A DNA stretch of 64,000 nucleotides from Rhodocyclaceae bacterium (GTDB taxonomy: Bacteria > Pseudomonadota > Gammaproteobacteria > Burkholderiales > Rhodocyclaceae): contig JAEUNM010000104.1 of the NCBI GenBank assembly GCA_016791105.1, forward strand, positions 1 through 64,000, given 5' to 3'. Shown one piece after another: positions 1 to 64,000 of the stretch (position 1 is the stretch's first letter; every line of letters starts with the position of its first letter). Both the position numbers and the translations under genes were made by a program. The notes beneath the pieces are model-generated. The model was given only the letters and a program-made list of their open reading frames with translations. It ran no database searches and was not told where the DNA came from.

Positions 1-340
1 CGCCTGCGACCGCGGGCGGGACGCCCGCGCCCCCAAGGCAGGCGGCACTTAGCCAGCGCGCGGTTTGCGATTTCGGCTCGTACGCCCGACGGTAAATCCG
101 CCACGACGCTGGGAGCGCGGGCGTCTCGCCCGCGATTTCACGTCCGGCGCCTGCGACCGCGGGCGGGACGCCCGCGCCCCCAAGGCAGGCGGTACTTAAC
201 CGGCGCGCGGTTTGCGATTTCGGCTCGCACGCCCGACGGTAAATCCGCCACGACGCTGGGGGCGCGGGCGTATCGCCCGCGAATCAACACCCGCTGGCTA
301 TGTTCGCGGGCGGGACGCCCACGCCCCCAAGCAGCCCGCC
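1..340. repeat. Tandem 147-bp repeat with palindromic GC-rich cores
   Basis: A unit beginning CGCCTGCGACCGCGGGCGGG starts at 1 and again at 148 (period 147 bp) with only a few mismatches; the second copy fades after about 282 and a third fragment of the core lies at 306-340. Each unit holds GCGGGCGGGACGCCCGC and, about 90 bp on, its reverse complement, so the DNA can form nested hairpins. There is no credible coding potential. The first copy may extend beyond the left edge of the window. A related single hairpin lies at 13757-13777. Confidence 0.8.
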
Positions 341-355
341 CGGCCCGCGCAGCGC

Positions 356-1956
356 TCAGCCGGTTTCGCCGCGACGCGCTTTTTCGGCGTCGTCCCAAGC
401 CGTCAGGGCCTGGCGCGCCGGCACCCAGCCCAGGCCTTTGCCGGCATCGGAACTGAGCGCATATTGCGTCGTCACCACATCCAGCAGCGCGGGCGCCTTG
501 GCGAAAGCCGCTTCGATGGCGCCTTTGAGGCGCGCCGGGTCGGTCACCCGTTCGGCGTGCAAACCGAAGACGCGTGCCATCGCCGCATAGTCGCTCCAGG
601 CCAGGGTGGTGCCGATCACGCGCCCGCCGTAATTGATTTCCTGGTCGAGGCGCTCGATATTCCAGGCGGCGTTGTTCGACACGATGAACACTACCTTGGC
701 GCCGTGCCGCTTGGCGCTGTCGATTTCCATCGCGTTGATGCCGAATGCGCCGTCGCCCGTCACCACCAGCACCTGGCGCTCGGGATACAACAGCGCCGCC
801 GCCACACCATAGGGCGTGCCCACGCCCAGGCAGCCGAAACTGCCGGCGTCCAGATAGTCGCGCGGTTCCAGGCCCATGCGCGCAAAACTCAGCAGGTCTC
901 CGCCATCGGCGACGGTGATGGCGTCGGGCGCGAGCTCGCCGCGCAGCGCGCCGAAAATCTGGTTCGGATGCATGTGCCCGTCTTTGCCCGGTTCGGCGCG
1001 AACCAGGCCATCTGCGTATTTGCGCGAGCGTTCCAGGTGCTTGGCGCGCAGTTCTTCCGTCCAGGCGCAGTCCAGCGCCGGTGAGGGCATGCCCAGCGCA
1101 CGCGCCAGCGCCGCCATGGCCAGGCCGGCGTCAGCCAGAATTTCCGCCTCGCCGCGGCGGTTGTCGCGCAATTCGTCGGCGTGGTCGGCAATGCGAACAA
1201 AACGCGCGTTCTTGAACACCGCCGGCGAACCATAAGCCATCTGGTAGTCGAGCTGGCGGCCCACCACCAGCATCAGATCGGCCTCGGCCATGGCGCGGGC
1301 GCGCAGCGCACTTACCACCGAAGCATGATCGGCCGGCACCAGCGCGCGGCTTTCCTGCGTATCCAGGTACACCGCGCCGCTCGCGTCCAGCAAGGCGAGC
1401 AGTTCCGCGCTAGAGCCGCGCGCGCCGCGCCCAGTCACCACCAGCGGCCGGCGCGCCGCACGTACCAGTGCGGCCGCCGCGGTGATGTCGGCCGCCAGCG
1501 GCTCGACCGGGCGCCGCCGCTGTGCGCTCAGGTGCTCGGCGAGCACGCAGGCATCCGGCACCTTCTGGCGCAGCACGTCGGTAGGAATTTCGAGATACAC
1601 CGGCCCGGGCGGATTGCCGTCACCCTGCGCCATCGCCCAGGCCTTGTCGAGGTCGCGCGTAATCTGCTCGGCCACGCGCAGCGTGCGCGCCAGCCGGCAC
1701 ACCGGCGCCATCAGGGCGACGTGGTCTATGCCCTGCAGCACGGTCCCAGGTCGTCCTGCGGTACGGGCGGGCAGCCGCCGATCAGCAGTACCGGCACGCG
1801 CTCCAGGTGGGCATTGGTCATGGCCGTCACGCAGTTGGTCACGCCCGGCCCGGCAGTGGCCATGGCCACGCCCACGCCGCCGCCCTTGGCGGGCGCCAGC
1901 GCGGCCTGCGCCTGCGCCATATGCACCGCGACGCCTTCGTCGCGCACGTCTATGAT
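356..1956 (-). pseudogene. Thiamine-diphosphate-dependent enzyme (acetolactate synthase-like), 5'-truncated and frameshifted
   Basis: The conceptual product resembles the acetolactate synthase/benzoylformate decarboxylase superfamily. The N-terminal pyrimidine-binding part is seen from [13 protein letters not shown] (with the conserved Glu), then the central domain, then a C-terminal TPP-binding domain with the GDGAFGIN...SNN motif. Two lesions are visible. Near 1739-1741 the frame shifts: DDLGP ends in one frame and LQGIDHV continues in another, equivalent to 2 extra bases or 1 missing base. The 5' end stops at about 1956, exactly where a 235-bp inverted-repeat element begins, so roughly the first 45 residues and the start codon are missing. 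The remaining 461-codon frame is otherwise intact to its stop at 356, suggesting recent decay, or a sequencing indel for the frameshift alone. Substrate cannot be told. Confidence 0.75.
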
Positions 1957-2191
1957 CCTACATTCCCCAGTTGACCGCTTCGGTGCGTCGATAACGCCCG
2001 GAAATAATTAAACTTTCAGCAACTTAAGGGCGTACCTTGTGGGTGCGGCCCGCTACGCACCCGATGGCACGACGGGCGCGCCGCCTGCCGTTGTTGCTCC
2101 TCGTTGCAGGGGGCGGCCCTGCCGCCTCGTCGCGCCTAGGCAGGCAACGCGCCCGCCGCACCCTCAGGCGCGCCCAACTGAGGAATGTAGG
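1957..2191. mobile_element. 235-bp MITE-like element with 17-bp terminal inverted repeats
   Basis: CCTACATTCCCCAGTTG at 1957-1973 is matched in inverse orientation by CAACTGAGGAATGTAGG at 2175-2191 (16 of 17 identical). The interior has no plausible gene and contains further GC-rich inverted segments, for example GGGTGCG...CGCACCC near 2040-2062. One end abuts the truncated TPP-enzyme gene and the other abuts the stop codon of ycgR (2192-2194). The terminal CCTA resembles the ends of IS1380-family elements, but that is a weak resemblance. No clear target-site duplication is seen (TGAT on one side, TTAA on the other). Best read as a non-autonomous transposable element or the remnant of one. 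Confidence 0.6.
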
Positions 2192-2974
2192 TTAAACCAG
2201 GCCACCACTGCGCGCGTTGCGCGCGCGATCGATTTTCATGATGTAGCGCTGGATCAATGCGCTCATCTGCGGCGACAGATCGACAAACTGACAGCCGGCG
2301 CGTTTGACGGTCTGGCCGTTGCGCAGCGTGACGGAAAAAACATTGCGCACCTGTAGCGCCGCCTCTATCAGGCCGATGTCCGGCAGGTGGACGCGGCAAT
2401 CCGGATAGACCATTTCCGGCACGAAAGGCAGGCCGTCCGGAGGCGTTACGATGGCCAGACCGCCGGCGCTGATGTCCAGCACCTGCAATTCCACGTTGGC
2501 TGTATTGGCCAGGCCCTCGTCCGTTGCAAGCGTGCATTTGAGCGGGTGCGAGGACGGTAGTACCAGCCGATAGTATTCGCGCCGCTGCAACCGCAACATG
2601 CGCGCCGGCATGGGGGTGCGCAGGGCCGTCCCGCCCTCGAATTCGGTGAGCGCCAGGTCATCCACCTGAAACTGAATTTTCACCTTGTCGAGCGACGTCA
2701 CGAACACCAGCGGCCGCATGGTGCTGGCGCGCTCGGCCAGGCCCATGTCGCGTGGCGCGTCGAACAGCAGGGAGGACTGGCGCTCGTCGATCTGGAGCAG
2801 CGAGGTCAGGAAGGAATTCGCGCCGCGCCCCATGAATAGCGACAGCATGGCGCGCTTCTGCATCATGGCGCGCAGGTAGAACATGACTTCGTTACGGGTG
2901 GCAAGGAAATAGCGGCCGTAATCATCGGCCTGCATCAATTCGAAGCGCAACAGCGGGGTATCGTCCTCGTACAT
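2192..2974 (-). CDS. ycgR: Flagellar brake protein YcgR (PilZ domain)
   Basis: 260 aa. YcgR binds cyclic-di-GMP and acts at the flagellar motor to slow swimming. Residues about 8-115 match the N-terminal YcgR domain and the PilZ domain follows. The cyclic-di-GMP signature is complete: RREYYR at 131-136 (RxxxR) and DISAGG at 167-172 (D/NxSxxG). It is the distal gene of the flagellar cluster, downstream of the flhB-like gene by 67 bp. Its stop codon lies directly against the inverted-repeat element at 1957-2191, so the last residues (GGLV) could have been altered by the insertion. The ligand is expected to come from diguanylate cyclases such as the one at 9452-11170. Confidence 0.9.
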   Translation of the reverse strand: MYEDDTPLLRFELMQADDYGRYFLATRNEVMFYLRAMMQKRAMLSLFMGRGANSFLTSLLQIDERQSSLLFDAPRDMGLAERASTMRPLVFVTSLDKVKIQFQVDDLALTEFEGGTALRTPMPARMLRLQRREYYRLVLPSSHPLKCTLATDEGLANTANVELQVLDISAGGLAIVTPPDGLPFVPEMVYPDCRVHLPDIGLIEAALQVRNVFSVTLRNGQTVKRAGCQFVDLSPQMSALIQRYIMKIDRARNARSGGLV

Positions 2975-3041
2975 TCAGAAATTATCCTCGAAATCGATTT
3001 TCGGCGTCATGATGCATCACAAGCTGGCGGGATGCGCGGCA

Positions 3042-3356
3042 TCATTGCGGCGGGGGCTCCGACAGTCCATTTTCGATGCGCCAAATCCAGGCCAGCAGTT
3101 CCGCCACCGCGCGATACAGTTCCGGCGCGATGTGTTCATCCAGGTCCACGCGCATCAGCAGCGACAGCAATTCCGGCGAAGAATGCACGAATACGCCCGC
3201 TGCCTGGGCGCGCGCAATGATTTCCTCGGCGATCGGCCCGCGCCCCTTGGCGACCACGCGCGGCGCCGCATCGCCTTCATGGTAGGCGAGGGCGACCGCC
3301 TGGGCGCGCGCGTCATTCATGGCGGGCGTGTTCATGGCCGCTTGGGGGGCGATCAT
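3042..3356 (-). CDS. FlhB C-terminal-domain homologue (FhlB/EscU-like export protein)
   Basis: 104 aa. It corresponds to the cytoplasmic C-terminal domain of FlhB, the flagellar type III export switch protein, without the membrane domain. The segment AVALAYHEGDAAPRVVAKG and the closing ELYRAVAELLAWIW are typical. The NPTH autocleavage motif of full FlhB is absent, as is usual for these stand-alone paralogues, which are thought to assist or substitute for the FlhB C-terminal fragment. The start overlaps the end of the upstream fliK-like gene by 4 nt (ATGA at 3353-3356), pointing to translational coupling. Confidence 0.85.
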   Translation of the reverse strand: MIAPQAAMNTPAMNDARAQAVALAYHEGDAAPRVVAKGRGPIAEEIIARAQAAGVFVHSSPELLSLLMRVDLDEHIAPELYRAVAELLAWIWRIENGLSEPPPQ

Positions 3357-4753
3357 TCATTGCTTTGTTCTGCCTGCAGGTCGAACTGCGCCAGCGGCAG
3401 CGCGGCGTCCGACAAAGCTTGGGCAAGCCGCGGCGCGGCGGCGGAAAATTCCACGCGCGCAGCGTCCGAGCCCGACAGGCGCAGGCTGAGACTGCGGTCG
3501 GCGTGCAGCACCAGCAAGGCCTGCACCTCGCCCAATTGCGGCAGGTGCAGCGTGATGCGCGTGGTCCAGCTTTGTTCCGCGCCTGCGTTTCCGGCGGAAG
3601 ATTCATCCGGAGAAGGTTCGGGCGGCCACAATTCGAGCTTCATGGGCGCACCAGGCCAGGCCTGGCCCATCCAGGCCATCGGTGAGCCTGCCAGCGCGTC
3701 GAGTTGCGATCGCACCAGCGGGCGCAGTTCTTCGGGCAGCGCAGCATCGCGCGTGCCGGCCGCAAGCGCGGCGGGACGCGGCAGGGCGTCCGGCTGGTCA
3801 GCGCCGATTGCTGTGCGCGCCGGCAGGTAGCCGGGCAAGCGGGCGGTGATCTGTTGGCCGGGTTCTGCTGCGCTGCCGGTTTGCTCGCCGCCTGGCGGCA
3901 GTTTTGCCGCGTCGGGCTGGGGTAGCGGGGAGTCCGTCGCGCCTGCTTCAGCCGTCGTGATCTGCGCGCCGGCGCCGGTCAGCGGCGCCGCCTCGGGCAA
4001 GGGCAGGCCCAGGCTGGCTGCCGGCGGCAGCGTGCCCGGCTGGGTAGTTTCAGCAAATGGCTGCAAACCGGCCGGCGCTATCGAGGCGCGTGCGGCTGCC
4101 GGAACTTCCGGCGGTGGCGTGCCGGTACGTTCTGCTGCGGGCGGCGCTTGCGTGCCTGCGGCGGGTGCGGCGGGTGCGGCGTAGCGCGCCTGCGGTTCCT
4201 GGCGCAGGCGCTCGAGTGGAAATTTTCCGGCCACCCACAGAGCCTGGTGGGCTTCGTAAAACAGGCCGCTGCTTTCGACCGCGCCGCGCAGGGCGGAGGC
4301 CAGTCCGGCGGTATCGGGGGCGTCCGCACCTAGCGCCCGTGCCACCGTCAGCGGCTGCGGGGCGGGTTCGGGGTCGGCAAGAAGGCTCGCGATCATGCGG
4401 CCGGTGGGGGTGAATTCGGTGCGTGCGCCGCTTGCCGCCGGGGCTGCGGCGCCGTCCGGCAGGCTGCGCACGATGCGCGCCACGACGACCGGTATGCGGG
4501 TTTCGGTAACTTCCAGATCGAGCGCGGCGCCGGCTTCGGCGTGTTGTTGCAGTTCCAGCCGCAAATTGCCCAGGGCACTGCGGGCGCGGTAACTGCCGTC
4601 CGCAAGCTGGTCGATGATTTGTACGGCTAAGCGCTGGCCCGGCGCGAGTTCTGGAGGGTCCGGCGTGATTGCATCCAGCGCCGGCAGCGGCTGGGTGGTG
4701 GATTGGGCAATCTGCCGCAGACGTGCGCCCAGGTTGGGCGGGAGTGTATTCAT
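3353..4753 (-). CDS. fliK: Flagellar hook-length control protein (FliK-like)
   Basis: 466 aa. The middle (about 110-350) is rich in Ala, Pro and Thr and of low complexity, as in FliK linkers. The last 100 residues form the conserved hook-length control domain, including LHLPQLGEVQALLVLHADRS and the amphipathic end. FliK measures the hook and triggers the FlhB specificity switch, which suits its coupling with the flhB-like gene that follows. Its place in the filament cap/chaperone cluster rather than a hook cluster means it may be a second, FliK-like paralogue. Confidence in the domain is high, in the exact gene name moderate. Confidence 0.8.
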   Translation of the reverse strand: MNTLPPNLGARLRQIAQSTTQPLPALDAITPDPPELAPGQRLAVQIIDQLADGSYRARSALGNLRLELQQHAEAGAALDLEVTETRIPVVVARIVRSLPDGAAAPAASGARTEFTPTGRMIASLLADPEPAPQPLTVARALGADAPDTAGLASALRGAVESSGLFYEAHQALWVAGKFPLERLRQEPQARYAAPAAPAAGTQAPPAAERTGTPPPEVPAAARASIAPAGLQPFAETTQPGTLPPAASLGLPLPEAAPLTGAGAQITTAEAGATDSPLPQPDAAKLPPGGEQTGSAAEPGQQITARLPGYLPARTAIGADQPDALPRPAALAAGTRDAALPEELRPLVRSQLDALAGSPMAWMGQAWPGAPMKLELWPPEPSPDESSAGNAGAEQSWTTRITLHLPQLGEVQALLVLHADRSLSLRLSGSDAARVEFSAAAPRLAQALSDAALPLAQFDLQAEQSNE

Positions 4754-4783
4754 GGTGGAATACCCCAGCCCGGGGAGTCGGGC

Positions 4784-5083
4784 TTAGACCCGGTGTGCGG
4801 CGCGCGCGTAGTCCTGGCGGTCAAGAAACCTGCGTGCGGCTTCCAGCCAGGGTTCCGTGTGGCGGCGTATTTCGGCGTCGTCTTGCAGGATTTTGCGTAT
4901 CAGGTCCACCTTGCGCGCCCGGTCCGCCAGCGCGGCGGGCGGCGGCAGCGGGTCGACATCGTCGCGCATGTGGGCCACCGAGCGCTCCAGTTCGACCAGA
5001 CGGTTCCAGTCATTGGCGCGCGCGGCGTGCACCATTTGCCCCGACAAGGCGCTCATGGTTTCGTAAAAGGCCAATTCCTGCAT
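4784..5083 (-). CDS. fliT: Flagellar chaperone FliT
   Basis: 99 aa, all-helical. FliT is the export chaperone of the filament cap FliD and in enterobacteria also restrains FlhDC. The family is poorly conserved. Identity rests on length, helical content, the motif NDWNRLVELE (residues 25-34) and position directly after fliS with a 10-bp gap. The start ATG at 5083 is followed by QELAFYETMSALS, a usual FliT beginning. Confidence 0.8.
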   Translation of the reverse strand: MQELAFYETMSALSGQMVHAARANDWNRLVELERSVAHMRDDVDPLPPPAALADRARKVDLIRKILQDDAEIRRHTEPWLEAARRFLDRQDYARAAHRV

Positions 5084-5093
5084 TCCTTCCCCC

Positions 5094-5501
5094 TCAAGTG
5101 CCGCTGCGTACCTGACTGCGTATGGATTCCCAGGCGTCTTTCAGTTCGCCCAGCAGGTGGTGCGTTTCTTCCAGCGCCGGCACGGAATTTTGCGCGTTGG
5201 CCAGTACCAGACGCGTACAAATGTAGTCGTACAGCGCTCCCAGGCGCTCGGCCAGTTCGCCGCCTTGCTCATGGTCCAGGCTGGCGTGGAGCCCGCTGGA
5301 AATGATGTCGATGGCCTTGGAAATGGCTTGGCCCTTGGCTTGTACTTCGCCGCGCTGCATGTGAACGATGGCCGATGTGATTGCGGTCTGCGCGCCTTCG
5401 TAGAGCATCTGGATGAGCTGATGCGGGTCTGCTTCGATGACTTTTGCATCAACTGCGACGCGGTTATATGCGGTACGCGGATTCGAGAGCGATGCGAACA
5501 T
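5094..5501 (-). CDS. fliS: Flagellin export chaperone FliS
   Basis: 135 aa. FliS binds the C-terminal helices of flagellin in the cytoplasm and delivers it to the flagellar export gate. The characteristic N-terminal AYNRVAVDAKVIEADPHQLI and LYEGAQTAI and the helical bundle are all present. It lies 16 bp after fliD and 10 bp before fliT in the canonical fliD-fliS-fliT order. Confidence 0.95.
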   Translation of the reverse strand: MFASLSNPRTAYNRVAVDAKVIEADPHQLIQMLYEGAQTAITSAIVHMQRGEVQAKGQAISKAIDIISSGLHASLDHEQGGELAERLGALYDYICTRLVLANAQNSVPALEETHHLLGELKDAWESIRSQVRSGT

Positions 5502-5517
5502 GTTGGATATCCGTTTG

Positions 5518-6948
5518 TTACTTGGTGGTCGTTTTCGTCAGGTTGGCCAATGCGTCCAGTTGCTGGGTCAGAAATGCCGAGGTTTTCTGCATGCTCGACA
5601 CGGCAGCGTCCATTGCATTGAACTGTGCGCGATAGCGCGCTTCGATGGCATTGATACGGATGTTCATTGCGTCGCGCCGGCGGTCGATGTCCTTGATCTG
5701 GTTGCTCAGTCCATCCGTGCGGCTGGTCAGAATGCCGTTGGTGCCGAGCGTTTTGGTGACCACGTCAATAAAAGAAGTTGCCAGCCCGTTGCCGCTACCA
5801 CTGCCGCGAAACAGCGCGGCGGCGGCGCCGCTGGTAATGGACTGGTCCAGCTTGCTACTGTCGATCTGCAGCGTACCATCCTTCTGTAGCGTGATACCGA
5901 TGGAAGAAAGGGTGCTGGAGCCGCCTATTTTCAGCGTTGCGGTGGCCGACAGGTTCTGTTGCAGCGAATACATGGTGCCTTCGCCTTGCAGCAGGGCCGC
6001 CTGTTTGGTGCCGGCGTCGTAGGCAGACAGGTTTTTGAGCGTCGTGATGGTGTCGTTGTAGGCCTTCACGAAGGCCTGGACCGCGCTGGTGGTGCCGCTG
6101 TTGTCGCGCGATACGGTAAGCGTGGTCGGGCTGCCGGTATTGGTTTTGAACAGGTTCACCGTTACGCCGTCGATCACGTCGGTGAGCGTGTTGGATGCGC
6201 GCGTAATGCTCAGATTATCCAGCTTGAATTGCGCATCGCGCGCGGCGAGTTGTTCCGTAAGTCGCGTGGTGCCGCCCGTGGATGCGTCATAAACCAGTTG
6301 CGACAGTCCGGCGAGGTCGGTGTTATTGCCGTCGCTGTCGGTTACGCTTACGCGCAGTGCGTTTTGTGCGCCGCTGTCGTTCGAACTGAGCAGCAGACGC
6401 GAGTTGGAACCGTCATTGACGATGCTGGCGGTCACGCCGCCCTGCGCACCATTGATGGCATCGCGTATTCCGGCCAGGGTGTTGTTGCTGGAATCGATCG
6501 TGAGCGTGAGGCCGGTTTTGCTGCTGTTGGCCGCAAAGTTGCCGCCGGAATAGGAACCGAAATCGATTTTCAGCGTACCGGTGCCGACCGTCGTGGTGGA
6601 ACTGGCAAATCCGCCCGATACGAGTTTTTGCGCCTGCGCGAGCTGGGTCACTTCCAGCGAGTAGGAAGCGGCGACCGCGCTCGTGCCGGCGGCAATGCCT
6701 GCCACCGCGGGGTCGGCAACACTTGCCCGGCGCCCGGAAAAAGTTGCCGTCAGTTGCAGCGCACTCGCTGCCGACTGCAGTTGCGAGAAGGCGCTCTTGA
6801 CCGCGCCGTAGGCCGAAATTTTGGCCTGGACGCCGGCTTCTTTGGTGGCCAGAGCGGTAAGCGGCTGTCTTTCCACCGCCATGAGCTGGGTAACCAGCCC
6901 GCTGATGTCCAGCCCCGAGCCCAAGCCGGGGGATGATATGGTTGCCAT
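5518..6948 (-). CDS. fliD: Flagellar filament cap protein FliD (HAP2)
   Basis: 476 aa, a typical length. FliD forms the cap at the growing filament tip and promotes flagellin folding. The N-terminal domain starts SSPGLGSGLDISGLVTQLM (residues 5-23), diagnostic for FliD. The central part is Thr/Ser-rich and contains flagellin-IN-like sequence (AGIRDAINGAQGGVTASIV, around 160-178). The C-terminal coiled-coil domain ends with QLDALANLTKTTTK. It lies 16 bp after flaG and leads into fliS and fliT, consistent with one flaG-fliD-fliS-fliT-fliK-flhB' transcript. Confidence 0.95.
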   Translation of the reverse strand: MATISSPGLGSGLDISGLVTQLMAVERQPLTALATKEAGVQAKISAYGAVKSAFSQLQSAASALQLTATFSGRRASVADPAVAGIAAGTSAVAASYSLEVTQLAQAQKLVSGGFASSTTTVGTGTLKIDFGSYSGGNFAANSSKTGLTLTIDSSNNTLAGIRDAINGAQGGVTASIVNDGSNSRLLLSSNDSGAQNALRVSVTDSDGNNTDLAGLSQLVYDASTGGTTRLTEQLAARDAQFKLDNLSITRASNTLTDVIDGVTVNLFKTNTGSPTTLTVSRDNSGTTSAVQAFVKAYNDTITTLKNLSAYDAGTKQAALLQGEGTMYSLQQNLSATATLKIGGSSTLSSIGITLQKDGTLQIDSSKLDQSITSGAAAALFRGSGSGNGLATSFIDVVTKTLGTNGILTSRTDGLSNQIKDIDRRRDAMNIRINAIEARYRAQFNAMDAAVSSMQKTSAFLTQQLDALANLTKTTTK

Positions 6949-6964
6949 GCTGCCTGGCCCTGGG

Positions 6965-7327
6965 TCAAGCCTTGCCCTGGATCAATTTTCCCTGGGCCTT
7001 GCCGACCGAATGTATGAGATCGAGAATTTGCTCACTCGGAATCTGGCGCAACACCTTGTTCGTCGCCGTATCGACCAGCTTGACGATGGTGCGGCCGGTT
7101 TCCTTGTCTATCGCCAGCAGCAAGTTCTGCGCCAGCGGTTCGACCTGCTTGCGCAGTTCGTCCACCGCGGCTTCGAGCTGCTCCGGGGATAGTGAGCGCG
7201 CCTCCTCGGCCTTGGACTTGGCGGATCCGTTCGCAGGCGCAGCCGGTGCTGCTTGAGACGGTTGCGCGCGCGCGTTCGCGCCGCTGCTGGTGGGGGGCGG
7301 GGCCGCTCCTAACGCGTGTATGTCCAT
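6965..7327 (-). CDS. flaG: Flagellar protein FlaG
   Basis: 120 aa. FlaG-family proteins affect filament length and stability and usually sit between flagellin and fliD, as here. The conserved C-terminal half contains KETGRTIVKLVDTATNKVLR followed by QIPSEQILDL (about 75-105), the family hallmark. The first 45 residues are Ala/Pro-rich and probably disordered. A perfect hairpin at 7352-7375 separates it from fliC. Confidence 0.9.
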   Translation of the reverse strand: MDIHALGAAPPPTSSGANARAQPSQAAPAAPANGSAKSKAEEARSLSPEQLEAAVDELRKQVEPLAQNLLLAIDKETGRTIVKLVDTATNKVLRQIPSEQILDLIHSVGKAQGKLIQGKA

Positions 7328-7351
7328 CGCGGGTATTCCTCTGCGTATAAG

Positions 7352-7375
7352 CGCGGCGCCCGGACGGGCGCCGCG
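7352..7375 (-). other. Strong stem-loop between fliC and flaG
   Basis: CGCGGCGCCC and its exact complement GGGCGCCGCG enclose a 4-nt loop (GGAC on the plus strand), a 10-bp stem 16 bp past the fliC stop. On the minus strand it is not followed by a T run, so it is a poor Rho-independent terminator. It could set the 3' end or stability of the fliC mRNA and reduce read-through into flaG. Confidence 0.6.
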
Positions 7376-7391
7376 TCATGTACCTACCCGA

Positions 7392-9197
7392 TCAGCCGAG
7401 CAGCTTCAGAACCGTTTGCGGCGCCGAATTGGCTTGCGCCAGCATGGCGGTACCAGCCTGCTGCAGAATTTGCGCGCGCGACAGGTTGGCGGTTTCCGCC
7501 GCGAAGTCGGCATCCTGGATGCGGCTTCTGGCGGACGACAGGTTGTCCGACGTGGTCTGCAGGTTGCTGATCGATGAGGTGAAGCGGTTCTGCAGGGCAC
7601 CCAGATCGGCACGCGCGTTATTGATGGTCTGCAGCGCGGAATCCAGCGTCTGGATGGCCGTCTGCGCGCCGGACACGGTGGTCAGATCGAGCGTTGCAAC
7701 GCCGGCCCCGGCACTGACGGTGGCGGCTTGATCCTGCTCGATGAAGCCTAGCACGGTGTTGGCGGTGCCCGCATCGACGGTGGTCGTGGCTGCGGCGAGC
7801 GCGGAGTCGCCCGACGTGGGAGCACCTGTGCCGCCCGGGTCGTCATCGATCACGATGCTCTGGCCGCCGGCATTCAGCACCAGGGTTGCTGACGCTGCGT
7901 CGAAGCTGGCGACCACACCGGTTTGCTGCGACTGGGCATTGATGGCTTTGACCAGGTCTTCGCCGTTCTTGGTGACATTGGTGCCGGTGGTGCCGGTAAA
8001 GCGCACGTTGTTGATCGAAAAGTCGTAACCGCCGCCGACGCCGGTGACCGTCGAAGTGACCGAGGCCTGGTCCATCACCGCCGCGCCGCCAACCTGGATG
8101 CCGGTGGCCGATGTCGAGGACAGGGACAGCTTGCCGAAGTAGATCGAATTTCCGGTCAGGCCGGTATCGCCCATGGTGCTGCCGCCGGTGCCGTTCGGAT
8201 CGTCGAGAATCTGAATGTTGCGGCCATCCGATGCGGTCAGGGTGAGCGCATTGCTGGTGGTGTCGTAATTTGCCGTCACGCCGGTCTGCACCGACTTGGC
8301 GTTGATTGCCGCAGCCACTGCGCTGGCATTGGCATTGGCGTCCGTGGTGCCGGTGATGCCGCTGATGGTGACGCCATTCAAGGCGAAAGCGAAGGCGCCG
8401 CCGGCCGTGCCGACCGCCGCACCTTGCACGGTGGTCGAACCTACGGTGGCGGTAACGCCGGTCTGGCCGCTCACAGCGTTGATGGCGGCCGCCTTGGCGA
8501 TGGCGCTGCCATCGGAAAATACGGTCGACACGCCGTCGCTGGAGGTTGCGCCGACGGCGATTCCATTCAATGTCAATGCGCCGGCATACAGACCGCCCAC
8601 GCCGGAGAAGCCGGAACTGGAATTGGTCTGGTCACCTATGGTCGCACCGGTGATGGTGGCGGCGTAGCTGGAGGTGGAACCCACGCCCAGGGCATTGGCC
8701 TGCATGTTGCCGATCGAATTGATCGTGATGGTCTGGTTCGCGTTGGCACCGACCTGGAAAGCGGCGTTGGCGAAGGTGCCGTCGAGCAGATTCACGCCGT
8801 TGAAATTGGTTTGCGAGGCCACGCTATTGATCTGCTGCACAAGCTGCGTCACTTCTTTTTGCAGCGAAGCACGGTCGGTCGAGCTGTTCGAAGCGTTCGA
8901 TGCCTGCACCGCCAGCTCGCGCATGCGCTGCAATGCGTCGGCGATATTCGTAATCGCGCCTTCAGCCGTCTGGGCCAGGGAAATGCCGTCGTTGGCGTTG
9001 CGCACGGCTTGATTGAGGCCGCGAACCTGGGAGGTCATACGTTCGGCGATCGCAGATCCGGCAGCGTCATCTTTTGCGCTATTGATGCGGAGGCCCGATG
9101 AAAGGCGCTGCAGTGCCGTCGTGAGACTGGCTTGCGACATATTCAGATTGCGCTGAGCCGTCATCGACGAAATGTTGGTATTGATCATGGATGCCAT
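7392..9197 (-). CDS. fliC: Flagellin (FliC) with three IN-type modules
   Basis: 601 aa, the major filament protein. Residues 1-140 form the conserved D0/D1 region (MASMINTNISSMTAQRNL, then SSGLRINSAKDDAAGSAIAE). The last 90 residues form the matching C-terminal D1/D0 (LGALQNRFTSSISNLQTT to QTVLKLLG). The surface-exposed middle contains three copies of a flagellin-IN motif, INAVSGQTGVTA, INAKSVQTGVTA and INAQSQQTGVVA, spaced about 85-100 residues apart, making this flagellin longer than minimal ones. The start at 9197 has an AGGAGA ribosome-binding site 8 nt upstream. A sigma-28-type promoter lies at 9285-9311. It is a stand-alone transcription unit at the head of the cluster. Confidence 0.95.
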   Translation of the reverse strand: MASMINTNISSMTAQRNLNMSQASLTTALQRLSSGLRINSAKDDAAGSAIAERMTSQVRGLNQAVRNANDGISLAQTAEGAITNIADALQRMRELAVQASNASNSSTDRASLQKEVTQLVQQINSVASQTNFNGVNLLDGTFANAAFQVGANANQTITINSIGNMQANALGVGSTSSYAATITGATIGDQTNSSSGFSGVGGLYAGALTLNGIAVGATSSDGVSTVFSDGSAIAKAAAINAVSGQTGVTATVGSTTVQGAAVGTAGGAFAFALNGVTISGITGTTDANANASAVAAAINAKSVQTGVTANYDTTSNALTLTASDGRNIQILDDPNGTGGSTMGDTGLTGNSIYFGKLSLSSTSATGIQVGGAAVMDQASVTSTVTGVGGGYDFSINNVRFTGTTGTNVTKNGEDLVKAINAQSQQTGVVASFDAASATLVLNAGGQSIVIDDDPGGTGAPTSGDSALAAATTTVDAGTANTVLGFIEQDQAATVSAGAGVATLDLTTVSGAQTAIQTLDSALQTINNARADLGALQNRFTSSISNLQTTSDNLSSARSRIQDADFAAETANLSRAQILQQAGTAMLAQANSAPQTVLKLLG

Positions 9198-9284
9198 TTT
9201 TGTACTCTCCTAAAACAGGTTGGACGGTTCCGGACTTCCGTTCCGTACTGCCTGGCTGGAACGTTGTTGCCGCCGTCATGCCTC

Positions 9285-9311
9285 TTTACGGTGCGGCGGG
9301 AGCAAGCTTTA
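9285..9311 (-). promoter_or_regulatory. Sigma-28 (FliA)-type promoter of fliC
   Basis: Read on the minus strand: TAAAGCTT (9311-9304), an 11-nt spacer, ACCGTAAA (9292-9285). The sigma-28 consensus is TAAAGTTT-N11-GCCGATAA, so the match is 7/8 and 6/8 with exact spacing. Predicted transcription would begin near 9278 and give a leader of about 80 nt before the fliC start. Confidence 0.75.
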
Positions 9312-9451
9312 GGCCAGGCAAGGCGCAGGCGTGAAAAATGTGCGCAATTTCCAGCCTTTTCCGCACCAGCACATTGGCATGGGCGCCGCAAGCGGGTGGG
9401 CCGGCTGCCGCGCTCGCGGCGGCATCGCGGCGTGGCCGGTGGCGAGGCGGT

Positions 9452-11170
9452 TCAGGCGGGCAGGGGAGACGTTTCGACGCGATTGCGGCCGGCCTGTTTG
9501 GCCCGGTACATCGCGGCGTCCGCTCGCTCCAGGGCGGCGTTGCGGTCTTCCGCGGCGGCCACCGGCGTTACGCCGGCCGAGAAGGTGATCAGAATGCGTT
9601 CGTTATTGGCCAGAAACAGGCGCCGCGTCAGTTCGCGCTGCAGCCGTACCAATACCGAGGCGGCGGCATCCAGTTCGGTATCCGGCAGCAGAATCACGAA
9701 TTCTTCGCCGCCGTAACGCGCCAGCACGTCCTGCGGGCGCAGGCATTCGCGCACGGTCTGGGACAGATGTACCAATGCCGCATCACCGGCGCGGTGGCCG
9801 TAGGTGTCGTTCAGGCGCTTGAAATTGTCCAGATCGATCACCGCCACGCAGAGCGGCGCGCCACGCCGCGCCGAGCGCTGCTGTTCGCGCTCGAATGTTT
9901 CGTCCAGCCCCTTGCGGTTCAGTGCCCCGGTGAGCTGATCGTGCCGCACCATGGCGCTGGCCTCGGCCAGTTCGCGCTGCAGGCGGGCGATTTCGCGCTC
10001 GGCCTGGTCCACCCGCTGCTGCTTTTCCAGCATTTCGTCGTGCGAATTCTGTGCGCTGATCTGCATGGCGCGGGTTTCGCCCAGCACTTCCTGCACCAGT
10101 TCCGCCAGCGCATCGACGTTTTCGGCGCGGCCTATGCGCTGTGCGAATCCGCCCAGCTTGTCGGAATATCCGGCCGTCGATAGGGTAAAGCTGGACAGGT
10201 GGGCGATGAACCCTTCCAGCATGGCCTTGATGTTGTCCTTGGCTTCTTTGAGGTTGTCGCGCAGCGCGCTTTGTTTCAGCACCACGTCCTTGAGGCGGCG
10301 TTCCACGTCCTCCAGGTGCTGCTGCGTCAGTGGGCGGCTCAGCAGATCGCCCAGCATGGCCATCTGGCCGTGCAACCATTGGTCGTCGCCGACCAGTTCG
10401 GCCACGTTCTGCACGATGAGCCGCAATACCGACTGCAAGGTGTCCTGCAGTTCGCGCCGCTCGGCCGATACCCATTGCACGCGGTAAGCCAGTTCGCGAA
10501 ATTCGCCGCGCCGTTCGGCGATGTCCTGCGGGCGCTGCGCTTCGCGCACGGCGCGCGCAAGGCGTAGCGCATGGCCATGCAATTCCGGCACATCCTCGAG
10601 CAATTCGCCGAGCACGCGCTCGAGCAAATCCGCCAGCGCGTCGCGCAGGTCGGCGAAATGTCCGCCCGAGAATTTGTCTCCGTCGGCGCCGGCGCTCGTG
10701 CTAGCTGCCGGGTCATTGTTCCAGGTGCGCAGGGTGCCGAGCAGGCGCGGATACAGTTGGTCGCCCTCACCACCGCAGGCCAGCACCAGCGCGTCCAGCT
10801 CTGCAACCCGCGCGGCCGTGTCGCCGGCCGCCACGGCGCTTGTCAGTTCGCGCAGCAGGTGGCCCCAGTTGCGCGTGCGTTCGATCTTGCGCTGCGTCAG
10901 TTCACGCAGCACGGCGGCGAATTCCGGCCAACTGCGCGTCCGCACCGCCGCTTCCAGCATGTTCGCGGCTTCGAGCTGTTCCGGCGTGGCGCGCGGCAGG
11001 GATGCGGCGACGTGCTTCAATGCCCGCTCGGGGAATGCGTCGGTAGCCGGCGTGCCGGAAATTTCGTGATACAGCGAACGGTAATTGTCGGGCGTGGGCG
11101 GAATTTTGCGTACCGCGAGGCGCCTCAGCGCTTCACGCGCGACATCGGAAGGTTGCGAGCAGTCCGCCAT
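9452..11170 (-). CDS. Diguanylate cyclase (GGDEF) with helical N-terminal domain
   Basis: 572 aa, no membrane segment or signal peptide. The C-terminal GGDEF domain spans about 405-570 with the active-site motif GGEEF in ARYGGEEFVILL. An inhibitory I-site RPQD (RxxD) lies five residues before it. It should therefore make cyclic-di-GMP from two GTP with product inhibition. A coiled-coil stretch (about 340-405) precedes the catalytic domain. The N-terminal 330 residues are helical and Arg/Glu/Ala-rich, an uncharacterised region seen in cytoplasmic betaproteobacterial cyclases. It lies between the flagellar genes and a two-component pair; YcgR at the far end of the flagellar cluster is a plausible receiver of its product. 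Confidence 0.9.
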   Translation of the reverse strand: MADCSQPSDVAREALRRLAVRKIPPTPDNYRSLYHEISGTPATDAFPERALKHVAASLPRATPEQLEAANMLEAAVRTRSWPEFAAVLRELTQRKIERTRNWGHLLRELTSAVAAGDTAARVAELDALVLACGGEGDQLYPRLLGTLRTWNNDPAASTSAGADGDKFSGGHFADLRDALADLLERVLGELLEDVPELHGHALRLARAVREAQRPQDIAERRGEFRELAYRVQWVSAERRELQDTLQSVLRLIVQNVAELVGDDQWLHGQMAMLGDLLSRPLTQQHLEDVERRLKDVVLKQSALRDNLKEAKDNIKAMLEGFIAHLSSFTLSTAGYSDKLGGFAQRIGRAENVDALAELVQEVLGETRAMQISAQNSHDEMLEKQQRVDQAEREIARLQRELAEASAMVRHDQLTGALNRKGLDETFEREQQRSARRGAPLCVAVIDLDNFKRLNDTYGHRAGDAALVHLSQTVRECLRPQDVLARYGGEEFVILLPDTELDAAASVLVRLQRELTRRLFLANNERILITFSAGVTPVAAAEDRNAALERADAAMYRAKQAGRNRVETSPLPA

Positions 11171-11290
11171 GGGAGGTCGAATAAGAGCCGGATCTGTCGC
11201 AATAACGGCGCGGCAGCGACGTTCTTGAGCGGCAGCTGCGCGGCCGCCGGCGCCGCAGGGCGCATCAGGACACCTGGAGCGGCGCGCGCC

Positions 11291-11929
11291 TTACTCGACC
11301 AGACCCTGCTTCATGGCGTAGTGGGTGAGCTCGGCATTGTTCTTGAGCCCCATCTTTTCCAGCAGGCGGGTGCGATACACGCTGACGGTCTTGACTGACA
11401 GGTTCAGCTCTTCGGCGATATTGGACAGGGTTTTGCCGGAGGCGATCATGCACAGGGTTTGATATTCGCGGTCCGACAGCTGTTCGTGCGGGGGCTTGTC
11501 GGTATCTTTGGTGATGGCGTCGGCAAGTTCCAGCGCCAGCGAGGGGCTGATGAATTTTTTGCCGCTGGCCACCTGGCGCAGCGCGGTCACCAGTTGTTCC
11601 GGCGCGCTCTGTTTGGTGAGGTAACCCGAAGCACCAGCTTTCAGTGCGCGTATCGCGTACTGATCTTCCGGATGCATGGATAGCACCAGCACCGGCAGGC
11701 GCGGAAATTCCTTGCGCACCAGCTTCAACGTATCGATGCCGTTACGGATGGGCATCGATACGTCCAGCATGAGCAGGTCGAATACGTCCTGGCGCAGCTT
11801 CTGCATGCACTCGACGCCGTCCTGGGCTTCGCCCGCCACTTCGAATTCTTCTGCGTCGGCAACGATCTGGCGCAGGCCGTGGCGCACGATGGCGTGATCA
11901 TCGGCGATCAGTATGCGTATTTTTCCCAT
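11291..11929 (-). CDS. LuxR/FixJ-family response regulator
   Basis: 212 aa. The receiver domain (1-120) has acidic pocket D10-D11, phosphoacceptor D56 in LLMLDVSMP and the switch Lys in GYLTKQSA. The C-terminal helix-turn-helix (about 145-210) reads LSDREYQTLCMIASGKTLSN then SVKTVSVYRTRLLEKMGLKN, the NarL/FixJ type. The gene is 16 bp downstream of the histidine kinase gene and is almost certainly its partner. The DNA targets are unknown; the neighbourhood of flagellar and cyclic-di-GMP genes suggests motility or lifestyle control, which is inference only. Confidence 0.9.
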   Translation of the reverse strand: MGKIRILIADDHAIVRHGLRQIVADAEEFEVAGEAQDGVECMQKLRQDVFDLLMLDVSMPIRNGIDTLKLVRKEFPRLPVLVLSMHPEDQYAIRALKAGASGYLTKQSAPEQLVTALRQVASGKKFISPSLALELADAITKDTDKPPHEQLSDREYQTLCMIASGKTLSNIAEELNLSVKTVSVYRTRLLEKMGLKNNAELTHYAMKQGLVE

Positions 11930-11945
11930 GTACGGATTTTAGCGC

Positions 11946-13478
11946 CTAGGCGCTGCCCTGCGCGCCAGTGGTATCGGCGGACATTTCGTCAGGCAGATGC
12001 ACGCTGATGCGGGTGCCGCCCTTGGCGCGGCGTTCGACGTGGAAGCGCCCGCCCAGGCTGGCCACGCGTTCGCGCATCCCGCGCAGGCCAAACGATCTGG
12101 GTTTGCTCAGATCGGTTTCCGCCACGCCGCGCCCGTCATCCGCGATTTCCAGCAGCAATTCGTTGTTTTCGCGGCAAAAACGCACTTCCACCTGGCTTGC
12201 CGCGGCGTGTTTGAAGGTGTTGTTGAGCGCTTCCTGAAAAATGCGGAACAGTGCAATCGAGGCGGCCTCGGTCAGTTCGACATCGTAATCGACGCAGCGC
12301 ATGTGGCAGGCGATGCCGGTGCGCGCGGAAAAATCTTCGGCATGGCTTTCCAGCGCCGCCTGCAGGCCGAATTCCTTCAGGATACCGGGCCGCAATTCGC
12401 TCGCCACGCGGCTTACCGTGGCGATGGCGTCGGCACACATGCTTTCCATGCGGCGCATGCGTTCCAGCAGGTCGGGTCGTTCCGGCGGCAGTTTGGCCGA
12501 CAACAGCGCGACTTCAAAACGCAGGCCGACCAGAATGCCGCCCAGTTCGTCGTGAATGTCGCGCGCGATGCGGGCGCGTTCTTCTTCCACCGCCACCTGC
12601 AGGTAGGACGACAGTTCGGCCAGTTGCTGGCGGTTGGCCAGCAATTGCGCTTCTACCTGTTTGCTCTGCGTGATGTTGGAAACGATGCCTTCCCAGATGG
12701 GCAGGCCGGATTCAAGCTGGCGCGGACTGGAGCGCAGATTGATCCACTTCATTTCGTCGTCGCGCAGGCGTATGCGGCCTTCCCAATTGACGGTGGCGCC
12801 GCTTTCCGCGGACAGGCTGAGCGAGCGCTGCAAGGACACGCGATCGGCGTCGAACAGCAGACCGAGGAAGCGCTCCGGCTTGCCGATAAGTTCGAACGGG
12901 CGCAAATTGAGCAGCGCCGTGCTGCCTTCGCTCACATACAGAAAGCGCCAACTGCCGCCGGGTTCGATCAGGAGCTGAAACACCATGCCCGGCAGATTGG
13001 TGGCCAGGGCGCGGAAGCGCGATTCGCTCTCATGCACGGCTTCGAGCGCCACGCGATGTTCGGCGCGGTTGCGCGCCTCGCGGATTTCGCGCTCGACGGC
13101 CGGCACGAGACGGTCCATTTTGTCCTTGGACAGATAGTCGTGCGCGCCGGCGCGCATGGCGGCGATGGCCGTTTCTTCGTCGATGTGGCCGGACACGATG
13201 ATGAAAGGAATGTCCAGTCCGCGCGCCTGCATCAGTTGCAGGGCGGCCGTGGCATTGAAGCGCGGCATGCTGTGGTCGGCCAGGATGACGTCCCAATGTT
13301 CGCGTTCCAGCGCCGCCGCCATGTCTTCGGCACAATCGACGATGGTGTGGCGGGTGCTGTATTTTGCCGAGCGGAACAGCCGCAGCATGAGCATGGCATC
13401 GTCCTCGCAATCTTCGATCACGAGCACGCGCAACTGGGCACGCGGCGGTGGCGGGATGGTCGATAAGCCGGAGGACAT
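11946..13478 (-). CDS. REC-PAS-HisKA_3 sensor histidine kinase
   Basis: 510 aa, cytoplasmic. An N-terminal receiver domain (16-135) has D68 in DVILADHSMP. A PAS domain (150-275) ends in the typical WEGIVSNITQSKQ. The HisKA_3 dimerisation segment has the phosphoacceptor H309 in RARIARDIHDELGG, followed by a HATPase_c domain with the G boxes DDGRG and GLRGMRERV. The NarL-family kinase type fits the LuxR regulator that follows 16 bp on. The receiver at the N terminus implies that it takes input from another phosphorelay as well as from the PAS ligand. The extreme C terminus is divergent and short. Confidence 0.9.
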   Translation of the reverse strand: MSSGLSTIPPPPRAQLRVLVIEDCEDDAMLMLRLFRSAKYSTRHTIVDCAEDMAAALEREHWDVILADHSMPRFNATAALQLMQARGLDIPFIIVSGHIDEETAIAAMRAGAHDYLSKDKMDRLVPAVEREIREARNRAEHRVALEAVHESESRFRALATNLPGMVFQLLIEPGGSWRFLYVSEGSTALLNLRPFELIGKPERFLGLLFDADRVSLQRSLSLSAESGATVNWEGRIRLRDDEMKWINLRSSPRQLESGLPIWEGIVSNITQSKQVEAQLLANRQQLAELSSYLQVAVEEERARIARDIHDELGGILVGLRFEVALLSAKLPPERPDLLERMRRMESMCADAIATVSRVASELRPGILKEFGLQAALESHAEDFSARTGIACHMRCVDYDVELTEAASIALFRIFQEALNNTFKHAAASQVEVRFCRENNELLLEIADDGRGVAETDLSKPRSFGLRGMRERVASLGGRFHVERRAKGGTRISVHLPDEMSADTTGAQGSA

Positions 13479-13568
13479 GGCGGAAGTTTATCCTGCAATG
13501 CCCGTTTGCAACCAGATGTGTGCGGGGCCGGTGCCGCGCATGCGGTCGCGGCGGGCGTGTCCAGCGGC

Positions 13569-13574
13569 TATAAT
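13569..13574 (+). promoter_or_regulatory. -10 element of the tRNA-Thr promoter
   Basis: TATAAT, a perfect -10 hexamer, ends 9 nt before the mature tRNA 5' end. No good -35 is seen at the proper distance. The stretch between it and the tRNA is almost entirely G and C, as in stringently controlled stable-RNA promoters. Confidence 0.6.
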
Positions 13575-13583
13575 TCGCGCCGC

Positions 13584-13659
13584 GCCGGCATAGCTCAGCA
13601 GGTAGAGCAACCGCCTTGTAAGCGGTAGGTCGCGGGTTCGATTCCTGTTGCCGGCACCA
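13584..13659 (+). tRNA. tRNA-Thr (anticodon TGT)
   Basis: A 76-nt cloverleaf. The acceptor stem GCCGGCA (13584-13590) pairs with TGCCGGC (13649-13655), followed by discriminator A and an encoded CCA (13657-13659). The D-loop is TAGCTCAGCAGGTAGAGCA, the anticodon arm is CCGCCTTGTAAGCGG with TGT in the loop, and the T-arm contains GGTTCGATTCC. The sequence plan matches bacterial tRNA-Thr(TGT). It stands alone on the plus strand between two minus-strand genes and marks the start of an accessory-rich stretch. Confidence 0.97.
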
Positions 13660-13756
13660 TCTTTTCGATCGCACCGCCTGGCGGTTTGCAGAAATTCAAA
13701 GCGCTGTGCGGTTCGCGGACGGCGTGTCGCGATCCTGCCGTTGCCTGGGGCCTAAA

Positions 13757-13777
13757 TTGCGGGCGCGACGCCCGCAA
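13757..13777. repeat. Palindromic stem-loop TTGCGGGCG-CGA-CGCCCGCAA
   Basis: A perfect 9-bp stem with a 3-nt loop lies 98 bp after tRNA-Thr, with no T run on either side. The core is related to the GCGGGCG/CGCCCGC hairpins at 1-340, so it is probably a dispersed intergenic repeat rather than a terminator. Confidence 0.6.
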
Positions 13778-13811
13778 CCTGAAGCAAGGCTGTTGCGTGC
13801 GGCCGGGGCGG

Positions 13812-14117
13812 CTATGCAACGCCGTGCTGTGCTTCTGGCGCGACCGCGGCAAACAATTCCCCCATGCGCAAAAATTCCACTGCTTCACGTACCGCAGGGC
13901 GCGGATGCGTGATCGCGCCGCATTTGCCGGCGTGCAGCAGGGCGCTGCGGAACATCACGAGTAACTGCAGGCCGCTGCCGTCCATGTCTGCCGAGCCCGA
14001 AATATCCAGTTCGACATGGTCGTACTCGGCCACGGCATTGAGAATCTGGAATTTCTGCTCGACGGCGTGAGCGCTGGTGAGCGGGTTGGTGAAGGCGATA
14101 CGACAGTAACTGGTCAT
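13812..14117 (-). CDS. STAS-domain protein (anti-sigma-factor antagonist-like)
   Basis: 101 aa. From ATG at 14117 (MTSYCRIAFTNPL) the protein is one STAS domain. The segment VELDISGSADMDGSGLQLLVMF (about residues 38-58) contains the Ser region where SpoIIAA-type antagonists are phosphorylated (DGSG here). Such proteins act as partners in switching or in chemoreceptor and sensor regulation. The open frame continues upstream to about 14474, but that part looks non-coding. No ribosome-binding site is obvious before 14117, so the start is moderately sure. No kinase/phosphatase partner lies adjacent; the REC-PAS kinase across the tRNA is the nearest signalling gene. Confidence 0.7.
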   Translation of the reverse strand: MTSYCRIAFTNPLTSAHAVEQKFQILNAVAEYDHVELDISGSADMDGSGLQLLVMFRSALLHAGKCGAITHPRPAVREAVEFLRMGELFAAVAPEAQHGVA

Positions 14118-14464
14118 GATGCGGCGAGCCGGTTCGAGTTGGGGACTGACCCCGCCGGCGCAAACTAGGCGCCAACCTGGGTATGTCTGCCTTACGGCTG
14201 CTCGCAGACCGGACTTTAGACTCGGGTGGTCTGGACATGCAATTCGACGCCACTTCTGGTGTTTTTGAATTTTGGCAAAGTGGACGCGGCTATTTCGACC
14301 TGCGTATCCAGGACAGGCGCGCGCCTCTGTGGCTGATGGCCGACGCCTGGCTGGCAGGCGGAAGGATTGTGCTCGCTGCGTGTGCTGATCCGGGTATCCG
14401 TCGCGTCGCCGATGCTGGGGGCGATTTGGCTTGAAATGGTTCCAATTATTGATACCATTGTTGG
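14118..14464. other. Gene-poor stretch before hicA
   Basis: 347 bp. No protein-like reading frame was found; an 83-codon frame at 14183-14434 has no recognisable domain and no good ribosome-binding site. The right end carries the probable hicAB control region. Confidence 0.5.
14426..14458 (+). promoter_or_regulatory. Probable promoter/operator of hicAB
   Basis: An imperfect dyad, ATGGTTCC (14436-14443) and GATACCAT (14451-14458), with 6 of 8 positions complementary, lies just before the hicA start. Candidate -35 boxes (TTGGCT at 14426, TTGAAA at 14431) overlap it. HicB antitoxins commonly repress their own operon by binding such dyads. The promoter itself is weakly defined. Confidence 0.4.
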
Positions 14465-14719
14465 ATGAACGCAACGCATCGCAATACGCTAAACGCCGTC
14501 TTCAACGACCCGGTATCGAAATCGTTGGAATGGCGCCGCATCGAAGCGCTTTTGCTGGCGATCGGTTGCGAACTGATCGAAGGCAGCGGCTCGCGGGTGC
14601 GATTTGAAAAGGACGGTATTGCTGCGATATTCCACCGACCTCACCCGTCCAAGGAAGCCAAGCCCTATCAGGTGCGCGACGTACGCCAATTCCTGCAGAA
14701 TCTGGGAGTAAAGCCATGA
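14465..14719 (+). CDS. hicA: HicA-family toxin
   Basis: 84 aa. HicA toxins are small dsRBD-fold mRNA interferases. The core reads GCELIEGSGSRVRFEKDGI, then HRPHP and VRDVRQFLQNLGVKP, matching the 80-85 aa HicA subgroup with GSRVRF. That subgroup lacks the GSH form of the motif, so the catalytic His is probably one of the two in HRPHP or another residue. The stop overlaps the start of hicB by 4 nt (ATGA at 14716). Toxin-first order is usual for hicAB. Confidence 0.85.
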   Translation: MNATHRNTLNAVFNDPVSKSLEWRRIEALLLAIGCELIEGSGSRVRFEKDGIAAIFHRPHPSKEAKPYQVRDVRQFLQNLGVKP

Positions 14720-15051
14720 ATACCATGATGTACAAGGGCTATGCGGCTCGAGTCGAATACAGCGAGGAGGACGCCTGCTTCGTGGGTCACATCGCAGGTA
14801 TTCGCGATATCGTCGGCTTCCATGGCGAGAGCGTTGCCGAACTGCGAGCCGCTTTTGAGGAGGCCGTGGATCACTATCTGGAAACCTGCGAAAGCCTGAA
14901 TCGGGAGCCGAACCGCCCATATTCCGGCCAATTTCGTCTGCGGCTTACGCCAGAGTTGCATGCGCGTGCTGCGATGGCGGCCGACGCACAGGGTAAAAGC
15001 CTGAACGCCTGGGTCTCGGAAGCCATAGAACGTAGCATCGATATCGGCTGA
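14716..15051 (+). CDS. hicB: HicB-family antitoxin
   Basis: 111 aa. The N-terminal HicB-lock RNase H-like domain (1-65) has the signature YSEEDACFVGHIAGI and ELRAAFEEAVDHYLE. The C-terminal ribbon-helix-helix (about 75-110) reads FRLRLTPELHARAAMAADAQ followed by GKSLNAWVSEAIERS. It should neutralise HicA and autoregulate the operon through the RHH domain. It is translationally coupled to hicA. Confidence 0.9.
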   Translation: MNTMMYKGYAARVEYSEEDACFVGHIAGIRDIVGFHGESVAELRAAFEEAVDHYLETCESLNREPNRPYSGQFRLRLTPELHARAAMAADAQGKSLNAWVSEAIERSIDIG

Positions 15052-15099
15052 GCGCGCCCGAACTGCTCTGCCCATCCGTTTCGAAATGTGCGCACCCGG

Positions 15100-15133
15100 A
15101 GGGCGGATGAGCGCAACGCATTCCGCCGTATGG
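15100..15133. repeat. GAGGGCGGATGAGCG-type intergenic palindrome
   Basis: A single copy of the AGGGCGGAT...ATTCCGCC palindromic repeat, followed by GTATG. The same family occurs four times at 33416-33910. It lies 49 bp after hicB in the gap before the convergent DUF364 gene. Confidence 0.65.
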
Positions 15134-15219
15134 GGTGCTGAGCCGTAGGCGGAACTCCCATAGCCGTGCCGGCCTGGGTTCAAATCAGCCTTGCGTGTGG
15201 GTCAGCCCTCGCGCAGCGC

Positions 15220-16059
15220 TCAGGTTCGCAGCCTCGCCAACAAGGCCTCAAAGCCGACGTAACCCGAGGCACGAATACAGTACTTGCGAGCACAGCGTCC
15301 CCAGTTGGCGCCGGTTGCCATTGCGTCGCGAAATCCCGCCGCGTCCGTGATCCACGTCCCGCCGATCAGGCTGATGCCGCGCGCGAACAGCGGATCGGGC
15401 AAACAGCCGGCGCCAGGGCCGATCAGGCTGAAAAAGCCGGCGCTGCGGCAGGCCGCCAACATGGGCTCCAGGGTGTCGTTGAGCAATAGCGTGCTGGTGG
15501 AAATGACCTTGTTGCAGCCGGCCAGATCGGCCGGGTCCAGCGTGACGCGGTAGCCTTCGCGCTCGCCGGCCAGGTCGGCGCGCAATTCGGCCACCGTGAG
15601 CCGCGCCCCGCTGGCAACGATGCGCGCTACCAGCGGCGGGAACAGGCCTATCATGCCTATGTGGTCGGCGGGCAGGGGATCGAGTTGCGCGACCGAATCG
15701 GTGGTCCAGTCCGGCTCGTAGCCGACGCGGGCAAAAAAGCAGCGCGAAATCGCATTTACCGCGGCAAAACCCAGGGTACGCGCGAGCGGTCCGGATTCGG
15801 CATAGCGGCGCGCCAGCACGAGCGGGTCGGCGCCGGCCAGGCCCAGGCCGGGCGCGGCGGCCAGCAAGCGCTGGAAAGTGTCGTCGAGCAGCAGATAGGT
15901 AAGCCCGAACGAACCATCGTCCAGTTCCAGCGCACAGAATTCACCATCCTTTGTCGCTTGCGCCGCCACCGCCGGCAGGTGCAACGCCCGCACGCGCGGC
16001 AGTGGCGCGACGCTTGCGCAGCGCTCGAGCAGGGCGATGAATTCAGTGGCGATCGTCAT
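15220..16059 (-). CDS. DUF364 putative heavy-metal-chelation domain protein
   Basis: 279 aa, cytoplasmic, no signal peptide. The C-terminal half (about 120-270) matches the DUF364/DUF4213 family. It has the conserved IGMIGLFPPLV segment, the stretch ending CNKVISTSTLLLNDTLEPM where substrate-binding residues cluster, and SLIGPGAGCLPDPLF. The fold combines an enolase N-like part with a Rossmann-like part and is annotated as possibly metal-chelating, but the activity is unknown. Cys residues lie at CNKV, CLPD, GRC and KYC. It stands alone between the hicAB and parDE modules, which suggests an accessory gene. Confidence 0.75.
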   Translation of the reverse strand: MTIATEFIALLERCASVAPLPRVRALHLPAVAAQATKDGEFCALELDDGSFGLTYLLLDDTFQRLLAAAPGLGLAGADPLVLARRYAESGPLARTLGFAAVNAISRCFFARVGYEPDWTTDSVAQLDPLPADHIGMIGLFPPLVARIVASGARLTVAELRADLAGEREGYRVTLDPADLAGCNKVISTSTLLLNDTLEPMLAACRSAGFFSLIGPGAGCLPDPLFARGISLIGGTWITDAAGFRDAMATGANWGRCARKYCIRASGYVGFEALLARLRT

Positions 16060-16302
16060 ACCCGGATACCCTCAAGTGATTTGGCGGCAATGCGCCTCTA
16101 TTGCTGCGGCGGGCGCGGCGGTTTCCCTCCTGCTTTCGCGACTGCGACAGTGGTGGGGTGCGGTCGTGTTCCGGCACGATGTGGCCCACGGCACTGCAGT
16201 CAGCGGGCAGCCCTGCGCGCGGGACATTACGCGCGGAATATTCGTGCGCGCCTGGCTGCGCGCTGCCGATACTGCCAACTTTGATCGATGTGGGCGCCGA
16301 TG

Positions 16303-16602
16303 TCACTCGTCCGCGTCGAAATCGGCGCTGCCGATGTCGCGTGCGCCGCGCATGATCCGCTCGATGCGGATTTCGGCCGGATATTCCCGGTAGAAAATGA
16401 GATAGCGCCCATGCGGGAGCATGCGAATGCCGTCTCCGAATTCCGGCCTCGCGCTGCCGAGGCCAGGGACAACGCCCAGTTTCAGGCACTTGGCGTTCAT
16501 TTCGGCGATGAAGGTCAGCGCGCGTCGCGGGTTGTCCAGTGCGATGTAATCACCAATTTGTTCGAGATCACGTTCCGTTTGCGGCGACAGAACGACGCGC
16601 AT
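16303..16602 (-). CDS. parE: ParE/RelE-superfamily toxin
   Basis: 99 aa from ATG at 16602 (MRVVLSPQTERDLEQIGDYIA); an in-frame GTG at 16605 would add one residue. The ParE fold features are clear: the N-terminal helix pair, AEMNAKCLKLGVVPGLGSARPE and the closing strand YLIFYREYPAEIRIERIMRGARD. ParE toxins typically inhibit gyrase. The start overlaps the parD stop (TGATG), so the pair is co-translated. Confidence 0.9.
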   Translation of the reverse strand: MRVVLSPQTERDLEQIGDYIALDNPRRALTFIAEMNAKCLKLGVVPGLGSARPEFGDGIRMLPHGRYLIFYREYPAEIRIERIMRGARDIGSADFDADE

Positions 16603-16871
16603 CACGAACCACCGTTTTCCCGCTCCATGCGCTCATATTTTGCCGTGAGGCGGTCGAACACGTCTTCGGCGGGAATGCCGGCGCCGCTGTCCGCGCCCTT
16701 TTGAATTTCGGCGCGCAATGCTTCGAGTTTCAGCGTTCGACGTTTTTCGCGGTCTTCCAGTGCGCGCAGGCCGTCGCGAATGACTTCGCTGGCGCTTGCG
16801 TAGCGTCCTTGTTGAATCTGCGACTTGATGAACTGTTCGAAGTGCTCACCGATCACGTAGCTTGATGGCAT
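16602..16871 (-). CDS. parD: ParD-family antitoxin
   Basis: 89 aa starting at ATG 16871 (MPSSYVIGEHFEQFIKSQIQ). This start is preferred over an upstream in-frame one at 16913 because CAGGAGACC lies 7-8 nt before it and the family begins here. The N-terminal ribbon-helix-helix ends with GRYASASEVIRDGLRALED (about 24-42), typical of ParD. The C-terminal tail would wrap the ParE toxin. Autoregulation is supported by the palindrome directly upstream. Confidence 0.9.
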   Translation of the reverse strand: MPSSYVIGEHFEQFIKSQIQQGRYASASEVIRDGLRALEDREKRRTLKLEALRAEIQKGADSGAGIPAEDVFDRLTAKYERMERENGGS

Positions 16872-16880
16872 GGTCTGGTC

Positions 16881-16932
16881 TCCTGCAATTGCTTGCAGGA
16901 CAAAAACTATCAAAGATTGCTAGTGACAGCAA
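16881..16932 (-). promoter_or_regulatory. parDE promoter and operator palindrome
   Basis: On the minus strand: -35 TTGCTG (16932-16927), 17-nt spacer, -10 TAGTTT (16909-16904), then the perfect inverted repeat TCCTGCAA-GCAA-TTGCAGGA (16900-16881) just before the ribosome-binding site. The arrangement fits a ParD autorepression site covering the transcription start. Confidence 0.65.
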
Positions 16933-17145
16933 GGGCATATTGGATTTTGCCCGGCCGCGCCTGAGCGCGACGTCGCATTGGGCGAAACCGAGTATCGCCC
17001 TGGCCGGACCGAGCTTCCTGCACGGGTTGATATGACGCACGTGGCAGTCGTGGCCGCAGGGCCGCCGGCAATCCGGATCCGAGGGGTTTGTCGGACCTGA
17101 ACCCGGCAGGTGGTGGGCCGGCGCGGTCGATTGTCCGACTTGTTG

Positions 17146-17595
17146 CTAGCGCACGCGCTCTTTCATGAGCCGGTTCTGGTCGCGCTTCCAGTCCTTTTCT
17201 TTTTCGCTTTCGCGTTTTTCGAACTGTTTTTTACCCTTGGCCAGACCCACCGCGGCTTTGATGCGGCCTTTGCTGTAGTGCAGATCGAGCGGCACCAGGG
17301 TGTAACCGGCGCGCTCCACCTTGCCGATCAGGCGCTCGATTTCGTGGCCGTGCAGCAACAGTTTGCGCGTGCGCACGGGATCGGGCCGGATATGCGTGGA
17401 TGCCGTGGCGAGCGGCGACACGTGCATGCCGAACAGGAAAATTTCGCCACGCTGCACGATTACGTACGCTTCTTTCAACTGCACGCGGCCGGCGCGTATG
17501 GCTTTGACTTCCCAGCCTTCGAAGGCGATACCGGCTTCGAAACGTTCTTCGATGAAATAGTCGTGCAGGGCCTTGCGATTTTCGATGATGCTCAT
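17146..17595 (-). CDS. smpB: SsrA-binding protein SmpB
   Basis: 149 aa. SmpB binds tmRNA and brings it to stalled ribosomes for trans-translation. The family motifs are present: [52 protein letters not shown] and the basic C-terminal tail [15 protein letters not shown]. The tmRNA gene itself is not in the window. It is divergent from ratA, an arrangement conserved in many proteobacteria. Confidence 0.97.
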
Positions 17596-17686
17596 GTGCG
17601 GCCGTCGTGCGGGCTTGCGTTAGAATCCGGAAGTCTACCAGTCCGACCTCGTTCCGCCAGACCTGGCAAAAGGGATTTAGCCCGAT

Positions 17687-18127
17687 ATGGCCGCGGTGAA
17701 AAAAATCGTTCTGATAGAACACACGGCACGCCGCATGTTCGATCTCGTGGATACCGTCGAGGATTACCCGCGCTTTTTGCCCTGGTGCGGCGGTACCGAA
17801 TTGCTGGACCGCACGCCGGCCATTACGCGCGCGCGCATCCACATCAATTACCACGGCATCACTTCCCACTTCACGACGGAAAACGACAAACAGGCGCCGC
17901 ACAGCATGTTCATACGCCTGGTCGAAGGGCCGTTCCACAGTCTGGACGGGAAATGGCTATTCACGCCGCTGGGCGAGCTGGCCTGCAAGGTCGAATTCAA
18001 TCTGCATTATGAATTTTCCAGCCGCCTGATCGAAAAGGCGGTGGGGCCGGTGTTCTCGCACATCGCCAACAGTTTCGTCGATGCCTTCGTGAAGCGCGCC
18101 GACGCCCTTACCAAATCCGGCTCATGA
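17687..18127 (+). CDS. ratA: RatA/COQ10-type ubiquinone-binding START-domain protein
   Basis: 146 aa. A START-like (polyketide cyclase/Coq10) single domain. VKKIVLIEHTARRMFDLVDT and EDYPRFLPWCGG are family hallmarks, as is the end PVFSHIANSFVDAFVKRAD. The E. coli homologue was described as toxin RatA, binding 50S subunits, while the Coq10 family binds ubiquinone. The sequence does not decide between them. It overlaps ratB by 4 nt (ATGA at 18124) and is divergent from smpB. Confidence 0.9.
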   Translation: MAAVKKIVLIEHTARRMFDLVDTVEDYPRFLPWCGGTELLDRTPAITRARIHINYHGITSHFTTENDKQAPHSMFIRLVEGPFHSLDGKWLFTPLGELACKVEFNLHYEFSSRLIEKAVGPVFSHIANSFVDAFVKRADALTKSGS

Positions 18128-18432
18128 ATAACGAACACCTGGACGTGCAGGTAGTTTTCGCGCTGCCGCAGCGGCAGGAAGTGGTGGAACTGGAACTGCC
18201 TTCCGGTACCACCGTGGCGCAGGCCGTGGAATCTTCGGGACTGCTGCAGAAATACCCGGAAATCAGTCTGGCGCGCAACAAACTGGGCATATTCGGCAAG
18301 ATCGCCAAGGGCGATACGGTATTGCGCCAGGGCGACCGCGTGGAAATTTATCGCCCGCTCATCGCGGATCCGAAAGAAGTGCGGCGCCAGCGCGCCGCGG
18401 AAGGCAAGCCGCTCAAAAAAGGCGCGGAATAA
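18124..18432 (+). CDS. ratB: RatB/RnfH family protein (UPF0125)
   Basis: 102 aa. A ubiquitin-like beta-grasp protein of the RnfH family. Signature segments are LDVQVVFALPQRQEVVELEL, ARNKLGIFGKIAKGDTVLRQ and GDRVEIYRPLIADPKEVRRQ. Its function is uncertain; it is nearly always encoded with RatA. The C terminus is basic (GKPLKKGAE). It ends 24 bp from the convergent arnD. Confidence 0.9.
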   Translation: MNNEHLDVQVVFALPQRQEVVELELPSGTTVAQAVESSGLLQKYPEISLARNKLGIFGKIAKGDTVLRQGDRVEIYRPLIADPKEVRRQRAAEGKPLKKGAE

Positions 18433-18456
18433 CAGGCCACCGCGCCGGGCCGGCGT

Positions 18457-19392
18457 TCAGGCCAGAAATTCCGCTCCCTGTACCATGAGCGTGCCGGATC
18501 GGCCCGGCACCTCGCCGCGCAGAATTTCGCAGCGCGGCAAAGTTTCGACATCCAGTTGTTCGAATAAGGCGCGCGTGGTGCTGAGCGTGTAGCCCTGGTC
18601 GCGCCAGCCGGCCAGCAGGCGTTCGAATACCGGCGCGAGCTTGCCGCCTTCCAGTTCGGCATGCAGGGTATAGACGTGGCCGTGCAGCGGCGCTTCTTCC
18701 GTGAGCGCCAGCAGGCGTTCATGCACGTTGTCCGGCGTGCAGCCATCCAGGCCTATCAATTCGTCCAGGGTTGGCAAGGTGGTCGGCAGTTGCGGGCAGG
18801 CCACGATTTCCGCGTTCATCACCGGTACGAAAGGTGCGCGCCCGCGCGCGTCGGAACAATAGTCCATGCCCAGGCTTTGCGTGAGCCGCAGCGCATGGCG
18901 ATTCATTTGCCAGCCGGCTGCGCCGTGGGTGCGCGCGGCGGTGCCGAATATCTGTTCGTAGCGCATCATGGCGAGGCTCATTTCGCGCCGCGTCCAGTCG
19001 GCGTCGGCGCCTTCCACGCCATCCTGCCAGCGCACGTGGTCCCAGGTATGGATGCCGGTTTCGTGGCCCGCGGCGGCCACGGCGCGCATGACCTGCGCGC
19101 CTTTGCGGCCGATGTCCGGACCCGGCAACAGCGTGCCGTAAAGCAGGGTTTTGATGCCGTAATGTTCCAGCACCGAGGTGCGGCCCACCTTTTTCATGAA
19201 GCCCGGGCGCAGTGCGCGGCGCACCGCGCGGCCGGTATGGTCGGGGCCGAGCGAAAACAGGAAAGTGGCGCGCGCGTCGAATTTTTCCAGCAGCGCGAGC
19301 AGCGCCGGCACGCCTTCGCGCGTGCCGCGCCAGGTGTCGACGTCTATTTTTAGCGCCAGCGGCGGCGGCTGATTTCTGCGGCGCCAGCCCAT
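18457..19392 (-). CDS. arnD: ArnD, undecaprenyl-phosphate 4-deoxy-4-formamido-L-arabinose deformylase
   Basis: 311 aa from ATG 19392 (MGWRRRNQPPPLALKIDVDT). It is a NodB-type polysaccharide deacetylase that removes the formyl group from the lipid-linked sugar on the inner membrane. Motif 1 is KIDVDTWRGT with the metal/catalytic Asp pair. Motif 2 is GHETGIHTWDHVRWQ with two His. Motif 5 is MDYCSDARG. Length and motifs match ArnD. The frame stays open upstream into the arnA region, but that part is out-of-frame shadow. The start overlaps the preceding stop as TGATG. Last gene of the arn operon. Confidence 0.9.
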   Translation of the reverse strand: MGWRRRNQPPPLALKIDVDTWRGTREGVPALLALLEKFDARATFLFSLGPDHTGRAVRRALRPGFMKKVGRTSVLEHYGIKTLLYGTLLPGPDIGRKGAQVMRAVAAAGHETGIHTWDHVRWQDGVEGADADWTRREMSLAMMRYEQIFGTAARTHGAAGWQMNRHALRLTQSLGMDYCSDARGRAPFVPVMNAEIVACPQLPTTLPTLDELIGLDGCTPDNVHERLLALTEEAPLHGHVYTLHAELEGGKLAPVFERLLAGWRDQGYTLSTTRALFEQLDVETLPRCEILRGEVPGRSGTLMVQGAEFLA

Positions 19393-20435
19393 CAATCGAC
19401 CAGGCTTTGCGCCTGCGCCACGTCGGCGCGATAGGCGTCGAATATGCTCGCCAGGGCGTCCTGCATGCCGGTTTTCGGCGCCCAGTCGAGATCGGCGCAA
19501 GTATTGGCGATTTTCGGCACGCGGTTGGCGACGTCCTGATAGCCCTTGCCGTAGTAATCGCCCGAGGTGGTTTCGACGATTTCCACGCGCGCCGCGCTGT
19601 CGCGATATTCGGGATATTGCGCGGCAAGATCCAGCATCATGTGCGCCAGTTCGCGCACCGAATAGTTGTTGGCCGGATTGCCGATGTTGTAAATATTGCC
19701 GCTCGCGGCGCCGTTGCGGTTGTCTATGATTTTCATCAGCGCGGCAATGCCGTCGTCGATATAGGTGAAGGCGCGCTTCTGCAGGCCGCCATCCACCAGT
19801 TTGATCGGTTCGCCGCGCACGATGTGGCCCAGGAACTGCGTGACCACGCGCGAACTGCCTTCTTTGGGGGTATGGATGGAATCCAGCCCCGGCCCTATCC
19901 AGTTGAAGGGCCGGAACAGCGTGTAATCCAGACCTTGCTGCTGGCCATAGCCGGCGATTACGCGGTCCATCAGTTGTTTGGCGCAGGCGTATATCCAGCG
20001 CGGCTTGTTGATCGGCCCATATACCAGCGGCGAATTTTCCGGGTCGAATTCGGCGTCGCCGCACATGCCATACACTTCGGACGTAGATGGGAAAATGACC
20101 CGCTTGCCATATTGCGCGGCGGCCCGCACGATGGGCAAATTGGCTTCGAAATCGAGTTCGAATACGCGCAGTGGTTCGCGCACATAAGTGGCCGGCGTGG
20201 CGATCGCCACCAGCGGCAGCACGGTGTCGCACTTTTTCACGTGGTAGGCGATCCACTCACGATTGATGGTGATGTCGCCTTCGAAAAAATGGAAGCGCGG
20301 GTGGTCGATGAGGCCTGCGACCCGCTCGACCGCCATGTCCATGCCATAAACTTCCCAGTCGCTCTCGGCCAGGATGCGCTTGGACAGGTGGTGGCCGATG
20401 AAGCCATTGACACCCAGGATGAGAATTTTCTTCAC
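19392..20435 (-). CDS. arnA: ArnA dehydrogenase half (UDP-glucuronate oxidative decarboxylase)
   Basis: 347 aa from GTG 20435 (read MKKILILGVNGFIGHHLSKR). It corresponds to the C-terminal domain of E. coli ArnA, which oxidises UDP-glucuronate to UDP-4-keto-arabinose with NAD. The Rossmann GVNGFIG is at residues 8-14. The SDR Ser/Thr region is FPSTSEVYGMC and the Tyr-Lys pair is in WIYACAKQLMDR. Arg-rich RPFNWIGPG and GSSRVVTQF match ArnA. In E. coli both activities are one 660-aa protein; here they are two genes overlapping by 4 nt (GTGA at 20432-20435). Confidence 0.9.
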   Translation of the reverse strand: MKKILILGVNGFIGHHLSKRILAESDWEVYGMDMAVERVAGLIDHPRFHFFEGDITINREWIAYHVKKCDTVLPLVAIATPATYVREPLRVFELDFEANLPIVRAAAQYGKRVIFPSTSEVYGMCGDAEFDPENSPLVYGPINKPRWIYACAKQLMDRVIAGYGQQQGLDYTLFRPFNWIGPGLDSIHTPKEGSSRVVTQFLGHIVRGEPIKLVDGGLQKRAFTYIDDGIAALMKIIDNRNGAASGNIYNIGNPANNYSVRELAHMMLDLAAQYPEYRDSAARVEIVETTSGDYYGKGYQDVANRVPKIANTCADLDWAPKTGMQDALASIFDAYRADVAQAQSLVD

Positions 20436-21364
20436 GTCGTTTCCCCGAAATTGAGTTTGCCTTGTCCAAAGCGCGCGGCGTAGCCGGCGGCATCCAGCAC
20501 AGCGCCATCCAGGCTTGCGCTCAGGATATGCAGCACGCCGCCGCCGCCGCAATCGGCGCATAGTTGTCCATCCTGCACGTACAGCCCGGCTGTTGCATCG
20601 CGCTGTGTGGCGGTGCCGGCCACGCGCGTGGCGTCGATCTGCAGGCGCCCGCCCGCGAACGCGCAAAACGCACCCGGATAGGGCGGCGCCACGGCACGTA
20701 CCAGGTTGTGGATTTGCGCCGCCGTTTGGCGCCAGTCGATTTGCCCGTCGGCCGGTTTGCGGCCACCGAAATAACTGCCTTGGGCGAGATTTTGCGGCTG
20801 CAGCACCAGCGTGCCGTTCATGAGGCCAGGCAGGGCGCGATCCAGCACCATTTCGGCCGCCAGCGTCACTTTGTCGAATACCGCGCGCGCCGTATCGTCG
20901 GGCAGTATGGGCACCGCCACTTGTCCGGCGATGGCGCCGGCGTCCGGCTTCGTGAGCATGGCGTGCAGGGTGGCGCCGGTTTCGCGCTCGCCGTGCAGCA
21001 CCGCCCAGTTGACCGGCACGCGGCCGCGGTACTTCGGCAGCAGCGAGCCATGCATGTTGTAGGCGCCGCGCGGCGCGGCGGCGAGCAGGGCGTCGCACAG
21101 CATGTGCCGGTAATAGAAAGAAAACAGAAAATCGGGTTTCAGCACCGCCACGCGCGCGACGAAATCGGGCGCGTTGGGCTCATCCGGGTAGGCCACGGCT
21201 AGGCCGTAGTCGGCGGCGCAGGCGGCCACCGAATCGAACCATATGTTTTCGCCCGCGGCGTCGCGGTGCGTGACCACCAGCGCCACGTCCACGCCGTGCG
21301 CCAGCAGCACTTTGAGGCAGCGCACGCCCACGTTGTGGTAGGCGAAAACGACGGCGCGCGTCAT
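20432..21364 (-). CDS. ArnA formyltransferase half (UDP-L-Ara4N formyltransferase)
   Basis: 310 aa from ATG 21364 (MTRAVVFAYHNVGVRCL). A methionyl-tRNA formyltransferase-like enzyme that formylates UDP-4-amino-4-deoxy-arabinose using N10-formyl-tetrahydrofolate. The catalytic triad is visible: N103 and H105 in YNMHGSLLPKYRG and D141 in TKPDAGAI, almost the same numbering as E. coli ArnA (N102, H104, D140). The C-terminal subdomain follows (APPYPGAFCAF). It overlaps arnC upstream and the dehydrogenase gene downstream by 4 nt each. It is equivalent to the N-terminal half of a split arnA. Confidence 0.9.
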   Translation of the reverse strand: MTRAVVFAYHNVGVRCLKVLLAHGVDVALVVTHRDAAGENIWFDSVAACAADYGLAVAYPDEPNAPDFVARVAVLKPDFLFSFYYRHMLCDALLAAAPRGAYNMHGSLLPKYRGRVPVNWAVLHGERETGATLHAMLTKPDAGAIAGQVAVPILPDDTARAVFDKVTLAAEMVLDRALPGLMNGTLVLQPQNLAQGSYFGGRKPADGQIDWRQTAAQIHNLVRAVAPPYPGAFCAFAGGRLQIDATRVAGTATQRDATAGLYVQDGQLCADCGGGGVLHILSASLDGAVLDAAGYAARFGQGKLNFGETT

Positions 21365-22338
21365 GCCGGCGTGGATTCCTGCGGCGCATCCTGCGTGCCG
21401 ACGGCCGGCGGGCCTTGCAGCACGGTATGCACGACATAGCGCGGGCGCAGGCGCACCTGCTGATAGATGCGTCCGACGTATTCGCCCAGCAATCCGACCG
21501 CGAACAGCAATATGCCGAGCAGAAAAAATGCAATGCCGAACAAGGTGAACAGGCCTTCGGCTTCCGGACCGACGATGAGCCGGCGTATGGCCAGGAACAC
21601 CACGAATAGCGCGGAACACAGCGACAGCACCATGCCGCCCATGGATACCAGTTGCAGCGGCACCAGCGAAAACCCGGTCATGAGGTCGAAATTGAGCCGG
21701 ATCAGGCTGTAGAGCGAATATTTCGAGGTGCCGGCGTGGCGTTCTTCGTGCCCGATCACGATTTCCGTGGGCGAGCGCGAAAAGGTATAGGCCAGCGCCG
21801 GTACATAGGTATTGGCTTCGCGGCAGGAATTCACCAGTTCCACCACATTGCGGCCATAGGCGCGCATCATGCAGCCCTGGTCGGTAATGTGGATGCGCGT
21901 GGTTTTGGCGCGCAAGCGGTTCATGCTGCGCGAGGCGTGGCGGCGGAAGGCGCTGTCCTGGCGCTGACGGCGTATGGTGCCGACGTAATCGTGACCAAGC
22001 CGGAATTGTTCCAGCAGGCGGCCGATCTCTTCCGGCGGATTTTGCAGGTCCGCATCCAGCGTCACCACGCAATCGCCGCGCGAATGTTCAAAACCGGCCA
22101 GGATCGCCATGTGCTGGCCGAAATTGGCCGCGAACAGCAGTACGCGCGTCACGTCGGGCCGCTCTTCGTATTGCTGGGAAAGCAGTGCAGCGGAGCGGTC
22201 GCGCGAGCCGTCATTGACGAATATTACTTCGTAAGGCGTATGCAGTCCGTCCAGCGCCGGATAGAGGCGCTCGAACAGCATGGGCAGGCCTTCTTCCTCG
22301 TTGTACACGGGAATTACGACCGTCAGTTCCGGATTCAT
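21361..22338 (-). CDS. arnC: ArnC, undecaprenyl-phosphate Ara4FN transferase
   Basis: 325 aa from ATG 22338 (MNPELTVVIPVYNEEEGLPM). A GT2 family inner-membrane glycosyltransferase that moves formamido-arabinose to undecaprenyl phosphate. The GT-A signatures are VIPVYNEEEGL, EVIFVNDGSRDRS, CVVTLDADLQNPPEEI (the DXD-type site) and the late Arg/Gln-rich segment. Two membrane helices near the C terminus (about 225-290) include MGGMVLSLCSALFVVFLAI and LFGIAFFLLGILLFAVGLL. A longer frame starting at 22377 adds residues that overlap arnB and have no support. Overlaps: 4 nt with arnB and 4 nt with the formyltransferase. Confidence 0.9.
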   Translation of the reverse strand: MNPELTVVIPVYNEEEGLPMLFERLYPALDGLHTPYEVIFVNDGSRDRSAALLSQQYEERPDVTRVLLFAANFGQHMAILAGFEHSRGDCVVTLDADLQNPPEEIGRLLEQFRLGHDYVGTIRRQRQDSAFRRHASRSMNRLRAKTTRIHITDQGCMMRAYGRNVVELVNSCREANTYVPALAYTFSRSPTEIVIGHEERHAGTSKYSLYSLIRLNFDLMTGFSLVPLQLVSMGGMVLSLCSALFVVFLAIRRLIVGPEAEGLFTLFGIAFFLLGILLFAVGLLGEYVGRIYQQVRLRPRYVVHTVLQGPPAVGTQDAPQESTPA

Positions 22339-23471
22339 GCGCGGTGACGGTCCAGAATATCGATCATGCTGCTGCACACGCGGTCCACCTCTGCCTCCGT
22401 CAGCGTGGGAAAAAGGGGCAGTGTAACGATTTCGCGGCCTATGCGCTCCGCATGGGGAAAGCTGCCCGGCCGGAAACCCAGCGCGCGATAGGCGGAAAAC
22501 AGGTGCAGGGCAGGGTAGTGCACGCCCACCGCAATGCCGGCGGCGGACATGGCGCGGATGAAGTCTCCGCGCGTGATGCTCAGCCTATCGAGCGGCAGGC
22601 AAACCTGAAACATGTGCCAGTTGGACTGCGTGAAATCCGCCGGCGGCAATTGCAGGCCGCGTTGCGGCGCCGCATCGGCCAGACGCTCGAAATAATGCCG
22701 CGCCAGTACGCGGCGGCGCTCGTTGAACCCGTCGACCTGGCGCAACTGGTTGATGCCTATGACGGCGGCCAGATCGGTCAGATTGAACTTACCGCCGAAC
22801 AGGTCGACATCCATGCCGCCATCGGCGTCGCGCGCCACGCCTTGCAGGCGCATGCGCTCGCACAGCGCCGCATCGGCATCGGCCGGCAGCACCAGACAGC
22901 CGCCTTCAGCGGTGGTCATGTTTTTATTGGCGTGAAAACTGAAAGACACGTAATCGCCGAAACTGCCGATGCGGCGGCCCTTCCAGTTGGCGCCCATGGA
23001 TTGCGCCGCATCTTCGATCACGCGCAGCCCGTGTTGCGCGGCGACCGCATGGAGCCGGTCGCGATCCACCGGCAGGCCGGCCAGGTCAACCGGAATGACG
23101 GCCCGCGTGGCCGGTGTGACGGCGGCCGCGATGGCGTCGAGGTCAATATTGCGCGTGTGCGGATCGACGTCCACGAATACCGGCCGCGCACCGGCGCGCA
23201 CGATCACGTTGGCGGTGGCCACCCAGGTGAGCGGCGTGGTGATGACTTCGCTGCCCGCACCTATGCCCAACATGCCCAGCGCGACTTCCAGCGTGGCGGT
23301 GCCGGAATTGAAGGCGCGCACCCTGCGGCCGCCGAAATATTCCGACAACGCGGCTTCGAAGGCTTTTACCTTGGGGCCGCTGGTAATCCAGCCCGAACGC
23401 AACACTTCCGCCACGTCGGCGATGGTTTGTTCGTCCAGCGTGGGACGCGTGAAAGGAATGAGCATGCTCAT
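22335..23471 (-). CDS. arnB: ArnB, UDP-4-keto-pentose aminotransferase
   Basis: 378 aa from ATG 23471 (MSMLIPFTRPTLDEQTIAD). A PLP-dependent DegT/DnrJ/EryC1 aminotransferase making UDP-Ara4N. The lysine that binds PLP lies in FSFHANKNMTTAEGG (about 185). Other family features are AFNSGTATLEVALGMLGIG, VIEDAAQSMGA and FNLTDLAAVIGINQL. It is preceded by the small SMR gene with a 4-nt overlap and coupled to arnC. Reading frame to the left of 23471 belongs to other genes' shadows. Confidence 0.95.
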   Translation of the reverse strand: MSMLIPFTRPTLDEQTIADVAEVLRSGWITSGPKVKAFEAALSEYFGGRRVRAFNSGTATLEVALGMLGIGAGSEVITTPLTWVATANVIVRAGARPVFVDVDPHTRNIDLDAIAAAVTPATRAVIPVDLAGLPVDRDRLHAVAAQHGLRVIEDAAQSMGANWKGRRIGSFGDYVSFSFHANKNMTTAEGGCLVLPADADAALCERMRLQGVARDADGGMDVDLFGGKFNLTDLAAVIGINQLRQVDGFNERRRVLARHYFERLADAAPQRGLQLPPADFTQSNWHMFQVCLPLDRLSITRGDFIRAMSAAGIAVGVHYPALHLFSAYRALGFRPGSFPHAERIGREIVTLPLFPTLTEAEVDRVCSSMIDILDRHRA

Positions 23472-23839
23472 GATCGTGCCACCAGCCAAACCCCAAGCAG
23501 AATGAAACCTATGCCCATCGCGCGCGTGAGCGTGACCGATTCGCCCAGCCAGAAATGCGCGATCACCGCATTCACCACATAGCCGATGGACAGCATGGGA
23601 TAGGCGATGCTCACCGGCACGCGCGACAAGCCCATCACCCAGATGACCAGGCTCAGCACATAACAGGCCATGCCGCCGACGAAAAACGGCTGGGTGGCGA
23701 AACGCCAGCCTATGGGCAACAGGTTGGCGAGCTGAAAATCGAAGTGGCCGATGGCATTGGTGCTGGCTTTCAGCAGCAATTGCGCACAGGCGTTCAGCAT
23801 CACGCCGGACAGGATAAGAACCAGGCTGATGGCGTTCAT
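23468..23839 (-). CDS. ArnE/ArnF-like SMR-type flippase subunit
   Basis: 123 aa from ATG 23839 (MNAISLVLILSGVMLNACAQ). An EmrE/EamA-type small membrane protein with four predicted helices. NACAQLLLKAST and LSRVPVSIAYPMLSIGYVVN are typical of the ArnE/ArnF and SMR folds. In E. coli, ArnE and ArnF together move undecaprenyl-phosphate-Ara4N across the inner membrane. Here only one such gene is present in the operon, so it may act as a homodimer or with a subunit encoded elsewhere. It overlaps arnT and arnB by 4 nt each. Confidence 0.8.
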   Translation of the reverse strand: MNAISLVLILSGVMLNACAQLLLKASTNAIGHFDFQLANLLPIGWRFATQPFFVGGMACYVLSLVIWVMGLSRVPVSIAYPMLSIGYVVNAVIAHFWLGESVTLTRAMGIGFILLGVWLVARS

Positions 23840-25557
23840 TCTGGGTTGCGTACCACGATGCGGCGCGTGTCGCGCGCGACGATGCGCATGGGCAGTGCGT
23901 CGGCGGCAAGCTGGTTGTAGGCCGATTCGCCCAGCACCGCGTAAGCGCCGGGCTGGCTGCGCCACAGGTGCTTGAACTGGTCCACGCTATCCACCGCCAA
24001 TTGCGGTTCCTGCTGCAGGCCGAAATCCATTTCGTCGCGAAAATCCACCAACGTGAGCGTGCGATCGAGGTAGAAGGGCAAAGTCTGGTCGTAGCCCTGC
24101 ACGCTGTAGAAAGGGGTGCTTGGCTGCAGCTGCGGCGACACTTCGCGCGCCAGGTAATAGGACGAATTCGAGGCCGCGAGCGCCTCATGGCCCAGCACCA
24201 CGGCATTGCCGGCTGCGAACGCGCCGGCCGCAAGCGCCAGAAAGGCGTCCGCGCGGCGCGCCGCGCGCGTGAGCAACAGCGCGGCCAGGGTTGCCGCGAG
24301 GAATAGCGCGGCGGCTGCGGTGAGCCAGTGCGCGTAATTTTGCATCATGGCCGCTGTGGTTTCGCGATCGAAACGCTCCGCCACGCGCGGCGCGGCGACC
24401 AATGCGACGCCCGCCAGAAGCGCCAGCAGCAACAAGTGGATGCGCAATTCCCTAGTGCCGAGGCGCAATAGTTGCGCGCTGCCGGCCATCGCCAGCGCGG
24501 GCAGCACCGGCAATATGTAGGACGGCAGTTTCGAGCTGGATACGGAAAAAAACGCGAAAGTAAGCACGGCCCACACCAGCAGCAGCCGTGCCGGGGCGAA
24601 TTCGCGGCTCAGTTCGGCCTGCCAGGCACGCCAGACGCCGCGCAGCACCAGCGTGGTCCACGGCAGCAGACCCAATAGCAGAATGGGCAGGAAATACCAC
24701 CAGGCCTGTTCGCGGCGGTGCACCGGCGTCAGAAAGCGCTCGAAATGTTCGTGTATGAAAAAGAAATGCGGAAATTCCGGGTTGACGACCGATACCGCGA
24801 TGAACCACGGCGCCGCGATGGCAAAAAACACCGGCAGGCCCAGCAGCAGGTGCAGGCGCCGCCAGGGCGAAAAATCGCGATTCGCGACGCTGTATACCAC
24901 CAGCGTGCCGCCCGTCAGCACCAGCGCGACGATGCCTTTCGAGAGCACCGCCAGCGCCAGCGCGCCCCAGGTCACGAGCATCCAGCGCCGTTCCGCGTCG
25001 GGTGTGGCAGCCGTGGCATTGGCCAGCAGGAAGCCGCACAGCGCCAGTTGCAGGAAAAACGTGAGGCCCATGTCCAGCGTGTTCATGTGCCCCATGCCGA
25101 AATAGAGCAAGCTGCTGGCCAGGCACATGGCGGCCGTGGCGGCGGCGTCCGAGCCCCACAGCCGGCGTACCGTGAACCAGGCCAGCCACACGCCGGCCAG
25201 CCCGGTCAGTGCGGTCCACAGGCGTGCCGTCCATTCGTGCGTGCCGAATATTTTGTAGGCCGCGGCGGTGGCCCAATATTGCAGCGGCGGCTTTTCGAAA
25301 TATTTGATGCCGTTCAGGCGCGGCGTGATCCAGTCTCCGCTCACGGCCATTTCGCGCGCAATTTCGGCGTAGCGGCCTTCGTCCGGTTTGATGAGTTTGC
25401 GGTAATCGAGCGTGCCCAGCCACAGCACGGCGAATACCGTGAATAGCGCCCACAGGCGCCGCATGGCAAGGCGTGGCGGCAAGCCGGTGACATCGGGGGG
25501 GATGCGGTGCGCCGGCACGAACGTGGTCCGCAAGGTCGCGGCAGTACTGGCGGGCAC
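23836..25557 (-). CDS. arnT: ArnT, Ara4N transferase to lipid A
   Basis: 573 aa from GTG 25557; a homology-based start is ATG 25464 (MRRLWALFTVFAVLWLGTLD, 542 aa). ArnT is a GT83 inner-membrane enzyme transferring aminoarabinose from undecaprenyl phosphate to lipid A on the periplasmic side, giving resistance to cationic peptides and polymyxin. The first periplasmic loop has DYRKLIKPDEGRYAEIAREM with the catalytic Asp-Glu. GIKYFEKPPLQYW is also diagnostic. About 12 membrane helices are followed by a soluble C-terminal domain. The upstream start would sit only 4 nt after the Mth938-like stop, favouring coupling; the downstream one fits the family better. Confidence 0.92.
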   Translation of the reverse strand: MPASTAATLRTTFVPAHRIPPDVTGLPPRLAMRRLWALFTVFAVLWLGTLDYRKLIKPDEGRYAEIAREMAVSGDWITPRLNGIKYFEKPPLQYWATAAAYKIFGTHEWTARLWTALTGLAGVWLAWFTVRRLWGSDAAATAAMCLASSLLYFGMGHMNTLDMGLTFFLQLALCGFLLANATAATPDAERRWMLVTWGALALAVLSKGIVALVLTGGTLVVYSVANRDFSPWRRLHLLLGLPVFFAIAAPWFIAVSVVNPEFPHFFFIHEHFERFLTPVHRREQAWWYFLPILLLGLLPWTTLVLRGVWRAWQAELSREFAPARLLLVWAVLTFAFFSVSSSKLPSYILPVLPALAMAGSAQLLRLGTRELRIHLLLLALLAGVALVAAPRVAERFDRETTAAMMQNYAHWLTAAAALFLAATLAALLLTRAARRADAFLALAAGAFAAGNAVVLGHEALAASNSSYYLAREVSPQLQPSTPFYSVQGYDQTLPFYLDRTLTLVDFRDEMDFGLQQEPQLAVDSVDQFKHLWRSQPGAYAVLGESAYNQLAADALPMRIVARDTRRIVVRNPE

Positions 25558-25561
25558 GGCG

Positions 25562-25939
25562 TCAGGCGGGTTCCAGCATCAGTGCGGCGACGACCGCGCG
25601 ACCTTCACCCATCAGGATGTTGTAGGTGCGGCAGGCGGCGGCGGTATCCATCACCTCGAAACCCACGTGCGCCTCGACCAGCGGCCGCAGCAGGGCCGGC
25701 GCCGGAAAGCGCTGGCGCGAGCCGGTGCCTATCAACACCACGTCCGCGCCCAGTTCGCACAGCGCGGCGAAATCCGCGCTGCTCAAGGCCTCGAAACCCT
25801 GGTTGCCGAATTGACCGGCGATGCGATTGGGCAGCAGCACGATGCCGTGGGCGTAGCGCTGGCGGTTGATTTCCAGATAGCCGGGACCGTGGGCGGTCAC
25901 GGCGAGCGTGTCGTCGCGTTTGTCGAGATGCAGCTTCAT
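25562..25939 (-). CDS. Mth938-like domain protein (DUF498)
   Basis: 125 aa from ATG 25939 (MKLHLDKRDDTLAVTAHGPG). It matches the Mth938/NDUFAF3 fold. Family features are GHGYLEINRQRY-like sequence, VLIGTGSRQRFP (about 70-81), the segment ending GFEVMDTAAACRTYNILMGE and VVAALM near the end. The molecular role is unknown. It is the first gene of the chain leading into arnT (4-bp gap), but it occurs widely without arn genes, so the association may be only positional. It is divergent from alaC. Confidence 0.85.
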   Translation of the reverse strand: MKLHLDKRDDTLAVTAHGPGYLEINRQRYAHGIVLLPNRIAGQFGNQGFEALSSADFAALCELGADVVLIGTGSRQRFPAPALLRPLVEAHVGFEVMDTAAACRTYNILMGEGRAVVAALMLEPA

Positions 25940-26039
25940 GCGGAATGTGCCTGGCATCCTGCGGGCGCACCCGCGGCTCTGCCCCAAGTGTTACGTGCGT
26001 TGTTCTGGTAGAGCAGGGCGCCTGCCGCTCAGAGCGGGT

Positions 26040-26068
26040 TTGCCGCGGGGCAGTGCGTTCGCTAACAT
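26040..26068 (+). promoter_or_regulatory. Candidate sigma-70 promoter of alaC
   Basis: TTGCCG (26040-26045), a 17-bp spacer and TAACAT (26063-26068) lie 64 bp before the alaC start. Each hexamer matches the consensus at 4 of 6 positions with ideal spacing. No activator site was recognised. Confidence 0.35.
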
Positions 26069-26131
26069 TATACCTTTTTCGCGCTGCCGGCCCGGAACCC
26101 CGCTCCGGCCGGCAAGCCGCACGAGAGCCCG

Positions 26132-27307
26132 ATGAAAGAATTTCCGCGCATCAAACGCCTGCCGCCCTATGTGTTCAACATTACCGGCGAGCTGAAAATG
26201 AACGCGCGCCGCGCCGGCGAGGACATTATCGATCTGTCCATGGGCAACCCGGACGGCGAGACGCCGCGCCACATCGTGGACAAGCTGGTGGAAGCCGCGC
26301 AGCGCGAAAACACGCACGGCTATTCGATTTCGAAAGGCATTCCGCGCCTGCGCAAGGCCATTTGCGACTGGTACGCGCGGCGCTTCCAGGTGTCGCTGGA
26401 CCCGGAAAGTGAAGCCATCGTGACGATAGGTTCGAAAGAGGGGCTGGCGCATTTCGCGCTGGCAGTGCTGGACCGCGGCGACATCGTGCTGGTGCCCAAT
26501 CCCAGCTATCCGATCCATATTTACGGCCCGGTCATTGCCGGTGCGGACATACGCCACGTGCGCATGACGGCGGATTCGGATTTTTTTGCGGAATTGACGC
26601 GCGCCCTGCACGAGTCCTATCCCAAGCCGAAAATGCTGATACTCAATTTCCCCAGCAATCCCACTGCGCAATGCGTGGATTTGGGGTTTTTCGAGCGTGT
26701 CGTGGCGCTCGCCAAGGAGCACGACCTCATCGTCGTGCATGACCTCGCCTACGCCGACATCTGTTTCGACGGCTATGTGGCGCCGTCCATCATGCAGGTG
26801 GAAGGGGCCAAGGACGTGGCGGTGGAATTTTTCACCATGTCCAAAAGCTACAACATGGCCGGCTGGCGCATAGGCTACATGGTCGGCAATAGCGAACTGG
26901 TGGGTGCGCTGGCGCGCATCAAGAGCTATCACGACTATGGCACCTTCACGCCCATCCAGGTGGCGTCCATCATCGCGCTGGATGGCCCGCAAGATTGCGT
27001 CGAACAGGTGCGCGCCACCTACCAGAAGCGCCGCGACGTGCTGGTGAAAGGCCTGCACGAAGCCGGCTGGATGGTGGATGTGCCGAAAGCCAGCATGTAC
27101 GTGTGGGCGAAAATCCCCGAACCCTGGCGCGCGCGCGGCTCATTGGAATTCGCCCGTAAAATGCTCATAGACGCGAAAGTGGCGGTAAGCCCCGGCGTGG
27201 GCTTCGGCGAATTTGGCGATGATCACGTGCGCTTTGCGCTGATCGAAAACGAAGAGCGCATCCGCCAGGCCGTGCGCGGCATCAAGGACATGTTGCGGCG
27301 CGCCTGA
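26132..27307 (+). CDS. alaC: AlaC-type alanine aminotransferase
   Basis: 391 aa. A class I PLP aminotransferase. E. coli AlaC makes alanine from pyruvate with glutamate. The PLP lysine lies in [15 protein letters not shown] (about 230-244). [19 protein letters not shown] and [13 protein letters not shown] match AlaC/YfdZ. The start at 26132 has GAGAG upstream. It opens a run alaC-alaA-hom-thrC on the plus strand with short gaps (45, 81 and 74 bp), so alanine and threonine synthesis may be co-transcribed. In related bacteria this gene is often labelled generically as an aminotransferase next to hom. Confidence 0.9.
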
Positions 27308-27352
27308 TACGCCCGCGCCGCACCCACCTCATTCAGAAAGCAGAAGCCCCGC

Positions 27353-28579
27353 ATGCAGCCGGTACTTAAATCGACCAAGCTTACCAACGTCTGTTATGAC
27401 ATACGCGGACCGGTGCTGGACCGCGCCAGACAGATGGAAGAAGAAGGCCAGAAAATCATCAAGCTGAATATCGGCAACCTCGCCGTATTCGGCCTGAATC
27501 CGCCCGAAGAAATCGTGCAGGACATGATACGCAACCTGCCCGATGCGGCCATGTACACCGATTCCAAAGGCCTCTTCGCGCCGCGCAAGGCCATCATGCA
27601 CTACACGCAGGAAAAGCGCATCGCCGGCGTCAGCATCGATGATATTTACATCGGCAACGGCGCGTCCGAACTGATCGTGATGAGCCTCAATGCGCTGCTG
27701 AACGACGGCGACGAAGTTCTGCTGCCGGCGCCGGACTATCCGCTCTATACCGCGGCGGTGTCCCTGTCGGGCGGGCGTCCGGTGCATTATCTGTGCGACG
27801 AATCGGCCGGCTGGCTGCCCGACCTGGACGACATACGCGGCAAAATCACGCCGAATACGCGCGCCCTGGTGGTGATCAATCCGAATAATCCGACCGGCGC
27901 GCTCTACCCGCGCGAAACGCTGGAAGCGCTGGTCGAAGTGGCGCGCAAGCACCAGCTCATCGTATTCGCCGACGAAATTTACGACAAGACGCTGTTCGAC
28001 GGTGCCGAGCACGTGAGCATCGCCTCGCTGGCCGATGACGTGCTGTTCGTAACTTTCAACGGCCTATCGAAAAACTATCGCTCCTGCGGCTACCGCTCGG
28101 GCTGGATGGTGGTGTCGGGCGAAAAGAAACATGCGCGCGACTATATCGAAGGCCTGAACATGCTGGCTTCGATGCGGCTATGTTCGAACACGCCGGGCCA
28201 GCTTGCGATTCAGACCGCGCTGGGCGGCTATCAGTCGATACGCGATCTGGTCGCGCCGGGCGGGCGGCTGGCGCGCCAGCGCGATCTGGCGCACGAACTG
28301 CTCACCGCGATCCCGGGCGTTTCGTGTGCCAAACCCAAGGCCGCGCTGTATTGTTTCCCTCGCCTCGACCCAAAAATGTACCCGATCGCGGACGACCAGC
28401 AGTTCATACTCGAACTTCTGGAAGCCGAACGGGTGCTGCTGGTGCAGGGAACCGGCTTCAACTGGCCCAATACCGACCACTTCCGTGTCGTGTTTCTGCC
28501 GCATGAGGACGACCTGCGCGACGCCATCGGTCGCATCGCACGCTTTCTGGAGCACTACCGCAGGCGCCACGGCGGGTAA
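27353..28579 (+). CDS. alaA: AlaA-type glutamate-pyruvate aminotransferase
   Basis: 408 aa. A class I PLP aminotransferase of the AlaA/YfbQ group. The N terminus STKLTNVCYDIRGPVLDRAR and the segment IKLNIGNLAVFGLNPPEEI are strongly characteristic. The PLP lysine is in FNGLSKNYRSCGYRSGW (about 240). NNPTGALYP and CFPRLDPKMYP also fit. Having two alanine-forming transaminases side by side is notable: they differ in sequence and are not a recent duplication. Confidence 0.92.
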   Translation: MQPVLKSTKLTNVCYDIRGPVLDRARQMEEEGQKIIKLNIGNLAVFGLNPPEEIVQDMIRNLPDAAMYTDSKGLFAPRKAIMHYTQEKRIAGVSIDDIYIGNGASELIVMSLNALLNDGDEVLLPAPDYPLYTAAVSLSGGRPVHYLCDESAGWLPDLDDIRGKITPNTRALVVINPNNPTGALYPRETLEALVEVARKHQLIVFADEIYDKTLFDGAEHVSIASLADDVLFVTFNGLSKNYRSCGYRSGWMVVSGEKKHARDYIEGLNMLASMRLCSNTPGQLAIQTALGGYQSIRDLVAPGGRLARQRDLAHELLTAIPGVSCAKPKAALYCFPRLDPKMYPIADDQQFILELLEAERVLLVQGTGFNWPNTDHFRVVFLPHEDDLRDAIGRIARFLEHYRRRHGG

Positions 28580-28660
28580 AATGCCGGGTTTTGCGCTGCA
28601 ACGCGATGCGCGGCAGGTGCCGCCGCATCCGGCACGAATTTTCATACTTTTCAGGTCGAT

Positions 28661-29971
28661 ATGAAGCCCATCAAGGTTGGACTGCTAGGCATAGGCACCG
28701 TAGGTAGCGGTGTATTCACGGTGTTGGCGCGCAACGCCGAAGAAATTTCGCGCCGCGCCGGCCGGCCCATCACCATCGCCGTGGTGGCCGACAAGGCCGT
28801 CGAGCGCGCGCGCGAAATTACCGGCGGCCAGGTGCGCATTACCGACGACGCCTATAGCGTGGTGGCGGATCCGGAAATCGATATCGTGGTCGAACTGATA
28901 GGCGGCTACACGATCGCGCGCGAACTGGTGCTGGCGGCCATAGAAAACGGCAAACACGTCGTGACGGCCAACAAGGCGCTGCTTGCCACGCACGGCAACA
29001 GCATATTTGCCGCGGCGCAAAAAAAGGGCGTCATGGTGGCGTTCGAAGCCGCGGTGGCGGGCGGCGTGCCCATCATCAAGGCCCTGCGCGAAGGTCTTAC
29101 GGCCAACCGCATCGAGTGGATTGCCGGCATCATCAACGGCACGACCAATTACATCCTGTCCGAAATGCGCGACAAGGGGCTGGCGTTCGACGAGGTGCTG
29201 CGCGCCGCGCAACAACTTGGTTATGCCGAAGCCGACCCCACGTTCGACATCGAAGGCGTGGATGCCGCGCACAAAATAACGCTGCTGTCGGCCCTGGCGT
29301 TCGGCATACCGGTGCAGTTCGACAAGGCTTATGTGGAAGGCATTACCAAACTGACGGCGGAAGATATCACTTACGCCGAACAGTTCGGCTATCGCATCAA
29401 ACTGCTGGGCATCACGCGGCGCCAGGCCAATGGCGTGGAATTGCGCGTGCATCCCACGCTGGTGCCGGAGCGCCGCCTCATCGCCAATGTCGAAGGCGTC
29501 ATGAATGCCGTGCTGGTGCAGGCCGACGCCGTCGGCGCCACGCTTTATTACGGCCGCGGCGCGGGTTCCGAACCCACCGCCAGTGCGGTAATTGCCGATC
29601 TGGTGGATGTGACGCGCCTGCACACGGCAGACCCGGAACATCGCGTGCCGCACCTGGCCTTCCGCCCGGATCGCATGGCAGACCTGCCCATACTGCCCAT
29701 GGAAGAAGTCGTTACTTCGTATTATCTGCGCCTGCGCGTGGAAGACAAACCGGGCGTGCTGGCCGACGTGACGCGCATTCTGGCCGACGACGAAATTTCC
29801 ATCGACGCCATGCTGCAAAAAGAACCGGCGGAAGGCGAAGACCAGGCCGACATCATCATGCTTACCCACCGCTGCCTGGAAAAGCGCATCAATGCCGCCA
29901 TCGCGCGCATAGAGTCGCTCGCTGCGGTACGTGGCGACGTGGTGCGGCTGCGGCTCGAACAACTGCAATAA
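28661..29971 (+). CDS. hom: Homoserine dehydrogenase
   Basis: 436 aa. It reduces aspartate semialdehyde to homoserine, the branch point for threonine and methionine. The Rossmann motif is GLLGIGTVGSGVF (residues 7-19). The catalytic domain has VAFEAAVAGGVPIIKALREG, IINGTTNYILSEM and LGYAEADPTFDIEG with the catalytic Lys/Asp region. A C-terminal ACT domain (about 350-430: SYYLRLRVEDKPGVLADVTR) gives threonine feedback. It is monofunctional, without an aspartokinase domain. It is followed by thrC after 74 bp containing a strong hairpin. Confidence 0.97.
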   Translation: MKPIKVGLLGIGTVGSGVFTVLARNAEEISRRAGRPITIAVVADKAVERAREITGGQVRITDDAYSVVADPEIDIVVELIGGYTIARELVLAAIENGKHVVTANKALLATHGNSIFAAAQKKGVMVAFEAAVAGGVPIIKALREGLTANRIEWIAGIINGTTNYILSEMRDKGLAFDEVLRAAQQLGYAEADPTFDIEGVDAAHKITLLSALAFGIPVQFDKAYVEGITKLTAEDITYAEQFGYRIKLLGITRRQANGVELRVHPTLVPERRLIANVEGVMNAVLVQADAVGATLYYGRGAGSEPTASAVIADLVDVTRLHTADPEHRVPHLAFRPDRMADLPILPMEEVVTSYYLRLRVEDKPGVLADVTRILADDEISIDAMLQKEPAEGEDQADIIMLTHRCLEKRINAAIARIESLAAVRGDVVRLRLEQLQ

Positions 29972-29996
29972 AGCCCGCCCGCGGCCGGCCGCGCCA

Positions 29997-30028
29997 GCGC
30001 CGCGCGCGCTGCGGCGGCCGCGCGGCGC
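29997..30028 (+). other. Strong hairpin in the hom-thrC gap
   Basis: GCGCCGCGCG (29997-30006) and CGCGCGGCGC (30019-30028) form a perfect 10-bp GC stem with a 12-nt loop, ending 5 nt before the thrC ribosome-binding site AGGAAT. No T run follows, so it is not a classic terminator. It may protect the upstream mRNA, or slow ribosome entry at thrC. Confidence 0.55.
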
Positions 30029-30045
30029 CGCTCACAGGAATTATC

Positions 30046-31473
30046 GTGCGCTATTTATCCACGCGCGGCCGCTCCGCGCCGCAGTCGTTCTGCCAAATAT
30101 TGCTGGGCGGGCTGGCCCCGGACGGCGGCCTCTATCTGCCTGAAGCCTATCCGCGCGTAAGTGCCGAAGATTTGGCGCAGATGCGCAACATGGATTATGC
30201 CGCGCTGGCATTTTCCATCCTGTCGCGCTTCATCGACGACATCGCGCCGGCCGATCTGGCGGACATCATCGATCGCACTTATACCGCGCAGACTTATTGC
30301 AATGTACGGCCCGGTTTTAACGCCGCCGACATCACGCCGCTCGCCACCCTGGCGCCCGGCCTGCACATACTGCAACTGTCCAACGGACCCACGCTGGCGT
30401 TCAAGGACATGGCCATGCAGTTGCTGGGCAATCTGTTCGAATACGTGCTGGCGCGCGAAGGCCGCCACCTGAACATACTGGGCGCCACCTCGGGCGATAC
30501 CGGCTCGTCGGCCGAATATGCGATGCGCGGCAAGCGCGGCATACGCGTATTCATGCTGTCGCCGCACGGCAAGATGAGCCGCTTCCAGACCGCGCAAATG
30601 TTCAGCCTGCAGGACCCGAACATATTCAACATCGCCGTGCGCGGCGTGTTCGACGACTGCCAGGACATCGTGAAAGCCGTGTCCAACGACCACGCCTTCA
30701 AGGCGCAGCACGCCATAGGCACGGTCAATTCCATCAACTGGGCGCGTGTGGCGGCGCAAATCGTGTATTACTTCAAGGGCTATTTCGCCGCCACCCGCAG
30801 CAATGACGAACAAGTCAGTTTCTGCGTGCCGTCCGGCAATTTCGGCAATGTGTGCGCCGGCCATATCGCGCGCATGATGGGCCTGCCGATAAAACAACTT
30901 ATCGTCGCCACCAACGAAAACGATGTGCTGGACGAATTTTTCCGTACTGGCGTATATCGCCCACGCGTGGCGGCCGAAACCCTGCACACCTCCAGCCCGT
31001 CCATGGACATATCGAAAGCCTCGAATTTCGAGCGCTTTGCCTTCGATCTGGCCGGCCGCGATGCTGGCCAAGTAAGCGCCTGGTGGAGCGCGGTCGATCA
31101 GGGCCGCGCCTTCGACGCCAAGGACGGCGGCTTTTTCGCCCGCGTGGCCGAGTACGGCTTCGTATCCGGCGCCAGCACCCACGCCGACCGCCTGGCGACC
31201 ATACGCAGCGTGTGGGAAAAATACGCCACCATGGTCGATACCCACACCGCCGACGGCATCAAGGTCGGCCTGGAAAAGCGCGACCCCAACGTGCCACTGA
31301 TCTGCCTGGAAACCGCGCTGCCCGCCAAATTCGAAGATGCCATCCGCGCCGCCCTGGGCCGCGAACCCGAACGCCCCGCCGCCATGGCCGGTTTGGAAGC
31401 GCTGCCGCAGCGCTCGGTCACCATGGATAGCGATGCTCGGGCGGTAAAGGCGTATATCGCGCAGAACTGCTGA
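30046..31473 (+). CDS. thrC: Threonine synthase
   Basis: 475 aa from GTG 30046 (read MRYLSTRGRSAPQSFCQILL), chosen because CAGGAA lies 6 nt upstream and the family starts this way. A PLP enzyme that turns O-phosphohomoserine into threonine. The PLP lysine is in SNGPTLAFKDMAMQLLG (about 115-131). ILGATSGDTGSSAEYAMRGK is the phosphate-binding Gly/Ser loop, and VNSINWARVAAQIVYYF and FCVPSGNFGNVCAGH follow. It is the longer ThrC type of proteobacteria. The open frame to the left of 30046 is a shadow of hom. Confidence 0.96.
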   Translation: MRYLSTRGRSAPQSFCQILLGGLAPDGGLYLPEAYPRVSAEDLAQMRNMDYAALAFSILSRFIDDIAPADLADIIDRTYTAQTYCNVRPGFNAADITPLATLAPGLHILQLSNGPTLAFKDMAMQLLGNLFEYVLAREGRHLNILGATSGDTGSSAEYAMRGKRGIRVFMLSPHGKMSRFQTAQMFSLQDPNIFNIAVRGVFDDCQDIVKAVSNDHAFKAQHAIGTVNSINWARVAAQIVYYFKGYFAATRSNDEQVSFCVPSGNFGNVCAGHIARMMGLPIKQLIVATNENDVLDEFFRTGVYRPRVAAETLHTSSPSMDISKASNFERFAFDLAGRDAGQVSAWWSAVDQGRAFDAKDGGFFARVAEYGFVSGASTHADRLATIRSVWEKYATMVDTHTADGIKVGLEKRDPNVPLICLETALPAKFEDAIRAALGREPERPAAMAGLEALPQRSVTMDSDARAVKAYIAQNC

Positions 31474-31506
31474 GCGCGCCGCGCAGCCGGAATTGCAACT
31501 CGTAGC

Positions 31507-31874
31507 TTGGGGTGACGCAGGAACCCCAACAGCGGAGGTTGGTAAATAGCGGCTTTGTCGGTGATTGATGGCCGATGTTGGGGTTCGCAGGCTCACCCCA
31601 ACAATAATGGCTACGTGGTGAAACGTAGGCCTTCGCGTTGGGGGGGCGTTGGGGCGATTGCGGCGCGGCACCGGCCGGGAGCGCGCCGCGGCTGGGCTCA
31701 GGGCAGCCACGTAGGTTGCCGTGACGATAGGAACCCCAGCGACCGGGGCTCGTTATCGAGCGCAGGGTGTTGTTGGCCGTGTGATTATTGGCGCGCATGC
31801 ACCGGCACCTCGGACAACGCTGCTCCGCTATCGAGCGCTGGGTGTTGGGGTTCGCAGGCTCACCCCAACCTACG
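31507..31874. repeat. Cluster of TTGGGGT/ACCCCAA hairpin repeats after thrC
   Basis: The 476-bp gap between thrC and the cyclase gene holds no convincing gene. Hairpins of one family occur at 31507-31529 (TTGGGGT...ACCCCAA, 9-nt loop), 31577-31602 and 31844-31869 (GTTGGGGT-N10-ACCCCAAC), the last extended by CTACG to 31874. A worn copy is at about 31707-31736. A second motif, TATCGAGCGCNGGGTGTTG, is repeated at about 31754 and 31830. Six further copies of the hairpin occur at 48.9-50.3 kb. Confidence 0.75.
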
Positions 31875-31949
31875 AGGATCCGCCGAATAGCACTCTTGGT
31901 GCGACGAAGGGATGCATGGCGGTAGCTCGGGTCGTGTGAGGGCGCCGGC

Positions 31950-33341
31950 TCAGGCGGCTTGCTGGCCGGCCGCGGCGGGGCGGTGGGCCAGTACGGCTAC
32001 GTCCAGCGGCTGGGGTACGCCACCCACGGTGCGCTGGGCGCGAATTTCCTTGTCGCCCGCATAGCCCTGTGCGCGCGCCAGTTCGAGCGCGCTGCGGGTG
32101 GTGATGGCGCGGGTTTTTTCGGCCTTGTTGTGCTTTTCCAGCTTGGCGGCCAGATTCACGGTGTCGCCGATGACCGTGTATTCGAGGCGCTGGCCGTCGC
32201 CTATGATGCCGAATACGACTTCGCCGGTGGCCAGCCCGCCGCCCACGTCGGGCGCGGATTTGCCGGCCGCGCGGCGCTCGGCGCGCCAGGCGTCCACGCT
32301 GGCCATGATGTCATCCACCGCGGCGAGGGCGTGGGCGGCATAGTTGGGGTCCGGCATGGCGGCGCCGAAACTGGCCAGTATGCCGTCGCCCATGAACTTG
32401 TCTATGTTGCCGCCGTGCTTGCGGATGACCGGCACGGCAAGGCGCTGATATTCGCCCAATAGTGCGATCAGCTCTGAGGGCGTAAGGCTGGCCGATGCTT
32501 CGGTGAAGCCGCGCAAATCCAGGAACAGCACGGCGGCTTGGCGCAATTCGCCCTGGCCGGCCTGGATGGCTTGTTCGGAGCCGGTGATGCGGCTCGCCAC
32601 GGAGTCGTCGAAAAAGAGCGACAAATCCTGTACCGCCACCTGTTGCGACACGCTTTGTTCCAGCATGGCGCGGGCGCGGCGCAGCGCGAGCGCCAGCACC
32701 AGCGTGACCACGACGATGGCCAGCAGCTTGTCCACTTCGCCGCCCCAGTGGATTTGCATGGAGCGCAGCGAGGTCACATAGTCCCAGGTAACCGGATTGA
32801 CGGGCGCAGAATAGTAGGCATTGGCGACCAGCGCCACCCAGCCCAGCGCGGCGGTGGCGCCGGACAGCAGTACCCATATCGGCTCGAAGCGCAGCGCGCG
32901 CAAGGCGATGAGCATGAACACATAGATGAGCTGGGTGGATTTGAGCGACAACTGCGCCGGCTGTTCGTATTGCAGGTGGTAGGCCCAGATCACGAACAGC
33001 AGCAGCAGCATTTCGGCGACCACGCTGGCGCCCAGCATCCAGCGCTTTAGTTGCCCGGTCAGCGCGAAATACATACGCAGCGCGGACAGGATGGAAAATA
33101 AGGCCAGGCCCAGCGGCGCCGCTTCGATGGGCGCGTCGGGCGAAAATCCCGCCGGGGCGGAGGCGTATAGTTGCGCGAGCAGGGCGGCGATGGCCAGTTG
33201 TACGCAGGTGACCAGAATTTCGCTGCGATATTGTTCCTGCTCGAATTCGCGCCGCACCCGCGCCGGCAACTGCATGTCGCGGCGGCCGCCGCCCATCAGG
33301 GCGGCGAAGGCGGGCTTTATTCGTTGCGCGAAAGTTTGCAT
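31950..33341 (-). CDS. Membrane-bound class III adenylate cyclase
   Basis: 463 aa from ATG 33341 (MQTFAQRIKPAFAALMGGGR), chosen because GGAG lies 5-6 nt upstream. The longer frame starting at 33530 runs through repeat DNA. The N-terminal 240 residues carry about six hydrophobic helices. The cyclase domain (about 270-440) has VLFLDLRGFTEASASL with the first metal Asp, KHGGNIDKFMGDGILASFGA with the Lys and second Asp, and EYTVIGDTVNLAAKLEKH. Lys and Asp at the substrate-specifying positions favour ATP over GTP. No CRP-like partner is nearby. Its first 35 codons are duplicated just upstream. Confidence 0.88.
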   Translation of the reverse strand: MQTFAQRIKPAFAALMGGGRRDMQLPARVRREFEQEQYRSEILVTCVQLAIAALLAQLYASAPAGFSPDAPIEAAPLGLALFSILSALRMYFALTGQLKRWMLGASVVAEMLLLLFVIWAYHLQYEQPAQLSLKSTQLIYVFMLIALRALRFEPIWVLLSGATAALGWVALVANAYYSAPVNPVTWDYVTSLRSMQIHWGGEVDKLLAIVVVTLVLALALRRARAMLEQSVSQQVAVQDLSLFFDDSVASRITGSEQAIQAGQGELRQAAVLFLDLRGFTEASASLTPSELIALLGEYQRLAVPVIRKHGGNIDKFMGDGILASFGAAMPDPNYAAHALAAVDDIMASVDAWRAERRAAGKSAPDVGGGLATGEVVFGIIGDGQRLEYTVIGDTVNLAAKLEKHNKAEKTRAITTRSALELARAQGYAGDKEIRAQRTVGGVPQPLDVAVLAHRPAAAGQQAA

Positions 33342-33914
33342 GTCGGCTCCATCGTGGAGTGTTTCATTTACCGGAATACCCGCCGCAATCGGGCCTCCGT
33401 GGCCACCGTGGCCTCCGTAGGGCGGATAAGCGAAGCGCAATCCGCCGTATGCAGAGATTCGGGCGCGGCGTTGCCGGCGGCGCAGCGTCGCCGGCAACGT
33501 AGCTGCATGTAAAACTTCCAACGCCCCCATACGGCGGATTGCGCCTGCGGCTTATCCGCCCTACGGACGGCTGCTCGAATTCGCGCCGCACCCGCGCCGG
33601 CAACAGCATGTCGCGGCGGCCGCCGCCCATCAGGGCGGCGAAGGCGGGTTTTATTCGTTGCGCGATAGTTTGCATGTCGGCTCCATGGTGGAGTGTTTTA
33701 TTTACCGGATACCCACCGCAACCGGGCCTCCGTGGCCTCCGTAGGGCGGATAAGCGAAGCGCAATCCGCCGTATGCAGAGATTCGAGCGACGCGTTGCCG
33801 GCGGGGGCGCCGCGTTGCCGGCGGCGCAGCGTCGCCGGCAACCTGGCTGCATGTGCAACTTCCAACGCCCCCATACGGCGGATTGCGCCTGCGGCTTATC
33901 CGCCCTACGGACGG
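33237..33914. repeat. Tandem duplication (334 + 344 bp) of the cyclase gene start and upstream DNA
   Basis: Copy 1 (33237-33570) and copy 2 (33571-33914) both run from CTGCTCGAATTCGCGCCGCA to CGCCCTACGGACGG with a few substitutions and about 10 bp of indels. Each contains the first 35 codons of the cyclase gene, its ribosome-binding site, a CGTAGGGCGGATAAGCG palindrome (33416-33451; 33740-33775), a GTTGCCGGCG...CGCCGGCAAC hairpin and the first palindrome in inverse orientation (33528-33566; 33872-33910). Confidence 0.9.
33571..33675 (-). pseudogene. Duplicated 5' fragment of the adenylate cyclase gene
   Basis: ATG at 33675 with GGAGCCGAC before it encodes MQTIAQRIKPAFAALMGGGR and on to RREFEQ, nearly the same as the first 35 residues of the full cyclase at 33341. 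It then runs into repeat DNA at 33570 where the two copies join. It lacks all membrane and catalytic parts. It keeps a translation start, so a short aberrant peptide is possible. Confidence 0.85.
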
Positions 33915-33922
33915 CACGCGCT

Positions 33923-34213
33923 TCACGTCTCGTCGCCGGTCTTTAGTTTTCCGCCCACGATTTTGTCGCAGGTGCCGGCCGGCAGCATGATCCATTCTTC
34001 CTCGCCGCCGTCGTCGCGCGCCTGCCCGGCGCAGGCGTGGTGGCTGGTACCGCAGTCGTTCTTCGCGGCCCGCACCACGCCGTAACAGCGCTCGCGGTCC
34101 AGCGTGAAATTACGCTGCGAGCCGGGCAGTACGTGGGTGTATTGACTGACGGCGAGCAGGCTCAGGCCAACTGCGCTGCCAAGGGCGAGGACATTGCCGA
34201 GCGTGCGTCCCAT
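33923..34213 (-). CDS. DUF2282 (bufferin-type, BufA1-like) small membrane protein
   Basis: 96 aa from ATG 34213 ([20 protein letters not shown]). One N-terminal hydrophobic segment (about 5-23) is a signal or anchor without a clear cleavage site. The DUF2282 core follows, with four Cys at 43, 54, 61 and 82: [21 protein letters not shown] and [12 protein letters not shown]. Spacing C-x10-C-x6-C-x20-C is identical to the homologue at 38884-39150. DUF2282 proteins are precursors of bufferins, copper-sequestering RiPPs matured by DUF692 (MNIO) enzymes. No DUF692 or DUF2063 gene is in the window. The start lies 51 nt inside the end of the acetoacetate decarboxylase gene. Confidence 0.8.
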
Positions 34214-34986
34214 AGCGGCTCCTTCAGATAGTCGTACAGCACGCGGCCGTAAGGCAGCGTGAGATCGGCGACGAAATGCGTGCCGCCGACCACGCGGCGT
34301 ACCGGCAGATCGGCCACCGGCGCATTCACGTGCGGTATCAGGTGCAGCCGCGCCGGGCTTTCCCAGGCGCCTTTGACCTGCACGTCCGTCAGGTTGTAGG
34401 CCACCAGTTGCGCGATGGCCGGGCTGCCGTCCACATCCGGGATGATTTTCAAGTTCACCTGAGTTTTGGTCAGTTTGCGGATGAACGGCGTCACATCGCA
34501 CATCTGGCTGCCGTGATGGGCGCAGATGGCGTTTTCGTGTTTGTAGGCCATGCTCGCTACAGCCACAAGCTGGTCCCCGTATTCGAGCCGGCCGGCCAGG
34601 GTGTCGCGATTCACCTTGAGCGATACGTCGGCCAGTTTTTTCGGGAAGCCCCAAATTTCGCGCCCGCCGGAAATGGGCGGTTCGCAGTCCAGGTACATTT
34701 GCGCCACGAAATTGACCGATTCGCCTTTGTAAGTGCAGGGAATCACGATGCCGGATTCGGTATAGTCGCCAAAACCGGTCGAATCCGGCATGCGGATAAA
34801 TTCGTACAGCACGGTATTGGAGCCGTCCGGCTGCAGTGGCTCGGGCACCGCTTCGCGTATGGCGGCCGGGTCCGATTCGTAACTGATGATCATGTATTCG
34901 CGGTTCACGAAGCGGTACGGTCCTTTCGGATAAGTCGGGCTCGCGATCGGCATCGACGCGGTCATCAGTATGTCTTCGATTTTCAT
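34162..34986 (-). CDS. adc: Acetoacetate decarboxylase
   Basis: 274 aa. It converts acetoacetate to acetone and CO2 through a Schiff base on lysine. The active-site pair K116-K117 is in [31 protein letters not shown] and [14 protein letters not shown] are family features. The C-terminal 18 residues after DYLKE extend beyond most relatives and overlap the downstream DUF2282 gene. The start ATG 34986 has AGGAGAGCA before it. It is part of the hbdH-patatin-adc run. Confidence 0.93.
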
Positions 34987-35017
34987 TGCTGCTCTCCTTG
35001 TTGCCTGGGGTTGGGGG

Positions 35018-36082
35018 TTATAGAAATTCGCCGCGTATATCCACGCTGGAGCGCTCGCCCACGGCGTCGAAATTCACCGCGGTCCAGCGCTGTGCTTCGC
35101 GCCGGCCGGCATCGCGCAGTTGCTGCAGGAAATCCCAGTCGGCGTTCAGTTTGCTCGACACGCCGTACTGCGCCATGGTGTCGTCGGCGCGTATCGAATG
35201 GATGTGCATGCACTTCATTTCGCCCGCCGCCACCTTGCCGCGCTCGATCAGGCTGGTGGCGAAAGCGATGGCGCGCATTTCGCGCATGAGCGAAGAATTG
35301 AAGCTCACTTCGTTCAGACGATTCAGAATTTCCGCCGCGGTGCGCGGGCAGCCGCGCCGCACGATGGGGTTGAGGTGCACGATCACCACGTCCTGCGAAT
35401 CGCAGTGATAAATGAGCGGATAGATGGCCGGGTTGCCGACATAGCCGCCGTCCCAGTAATACTCGCCTTCAATTTCCACGGCCTGAAACAGGAAGGGCAG
35501 GCAGGCGGATGCCTGTACCGCTTCCGGCGAAATGTCCTTTTCCGTGAACAGGCGCACCTTGCCGGTTTCGACGTTGGTGGCGCACAGGAATAGTCGGATC
35601 GGGCTTTCGCGCCGCAGGCGGTCAAAATCTATGTGGCGTTCGAGCAGATCGCGCAGCGGGTTGAAATTGAGCGGGTTTAACTGATAGGGCGAAAAGATGC
35701 GCGTCGCCACGTCCATCATCATGAAGAAGGGCGAGTTCTCGAGTGTGTGCACGCCCATCGCCTTGTCCCAGGGCAGAGGCTTGTACGGGCTGAACACGGC
35801 GGCGGTGTCGGCAACGCCTTTCCAGAACGCCGCCAGGGCAGCCCGCGCGCCATCCGGGCCACCTTCCAGCCAGCCCTGCGCCAGCACGGTGGCATTCATG
35901 GCGCCGGCGCTGGTGGCGCTCACGCCGTCGAAACTGAAGCGGCCGTCTTCGATCAGATGGTCCAGCACGCCCCAGGCATAAGCGCCGTGGGCACCACCGC
36001 CCTGCAGAGCCAGGTTGATAGGTTTGACGCGCATGTCCGCCGCCTTGGCAGAGCCGGTTTTTGATTTCACGGTGGTATCCAC
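35018..36082 (-). CDS. Patatin-like phospholipase
   Basis: 354 aa from GTG 36082 (read MDTTVKSKTGSAKAADMRVK), chosen because CTGGAGA lies 7 nt upstream; ATG 36022 is an alternative. The Ser-Asp dyad is recognisable: oxyanion loop QGGGAHGAYAWG (27-38), nucleophile S58 in SATSAGAM (the GxSxG box has Ala at its first position) and the Asp in EYYWDGGYVGNP. Patatins of this group in 3-hydroxybutyrate operons are suspected PHB-depolymerase-like or lipid hydrolases; that role is inference. The gap after hbdH is 17 bp. Confidence 0.88.
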   Translation of the reverse strand: MDTTVKSKTGSAKAADMRVKPINLALQGGGAHGAYAWGVLDHLIEDGRFSFDGVSATSAGAMNATVLAQGWLEGGPDGARAALAAFWKGVADTAAVFSPYKPLPWDKAMGVHTLENSPFFMMMDVATRIFSPYQLNPLNFNPLRDLLERHIDFDRLRRESPIRLFLCATNVETGKVRLFTEKDISPEAVQASACLPFLFQAVEIEGEYYWDGGYVGNPAIYPLIYHCDSQDVVIVHLNPIVRRGCPRTAAEILNRLNEVSFNSSLMREMRAIAFATSLIERGKVAAGEMKCMHIHSIRADDTMAQYGVSSKLNADWDFLQQLRDAGRREAQRWTAVNFDAVGERSSVDIRGEFL

Positions 36083-36099
36083 GGTGGGTCTCCAGGGGT

Positions 36100-36882
36100 T
36101 TAGTGCTGCGTCCAGCCGCCGTCCATGGCCAGCGCGGTGGCGGTCATCGAGGCACCCATGTCGGAGGCGAGGAATATCGCCAGCGCGGCCAGTTCTTCCA
36201 CTTGCACGAATTCCTTGCGCGCCTGGCCTTTCAGCAGCACGTTGCGTACCACCTGTTCGGGTGGAATGTTGTGTACACGCGCCTGATCGGCGATCTGCTT
36301 TTCCACCAGCGGCGTTTTGACATAGCCGGGGCAAATGGTGTTGGCGGTGATGCCGAATTCCGCCAGTTCGATCGCCACAGTTTTGGATAGACCGATCATG
36401 CCGTGTTTGGCGGCCACGTAAGCGGCCTTGAACGGGCTGGCGGTCAGTCCGTGCGCCGAGGCCACATTGATGATGCGGCCGTGGCGGCGCGCCTTCATGC
36501 CGGGCACGACGGCCTTGATGAGGTGGAAAGCCGAGGACAGATTGATGGCCAGAATGGCATCCCACTTCGCGTCCGGAAATTCTTCCACCGGCGCCACGTG
36601 CTGGATGCCGGCGTTATTGACGATCACGTCCACCTGGCCGAACTGTTGTTCGGCGTGGCGCGCCATGTCGCGAATCTGCTCGGGCTGGCTCATGTCGGCG
36701 GCGGAATAGCGCACCTTGACGCCAAATTCCTGTTCCATCGCGTAGCGCAGGGTGTCGATCTGGTCGGCGTCGCCGAAACCATTGAGCATCACATTGGCGC
36801 CCTGCGCGGCAAACGCGCGTGCGATGCCCAGACCGATGCCGCTGGTGGAGCCGGTGACGATGACGGATTTACCTTTTAACAT
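36100..36882 (-). CDS. bdhA: 3-hydroxybutyrate dehydrogenase
   Basis: 260 aa. An SDR enzyme oxidising D-3-hydroxybutyrate to acetoacetate with NAD. The cofactor loop TGSTSGIG is at 10-17, NNAGIQHV at 89-96, and the catalytic S142, Y155 and K159 are in VASAHGLTASPFKAAYVAAKHG. The NAGIQHVAPVEEFP and PGYVKTPLVEKQI segments are diagnostic for BdhA rather than other SDRs. AGGAGAGCAACA precedes the ATG. Acetoacetate produced here would feed Adc two genes downstream. Confidence 0.95.
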   Translation of the reverse strand: MLKGKSVIVTGSTSGIGLGIARAFAAQGANVMLNGFGDADQIDTLRYAMEQEFGVKVRYSAADMSQPEQIRDMARHAEQQFGQVDVIVNNAGIQHVAPVEEFPDAKWDAILAINLSSAFHLIKAVVPGMKARRHGRIINVASAHGLTASPFKAAYVAAKHGMIGLSKTVAIELAEFGITANTICPGYVKTPLVEKQIADQARVHNIPPEQVVRNVLLKGQARKEFVQVEELAALAIFLASDMGASMTATALAMDGGWTQH

Positions 36883-36944
36883 TGTTGCTCTCCTGTTTTG
36901 GTTTTGCGGGGTGGGTCACTTCAACGCGGCCTGCTTGCCCGGTT

Positions 36945-38270
36945 TTAGTGAATGCGGCGGCGCAGCCCGGCACCGGCGGTAAGCGGAACGGCATGGGCCG
37001 GGTCGTCCGCTTCGCTGGTGCGCGTGAAGCGCAAATGGGTAATGTCGGTGCTGAAGAACATGCTCCAGGTCCACTCGACGAAGATGCGCAACTTGCGGCC
37101 CAGTGTGGGCATGCGCATCAGATAGAAAGCACGCCACAGCAGCCAGGCCGGCAGGCCCGACAGGCGCAGGCCATATACCTGGGCGACGCCTTTCATGTGG
37201 CCGGTGGTGGCCATCTGGCCCTTGGCGGTGTGCCAGAACGGCTGCGTGTCGCGGCCGAGGATGACGGCGGATAAGTTGCGTGCCAGTTGTTCCGCCTCGG
37301 CCACCGCAAATTGTGCCGTGGGCGGCGCAAACTGGCCGTCCACGGCATTGCGTATGAGCGCGCAATCGCCCACCGCCCACAGGTTTTGCATGCCGGCCAC
37401 GCGCATGTCGGCTTCGGTTTCGAGCTTGCCGCGCTGGGTGGGCAGGCCGAGCGCCGCCACCAGCGGATTCGGGCGCGTGCCTATGGTGCAGATGACGGTG
37501 GCGCCGTCTATGTATTCGCCGTCGTTGAGCGTCACGCCGCCGCCATCGACCTTGGCGGCGCGGGATTTCAGGCGCACCGCGATGCCGCGCTTGCTCATCG
37601 ACGCGGCGGCCGAACGGCCCAGGCATTCCGGCAATTCGGGCAGCAGGCGTTCGCCGTCCTGCAGGATGCTTACCTGCAATTCTTCACGACTGACGCGCGG
37701 ATAATAGCGCAGCGCGCTTTTCAGAAAATCGGCCAGTTCGCCGGCCACTTCCACGCCGGAAAAGCCGCCGCCTATCACGATGAAGTGGCCTAGACGGCGG
37801 CGCAGCGCGGGGTCGGTTTCAAGTTCTATCTGTGCCACACGCTGCAGCACGCGATTGCGTATGAACATGGCGTCGCCGACCAATTTGAGCGGCAGCGCGT
37901 GCTGTTCCATGCCCGGCACCAGCGCCAGATTGGCGCGCGTGCCGAAGGCGAAAATCAGGTGTTCGTAGGGAATGTCGGCCGGGCCGGCCAGCGTGCTGCC
38001 GTGCACGATGCGGTGCTCCAGATCGATGCCGGTCACGGTCGCCATGATGAAACGGGTTTTGTCTATCATCTGGCGGATGGGCGCGATCACCTGTTCCGGA
38101 AAAATCGAGGCGCCCACCACTTCGGCCAGCATGGGGTTGAAGGTGGTATAGCTCTCCTGGCTGACCAGAATGACGCGGTAGGGCTCGCGCACGCGGCGCT
38201 CCAGCGCCTGCGCCAGCGTGGTGCCGGCAAATCCGCCGCCTATGATCACGATGTTTTTTGTGTCGTTCAT
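36945..38270 (-). CDS. ndh: Type II NADH dehydrogenase (NDH-2)
   Basis: 441 aa. A single-subunit flavoprotein passing electrons from NADH to quinone without proton pumping. There are two Rossmann motifs: VIIGGGFAGTTLAQAL for FAD and FIVIGGGFSGVEVAGELADF for NADH. AVGDCALI near the FAD and the C-terminal amphipathic region (about 370-415: LPAWLLWRAFYLMRMPTLGR) are as expected for membrane attachment. It follows DoxX and precedes bdhA by 62 bp, so it is well placed to reoxidise NADH from 3-hydroxybutyrate. The conserved quinone-site AQxA signature is present as PTAQFAVAEA. Confidence 0.9.
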   Translation of the reverse strand: MNDTKNIVIIGGGFAGTTLAQALERRVREPYRVILVSQESYTTFNPMLAEVVGASIFPEQVIAPIRQMIDKTRFIMATVTGIDLEHRIVHGSTLAGPADIPYEHLIFAFGTRANLALVPGMEQHALPLKLVGDAMFIRNRVLQRVAQIELETDPALRRRLGHFIVIGGGFSGVEVAGELADFLKSALRYYPRVSREELQVSILQDGERLLPELPECLGRSAAASMSKRGIAVRLKSRAAKVDGGGVTLNDGEYIDGATVICTIGTRPNPLVAALGLPTQRGKLETEADMRVAGMQNLWAVGDCALIRNAVDGQFAPPTAQFAVAEAEQLARNLSAVILGRDTQPFWHTAKGQMATTGHMKGVAQVYGLRLSGLPAWLLWRAFYLMRMPTLGRKLRIFVEWTWSMFFSTDITHLRFTRTSEADDPAHAVPLTAGAGLRRRIH

Positions 38271-38329
38271 GTTGCTGCTCCTCGTTCGGCGGTCCGGGCG
38301 CGGGGTGGCGTCCGGACCTTTTGGGCGGC

Positions 38330-38824
38330 TCAGGTGCGCTTGGCGAAAGCGCGGGCAATCAGATGGTCCAGCGACAGTTTGCCGGGGCCGTGGACGACCA
38401 TCACCAGCATGAATAGTCCCCAGTACTGGTGCTGCATCAGTCCCACTTCGCCGAGGTCCGGATACGAAATAACGGCCACTATGTTGAACACGAATAGTGC
38501 CGCGGCGGCGAAGCGCGTAGCCAGGCCCAGGGTCAGAAACACCGGCAGGGATAGTTCTGCCGCCGTGCCGAGCAGGGCCGCGATGGCGGGCGGCAGCAAG
38601 GGCACGGAATATTCGTTTTCGAACAGCGCGATGGTGCTATCCCAGCTCGCGATCTTGGTCAGGCCGGAGCGGAAAAACACGTAGGCGACCAGCAGGCGGA
38701 TGGCCACATCCACCAGCGGCGAGAGGTAGCGCGTTTGTTCGATGACGCCGCGCACGACGGCATGGATGCGGTCCAGCGCGCCGCGGCGCGCGGGGGTGCG
38801 AGTGGTCTGAAATGCGTATTCCAT
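38330..38824 (-). CDS. DoxX-family membrane protein
   Basis: 164 aa with four predicted membrane helices. The DoxX signature lies in RLLVAYVFFRSGLTKIASWD (about 43-62). FENEYSVPLLPP, ALLGTAAELSLPVFLTLGL and HQYWGLFMLVMVVHGPGKLSLDH complete the family pattern. In many proteobacteria a DoxX gene closes the DUF2282-DUF692-DUF2063 bufferin operon; here it directly follows the DUF2282 gene (59-bp gap) with the two middle genes missing. The function is unknown, possibly redox-related. Confidence 0.9.
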   Translation of the reverse strand: MEYAFQTTRTPARRGALDRIHAVVRGVIEQTRYLSPLVDVAIRLLVAYVFFRSGLTKIASWDSTIALFENEYSVPLLPPAIAALLGTAAELSLPVFLTLGLATRFAAAALFVFNIVAVISYPDLGEVGLMQHQYWGLFMLVMVVHGPGKLSLDHLIARAFAKRT

Positions 38825-38883
38825 GATGTTCTCCTCGATTTACCGGTGCGGCCCCCGCGGGGGCCGCGGCAAGTTCGGCCTGC

Positions 38884-39150
38884 TTATTTCTTCGCGACGA
38901 CGACCTTGCCGCCGGCGATCTTTTCGCAGGTGCCCTTGGGCACGTACACCCAGGCTTCCGAATCGTTGTCGGACTTGACGGTGCCGGCGCAGGCGCTTTT
39001 GCTGGTGGCGCAGTCGTTCTTGCCGGCCTTGGCGATACCTGCGCACTTTTCGTTGTCGCCCTTTTCGGCGAGCGCGACACCGGAAGCGGACGCGAGGCCC
39101 AGAGCGATCAGACCGGCGACGGCATTGCGGATGACTTGTTGGCTGTTCAT
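38884..39150 (-). CDS. DUF2282 (bufferin-type, BufA1-like) precursor
   Basis: 88 aa from ATG 39150, with CAGGAG 8 nt upstream. A cleavable signal peptide is likely (LIALGLASASGVALA, cut near 28). The core has Cys at 36, 47, 54 and 75: EKCAGIAKAGKNDCATSK, SACAGTV and VPKGTCEKIAGGKV. It is the classical DUF2282 pattern and probably ends up in the periplasm. The bufferin family binds copper after modification of Cys by a DUF692/DUF2063 pair, which is absent nearby. It heads a seven-gene minus-strand run ending with a second homologue at 33923-34213. Confidence 0.88.
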   Translation of the reverse strand: MNSQQVIRNAVAGLIALGLASASGVALAEKGDNEKCAGIAKAGKNDCATSKSACAGTVKSDNDSEAWVYVPKGTCEKIAGGKVVVAKK

Positions 39151-39872
39151 GGCATGACTCCTGAAATAAGTGGGTTGAATTAGTGGAACAGGCTGTGTTT
39201 ATTGCCGATCCGCTGCGTATTCTGGCGACCGACTTTCACGCCCTTTTCGCGCATTTGTCACGAATTCATCACGCCGCGCGGGGCCGCTAGGGGCGCGTGC
39301 GCGCGGAGCAGGTAGTTCCCGCAGGGGACTATGGGCGATTACGCAGGACGCGCCGGGGCGGCCGCGGGTAGGGAAGGCAAAAGCACGGCGCGATGCTGCG
39401 CCGGCAATTCAGGCCATGCAGAATTCGGCCCGATGGTTTGCCCGCGGGGCCGTCAATTGGGGCGGAATGGACGCAATTGCGCCGCCTCAGTGGAGGTGTC
39501 GGGTTTCATTGCGCCAGCGCAACTGGGCAATGCGGGGTTTGTGGTCGGCAGTGCGCTAATGGCCTACACGCGCGGCGGCAGCGTGAGCGTCGCCGGGCAT
39601 GGTCCGGGCTGGCTTCATATCGCGGCGCGCTGCCGAGTCAGGTAAGTGTTCCAATGAGAACGGTAAAGTCTGCATAGGACTCCATTCAGCGCATTTAGCG
39701 GGTCCGAACAGTCGATGCGCCGTGTTCAGAGCGCGCGGTGTCGGGCGTATCCCCAGCTGCGGTTATGACGGTCGCCCCGTTCCGGCGCAACGTGTACGAC
39801 GCCCGGCGAGCCGCCGCGCACTTCGCCCTGGTCGTGCATCTGGCTGCGCTGCCCGGAACTCCTGGCGCGGCG
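39151..39872. other. 722-bp gene-free stretch upstream of the DUF2282-DoxX run
   Basis: Short open frames on the plus strand (for example 39331-39645) show no domain, no good ribosome-binding site and no conservation-like pattern. A small imperfect hairpin TAGTTCCC-GCA-GGGGACTA lies at about 39312-39330. The AT-richer part 39151-39270 is the likely promoter region of the DUF2282 gene; I could not place a clear sigma-70 or ECF promoter in it. Confidence 0.45.
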
Positions 39873-42815
39873 CTACTGTGTATCGGTCGTGGCCTGAGAT
39901 TGCTGGCCGGGCTGGCTGGCGAGGGTGGCGATCATTTTGCGGATCGAGTCCGCGGTGATCGGTTTGGAAATGAAGTCGTCGATGTTCAGTTCTTTGCTGC
40001 TGCGGCGGAAAATTTGCAAATCTGCGTCGGAATAGGCGCTCACGATCACCACCCGCATGGCGTGCTGCGGGTAGGTGGCACGCAGGCTGCGCACCAGTTG
40101 CAAGCCGTTCATGTCGGGCAGATTGAGGTCGCACAACAACAGGTCTGGCGCACCGTCGGCTACCGCCTTGATCGCTTGTGCGGCGGTGCGCGCGATGTCC
40201 ACCTCCAGGCCTTCGCGGCGCAGCAGCGTGGCAGTTGCCAGTGCCAGATCAGGGTGGTCTTCGACCAGCAAGGTGCGTATGCGTGCGGGTTTGCGCTCGC
40301 CCACGCCCCGTTGCGCCAGTTCCAGCAGTTTTGCCGCCTGCAGCGGCCAGTCCAGATAGTGATCGAATGCGCCATCCGCCGCCTGCTTGGAAGATTTGGG
40401 CGGGGTGGCGGAAACTGCAAGGAATAGCGTGTTTTTCAGGTAGGCCAGACGCCGCATGTTTGCGACCAGTTGATGTGCGTCTACGCCCTTCAGCGCGCCA
40501 TCCACCAGCACCAGGTGGGGGCACCGGCCGACCAGCGCGGCGAGCGCGCTGTCTGCACTGACGTAACTGCGTACGCGATGCCCCATGTGCGTGAGTGCGC
40601 CGGCAAGTTCCGCTACAAGCTCGGGATGTTCTCCCACGAACAGGAAATCGAGCGCCCCTGCAGGTGCGGGAGCTGCTGCCGCCGCGGCCGCCGGCGCGGT
40701 TGCCGGCGCGGTTGCCGCGGGCGCCAGGAACGGAAGCCGCACGGTAATTTCGCAGCCATTGCCGGCGTTTTCGCCTGAGGACGAAATTTCCCCGCCAAGA
40801 ATTGTGACCAGCCGCCGCACCAGATTCAGCCCCACATCCGGTCCTGCCGAATGGACCGAATCGGCTGCAGGTTGCGGCGGCAGGGGCGCAACGCGGCCGG
40901 CTTCACCCTCGCAGCGAATGAGCACTCCCGCGTTTTCCACGGCGCCGCTAAGCGCGATGCTGCTGCCGCGCTGACTGGATTTGGCTACATGGCCGAGCAG
41001 GGTGGAAACGATGCGATACAGGCGTTGCCTGTCGCCCATGATGCAGGTGCCCCCATCCGGTGCCTGCACCAGCACTTCCTGGCCGCGCTCCGTGACGGTG
41101 CGGCGGGTGCTGCCTACTGCCGCGTGCAGTAGTTCGGCCAGGTCGATCGCCTCCTGCTTCGGCGCCGCGGCGCGATCCGTGATGCGCGATACGCCGACCA
41201 GTTCGTCGCTCAGGTGCTGCAAAGACTCGACCTGGCGGGCAATCAGCGTTTCGAGTTCTTCTCGCCGCAAGTGGCCGGTATTGTTCGCCAAGGCTTCGAT
41301 GGCACCGGAAATGGCGGCCAGCGGGTCGCGCAAGGCATGGCCCAGCAGGGCCAGAAATTCATCCCTGAGGCGTGTGTGTTCGCGATATTCGGCTTCCTGC
41401 CGGCGCACGCTCACGTCATTGAACACGGCTACGCCGGCCAGGGTTTTGCCGTACTCGTCGCGGATCGGAGCGGCGCCCACTTCCAGATGCAAGCGGCGGC
41501 CGTCCGGCAATACTGCTTCGAGTTCGGTGGGCAGTATGACTTTGCCTTCGTGTATCGCGCGCTGCAGCGGAAACTCATGCTCGGGCAGCAAGCTGCCATG
41601 CTGATAAAAGTGGATTTTCTGGCTGGGCGCAGTGGGCGGCACGGCGCCGGAAAAAAGCTGTTCCACGCCAGCCGGATTGAGCAGCGCGGCCAGTGCCGGA
41701 TTTGCGCTCAGTGGCCGGCAACTCGTGTCAGTGGAAATTGCCACGCCCACCGGCAACGCGCGCATCAAGGCATCCAGCTTTTGCTGCAACGCGAAGCGTG
41801 CACTTTGCGTGCTGCGGTGTTCGCTCAGGTCGCGGGTGAGGCCTATCCACTCGCGAATCTCGCCCGCACTATCGAAACAAGGCACCACGCGCGTATGCAC
41901 CCAGGCCAGACTGCCGTCACCGCGCCTTGACGGGTGCTCCAGTTCGAATACCGTCTTGTTGCCGGTGGCATCGCGCAGCGACTGGCCAAGCCGTGCATGG
42001 GCTTGCGGCAGGGCGAAAATTTCCAGCCAGCTTTGGCTGCAATGGCTGTACGCGGAGACAACGCCACTGCCTTCGAAAAACCGGACGGCATCCCAATTCG
42101 GACTGACCTGATAGGCGACGCTGCCGGCAGCCGAAACGAGGGCGCGCAAGCGCTGTTCGTGGGCATGCACCGGCTCGATCAGGTCGGCCGCCTGGCGGGC
42201 GAGCAAATCGAGCAGTTGCAGTTCGTCTGGCTGCGGGTGGTGCGGGTGTCGGTAGTGCAGGGTGATCAAGCCCGCCAGCACCCCCGAGCGACTTGCCACG
42301 GGTGTTATTTGCAGTGCGCGGATGGATGCCTTGCGCAGTAGCTGAAGTTCCGCGCTACCGGCGAACAAAGGGCTAAGTTCCACATCGGCAACGATCTGGC
42401 GCGTGCCGCTTGCCACCGCCGCGGCGCTCGGCGCGTCATAGCATGCGGCATCATTCCAATCCTGCAGCCAGCCGTCGGGATAGCCGTAATGGGCCGCGAT
42501 GCGCAACGGCCCGCCGGCCGCATCGCGCAGCAGTATGTTGGCGAAATCGGCGCCCGACATGGCCATGCCGGCGGCGATGAGCTGTTCCAGCACGGAAGGC
42601 AGGGCGGCGGCTACGGATATCTGGCCAAGTTGCCAGAGCCGGGAAATTGCCGCGGCCTGGGGCGCTTGCTGCACGGCTGGGCTGGCGGCGCTGGTGCTGG
42701 TGGCCGCGTCGGAGGCCGCGTCATCGCCGCAACGTCCGGCCACCGTGCCGGGCCTGCAAGCCGCCGCGGCTTGTGCCGCATCGGCTGCACGCTGTCCGCG
42801 TTTCTGTCGCATCAT
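39873..42815 (-). CDS. GAF-PAS-PAS hybrid histidine kinase with two receivers
   Basis: 980 aa, soluble. Order: low-complexity start; GAF (about 60-215); PAS (220-345) ending EWIGLTRDLSEH; PAS (355-480) ending VAVFNDVSVRRQ; HisKA (about 490-555); HATPase_c (565-705) with the G box GPDVGLNLVRRLV; an Ala/Pro linker; two receivers. The H box reads LLGHALRDPLAAI, where the usual Glu after His is Ala. Receiver 1 (about 735-845) lacks the acidic pair (GEHPE) but keeps an Asp in LVLVDGALKG; receiver 2 (about 855-965) is complete (VEDHPD, LLCDLNLPDMNG, SKPI). Output is not obvious, probably through another regulator. Confidence 0.88.
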   Translation of the reverse strand: MMRQKRGQRAADAAQAAAACRPGTVAGRCGDDAASDAATSTSAASPAVQQAPQAAAISRLWQLGQISVAAALPSVLEQLIAAGMAMSGADFANILLRDAAGGPLRIAAHYGYPDGWLQDWNDAACYDAPSAAAVASGTRQIVADVELSPLFAGSAELQLLRKASIRALQITPVASRSGVLAGLITLHYRHPHHPQPDELQLLDLLARQAADLIEPVHAHEQRLRALVSAAGSVAYQVSPNWDAVRFFEGSGVVSAYSHCSQSWLEIFALPQAHARLGQSLRDATGNKTVFELEHPSRRGDGSLAWVHTRVVPCFDSAGEIREWIGLTRDLSEHRSTQSARFALQQKLDALMRALPVGVAISTDTSCRPLSANPALAALLNPAGVEQLFSGAVPPTAPSQKIHFYQHGSLLPEHEFPLQRAIHEGKVILPTELEAVLPDGRRLHLEVGAAPIRDEYGKTLAGVAVFNDVSVRRQEAEYREHTRLRDEFLALLGHALRDPLAAISGAIEALANNTGHLRREELETLIARQVESLQHLSDELVGVSRITDRAAAPKQEAIDLAELLHAAVGSTRRTVTERGQEVLVQAPDGGTCIMGDRQRLYRIVSTLLGHVAKSSQRGSSIALSGAVENAGVLIRCEGEAGRVAPLPPQPAADSVHSAGPDVGLNLVRRLVTILGGEISSSGENAGNGCEITVRLPFLAPAATAPATAPAAAAAAAPAPAGALDFLFVGEHPELVAELAGALTHMGHRVRSYVSADSALAALVGRCPHLVLVDGALKGVDAHQLVANMRRLAYLKNTLFLAVSATPPKSSKQAADGAFDHYLDWPLQAAKLLELAQRGVGERKPARIRTLLVEDHPDLALATATLLRREGLEVDIARTAAQAIKAVADGAPDLLLCDLNLPDMNGLQLVRSLRATYPQHAMRVVIVSAYSDADLQIFRRSSKELNIDDFISKPITADSIRKMIATLASQPGQQSQATTDTQ

Positions 42816-43295
42816 CGTTTCCCCTGGATTCGGACTAATCTGTCGATAAAATTGACAAAAAATCGTCCCAATGCGGCGTCGGGGGTATGCCAGAACTGCG
42901 CCATCGGTACCTAAACGCCGCGGTTTCCGGGCTTGGCGACATAGGGGCGGATTATTGGATTACCGCCAAGTGCAGCCAGCAATGGTTACCATGGTAACGC
43001 AATCGCCGGGCACAGGGGGCGCGCCAGCCGGGGCGATCCGATTTGCATAAATCGCGTGCCGCCGGGGTGTTGCTGCGGGCACACAAGGGGCTGGCGGGGA
43101 AAACAGTCGCGGTGAGAAAATTGATGTCAGTGTTATCGCGTCGCCAGCACGACGTGACAGCCGAAACGGCACCGGGTACCCGCGCGGTGTGTGGATACCC
43201 GGGGTGGCCGTGCATGGCACCCGACAGGAAACTGGATTGATGCCTGGAGCGCGCTACACGTCGCGACGCAATCGCCGCGCCAGGGCGGCGGGAAA
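42816..43295. other. 480-bp gene-free stretch between two kinase genes
   Basis: No coding frame is supported. A perfect 14-bp palindrome GTTACCATGGTAAC lies at 42985-42998, about 170 bp before the start of the downstream kinase gene, and could be a regulator site. The stretch is otherwise featureless to me. Confidence 0.5.
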
Positions 43296-44627
43296 TTAAC
43301 GCGCCTGGCCGGCGTCGCGCTGCATGTGCCGCAGCAGTACCTCGGCGACCAGTTCCAGGCGCAGCGGCTTTTCCATGCTGTCATTCATGCCCACGCGCAG
43401 GCAGACCTTGCGATCCTGCGTGGACACGCTGGCGGTCAGGGCGACGATGGGCACGTCCTGGCCCTCGGGCAGGGCGCGGATGCGCCGCGTGACTTCGATG
43501 CCGTCCAGGACGGGCATATGCAGGTCCATCAGGACCAGATCGGGCGGTGCGGCGAGGAAACGCAGCAGGGCTTGTGCGCCGTCGTCCGCCGATTCGATTT
43601 CCAGACCCAGTTCGCTCAGCAGCAAAACGCTGGCATAGCGGCTCAAAGCGTCGTCGTCGGCCAGCAGCACGCGCCGGCCGCGCAATTCGCGCTTGGCCGT
43701 TTGTACCGCGTCCGTGCCCGCCGCGGACGGCGCCGCGGCAGCGTGGGGTGCATGCGCATCGGCTTTGCTCAGGTAGGCCGAAAACCAGAACATGCTGCCG
43801 CGCTCAGGTACGCTTACGACGCCAACTTCGCCGCCCATCAGGCCCGCCAGCCGCTTGACCAGATGCAAACCCAGCCCGGTGCCCCCGTGTCTACGGGTGG
43901 GCGAGGCATCGCCCTGCTCGAACGGATGAAACAGGCGCAACTGAGTGGCCGGGTCGATACCGATGCCGCTGTCGCGTACTTGGAAACGCAGGCAGGCCTT
44001 GCCTGCTTTATCCTTTACGTTTTCCGCACTAAGCACGATATTGCCGGACTCGGTAAATTTGACCGCGTTACCGGCATAGTTGAGCAGCGCCTGGCGCAGC
44101 CGCAGCGGGTCTCCGAGCAATTGTTGCGGCTGCAGCCGTGTCGTATCCACTTCAAGGCGCAGGCCCTTGGCCGCCGCTTGCTCGGCCAGCATGTCGCGCA
44201 CGGCATACAGCACTTCGCGCGGGTCGAATTCGGTTTCGGCCAGCACCAGCCGGCCGGCCTCCATTTTTGCCAGATCCAGCAGGTCGTCGATGATCGCCAG
44301 CAGGTGCCGGCCGGCCAGATTGAGGCGCTCGACCAGCTCGCTCAGATCGGGGCTGACGGATTGACCGAGCACCTGCCCCAAAGTAAGCATCACGCTGAGC
44401 GGCGTGCGTACTTCGTGGGATATGTTGGCGACAAATTCACTTTTCGCCCGGCTGGCCGCCTCGGCCGCATCTTTCAGGCTGCGCAGTTCCTCGTTCTGCA
44501 TTTCCAGTTCGATCTGGTGCACGCGCAATTCGTGCAGCAGGCGTTGCAGTTCGGGCTCACCGGTCGGCGTGGTCGGGGACAATTCCGCCAGCCGCTGTTC
44601 GGCGCGGCGGCGCAGGTTGCGGTTCAT
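43296..44627 (-). CDS. Hybrid histidine kinase (HisKA-HATPase-REC)
   Basis: 443 aa from ATG 44627 (MNRNLRRRAEQRLAELSPTT). It overlaps the CheB-CheR stop by 4 nt, so it is translationally coupled. N-terminal coiled coil (1-60), HisKA with the phosphoacceptor in FVANISHEVRTPLSVML, HATPase_c with NAVKFTESG, DSGIGI and HGGTGLGLHLVKRL, then a C-terminal receiver with D-D-D in VLLADDDALSRY and phosphoacceptor in LVLMDLHMPVLDG. It has no sensor domain of its own and probably receives input from the PAS domains of the upstream fusion protein. Confidence 0.9.
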   Translation of the reverse strand: MNRNLRRRAEQRLAELSPTTPTGEPELQRLLHELRVHQIELEMQNEELRSLKDAAEAASRAKSEFVANISHEVRTPLSVMLTLGQVLGQSVSPDLSELVERLNLAGRHLLAIIDDLLDLAKMEAGRLVLAETEFDPREVLYAVRDMLAEQAAAKGLRLEVDTTRLQPQQLLGDPLRLRQALLNYAGNAVKFTESGNIVLSAENVKDKAGKACLRFQVRDSGIGIDPATQLRLFHPFEQGDASPTRRHGGTGLGLHLVKRLAGLMGGEVGVVSVPERGSMFWFSAYLSKADAHAPHAAAAPSAAGTDAVQTAKRELRGRRVLLADDDALSRYASVLLLSELGLEIESADDGAQALLRFLAAPPDLVLMDLHMPVLDGIEVTRRIRALPEGQDVPIVALTASVSTQDRKVCLRVGMNDSMEKPLRLELVAEVLLRHMQRDAGQAR

Positions 44628-47248
44628 GATTTGCCTGTGCTTTCCGCTTGATGTTGCTTCAGCTTGGCTTCCAGTTGCTTGGTTTCGCTGATGTCGATGA
44701 AAGTAATGACGACGCCGTCTATCATGTTTTCGAGCGTGCGGTAGGGCATGATGCGCACCCGAAACCAATTGCCGTCGCGCGCGGATACCTGTCTTTCACG
44801 GAACACCAGGGTGCGCAGCACGCCCAGCGCATCCTCGGTAAGTGCAGGATAGTCCAGTTCGGTGACGATATCCGATAATGGGCGGCCGATGTCGCTCGGA
44901 ATAAGTTTGAACAGTTGCGTGGCGTGCACAGTAAAACGGCGCAGCCGCATGTTGTTATCCAGGAACACGGTGGCGATTTCGGTGCTGTTGAGCAAATTCG
45001 TCATATCGTTGCGCACGCCGGTCAGTTCGTCCACCTTGGATTGAAGTTCTGCATTGACGGTCTGCAATTCCTCGTTTAGCGACTGCAATTCTTCCTTGGA
45101 GGTGGTCAATTCCTCATTGGTGGATTGCAATTCTTCGTTGGTGGATTGCAGTTCTTCGTTGGCGGATTTGTATTCTTCGATGGAGGTCTGCATTTCTTCG
45201 TGCGCGACGCGCAGCGCTTCGCGGGTTTGCGCGAGTTCCACGTCCAGCGCTTCGATGGCGGCGGGGCGGCGGCGGCTTTTCGCCGCAGGCGGCGGCGGCA
45301 CGTCGTTGAATACCACCAATACCTTGCCGCGTATCACTTCGGGTGCGGCGATGCCCTGGACGGTCACGTCCACCATTTGCGTGCCGCCATTGGTGCCCAC
45401 CAGCAGGTTGTTCAGGTGTATGGACTCCACCTGGCGCTGTGCATTGCGGATCACGCCGGTAAGCGCTTCGCGCAGGCCGGGGCGGGCCATGGCGTGAATG
45501 TTGATATTGACCTTGCCGGCCGCAGGTTCCAGGTATTTGCCCGTGCGCCCGCTGATATAAAGGATGTCTCCGTCGCCATTCACCAATACCGCCGGCGGTG
45601 CGTAAGTTTGCTGTATCAGTTGGTCGCACAGATATTCCAGGCTGTCGCGCGTTACGCGCAGATCGGCGGCGTCCACGACCGGACCGGTCGTTGCCTGGCC
45701 GGCCGGAAATTCGAGCCGCGCCGGCGACATCGCCTGGTCGACGCGGCGGAATATGCGCGATTTGCCGTCTATGGGACCGAATAGCTCGGCAAATACGCCC
45801 ACCGTTTCGGCGCTGCCGAGCACGAGCAGGCCGTCCCGATTGAGCGCGTAGTGGAACAGCGGCAACAGCTTTTTCTGCAGCACCGGCCCGAAATAGATGA
45901 GCAGATTGCGGCAGGAAAGAATGTCCAGTTTGGTAAAGGGCGGGTCGGAAATGATGTTCTGCGGCGCAAACACGACCATGTCGCGGATGTCCTTGCCGAT
46001 GCGCCAGCCGCCCTCGTCGGCGACAAAAAACCGTGCCAGGCGTTCCTGTGTGACGTCGGCCGCAATGTTGTCGGGGTAGAAGCCGCGCCGCGCCTTGTTG
46101 ATGGCATCGGCGTCGATGTCGGTGGCGTACACCTGCAGCGTGTAGCGTCCCTCCGGCCGGATTTTGTCGAGCGCTTCGCGAAACACCATGGCCAGGGAAT
46201 AGGCTTCCTCGCCGCTGGAACAGGCTGGCACCCAGGCGCGCAGCAGGGCGCCGCCCGGGTGGCTGGCGAACAGGGCCGGCAGCGCTTCGTCGCGCAAGGT
46301 GTCCCACATCGCCGCGTCGCGAAAGAAGTTGGTGACGCCGATCAGCAATTCCTTGAACAGCAGGTCCAGTTCCTGCGGGTTTTCGCGCAAGTAGCGCACA
46401 TAGGCAGAGATGCCGTTCAACTGGTGCAGGGTGGTGCGGCGCTCGATGCGGCGATAGAGCGTGCTGGTTTTGTAATCGGAAAAGTCGGCGCCGCAGCGGT
46501 CGCGCAGCAGCACGATAATTTTGTCCAGCGCGGACAGGGCGGCCGGCGCCACCGCCTCGCCCCCAGCCCCGAAGTGCGCCGGCAGGCGCGCGCAGGCCTG
46601 GATTTGCGTCGGCAGGTCGCCGGCACGACCGATGTAGTCCGCCAGGCCGGCGTCGATGGCGCTGCGCGGCATGCCGTCCGCCTTGGCTTCGGCCGGGTCC
46701 TGCACCAGCGCAAAGCCGCCTTTTTCCTTGATGGCGCGCAGGCCCAGCATGCCGTCCGATCCCATACCGGAAAGAATTACGCCTATGGCCCTTTCGTGGC
46801 GGTCCTCGGCCAGGGTACGAAAGAAAAAATCGACCGGCAGCCGCAGCCCCGCGATGGGTGCCGGGTCGAGCAGATGCAGGGTTTCGTGCAGCAGCGACAA
46901 ATCTTTGTTGGGAGGAATTACATACACATGATTGGGCAGCACCTTCATGCGGTCTTTGGCTTCTTTCACCGCCAGTCCGGCGCGGCGGCCGATCAGTTCG
47001 GGCAGCGTGCTGGCGTAGCGCGGGTCCAGGTGCTGCACCACCACGAATGCCATGCCGCAGTCGGACGGAATGTTGCGAAAAAATGTTTCCAGCGCCTCCA
47101 GGCCGCCGGCCGAACAGCCTATGCCCACGATGGGGAAATTATCCGGCGCGCCCTTGCCGGGTGGCATTGCAGCGCCGGCCGGGGAGGGCTTTTTCGGGCT
47201 GCCCTTGTCCTTGGAATCGGTCGATGAATTGCGGGGAGGCTTGGCCAT
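44624..47248 (-). CDS. CheB-CheR-PAS fusion (methylesterase/methyltransferase)
   Basis: 874 aa. CheB methylesterase domain (about 38-225) with triad S46 (GIGCSAGG), H73 (VQHLD) and D165 (SGMGSDGM) but no receiver domain. CheR methyltransferase (about 235-510) with ACSSGEEAYSLAM, the SAM site, and ILSCRNLLIYF. Then a PAS (about 540-640), a long coiled coil made of repeated NEELQST-type heptads (about 660-750) and a PAS (about 755-865). Such fusions usually form complex signalling modules with hybrid kinases instead of classical chemotaxis, which matches the coupled kinase gene. No chemoreceptor gene lies in the window. Confidence 0.92.
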   Translation of the reverse strand: MAKPPRNSSTDSKDKGSPKKPSPAGAAMPPGKGAPDNFPIVGIGCSAGGLEALETFFRNIPSDCGMAFVVVQHLDPRYASTLPELIGRRAGLAVKEAKDRMKVLPNHVYVIPPNKDLSLLHETLHLLDPAPIAGLRLPVDFFFRTLAEDRHERAIGVILSGMGSDGMLGLRAIKEKGGFALVQDPAEAKADGMPRSAIDAGLADYIGRAGDLPTQIQACARLPAHFGAGGEAVAPAALSALDKIIVLLRDRCGADFSDYKTSTLYRRIERRTTLHQLNGISAYVRYLRENPQELDLLFKELLIGVTNFFRDAAMWDTLRDEALPALFASHPGGALLRAWVPACSSGEEAYSLAMVFREALDKIRPEGRYTLQVYATDIDADAINKARRGFYPDNIAADVTQERLARFFVADEGGWRIGKDIRDMVVFAPQNIISDPPFTKLDILSCRNLLIYFGPVLQKKLLPLFHYALNRDGLLVLGSAETVGVFAELFGPIDGKSRIFRRVDQAMSPARLEFPAGQATTGPVVDAADLRVTRDSLEYLCDQLIQQTYAPPAVLVNGDGDILYISGRTGKYLEPAAGKVNINIHAMARPGLREALTGVIRNAQRQVESIHLNNLLVGTNGGTQMVDVTVQGIAAPEVIRGKVLVVFNDVPPPPAAKSRRRPAAIEALDVELAQTREALRVAHEEMQTSIEEYKSANEELQSTNEELQSTNEELTTSKEELQSLNEELQTVNAELQSKVDELTGVRNDMTNLLNSTEIATVFLDNNMRLRRFTVHATQLFKLIPSDIGRPLSDIVTELDYPALTEDALGVLRTLVFRERQVSARDGNWFRVRIMPYRTLENMIDGVVITFIDISETKQLEAKLKQHQAESTGKS

Positions 47249-47347
47249 GGCGGATTGGTACAGAAAAATGAAATCAAAAAGTGGCTGCGGTCCGCTGCGG
47301 CCTTCGTTTCGCAGACGGGCGTGGCGGGGTGCGGCGCGGCGCTCGCG

Positions 47348-48544
47348 TCAGCGCATTTGCCCCAGGTAATAAGTGAATAGCGTTTTCATGTCGGTCGGGT
47401 AGCCGTTGGGATAGATGGGCCGCTGGCCTAGTGCCATGCATAGTCCATTGACCTGTTTTTTCAGCAGGTCGAGGTTCAGATCGCGACTGACCTGGGTCCT
47501 GTATAGCGAATCGATTACCCGCTCGCTGGACCTGAGCTGGTCGCGCAAGCTCACATAGCCGAACAGGTCGGCCAGAAACTGTGCCAGCAGGTCGAGCCAT
47601 AACAGTTCGATCTCGTCCGGGCGATGCGGCCGCTTGAAATGGGTGGAAAGCGTACCTATCGGCTCACCCGATCGGGTCACGATGGGCGTCGATTGCAGCG
47701 CGCGTATGCCGGCACGCAACTGGATGTCCAGCGTGGCAGTGCCGGCGAATAGGGGGCTGTGCTCGATATCCTCGACGATGATCCGTTTGCGATGTTGCAG
47801 CGCGCTGCCGCAGGTTCCGTGGCCCTGCGCCGCGTTTTCCCAGTGTGCCAGCCACCACTTCGGGAAGCGGCCGCGGTGCGCGACGACGCGCAGATCGCCG
47901 GTGTGCGGGTCCAGCAACTGGATATTGCCGAAGTCGGCTTGCGAAATGACCATGGCTGCGCCGATCACCTTGCCAAACACTTTGTGCAGACCGCCCCTGC
48001 GCAGGGCGAACGTGCTCATGTCCAGCATGCGGTTCAGGGTGTCGGTCGCGGCGGACTTCCGGTGTTCCGCTTCTTTTGTTGCGGTGATGTTTTCGAAGCT
48101 GGCGATGAAGTGCCCAGGCTGCGGACAGTAGGCGCTGATCAGGTAGTTCTGCTGCGTGGCGGCGATGCGAACTTCGAGTGACTCGTTGGCGCCGTGGCGA
48201 ATGACGCGGTCGAGCAGGGCGATGATCCCGAGTTCCGGCTCGAGCAGGTGCGCGGTGGCTTCCGCACAGCGCCGGCCGGCCAATCCTTCCACACCAAGCT
48301 GCGCGTGGAAGGCCGGGTTGGCATACAGGTACAAAAAATCGGCGCATGGCTCGCCCAGCATGCGGCCGTAGGCCATGCCTGAGCGCATCTGTTCGATGTA
48401 TTGCAGGGACAGATGCGCGGCCGGATTCGTGCCGGCATCGGTATGCTGTGGCCCGTTAGCCAATTTATACGCCTCGGTCAAATCGTCTGCCACTACGCCG
48501 ACATGGTAGCCGGTCGGGGCGCTGCATGCCGCATTTCTCGACAT
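47348..48544 (-). CDS. PAS-GAF sensory protein without catalytic domain
   Basis: 398 aa from ATG 48544; the start is uncertain (no clear ribosome-binding site, frame open to 48712). PAS-like domain (about 35-165: YGRMLGEPCADFLYLYANPAF, ending FENITATKEAEH) and GAF domain (about 185-330). The GAF part closely resembles the GAF of the 980-aa kinase (shared patterns EDIEHSPLFAGTATLDIQLR here and VELSPLFAGSAELQLLRKAS there), indicating paralogy. The C-terminal 70 residues form a helix ending in RPIYPNGYPTDMK. It lies 99 bp upstream of the CheB-CheR fusion and may be its input partner. Confidence 0.75.
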   Translation of the reverse strand: MSRNAACSAPTGYHVGVVADDLTEAYKLANGPQHTDAGTNPAAHLSLQYIEQMRSGMAYGRMLGEPCADFLYLYANPAFHAQLGVEGLAGRRCAEATAHLLEPELGIIALLDRVIRHGANESLEVRIAATQQNYLISAYCPQPGHFIASFENITATKEAEHRKSAATDTLNRMLDMSTFALRRGGLHKVFGKVIGAAMVISQADFGNIQLLDPHTGDLRVVAHRGRFPKWWLAHWENAAQGHGTCGSALQHRKRIIVEDIEHSPLFAGTATLDIQLRAGIRALQSTPIVTRSGEPIGTLSTHFKRPHRPDEIELLWLDLLAQFLADLFGYVSLRDQLRSSERVIDSLYRTQVSRDLNLDLLKKQVNGLCMALGQRPIYPNGYPTDMKTLFTYYLGQMR

Positions 48545-48873
48545 CGCGCGCGGCGCGGCCGGGCGGGTGCGGCCGTCGCTGCGGTGGCGGCGTGGCAATG
48601 GCCACGCATCCTTACCGCCTGCGCAAACCACGCGCGGAACTGGCAACCGCATGCGCGCCGGCAAGGATGGTAAAACCTCAGTGGGGTTTCGGTGGGGTAA
48701 TTCGAACGGCACGCGCCCTCCAGCAAGAGTGCCAGATTGTCATTGTACCGATGCTATGGCCGAAAGGGTTCGGGTTGGAATGTGGGGGGGATTGATACGG
48801 CCACAGGCTGGAAACCCACCCGTGGCGGCCTGGTGATGCAAGGCGAATTTCGGACAATTTCGTAGCCCGTAGG

Positions 48874-49052
48874 TTGGGGTGACGCCAGGAACCTCAACAA
48901 TTGGGCGCTGCGGGGTGCGGAATAAGATACGCAGCTGCCGGTACATTGGGCGCCGTTGTTGGGGTTCGCAAGCTCACCCCAACCTACGTGTTACCGGCTT
49001 GGGCGCGAAAATTTCGCCGGGACCAGATCGAACAATTCCGGTCTGGCGATTT
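48874..49052. repeat. Long direct repeat, left copy
   Basis: 179 bp starting TTGGGGTGACGCCAGGAACC and ending TCTGGCGATTT. The right copy at 50223-50416 is in the same orientation, about 90% identical apart from a 15-bp insertion. It includes two TTGGGGT/ACCCCAA hairpins (48874-48897 and 48958-48983). The 704-bp gap 48545-49248 that contains it has no supported gene. Confidence 0.85.
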
Positions 49053-49188
49053 AGTATGGGGCGTTTCCCCACCGCTCACGCGGTCAATTGCCGTGACAAA
49101 CGGTTCGGCATAACCCGAACTGGCCTGAGGTGAGGCCAGGAGCGCCGACATGCGGGCAAATTCGCGGCGGCGAATAAGAGACCCACGA

Positions 49189-49242
49189 GCCGGTGCATCG
49201 TGGGCCTTTGTTGGGGTTCGCTAGCTCACCCCAACCTACGCA
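49189..49242. repeat. Short direct repeat bordering the PEP-CTERM gene, 3' side
   Basis: About 54 bp, beginning with the sequence GAGCCGGTGCATCGTG and containing the hairpin at 49210-49235 plus CTACG. The mate is at 50167-50220, about 90% identical and in the same orientation. The two copies sit directly on either side of the PEP-CTERM gene. The hairpin lies 13 bp past the gene's stop and may help end its transcript. Confidence 0.8.
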
Positions 49243-49248
49243 AAGTTT

Positions 49249-49857
49249 TTAAACCCACTTGCGTTTGCGGAAGCCCAGCCCCGCCAGACCGGCGGCAAGC
49301 AGCGCAATGGAGGCCGGCTCAGGGACTCGCTCGGTGTCCGACTGAACACGCAAAACCAGGCCTTCAGGCAAAGTGCCCAGCAAACTGGACATGTCCTGCA
49401 GGGTTCCGTCCTCGAGCATGGATCCAAGAAATGTCGCGGCGGTAGGAATGAGGGACTCCAGGGGGGGGCCGCCTTCGACATCGGAATAGAACGAGATCGT
49501 AAGCCGCTGGCAAATGCCTATGTTTCCGCAGTCAAGGAAAGTGCTGGCCTGAAGCAGTACCAGATCGCTCAATGGTCCGCCGATGGATTCTACAAGCCCG
49601 GCCGCCACAAAAATTCCCGGTGTGACCGGGCTCGGGCTAATGGCCGGGAAATGATACCCGTCTATGGAGGCAGTTTCGGTGCCAGCACTGATGGTCGGGC
49701 TGGAACCAGGACCGGAAGGACCGGTCAGATTGGTATTGATCGTGATCGTAGTACCTTCCGCACCTTCGATGATATCCACGAACGCGGCCGACGCGACCGT
49801 CGCACTTAGCCCGAGCATCATGCCTGCCGCAGCGTGAAGCAGTTTCATTTTTGCCAT
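49249..49857 (-). CDS. PEP-CTERM sorting-domain protein
   Basis: 202 aa. Signal peptide (about 1-24: MKLLHAAAGMMLGLSATVAS, cut before AFVD). A Gly/Ser/Pro/Thr-rich extracellular body with two Cys (CGNIGIC, about 115-121). C-terminal PEP-CTERM signal VPEPASIALLAAGLAGLGFR followed by KRKWV. Such proteins are cleaved and anchored by exosortase and are linked to exopolysaccharide or biofilm matrix. No exosortase gene is in the window. The body has no recognised domain. The gene sits alone between two sets of direct repeats, consistent with a movable or duplicated cassette. Confidence 0.9.
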   Translation of the reverse strand: MAKMKLLHAAAGMMLGLSATVASAAFVDIIEGAEGTTITINTNLTGPSGPGSSPTISAGTETASIDGYHFPAISPSPVTPGIFVAAGLVESIGGPLSDLVLLQASTFLDCGNIGICQRLTISFYSDVEGGPPLESLIPTAATFLGSMLEDGTLQDMSSLLGTLPEGLVLRVQSDTERVPEPASIALLAAGLAGLGFRKRKWV

Positions 49858-50166
49858 CTTTTTCCCCTAATTAAATTTCCGTTGATCTGTCATGTCTTTC
49901 AACTGTTGAAAATGCTAAGCAATTATTGGGCCGGCATTGATTCCTGATTTGAATTCAGGTGGTTGGCGTGGATTGCGGGTTGGCGAATTGGGGTCGATGT
50001 AAAATATTTCGACAAATTGGCTCGCGCGCGGAGTTGCTGGCGTTTATTTGTTGCCTAGGCCGCAAAGGGTTGAAACGACAGGTCAGGGGACCTGGGAGAC
50101 GGGTAAAGGGGGGCGTCCTTAATCCTGACATTGGACGCTGCGCGGGGGGGCGGAGTCAGTGTGCAC

Positions 50167-50220
50167 AAGCCGGTGCATCGTGCGCTTTTGTTGGGGTTCG
50201 CGAGCTCACCCCAACCTACG
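50167..50220. repeat. Short direct repeat bordering the PEP-CTERM gene, 5' side
   Basis: Mate of 49189-49242; hairpin core at 50190-50215. It lies about 310 bp upstream of the PEP-CTERM start. The 628-bp gap 49858-50485 also holds the right long repeat and the nrt terminator; no gene is supported in it. Confidence 0.8.
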
Positions 50221-50222
50221 TG

Positions 50223-50416
50223 TTGGGGTGACGCCAGGAACCCCAACAATTGGGCGGGACGGGGTGCGGGATAAGATACGCAGCTGCCGGTACATTGGGC
50301 GCTTTTGTTGGGGTTCGCGAGCTCACCCCAACCTACGGGCTACGGGCCTACGTGTTACGGGCTTGGGCACGAAAATTTCACCGGGACCGGATCGAATAAT
50401 TCCGGTCTGGCGATTT
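50223..50416. repeat. Long direct repeat, right copy
   Basis: 194 bp, same orientation as 48874-49052, with an extra GGGCTACGGGCCTACG-like insertion near 50335-50350. It contains hairpins at 50222-50247 and 50307-50332. It ends 13 bp before the nrt terminator hairpin. Confidence 0.85.
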
Positions 50417-50428
50417 GGTTGCAAACAA

Positions 50429-50459
50429 AATGGGCAGCGGCCGAAGGCCGCTGCCCATT
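50429..50459 (-). terminator. Rho-independent terminator of the nrt operon
   Basis: A 14-bp near-perfect stem around a GAA loop (GGGCAGCGGCC and its complement at 50432-50442 and 50446-50456). On the minus strand it is followed by TTTTGTTT. It lies 27 bp after the nrtCD stop. Confidence 0.85.
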
Positions 50460-50485
50460 AATGCGCGAACATTCCCGCAGCAAAC

Positions 50486-52246
50486 CTAGTGCTTGCCGCA
50501 GTTCTCCAGGAAATCCAGGAGCTCTTCGCGCAGGCGATAATAGTCCGGATGCTCCAGCAGGGTTTTGCGGCTGCGCGGGCGCGGCAGGTCGATTTCCAGC
50601 ACCTTGCCTACCTTGGCGTTGGGGCCGTTGGTCATCATGACCACGCGGTCCGCCAGCAGGATGGCTTCGTCCACGTCGTGGGTGACCATCATGGCGGTCA
50701 GTTGCGCGCGGCTCCACACTTCCATGAGCACTTCCTGCAGATCCCAGCGGGTGAGCGAATCGAGCATGCCGAATGGTTCGTCCAGCAGCAGCATTTTGGG
50801 CGACAGCGCAAACGCGCGCGCGATGCCCACGCGCTGCTTCATGCCGTTGGACAGGTCGTGGGCCTTGCGCTGCATCGCGTCGGCGAGGCCGACGCGGTTC
50901 AGATAGTGCGTCACGATACGGTCGCGCTCATCCGGCTTGGCGTGCGGATAGACCTGTTCCACGCCCAGGGCCACGTTTTCGTAAGCGCTGAGCCAGGGCA
51001 CCAGGCTGGGCGCCTGGAACACGATGCCGCGGTCCGGTCCGGCCACCGCCACTTCGCGCCCGGCCAGCAGGATGGCGCCTTCGCTTACTTCGTTGAGGCC
51101 TGCCATCATGGACAGCACGGTGGATTTGCCGCAGCCGGAGTGGCCGATCACCGATATGAATTCGCCCTTGCGGATGCGCAGGTCGAAGCCGTCGACCACT
51201 TTGATCGGCCCTTTTTTGGACGGATAGATTTTGGAAATGCGCGAAAACTCGACATAGCGCTCCGGGTCGGTGTGTATGGGCGGCTTGCGGATCACGCCGC
51301 GATCGGCGAGCTGCGCCTGGTATTCGGCGCTGGTATTGGGCAGTACGCTGGGCAGGGCGATCACTTTGGCGGATTGCTCGCCGGCCTGCTGCATGCCCAC
51401 CCGCATCAGATATTCCGTTACATTTTTGCGGATGCGCTTGAATTCGGGCGAGTGGTTCATTTGCGTGCGGTCGCGCGGCCGCGGCAGATCGACCACGAAT
51501 TCCGGCCCGAAGGTGGCGCCCGGCCCCGGGTTGAGCGGAATGATGCGGTCGGCCATGATGATGCCTTCGTCCACGTCATTGGTGATGAGGACGACGGTTT
51601 TTTTCTCCTGGCTCCAGATGCGGATAATTTCGTCCTGCAGGTTGGAGCGGGTGAGCGCGTCCAGCGCCGACAGCGGTTCGTCCAGCAGCAGAATTTCCGG
51701 ACTTGCGGCCAGCGCGCGCGCCACCGACACGCGCTGGCGCATGCCGCCGGATAGTTCCGACGGACGTTTGTCCATGGCCGGCGTCAGATTCACCATGGCG
51801 ACGTATTTTTCGACGCGCGCGGCGCGTTCGGCGGCCGGCGCATCCTTGAATACCTGGTCGACCGCCAGCGCGACGTTTTGCCGCACCGTCATCCAGGGCA
51901 TGAGCGAATAACTCTGGAACACCACGCCGCGGTCCGGGCCGGGGCCGGTGACCGGCTTGCCGCGCAGCGACACCTCACCCTGGTCGGGCTGGATGAGCCC
52001 CGAAATGAGCGATATGAGCGTGGTTTTGCCGCTGCCCGAAAAACCCACGATGGCGACGAATTCACCTTCGCGGATTTGCAGGTTCATGTCCTTCAGTACG
52101 GAATTGTCGCCATAGCTTTTGGACAGATTGCGCAGTTCCAGGAAGGGGGCGTCGATCGCCGCGAGCGGCGGCCGGGCGACCGCGATGCCTGGCGCCGAGC
52201 TGACGCCCAGGCTGGCCGCGACCGATTTCATCGATAGAAAGTTCAT
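50486..52246 (-). CDS. nrtCD: Nitrate ABC transporter, fused double ATPase (NrtC/NrtD-like)
   Basis: 586 aa: two ABC ATPase domains in one chain. Domain 1: Walker [10 protein letters not shown] (68-76), signature LSGGMRQR (165-172), Walker B LLLDE (186-190). Domain 2: Walker [10 protein letters not shown] (368-376), signature LSNGMKQR (465-472), Walker B LLLDE (486-490). The H-loop His is normal in domain 2 (H523 in VTHDVDEA), but domain 1 has Asn at the same place (N223 in ITNDVDEG), so it probably hydrolyses ATP poorly. Cyanobacteria use two separate genes, nrtC and nrtD, with a solute-binding domain on NrtC; that domain is absent here. It ends the nrt operon, followed by a terminator. Confidence 0.92.
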
Positions 52247-52271
52247 GTCGATATCCTTGTGTGCGGGGCAC

Positions 52272-53279
52272 TTATTCGCCGAAGCTCACGAGCTGTTGCA
52301 GCGTGTTCATGATGCGGTCGAGTACGAAGCCGACGAAACCGATGGTGAATACCGCCACCATGATGCGCCCCAGGGAATGCGAGCTGCCGTTCTGGAATTC
52401 ATCCCACACGAATTTGCCCAGACCGGGGTTCTGCGCCAGCATTTCGGCCGCAATCAGCACCATCCAGCCCACGCCCAGGGACAGGCGCAGGCCCGTGAAT
52501 ATGAGCTTGAGGGAGGAGGGCAGAACGATTTTGGTGACTTTGGTCCACCAGGACAGGCGCAGCACCTTGGATACGTTGAGCAAATCCTTGTCTATCGACG
52601 CCACGCCCACGGCGGTGTTGATGAGCGTGGGCCACAGCGAGCAGAGGGTGACGGTAATGGCCGATACGATGAAGGACTTTTCGAAAATCGGGCTGCTGCT
52701 GGTATATACCGCGCTGACCACCAGCGTTACGATGGGCAGCCAGGCGAGCGGCGACACCGGACGGAAAATCTGGATCATGGGGTTCAGTGCGATCTGGAAA
52801 TTGCGCGACAGGCCGCACAATATGCCGAGCGGTATGGCCACCAGGGTGCCGATGGCAAAGCCCGTGAACACCGTATAGAGGCTGGTTACGATCTGGTCGA
52901 AATACGTCGGCTTGCCGGTCCAGGGGCGCACCGACACTTCGGCGGCCGGGTTTTCCGCGCGCGCTTCGGCGACGCGCTTTTCCTGGCGCTCATTAAAGTC
53001 CGCACGTTTCTGGCGCTCGGCATGGTGTTCAGCGACCAGGCCTTGCGCTTCTTCCCACACCTGGGCGGGGCCCGGAATGGCGCCCAGACTGGTCTGCACG
53101 CCGGAGGCCAGGGCGTGCCAGATGGCCAGGAAAATGACGAACGCCAGCACCGGCACGCCGATCTGACGCACGATGTCCTTGAATTGGTCCTTGGGATCTT
53201 CGCCCGCGGCCAGTCGCACAAAGGGGACGAACCACGTAAAGCCCGTCTTGTTCAAAAAATTTGCCGTGGTGTTGAGCAT
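52272..53279 (-). CDS. nrtB: Nitrate ABC transporter permease NrtB
   Basis: 335 aa. An inner-membrane permease with about six core helices plus an N-terminal one. The EAA-type loop is in [22 protein letters not shown] charged insert (about 85-125: [20 protein letters not shown] and following) between the first two helices is longer than in cyanobacterial Nrt[12 protein letters not shown] and [18 protein letters not shown] are typical nitrate/taurine-type permease segments. It lies between nrtA (73 bp) and nrtCD (25 bp). Confidence 0.93.
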
Positions 53280-53352
53280 GGCGATTCCTTACTATGTTTA
53301 GTGTTGATAAAGCCAGGCGGCGCCGGCACTATGTGGCACGGCGCCGGCCGCC

Positions 53353-54741
53353 TTACTTGACCTGTTCTTTGCCCTTCAGGCCGATTTTCAGGCTGTCTAT
53401 GTAGGCATTGGGTTTGGAGCCGTCATAGCTCACGCCGTCCAGAAAGTCCTTGGTGGCGGGCTTGAAGCCGGTTTCTTTGGCGAAATCGGGGAAATCCGCG
53501 GCTTTCATTTTGCCCTCGGCGATCAGTTCTTTCGCGGCGGCTGCGTAAATGTCCGGGCGATAGACTTTTTTCGCGGTGTCCATGTACCAGGAATCCGGCT
53601 TGAATTCGGCAATCTGGCCCCAGCGGCGCATTTGCGTCAGATACCAGATGGCGTCCGAATAGTAGGGGTAGGTCGCGTTGTAACGGAAGAACACGTTGAA
53701 ATCGGGCACCTTGCGCACGTCGCCCTTTTCGTATTCGAAGGTGCCGGTCATGCTGTTGGCGATCACCTTGTAGTCGGCGCCGACGTAGTTTGAAGCCGAG
53801 ATCATTTTTGCGGCTTCCTGGCGGTTCTTGTCGTTTTCCGCATCCAGCCAGTAGGCGGCGCGAATGAGCGCCTTCACCACCGCCTTGTGGGTTTTCGGAT
53901 TTTTGTCGTTCCACTCCTTGGTGACGCCAAACACCTTTTCCGGGTTGTTCTTTTCGATTTCAAAGTCGGTGATGACCGGCGCACCTATGCCCTTGAACAC
54001 CGCCTGCTGGTTCCACGGTTCGCCCACGCAATAGCCGTCTATGGTGCCGGCTTCCATGGTGGCAGGCATTTGCGGCGGCGGGGTGACGGACAGCAGCACG
54101 TCGGCATTGATGTTGCCGGCCGTGTCGCCCTTTAGTGGTGCGTACAGGCCGGGGTGCAGTCCGCCCGAAGCGAGCCAGTAGCGCAGTTCATAGTTGTGCG
54201 TGGAAACCGGGAACACCATGCCCATCTTGAAGGCCTTGCCTTCTTTCTTGTAGTCATCCACGACTGCCTTGAGGTAGTCCGCCTTGATCGGATGCACCGG
54301 CTTGCCGTCCGGACCTTTGGGCAATTTGGCCTTGAGCTTTTCCATGACGGCGTTGGAAACCGTGATGGCATTGCCATTCAGGTCCATCGAAAAAGCCGTG
54401 ATCACTTCCGCCTTGGTGCCGTAGCCTATGGTGGCGCCCAGGGGCTGGCCGGCCAGCATGTGTGCGCCATCCAGTTCGCCGGAAATGACGCGGTCCAGCA
54501 GCACCTTCCAGTTGGCCTGCGCTTCCAGCGTGACGTACAGGCCTTCGTCCTCGAAATAATGCTTTTCGTAAGCCACTGCCAGGGGCGCCATGTCGGTCAG
54601 TTTGATGAAGCCGAATTTGAGGTCCGGCTTTTCGACTTTATCCTTGGCCTGGGCGGCGCCGGCAAACGCGGCGAGGGCCACGGCGGCGGCCAGGGTGCAG
54701 CGGGCGAATCGGCTGTGGGAGCGGGATTGCGTGATCGGCAT
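53353..54741 (-). CDS. nrtA: Nitrate-binding protein NrtA
   Basis: 462 aa. A periplasmic solute-binding protein for nitrate (or nitrite). It has a Sec signal peptide cut after AGAAQA (about residue 32). The CmpA/NrtA fold is indicated by [55 protein letters not shown] and [20 protein letters not shown]. No lipobox is seen, so it is free in the periplasm. GAGGAG lies 9 nt before the start. It is the first gene after the regulated leader. It is a paralogue of NasS at 55115-56425, which lacks a signal peptide. Confidence 0.95.
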
Positions 54742-54785
54742 TTGGAAATCTCCTCGTAAATTTAAAAAGCGGCTGGCTCGCGGCG

Positions 54786-54835
54786 AAAAAAAGCGCCCAC
54801 GCAGCCGGTTCGATTAAACCGACTAACGTGGACGC
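54786..54835 (-). terminator. Leader terminator (attenuator) of nrtA
   Basis: On the minus strand GCGTCCACG (54835-54827) pairs with CGTGGGCGC, continued inward by AGTCGGTT/AACCGGCT around a TAATCG loop, then seven Ts (54792-54786). The hairpin is 17-18 bp with two or three G-T pairs and one bulge. It lies 44 bp before the nrtA start, so transcription would stop before the operon unless antiterminated. Confidence 0.85.
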
Positions 54836-54846
54836 CTTTGTCCGTC

Positions 54847-54904
54847 GTGACCCAACCGCGGGTCACAGTGCGAAATATTTACCTGGGGCTTCTGAACGAA
54901 GCCC
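54847..54904 (-). promoter_or_regulatory. Paired leader hairpins, probable NasT (ANTAR) target
   Basis: Minus strand: hairpin 1 GGGCTTC-GTTCA-GAAGCCC (54904-54886) and hairpin 2 GTGACCC-GCGGTT-GGGTCAC (54866-54847), both perfect 7-bp stems, 19 nt apart, just before the terminator. ANTAR proteins bind two neighbouring hairpins with hexaloops carrying A1 and G4. Hairpin 2 has a hexaloop with G4 but not A1, and hairpin 1 has a 5-nt loop, so the match is by architecture more than by sequence. Confidence 0.6.
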
Positions 54905-54957
54905 TATGCGCCGGCACCCGCCATTGAATGTCTGCGCGCTTGGTTCATTGCTTATTA

Positions 54958-54973
54958 AGCAATCGCCATGCCA
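54958..54973 (-). promoter_or_regulatory. Sigma-54 promoter of the nrt leader
   Basis: TGGCATG-GCGA-TTGCT on the minus strand fits the -24/-12 consensus TGGCACG-N4-TTGCW with the invariant GG-N10-GC. Transcription would start near 54947, giving a leader of about 205 nt. The 17-bp palindrome ATTGCTTA-A-TAAGCAAT (54963-54947) overlaps the -12 box and start. Confidence 0.75.
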
Positions 54974-55066
54974 GGGTCGGTGCAGTCGCAATTCTTGCGG
55001 ATTACTGGCACATGAGGGGCGGCGCGCACAAGTGCGGCGCATGCTTCGGCAGCCGCCGGCGCGCTC

Positions 55067-55083
55067 TGCACCGTGGCAGTGCG
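55067..55083 (-). promoter_or_regulatory. NtrC-like enhancer site
   Basis: CGCACT-GCCAC-GGTGCA on the minus strand; the NtrC consensus is TGCACC-N5-GGTGCA, so one half is perfect and the other matches 4 of 6. It lies about 125 bp upstream of the predicted start, a usual enhancer distance. A lone GGTGCA half-site is at 54979-54984. Confidence 0.5.
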
Positions 55084-55114
55084 CAGGCGGCTGGTCGGTA
55101 AGAAGAAGCGAGGC

Positions 55115-56425
55115 TCAGATTTTTTCGTGTAGCGCAGCCATGTGCATGGCATGCACCGGAATGTTGCGCGACAGATCGCCGGGATGGTCGGGATCGAAAT
55201 TTGCGCCGTCGAAAAAGCGGTCCGCACCCATTTCGAGCTGTCTGCCGCCGCCCGCGATGGACCAGGCGCCGGCGTGCAGTCCTTCGGATTTGTAATCCAC
55301 ATCCGGCACCGGCAGGCCCAGGTCGGCCGCGGCGGCGCGGTAAATGTCGGTGCGATAGACGCTTTCGGCGATTTGCCGCAAGTCCTGCTGCGCGTCGATT
55401 TGTCCCCAGCGTACCATTTGTGCGAGCAGCCACAGGGCGTGCGAACGCCAGGGAAAATTCGCGCAGTAACGGTGGAATACGTTGAAATCGGTCATTTTTA
55501 CCGGCGCTTCGTCGTGCGCGTAGCGCCAGGTGCCGGTCATCGAGTGCGCCACTACCTCTGCCGGGGCATGCACGTATTCGCGCCGCGCAATCAGATGCAC
55601 GACTTCGGCGCGATTTTCCGCGGCATCCATCCAGCGCGCCGCCTGCAGCAGGGCGCGCAACAGGGCGCGGTGGGTATTGGGATGCGCCTCGGCCCAGGCG
55701 CGGGTTACGCCGAATACCTTTTCCGGGGCGTTGTTCCACAATTCGTAGCCGGTGACCACCACGTGGCCTATGCCCAGTTCCACCGCCTGCTGGTTCCACG
55801 GCTCGCCCACGCAATAGCCGACGATGGCGCGCGAAGCCAGGTTATCCACCATTTGCGGCGGCGGCAGCACAACCAGGCGTAGATCGCGGTCCGGATCTAT
55901 GCCGGCCGATGCCATCCAGTAGCGCAGCTGGTAGTTGTGCATCGATACCGGGAACACCATCGCGAAGGTCATGGGCGGGCGCCCGGCGGCGCGGTCCTCG
56001 TCTATCACCTTGCGCAGCGCGGTGGCCGCAATGGGCCGTTGTTGCATGGCCTGCGGGTCGGCTTTCTGCATGCGCGCGTACAACTCGTTGGAAACGGTGA
56101 TGGCGTTGCCATTCAGGTCCATGGAAAACGCCGTCACCATGGCTTTTTGCGCGCCGGCCAGGCCCAGCGTGGCGGCGATGGGCATGCCCGCCAGCATGTG
56201 TGCGCCATCCAGCTCGCCGAGCACCACCTTGTCGCGGATATTGGCCCAGGACGGCTCGCGGGACAGCGATACGTCCAGGCCCTGCTGCGCGAAATAGCCC
56301 ATTTCTTTGGCCACTACCAGCGGTGCGCAATCGGTGAGTGGAATGATGCCCAGGCGCAGCCGGGTTTTTTCCAGGCCGCTGCCGCCGGTGGGCTGTGGCT
56401 CGTCCGCGTATTCAAATTGGGTCAT
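55115..56425 (-). CDS. nasS: NasS-type nitrate sensor (NrtA-like, cytoplasmic)
   Basis: 436 aa from ATG 56425 (MTQFEYADEPQPTGGSGLEK). It resembles NrtA along its length ([60 protein letters not shown]) but has no signal peptide, as in NasS proteins. In NasS-NasT systems NasS holds the antiterminator NasT and releases it when nitrate or nitrite binds. The neighbouring ANTAR gene and the leader with a terminator make this role very likely. It lies 142 bp after nasT. Confidence 0.88.
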   Translation of the reverse strand: MTQFEYADEPQPTGGSGLEKTRLRLGIIPLTDCAPLVVAKEMGYFAQQGLDVSLSREPSWANIRDKVVLGELDGAHMLAGMPIAATLGLAGAQKAMVTAFSMDLNGNAITVSNELYARMQKADPQAMQQRPIAATALRKVIDEDRAAGRPPMTFAMVFPVSMHNYQLRYWMASAGIDPDRDLRLVVLPPPQMVDNLASRAIVGYCVGEPWNQQAVELGIGHVVVTGYELWNNAPEKVFGVTRAWAEAHPNTHRALLRALLQAARWMDAAENRAEVVHLIARREYVHAPAEVVAHSMTGTWRYAHDEAPVKMTDFNVFHRYCANFPWRSHALWLLAQMVRWGQIDAQQDLRQIAESVYRTDIYRAAAADLGLPVPDVDYKSEGLHAGAWSIAGGGRQLEMGADRFFDGANFDPDHPGDLSRNIPVHAMHMAALHEKI

Positions 56426-56567
56426 GTCGATGTTCCTGATTGCGCGCGGCCTGCCGGCGTGCCCGGCGAGGGGCCGAGGGGTGCGCGCGCGTGCAACAAA
56501 AAGCCAAGCCAGAAGCGTGCCAAACACGCTATCGGTGCAGCCTTGCCGCACGCGGCGGACCTGGCCT

Positions 56568-57143
56568 TCATAACAGCAGGGCGGCGCTATCCAGCACGCC
56601 CTGGGCAATATCGACGATGCGCTTGCCGCGTTCCATGGCGAGCTTGCGCAAGGCGTGGTAGGCGGCGTCCTCTTCCATGCCCTTGGTTTTCATCAGCACG
56701 CCTTTGGCGCGTTCGATGACCACCCGCTCGGCCAGCTTGCGCGATGCTTCGTCGCGCTCCTGGCGGAGCTTCTGGAATTGCTCGAACTGCACCAGCGCCA
56801 CTTCGACGATGGACGCCAGCTTTTCCGGCGCCACCGTTTCGGCGACGTAGGCGGCGACCCCGGCGCGCAGCGCGCTGCGTATCACGGCCGCGTCGCGCTC
56901 GCGCGAAAACAGCAGCACGGGGCGCGGGTTGGCGCGATTGAGCGTGGCCAAATGTTCGAGGGTGTCGCGGCTGGGCGATTCGGTGTCGATCAGAATGACA
57001 TCCGGCGCCACGGTTTCGACCTGCTGGGCAAGATCGATCGCGCTGGGAAGTACGGCCGCGACCTGGTAGCCCGCGCGTATCAGTCCTACCCCTATTTCGC
57101 TGGCACGCTCGCGCGATTCATCGACAACGAGAATTTTCAGCAT
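56568..57143 (-). CDS. nasT: NasT-type ANTAR antiterminator
   Basis: 191 aa from ATG 57143 (MLKILVVDESRERASEIGVG). Receiver-like domain (1-120) with Asp in DVILIDTESPSRD. A coiled linker follows, then the ANTAR RNA-binding domain (about 135-188): AERVVIERAKGVLMKTKGME, AYHALRKLAMERGKRIVDIA, a strong match. ANTAR proteins bind paired hairpins in nascent RNA and prevent terminator formation. The likely target is the nrtA leader (54786-54904). Gene order here is nasT then nasS, the reverse of the common order. Confidence 0.9.
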   Translation of the reverse strand: MLKILVVDESRERASEIGVGLIRAGYQVAAVLPSAIDLAQQVETVAPDVILIDTESPSRDTLEHLATLNRANPRPVLLFSRERDAAVIRSALRAGVAAYVAETVAPEKLASIVEVALVQFEQFQKLRQERDEASRKLAERVVIERAKGVLMKTKGMEEDAAYHALRKLAMERGKRIVDIAQGVLDSAALLL

Positions 57144-57704
57144 GTTCGGGCTGTGATTGCATTTCCTGGATGCAAGCAGAAAGCGTGCCAACAATTCGAG
57201 GCCTTCCTTTGAGCGCACGGGCATGCAGTTGCCCATGACCAGAAGGGCGCGTGCTATGGCGCGTGAGAACTCGGGTAAACGAGCGTGGCCGTGGTGCCAT
57301 CGTCGGCGCCGACGCCGACGCTACATGGATCAATGAAGAAATCGATACCGAGTCCCAGGAGAAATTCGAGGAAGGAATCGGCAAAACACTGTATTGGGGC
57401 GTAGTCTGCACACCCCGCAGGGGCTAAACCGAGTTGGCCCGGCGTCACCTCGTGCGACGTCTAAAGTCGTTCGGCGCAGCCCTGTACATCCTCTGTTCTG
57501 GTTCGATTTGAGGGGTGCCCAGTTCAAAACATGTGCTTGCGCGCAGCGTGCGCATGCGGGTCACAGGCTGATTCAGCCTCGCCGTAACATTGAATTGTGT
57601 GAATCATTAACCGAATAATTGCTATCTAACGCGAACATGGTTGTTGTCGTCTACCACGAAGTGCAGGCAAAGACGGGTGCAGGTGATAGGGGGCGTAAAT
57701 CGGA
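57144..57704. other. 561-bp stretch upstream of nasT
   Basis: No gene is supported; small frames of 60-97 codons on the minus strand have no domain. It must carry the nasT promoter, which I could not define. A lower-GC zone lies at 57590-57700. Confidence 0.45.
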
Positions 57705-58844
57705 CTAAATCCGGAAGCGTCGCTGTATGGCTTCCACTTCACGCTGGCTCTCCCACAGAGCCGCTACACACTGTGCATCGAGGCGGCCGGCCGCGGCGTC
57801 GCGCTGCAATTCGGCAAACGCCTCGTCATTGCTCCAGGTGCGCTTGTAGGGGCGTGGGCCGGTCAGCGCGTCGAATACGTCGGCCACCGCGGTGATGCGC
57901 GCTTCCAGCGCCAGTTGTTCGCCACTCAGGCCCCGCGGGTAGCCGCTACCGTCCAGGCGTTCGTGATGGCCGGCGACGATATTGCGCAACACGTCAACGT
58001 TATGCAGCGCGCGCAGGCGCAAATCGTCGATCAGCGTGGCGATCAGTTCCATGCCTTTTTCGACATGGGACTGCATGATGCGGCGCTCATCGGCGTCGAA
58101 GCGGCCGCGCTTGAGCAAAATGCTGTCGGGTATACCCACCTTGCCGATGTCGTGCAAGGGCGCGAACAGGAATACATGTTCCACGAATTCCTCGTCGCGG
58201 GCGTGCAGGGGCGCCACGCGCTGCGCGATGAGCCGCGCATAGCGCGCCATGCGGTCCAGATGGGTGCCGGTCTCGACGTCGCGCAAATGCGCCATGCTGC
58301 GCGCGAGGTGTATGGCGCCGATCAGGCTGCGCAGGGCGGCCAGTTCGGCCGCCACGATGGTGGCCACCAGTTGTGCGAATTGATCGAGTTGCTCGCCCAG
58401 TTTGCCGCCGAATCCGCCAGGCTGGGGCGAGGCGAAAAACACGAATCCGATCAGATCCTCGCCATCGAGCAGGGGCTGCACTCGACAGGACCGCGGGCGG
58501 CCGGGTGCGATCGGGTAGAGCGCCAGGAATAGTGATGTTTGCTCGCCGTGCAAATCCGCAATGCAATGCGCAGCGCGGTTTTGCGCGGCCCCGGCCAGCG
58601 CCGGCAGGTCCGCGAGGCGCGCCGAGTAGGGGGCGGGAGCGATGCCGCCGCTATGCGCGTAAGCGCTCAATTCGCCGGTTTTTGTGTCGAACAGGGCAAC
58701 GGCAACGCAGGCGACTTCGGGATGACGTCGCGCCAGGCCATCGTGCAAGGCGCGCAAATTCTGGGTGAAGCTGCGATGCTGCTGTGCCCGCTGCGCAAGC
58801 CGCAGCGGCGCGATCGTATCGTCATGCAAATGATTTGTGTCCAT
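57705..58844 (-). CDS. HD-GYP cyclic-di-GMP phosphodiesterase with GAF-like domain
   Basis: 379 aa from ATG 58844 (MDTNHLHDDTIAPLRLAQRA). The GAF-like N-terminal domain spans about 40-170 and the HD-GYP domain 180-365. All main motifs are intact: ETGTHLDRMARYA (191-203), HDIGKVGIPDSIL (231-243), HVEKG (260-264), HHERLDGSGYPRGL (293-306) and ADVFDALTGPRPYK. It should hydrolyse cyclic-di-GMP, opposing the cyclase at 9452-11170. The frame remains open upstream to 59345 but that part has no domain. It is divergent from the HDOD gene. Confidence 0.9.
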   Translation of the reverse strand: MDTNHLHDDTIAPLRLAQRAQQHRSFTQNLRALHDGLARRHPEVACVAVALFDTKTGELSAYAHSGGIAPAPYSARLADLPALAGAAQNRAAHCIADLHGEQTSLFLALYPIAPGRPRSCRVQPLLDGEDLIGFVFFASPQPGGFGGKLGEQLDQFAQLVATIVAAELAALRSLIGAIHLARSMAHLRDVETGTHLDRMARYARLIAQRVAPLHARDEEFVEHVFLFAPLHDIGKVGIPDSILLKRGRFDADERRIMQSHVEKGMELIATLIDDLRLRALHNVDVLRNIVAGHHERLDGSGYPRGLSGEQLALEARITAVADVFDALTGPRPYKRTWSNDEAFAELQRDAAAGRLDAQCVAALWESQREVEAIQRRFRI

Positions 58845-59476
58845 TTTGTATTTCCGTTTTGCCCCGGCCCTGGCCTGGCCTGGAAGGATCGTCTCCGCTC
58901 CTATGCCAGCCGGTCCGGTCATTTTTGATTGCCGCTTCGATACTGCGGATATGGCGACACCCCATGCCGCCTTGTCGCGATTTCGCGCCGTATGTAGCGC
59001 GGGCGCAAAATTTGATTTGTCCCGGATGCGATGGCTTGCACCGGCTCCGCATCGGCGGCGGACATCGTGCCCGCAGTTTAACGCCGCCGTCGCAATTCCA
59101 GCGTACCGTTTGGCATCCGACTGACGACTGCCGCATGCCAGGCCGGCACCGACGCAGCACGGCTCGGCCTGCGCGAACGGCGCTCGGTGCAACTGCGCAA
59201 GTGCGCGCAGCCCTGTTACGGCCCGTGGCCCTGACGGGGGTGGCTGAACGGCGTATTCGCGGGGCAAGGAAAACTCGTCCGAAGTGGCAAAATTCATGCC
59301 GAATTTCAGTGGCTTGAATTCACTGTTGGAACGCGGCTGTTGCAACTAATCGCCACCCATTCGGAGGCATTCGCCGTTGCGGCGGGAAGCGGACGCGGCG
59401 GGCGCGCGACGCCTAAAGTCGCCGCTGGCGCTGCCGATAGGGCGGTTTATCCGGTCGCCACTGGGATCAAGGAACG
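58845..59476. other. 632-bp divergent intergenic region
   Basis: Between the HD-GYP and HDOD genes. A long open frame (minus strand, to 59345) continues the HD-GYP frame, but its composition (Arg/Ala/Pro, no domain) argues against coding. Both promoters must lie here; none was clear. Confidence 0.4.
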
Positions 59477-60319
59477 ATGGAGTCGATAGCGGAAAAATCC
59501 CACGAGGACGGGCTGGGCCGGCAGGGCGTGGTATTGCCCAGCCAGCCTGCCGTGCTGCAGGAACTTATGCAGTTGCCCGACCCGGAATACCTCGAAGTAA
59601 AAGCCGTAGCGGATCTGATCGCGCGCGATGCCGGTCTGGTCGCGGGGCTGTTCCGCATTGCGCGCTCGCCTGTATATAGCCGCGGGCGCGTGCCGGAAAC
59701 CGTATTGCAGGTGCTGCAGGTGGTTGGATTGGGGCGCTCGCTCAATTTGCTCAAGGCCATCGCCTTGCGCCAGGCTGTGCGCGGCGACCCCGCCATGCTG
59801 GAGCGCTTCTGGACACGCTCCCACGATATTGCCATGCGCGCCGCGCTGATTGCCGAGGAACGCGTGCATGTGTGCAACGTGTTTCCGGACCAGGCCTATC
59901 TGGCCGGCATGTTTCACGATTGCGGCGTGCCGGTGCTGGCGACGCGCTTCCCGAAGTATTGGGCCAGACTCGACCTGGCCGACGAAGGCGCCTGGGGGGA
60001 TGTGCGGCGGGAGAATCAGTATTTCAACCTGGACCACTGCGTGGTGGGCTACCTGATCGCCCGCCACTGGGGCCTGCCGACCTTCATTTGCGAGGCAATC
60101 CGCATTCATCACGAAATGCCGGAAGAAAGTTCCAACGTGCGCGCGGTAATCGGCATCCTGCATCTTGCGACCATGTTCTACCTGCGCCGGCGCGGCATTG
60201 CGTGCCGCGAATGGGAGCGCTATCGCGAACGATGGCTGCCCGAATTCGGCCTGCATTCGTCCGAACTGGTTGAATTCATGGACGAAATCGAACACCGCAT
60301 GCAGACCGCCACGCCCTGA
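59477..60319 (+). CDS. HDOD-domain signalling protein
   Basis: 280 aa. The HDOD domain (about 18-215) is a catalytically dead relative of HD phosphohydrolases, used in signalling. Family features are LPSQPAVLQELMQLPDPEYL, VADLIARDAGLVAGLFRIAR and VLQVVGLGRSLNLLKAIALR. MFHDCGVPVL keeps an HD pair, and CEAIRIHHEMPE is the late helix. AAGGA lies before the start ATG 59477. The 3' tail (SSELVEFMDEIEHRMQTATP) is helical. No partner is evident, although HDOD genes often accompany cyclic-di-GMP proteins, as here. Confidence 0.88.
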   Translation: MESIAEKSHEDGLGRQGVVLPSQPAVLQELMQLPDPEYLEVKAVADLIARDAGLVAGLFRIARSPVYSRGRVPETVLQVLQVVGLGRSLNLLKAIALRQAVRGDPAMLERFWTRSHDIAMRAALIAEERVHVCNVFPDQAYLAGMFHDCGVPVLATRFPKYWARLDLADEGAWGDVRRENQYFNLDHCVVGYLIARHWGLPTFICEAIRIHHEMPEESSNVRAVIGILHLATMFYLRRRGIACREWERYRERWLPEFGLHSSELVEFMDEIEHRMQTATP

Positions 60320-60570
60320 GCGGCGGCGTTTCACACGTACATTTGGCAACTGCCCGGCACCTCGCGGCGGGCCGGTAGCGTTCATACTTGCCATGCCCGT
60401 CAAGCCTGCGGCGCCTGTCTTTGCCGTCGCCTCGCCGCCACGCTTTTGCCGCGAATTGAAGCTGCTCGTGCATGTCTTCCCTTGAAGGGGGAAAATAGGC
60501 GGGCATCCGCGCATCGGCAGGGAGGCGGCCTCAGGTTGCCACCGGAGCGTGGGTAAAAAAAGGAACCATC

Positions 60571-62031
60571 ATGGACGACATGCACGAAGATAGGCCGGAA
60601 GACAACCAGCAATCCATGCACAGCGAGTTATCCACCGCGATACGGCGCCGGCCTATCGCGGTGGCGCTGGGCACCTCGCTCGAACAAGCGCTGCACACCA
60701 TGGACGAGAACCGCATCGGTGCGATTCTGGTGATCGATCCGGATACCGAACGCCCGCGCGGGATTTTCACGCTGCAGGATTTGCTGCGCCGCGTGGTGCT
60801 GAAGAACGTGGACCCGCAGCGGCCGATCGATGAGGTGATGACGCGCAACCTCATCACGATGCGGCCGCAAAATACGGCCTACCAGGCCGCGGTAACGATG
60901 TCGCGGCGCAATGTGCGGCATATCGTGGTAACCGACCACAGCGGCCGCCTGATGGGCATCGTGTCGCAAAACGACCTCTACGCCCTGCAGCGCGCCGGGG
61001 TGAAGGAAATAAGCATCGAAATACGCGACGCGCAGGATTTGTCGCAACTGCAGTCCGCCGCGGCGGCAATCCGGCGCCTGACCATCACCATGCTGCGCCA
61101 GGGCACGGGCGCCGAATATCTGACGCATTTCATTTCCACGCTGAATGATTTGCTCACCTTGCGCATTCTGGAAATGACCGAGGCCGAATTCGAATTGCCG
61201 CAGGTGGAGTGGTGCTGGATCGCGATGGGCTCGGAAGGACGCTTCGAGCAGACTTTCACTACCGACCAGGATAACGGCATTGTGTTTGCCGCCGAGGCCG
61301 GCAAGGAACAGCCCTTGCGCGAACAATTCCTGCCCTTTGCGCTGGAGGTGAATCGCCGCCTCGACGCCTGCGGCTTTCCGCTCTGCAAGGGCAACATCAT
61401 GGCCAGCAATCCGCAGTGGTGCCTGTCGCTGCGCGAGTGGAAAGACAAATTTTCGACCTGGATCAACCGTGCCGAACCCGAGGCGCTGCTGAATGCGTCG
61501 ATCTTTTTCGATTTCCGGCCCCTCTACGGCGACGAACAACTGGCCGAGTCGCTGTCCTCCTGGCTGCTCAATCTGACATCGCAGGCAGCGCTATTCGTGC
61601 GCATGATGGTGACCAATGCGCTGCAGGTGGAACCGCCGCTCGGCTTCATCCGTGATTTCGTCTATGACGAATCGAAAGAATTTCCGCACACCATCGACCT
61701 GAAAATGCATGGCGTGCGCACATTCGTCGATGCAGCGCGGGTGCTGGCCCTGGCCTATGGCGTGAGTCAGACCAACACCGCCCAGCGCCTGCGCGCAGCG
61801 GGCGAAAAATTCCGCATGAAGCGGGAAGAAATCCAGGCCGCGCTGGAAGCGTTTTACTTCATCCAGTCGATACGCATGCGTCACCAGATAGACGTGGAAC
61901 AGGCGGGCAGTGGTTCACCCAACCGGATCAATCCGGACGAAATGAACGAGGTGGACCGCCACATGTTGAAGGAATCCTTTAAACAGGCGCGTAAATTCCA
62001 GCAGCGCCTGCAGGTGGCGTATCACCTCTAA
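60571..62031 (+). CDS. CBS-pair/DUF294 nucleotidyltransferase-like protein
   Basis: 486 aa. Two CBS domains (about 20-145: RRRPIAVALGTSLEQALHTM, IDEVMTRNLITMRP, RHIVVTDHSGRLMGIVSQND). Then the DUF294 nucleotidyltransferase-like domain (about 150-310) with MGSEGRFEQTFTTDQDNGIV, which contains the GSxGR and DxD-type residues. The DUF294 C-terminal substrate-binding domain (about 345-480) completes it. It resembles the uridylyltransferase part of GlnD, but its target is unknown. In many proteobacteria it sits with DUF4212 and an acetate-type symporter, as here, and probably regulates that transporter or acetate metabolism. AGGAA precedes the start. Confidence 0.9.
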   Translation: MDDMHEDRPEDNQQSMHSELSTAIRRRPIAVALGTSLEQALHTMDENRIGAILVIDPDTERPRGIFTLQDLLRRVVLKNVDPQRPIDEVMTRNLITMRPQNTAYQAAVTMSRRNVRHIVVTDHSGRLMGIVSQNDLYALQRAGVKEISIEIRDAQDLSQLQSAAAAIRRLTITMLRQGTGAEYLTHFISTLNDLLTLRILEMTEAEFELPQVEWCWIAMGSEGRFEQTFTTDQDNGIVFAAEAGKEQPLREQFLPFALEVNRRLDACGFPLCKGNIMASNPQWCLSLREWKDKFSTWINRAEPEALLNASIFFDFRPLYGDEQLAESLSSWLLNLTSQAALFVRMMVTNALQVEPPLGFIRDFVYDESKEFPHTIDLKMHGVRTFVDAARVLALAYGVSQTNTAQRLRAAGEKFRMKREEIQAALEAFYFIQSIRMRHQIDVEQAGSGSPNRINPDEMNEVDRHMLKESFKQARKFQQRLQVAYHL

Positions 62032-62299
62032 TCGCGTGCGGCGGTGCGCGGGCAGCGCATCGCTGCCCTGGCGCCGGCATGGCCGGGGCGGGCCGCTCCG
62101 GTTGGGTGTGCGGCCGGGCAGGGGGCGGCATGGCGCCGGCCGCCCGCGCGCCTTCAATTGCCATCGCAGTATCGGTAGCGCGCGCTCGTGTCAGGCCGCG
62201 GCCGTTATACTTCCGCCCGCACGCGCAGACAGCCCATAAAACATTCCATCTGCTGTCGCGCGGCCGGCGCACCGGCGCGCCGCCGCAGGAGGAGGAATC

Positions 62300-62560
62300 A
62301 TGCCGCCCGACCAAAGGCAGCGCGACTATTGGCGCGCCAATCTGATGTTGACCGCAGCCCTGCTCATGGTGTGGCTGCTGGTTACTTTCGTGCCCGTGTA
62401 TTACGCGCGCGAACTGAACGCCATCAAATTTTTCGGCTGGCCGCTGGCGTTTTACATGGGCGCGCAGGGCTCGCTGATCGTCTATGTGCTGGTGATCGGC
62501 ATCTACGCGCTGACGATGAATCGCATCGACCGCAAGTACGGCGTGCAGGAGCCGGACTGA
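62300..62560 (+). CDS. DUF4212 small membrane subunit of a solute:sodium symporter
   Basis: 86 aa with two membrane helices (about 17-38 and 52-74). DYWRANLMLTAALLMVWLLV and FFGWPLAFYMGAQGSLIVYV are the DUF4212 signature. This family is always found directly before VC_2705-type sodium:solute symporters and is considered a small accessory subunit. A strong AGGAGGAGG lies before ATG 62300. The symporter start follows after 1 nt. Confidence 0.93.
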   Translation: MPPDQRQRDYWRANLMLTAALLMVWLLVTFVPVYYARELNAIKFFGWPLAFYMGAQGSLIVYVLVIGIYALTMNRIDRKYGVQEPD

Positions 62561-62561
62561 C

Positions 62562-64000
62562 ATGGCGCTGGACATGATCGCCTTCCGCCGCCGCCTGCGC
62601 ACGGTGTATGGCTGGTATGCGGGCGGTTTCGCGCTATTCGTGCTGATGCTGGCGCTGGCCGAGCGGGTGGGGATGCCGCACAAGTGGATAGGCTATGTTT
62701 TCATGTTCGCCACCATCGCCCTGTACGCCAGCATAGGGGTATTGAGCCGCACCGCGGACGTGTCCGAATACTACGTGGCAGGCCGGCGCGTGCCGGGGTT
62801 TTTCAATGGCATGGCGACGGCGGCCGACTGGATGTCGGCGGCGTCCTTCATCGGCCTGGCCGGCAGCCTTTACCTGGGCGGCTACCAGGGACTCGCTTTC
62901 GTGCTGGGCTGGACCGGCGGCTATGTGCTGGTGGCGCTGCTGCTGGCGCCTTACCTGCGCCGCTTCGGGCAATTCACGATTCCGGACTATCTGGGCGCGC
63001 GCTACGGCGGCAATCTGGCCCGCTTCATGGGCAGCATAGGGACGGTGCTGGCATCGTTCATTTACGTGGTGGCGCAAATATACGGCGTGGGTTTGATCAC
63101 CAGCCGCTTCGTCGGGCTGGAATTTGAAATCGGCGTGTTCGTCGGGCTGGCAGGGGTGCTGGTGTGTTCTTTCCTGGGCGGCATGCGCGCCGTAACCTGG
63201 ACCCAGGTGGCGCAATACATCGTGCTGCTGGTCGCCTATCTGGTTCCGGTCGTGATGCTTTCCTACAAAGTGACCGGGGTGCCGGTTCCGCAGGCCGTGT
63301 ATGGCGGCGTACTGGAAAAGCTCACGCGCAAGGAAGAAGCCCTGTTCGACAGCCCCAAGGAAGCCGAGGTGCGCGCCTTGTTCAAACAGCGTGCGGATGA
63401 GTTGGGGCGCAAGATCGACGGCCTGCCGCAATCGCTGAGCGATGAGCGCAAACGTCTGCTGCAGCGGCTGGAGGATGTAAAACAGCGCAGCAATGCGTCC
63501 GCCACGTCGGTATCGGCGGCAGCACGCGCGCTGCGCGACCTGCCGCCCAATCCCGAAGCCGCGCGCGAAACCTGGAGCGCCACCCGGTTGGAACTGGAGG
63601 CCAAGGCGCAGCATCCGCAGCCGCACGCGGCGGCCTACCCGGGCAGCGATGCGGAAGATGGCGCCACCATGCGCGTCAATTTCATCGCCCTGGTGATCGT
63701 GCTCATGATAGGTACGGCTTCCCTGCCGCACATACTCATGCGCTACTACACCACGCCCAGCGTGCGGGAGGCGCGCGAGTCGGTTTTCTGGTCGCTGCTA
63801 TTCATATTCCTGCTCTACATCACCGCGCCGGCCTATGCGGTATTCGCAAAATGGGAGGTATATAACGATCTGGTGGGTACCCACATTTCGGCCTTGCCGG
63901 CCTGGATTGCATCCTGGGGCAAGGTGGGCCTGGTCAAGGTATTCGACATCAATGGCGACGGCATTCTGCAACTAGCCGAACTCACGCTGGATAGCGACGT
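62562..64000 (+). CDS. Sodium:solute symporter, VC_2705 (acetate permease-like) family, partial
   Basis: 479 complete codons to the window edge with no stop, so the gene is cut off. An SSS-family transporter: helices start near FALFVLMLALAERVG and MFATIALYASIGVLS. The family motif SEYYVAGRRVPGFFNGMATA is followed by ADWMSAASFIGLAGSLYLGG. A large hydrophilic insert (about residues 245-370, charged, with EKLTRKEEALFDSPKEAEV) between helices separates VC_2705-type symporters from ActP. Helices resume at FIALVIVLMIGTASLPHILM. Probable substrate is acetate or another short carboxylate (family-based). FDINGDGILQLAEL near the edge looks like an EF-hand-type Ca site. Confidence 0.92.
   Translation, partial: MALDMIAFRRRLRTVYGWYAGGFALFVLMLALAERVGMPHKWIGYVFMFATIALYASIGVLSRTADVSEYYVAGRRVPGFFNGMATAADWMSAASFIGLAGSLYLGGYQGLAFVLGWTGGYVLVALLLAPYLRRFGQFTIPDYLGARYGGNLARFMGSIGTVLASFIYVVAQIYGVGLITSRFVGLEFEIGVFVGLAGVLVCSFLGGMRAVTWTQVAQYIVLLVAYLVPVVMLSYKVTGVPVPQAVYGGVLEKLTRKEEALFDSPKEAEVRALFKQRADELGRKIDGLPQSLSDERKRLLQRLEDVKQRSNASATSVSAAARALRDLPPNPEAARETWSATRLELEAKAQHPQPHAAAYPGSDAEDGATMRVNFIALVIVLMIGTASLPHILMRYYTTPSVREARESVFWSLLFIFLLYITAPAYAVFAKWEVYNDLVGTHISALPAWIASWGKVGLVKVFDINGDGILQLAELTLDSD

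Follow-up and report, generated by a model that had tools for sequence, protein, structure and literature searches.

Locus and gene content

The window analysed here is a stretch of 64,000 nucleotides (64 kb) from the forward strand of contig JAEUNM010000104.1 (assembly GCA_016791105.1) of a Rhodocyclaceae bacterium. Its minus strand carries, in this order, nasT, nasS, a gap of 373 nt, nrtA, nrtB and nrtCD. The gap holds the elements of a promoter and of an RNA leader, which are listed below together with the genes.

57143-56568, minus strand: nasT, response-regulator-like receiver plus ANTAR RNA-binding domain (Pfam Response_reg and ANTAR above cut-off)
56425-55115, minus strand: nasS, nitrate/nitrite-sensor-like protein of the NMT1_2 (NrtA-like) family (Pfam NMT1_2, 317 bits)
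55082-55068: NtrC-like dyad GCACTGCCACGGTGC (GCAC-N7-GTGC), perfect match
54973-54959, minus strand: sigma-54 type -24/-12 promoter TGGCATGGCGATTGC, consensus match, predicted start at about 54947
54930-54915, minus strand: P1, ANTAR-type hairpin CAUUC[AAUGGC]GGGUG, with A1/G4 hexaloop and C-G closing pair, present in the predicted minimum free energy fold
54904-54886, minus strand: insert hairpin 1, GGGCUUC(GUUCA)GAAGCCC, 5-nt loop, in the P1-P2 linker, present in the predicted fold
54866-54847, minus strand: middle hairpin, GUGACCC[GCGGUU]GGGUCAC
54843-54830, minus strand: P2, ANTAR-type hairpin GGAC[AAAGGC]GUCC, with A1/G4 hexaloop and C-G closing pair, matched by sequence and by covariance model
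about 54836-54786, minus strand: intrinsic terminator (attenuator), a long stem ending in GGGCGC and followed by UUUUUUU, predicted at -32.1 kcal/mol
54741-53353, minus strand: nrtA, nitrate-binding protein of an ABC transporter (Pfam NMT1_2), predicted first controlled gene
53279-52272, minus strand: nrtB, ABC transporter permease (Pfam BPD_transp_1)
52246-50486, minus strand: nrtCD, two ATP-binding domains in a single protein (TIGR01184 ntrCD, 618 bits, above cut-off)

NasT, a receiver-ANTAR protein, is encoded next to the NrtA-like NasS, which is the arrangement of a NasS-NasT system. The ANTAR domain of NasT scores 66.8 bits (Pfam), and the nearest relatives of the protein are NasT-like proteins encoded beside nasS-like genes. 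NasS homologues are 60-90% identical, with nasT adjoining in many cases; no N-terminal signal was seen in NasS of the window. Homologues of nrtA at 84-89% identity occur in several genera. The top NCBIfam match of nrtB is TIGR01183 (ntrB) with 157 bits, which is under the cut-off, and nrtCD contains two ABC_tran stretches (Pfam).

The only other ANTAR protein found in the genome of the window is a receiver-ANTAR protein of 194 aa (L002 1108-1692, G000:C9). Its gene adjoins a frame that would encode a PAS-type sensor-kinase-like protein, and shows no apparent connection with nitrate genes. Besides NrtA and NasS, a third binding protein of this NrtA/NasS-like type, at about 39% to nrtA and 49% to nasS, is encoded in the genome of the window (L197, G000:C126:136897) and in G024 of the same genus (L196), in both genomes after an ABC ATPase-like frame.

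Promoter region

The promoter has the form GG-N10-GC, with GG at 54972-54971 and GC at 54960-54959, both in consensus flanks. The centre of the NtrC-like dyad lies about 128 bp upstream of the predicted start and 103 bp from the -24 element, within the range of about 80-150 bp set for such a site. By frequency alone neither pattern is significant: the sigma-54 pattern occurs once in 64 kb, against 0.66 expected copies, and the NtrC pattern once in the window, against 3.4 expected. Support for an NtrC layer is therefore drawn from the conservation of the dyad in relatives and not from these single-copy counts. A perfect GCAC-N7-GTGC within 220 bp upstream of the promoter was found in 56 of 84 related leaders, the window leader included, compared with 0.8 expected from dinucleotide shuffles, and P1 begins 21-26 nt past the -12 GC in 72 of 86 related leaders, 30 positions having been allowed; as these leaders share ancestry, neither 56/84 nor 72/86 is a count of independent events. 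The genome encodes both rpoN (PF04552, 221 bits) and ntrC (TIGR01818, 697 bits, above cut-off).

A second sigma-54-like site, TTGGCACGCTTCTGGC, is located in the gap between nasT and nasS (56508-56523, minus strand) and is identical in a contig from the same genus (L135 3371). The corresponding gap of L034, L036 and L044 carries a full ANTAR leader, of which the window seems to retain the promoter-like site only.

Structure of the leader

The leader is predicted to fold far more stably than its shuffles (z -6.2). P1 is located about 17 nt past the predicted start; its stem consists of 5 bp with two G-U pairs and is enclosed by outer GCGC/GCGC arms, which extend the structure to 54937-54908. 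Alone, P1 scores 4.9 bits in the covariance model described below. P2 is located in the 5' arm of the terminator, and because positions 54836-54830 are common to P2 and the terminator stem, the two structures are mutually exclusive. A transcript that stops at 54829 is predicted to carry all four hairpins at once (P1, insert hairpin 1, middle hairpin, P2); when its end lies at 54795-54788, the terminator has taken the place of P2 in the predicted fold.

In ANTAR leaders already known, the 5' arm of the terminator conceals the second recognition hairpin (Ramesh 2012, PMC3369931), a requirement of the model that P2 fits by its place at the terminator's 5' base. The closing pairs of the two hexaloops (C54926-G54919 in P1, C54840-G54833 in P2) do not vary in set A2 or among the nrtA group of leaders defined below. 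A C-G closing pair together with an A1/G4 loop was also selected by NasR in SELEX (PMC7496416), and both P1 and P2 carry this combination. The leader thus has the two A1/G4 hexaloops, the C-G closing pairs and the terminator-overlapping second hairpin of dual-hexaloop ANTAR leaders, but its P1-P2 linker measures 71 nt (loop distance 86 nt), whereas a short linker (5-12 nt in eut, though the general definition calls it "variable") forms part of the description of such leaders.

Related leaders

Relatives were gathered by homology to NasT within the family, to NasS across a wider set of genomes and to nrtA within the family and order. Scanning these for promoter, P1, P2 and terminator yielded 86 distinct leaders; as the leaders were picked for P1-like and P2-like loops, loop presence in this set is partly by construction. 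In G024, the contig of which ends inside nasS, a DNA search with the leader gave no match. The P2-terminator pattern was found in 10 of 399 genomes, from six genera, compared with one match for the reversed control pattern.

The leaders that precede nrtA form a group of ten from six genera (window, L198, L199, L203, L205, L209, L133 (L133/L208), L218, L224 and L226). Common to all are the promoter, a P1 at 33-38 nt after the promoter, a hairpin loop about 20 nt ahead of the P2 loop, and a P2 within the terminator. The P1 loop reads AANGNN in ten of ten, with A1, A2 and G4 kept and a covarying stem, and A1 and G4 are kept in every P2 loop of the group. A positional homologue of the middle hairpin is likewise present in 10/10, with a loop that is A1/G4 in four (L203, L209, L133, L218), retains G4 only in three (GCGGUU in the window, with G in place of A1; UGGGCA in L198 and L199) and has 5 nt in three (L205, L224, L226). 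Loop constraint thus appears to fall on P1 and P2, while the middle hairpin keeps its helix and its loop drifts. The window, L198, L199 and L205 have their P1 and P2 loops 86 nt apart, the remainder of the group 59-91 nt. At the position of insert hairpin 1 relatives also have a hairpin, the loops of which differ, none being held in common.

In two g60 genomes nrtA has a sigma-54 promoter without a clear P2-terminator (L202 and L207). L207 has a hexaloop-like hairpin, CCTCT-AACGAT-GGGGG, with no U run behind it, perhaps another mode of control.

Linker length and third hexaloops

The linkers of the 86 related leaders range from 2 to 76 nt; 28 leaders have at most 12 nt and 42 have at least 25 nt. 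Since 58 of 86 exceed 12 nt, a short linker appears to be a property of eut and not of NasT leaders in general, and the leader in the window appears to be an expanded variant. Many of the long linkers fold into a hairpin, but in the Thiobacillus-like group most do not form one.

A third A1/G4 hexaloop (stem of at least 4 bp) was found in 16 of the 42 long linkers compared with 1.3 in shuffles, although a few of these leaders may have a chance P1 instead. Counted by lineage the figures are 9 of 18 compared with 0.7; raising the minimum stem to 7 bp leaves 8 compared with 0.1. The firmer triple arrays are those of L042/L045/L047, L092/L094/L100, L090, L133, L203, L209 and L218. Doubtful are the Competibacter arrays L129, L131 and L174, and L145, in which the first hexaloop has a stem of just 4 bp and is maybe due to chance. 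Two genomes (G030 and G088) combine a leader with a 13-nt linker before nasS with one of 72 nt before nrtA, so that in each of them one NasT probably reads both.

In the eut leaders, with linkers of 5-12 nt, lengthening is not tolerated; setting the eutP linker to 3 or 14 nt, or adding 20 nt, abolished antitermination by EutV (PMC3369931, PMC8934654). Paracoccus denitrificans, whose two functional leader hairpins stand 46 nt from each other (PMC5424462), sets a partial precedent for NasT leaders with wider spacing.

Covariance model and choice of the recognition pair

The covariance-model scan for ANTAR elements that had been suggested along with the original prediction was performed with a model (R1) built from 24 short-linker leaders of relatives, the window excluded. 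Its alignment has 39 cells with changes on both sides, a number reached by none of 500 shuffles. The best match in the 64-kb window, and the sole clear site, is 54864-54830 (20.3 bits, E 4.7e-4). No site in the 5.1-Mb genome ranks above it (E 0.038 there). Lower-scoring matches elsewhere in the genome were rejected as targets after inspection, as they had no P2 followed by a terminator. R1 aligns the middle hairpin to its P1 half and so pairs it with P2, because the model has a short linker; the true P1 is recovered only as the 4.9-bit fragment. The match confirms an ANTAR element at the level of sequence and is compatible with either P1 or the middle hairpin as the partner of P2.

Rfam 15, applied to the whole window with gathering and relaxed thresholds, gave no ANTAR leader or other relevant family. 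This type of leader is widespread in Rhodocyclaceae, yet the Rfam scan of the window found only a tRNA at 13584-13656.

In the interpretation that we prefer, with a probability of about 0.7, the region combines a sigma-54/NtrC promoter with, behind it, an ANTAR antitermination leader of the NasT type, which would control nrtABCD and have P1 and P2 as its main recognition hairpins. Three observations count against it: the weak score of P1, with two G-U pairs in its stem, the 71-nt linker in view of the limits seen with EutV, and the pairing of the middle hairpin with P2 by R1. The last would be expected if the middle hairpin (with GCGGUU as a tolerated G1/G4 loop) and P2 were the working pair at the classical short spacing, P1 being an auxiliary recruitment site or dispensable. 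The two hairpins are separated by a 3-nt linker, with loops 20 nt apart, and loop-to-loop spacings of 19-28 nt are common among related leaders. Furthermore, the EutV-RNA crystal shows base-specific contact at G4 alone (PMC8934654), and in the relative L083 a GACGAC hairpin is the only one 20 nt before P2. Against this stand the drift of the middle loop beside a P1 that is constant in all ten leaders of the nrtA group, the lowered induction on mutation of A1 in EutV targets (PMC3369931) and the failure of a 3-nt linker in eutP (PMC3369931), although linkers of 2-4 nt are common in Rhodocyclaceae leaders. On balance we regard a middle hairpin-P2 pair as improbable, albeit worth keeping in view. 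As to G1/G4 hexaloops in general, natural examples occur elsewhere, namely GACGAC in L083 and GACGAU in L212, each 20 nt before P2.

All the elements that the original prediction had placed at this locus (sigma-54 promoter, NtrC-like dyad, two perfect hairpins and terminator, with nasT and nasS upstream) are present at the positions given for them. Its choice of recognition pair fared less well. Hairpin 1 (here insert hairpin 1) and hairpin 2 (here the middle hairpin) had been taken as a pair that NasT might recognize through a variant loop code, and the A1/G4 hexaloops of P1 (54930-54915) and P2 (54843-54830), which flank both, had been missed. The stems are indeed perfect, both hairpins are in the predicted fold and the position of hairpin 2 is conserved. 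Such a pair is nevertheless very unlikely, given that canonical hexaloops lie on either side, one of them built into the terminator, that the loop of hairpin 1 is not conserved, and that neither hairpin overlaps the terminator, so that binding them would not alone prevent termination. Of the suggested variant element, a role thus stays conceivable for hairpin 2, whose counterpart in some relatives has an A1/G4 loop, and is dropped for hairpin 1, a linker insert with a variable loop.

That the terminator merely insulates nrtA from nasTS, with nrtA expressed from the sigma-54 promoter alone or from a promoter behind the terminator and with no antitermination, is scarcely credible: the terminator would also stop read-through from nasTS, but the sigma-54 promoter sits upstream of it, the gene for NasT is adjacent, all homologous leaders have P2 built into the terminator, and no sigma-70-like promoter was found within 54000-57400.

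Proposed mechanism

The originally proposed control in two layers, a sigma-54/NtrC promoter followed by NasT antitermination before nrtA, is well supported, as far as sequence can tell, by the anatomy of the region, by its conservation and by the presence of rpoN and ntrC. With P1 and P2 as the recognition hairpins, and by comparison with characterised systems, nitrogen limitation would activate NtrC and lead to sigma-54 transcription from about 54947. According to the predicted folding, the nascent RNA would form its four hairpins one after another, from P1 to P2, until the emerging 3' arm allows the terminator to displace P2 and transcription stops. If the system behaves like the characterised NasT, NasR and EutV systems, nitrate would cause NasS to release NasT, which would bind the A1/G4 hexaloops of P1 and P2, hold P2 and thereby block the terminator.

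A linker of 71 nt is unexpected unless the inserts compact it, because EutV fails at 14 nt or with 20 nt added. The inserted helices may shorten the path from P1 to P2 in this way, and the middle hairpin with its GCGGUU loop, possibly a diverged third hexaloop, may help to hand NasT from P1 to P2. More tentatively, and as a possibility that we consider somewhat less probable than its opposite, three-hexaloop arrays or helix-bridged pairs over up to 76 nt could be functional in the nitrate leaders of beta-proteobacteria, in which the promoter-proximal loop would recruit, the middle loop relay and the last loop antiterminate, and a single NasT would serve leaders with short and with long linkers within one cell.

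Comparison with known systems

Control of nitrate assimilation in two layers, Ntr and ANTAR, is already known from Klebsiella nasF and from P. denitrificans. The window resembles the nasTS-nasABGHC region of P. denitrificans in the order nasT, nasS, noncoding leader and structural genes (PMC5424462, PMC3795266). There, NasT binding and mutations of the leader hairpins were tested (PMC5424462, PMC3795266), and nitrate-dependent dissociation of NasS and NasT is known (PMC3795266). The P. denitrificans leader has the hairpins HI and HII, NasT-dependent antitermination and Ntr as a further layer (PMC5424462, PMC3795266), and the window appears similar by sequence. The tested NtrC site of P. denitrificans lies before nasT, whereas the sigma-54/NtrC elements of the window are located directly before the leader. 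HI and HII are placed 137 and 91 bp before nasA, with a distance of 46 nt, in contrast to loops 86 nt apart and extra hairpins in the window, where the controlled genes encode an ABC nitrate transporter, unlike nasABGHC.

Klebsiella oxytoca nasF shares with the predicted system of the window activation by Ntr (NtrA/NtrB/NtrC), nitrate-responsive ANTAR antitermination, C-G closed A1/G4 hexaloops and a P2 overlapping the terminator. Its regulator NasR is a one-component NIT-ANTAR protein, where the window has NasS and NasT, and its leader is a two-hairpin P1P2, where that of the window contains inserted hairpins and a hexaloop-like middle hairpin. The eut leaders of Enterococcus faecalis (EutV) also have two A1/G4 hexaloops with the second mutually exclusive with the terminator; they differ in their linkers of 5-12 nt (PMC3369931, PMC8934654), compared with a structured linker of 71 nt in the window, as well as in signal and sensor.

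Regulator and leader in the window thus appear to be of a known kind, the leader being a NasT leader expanded beyond the rule of two hairpins and a short linker. A long, helix-bearing linker and a recurrent third hexaloop are not described in the papers searched, and triple hexaloop arrays were not found in this literature, in which coverage of subscription papers was thin. ANTAR leaders are searched and modelled as two short-linked hexaloops, and part of the basis of the successive-binding model for EutV is the loss of function upon linker lengthening. The natural series of linkers from 2 to 76 nt offers material for testing loop-to-loop handover against a need for spatial closeness. A search that fixes the linker at a short length will overlook members or mis-pair them, as with the GCGGUU hairpin of the window.
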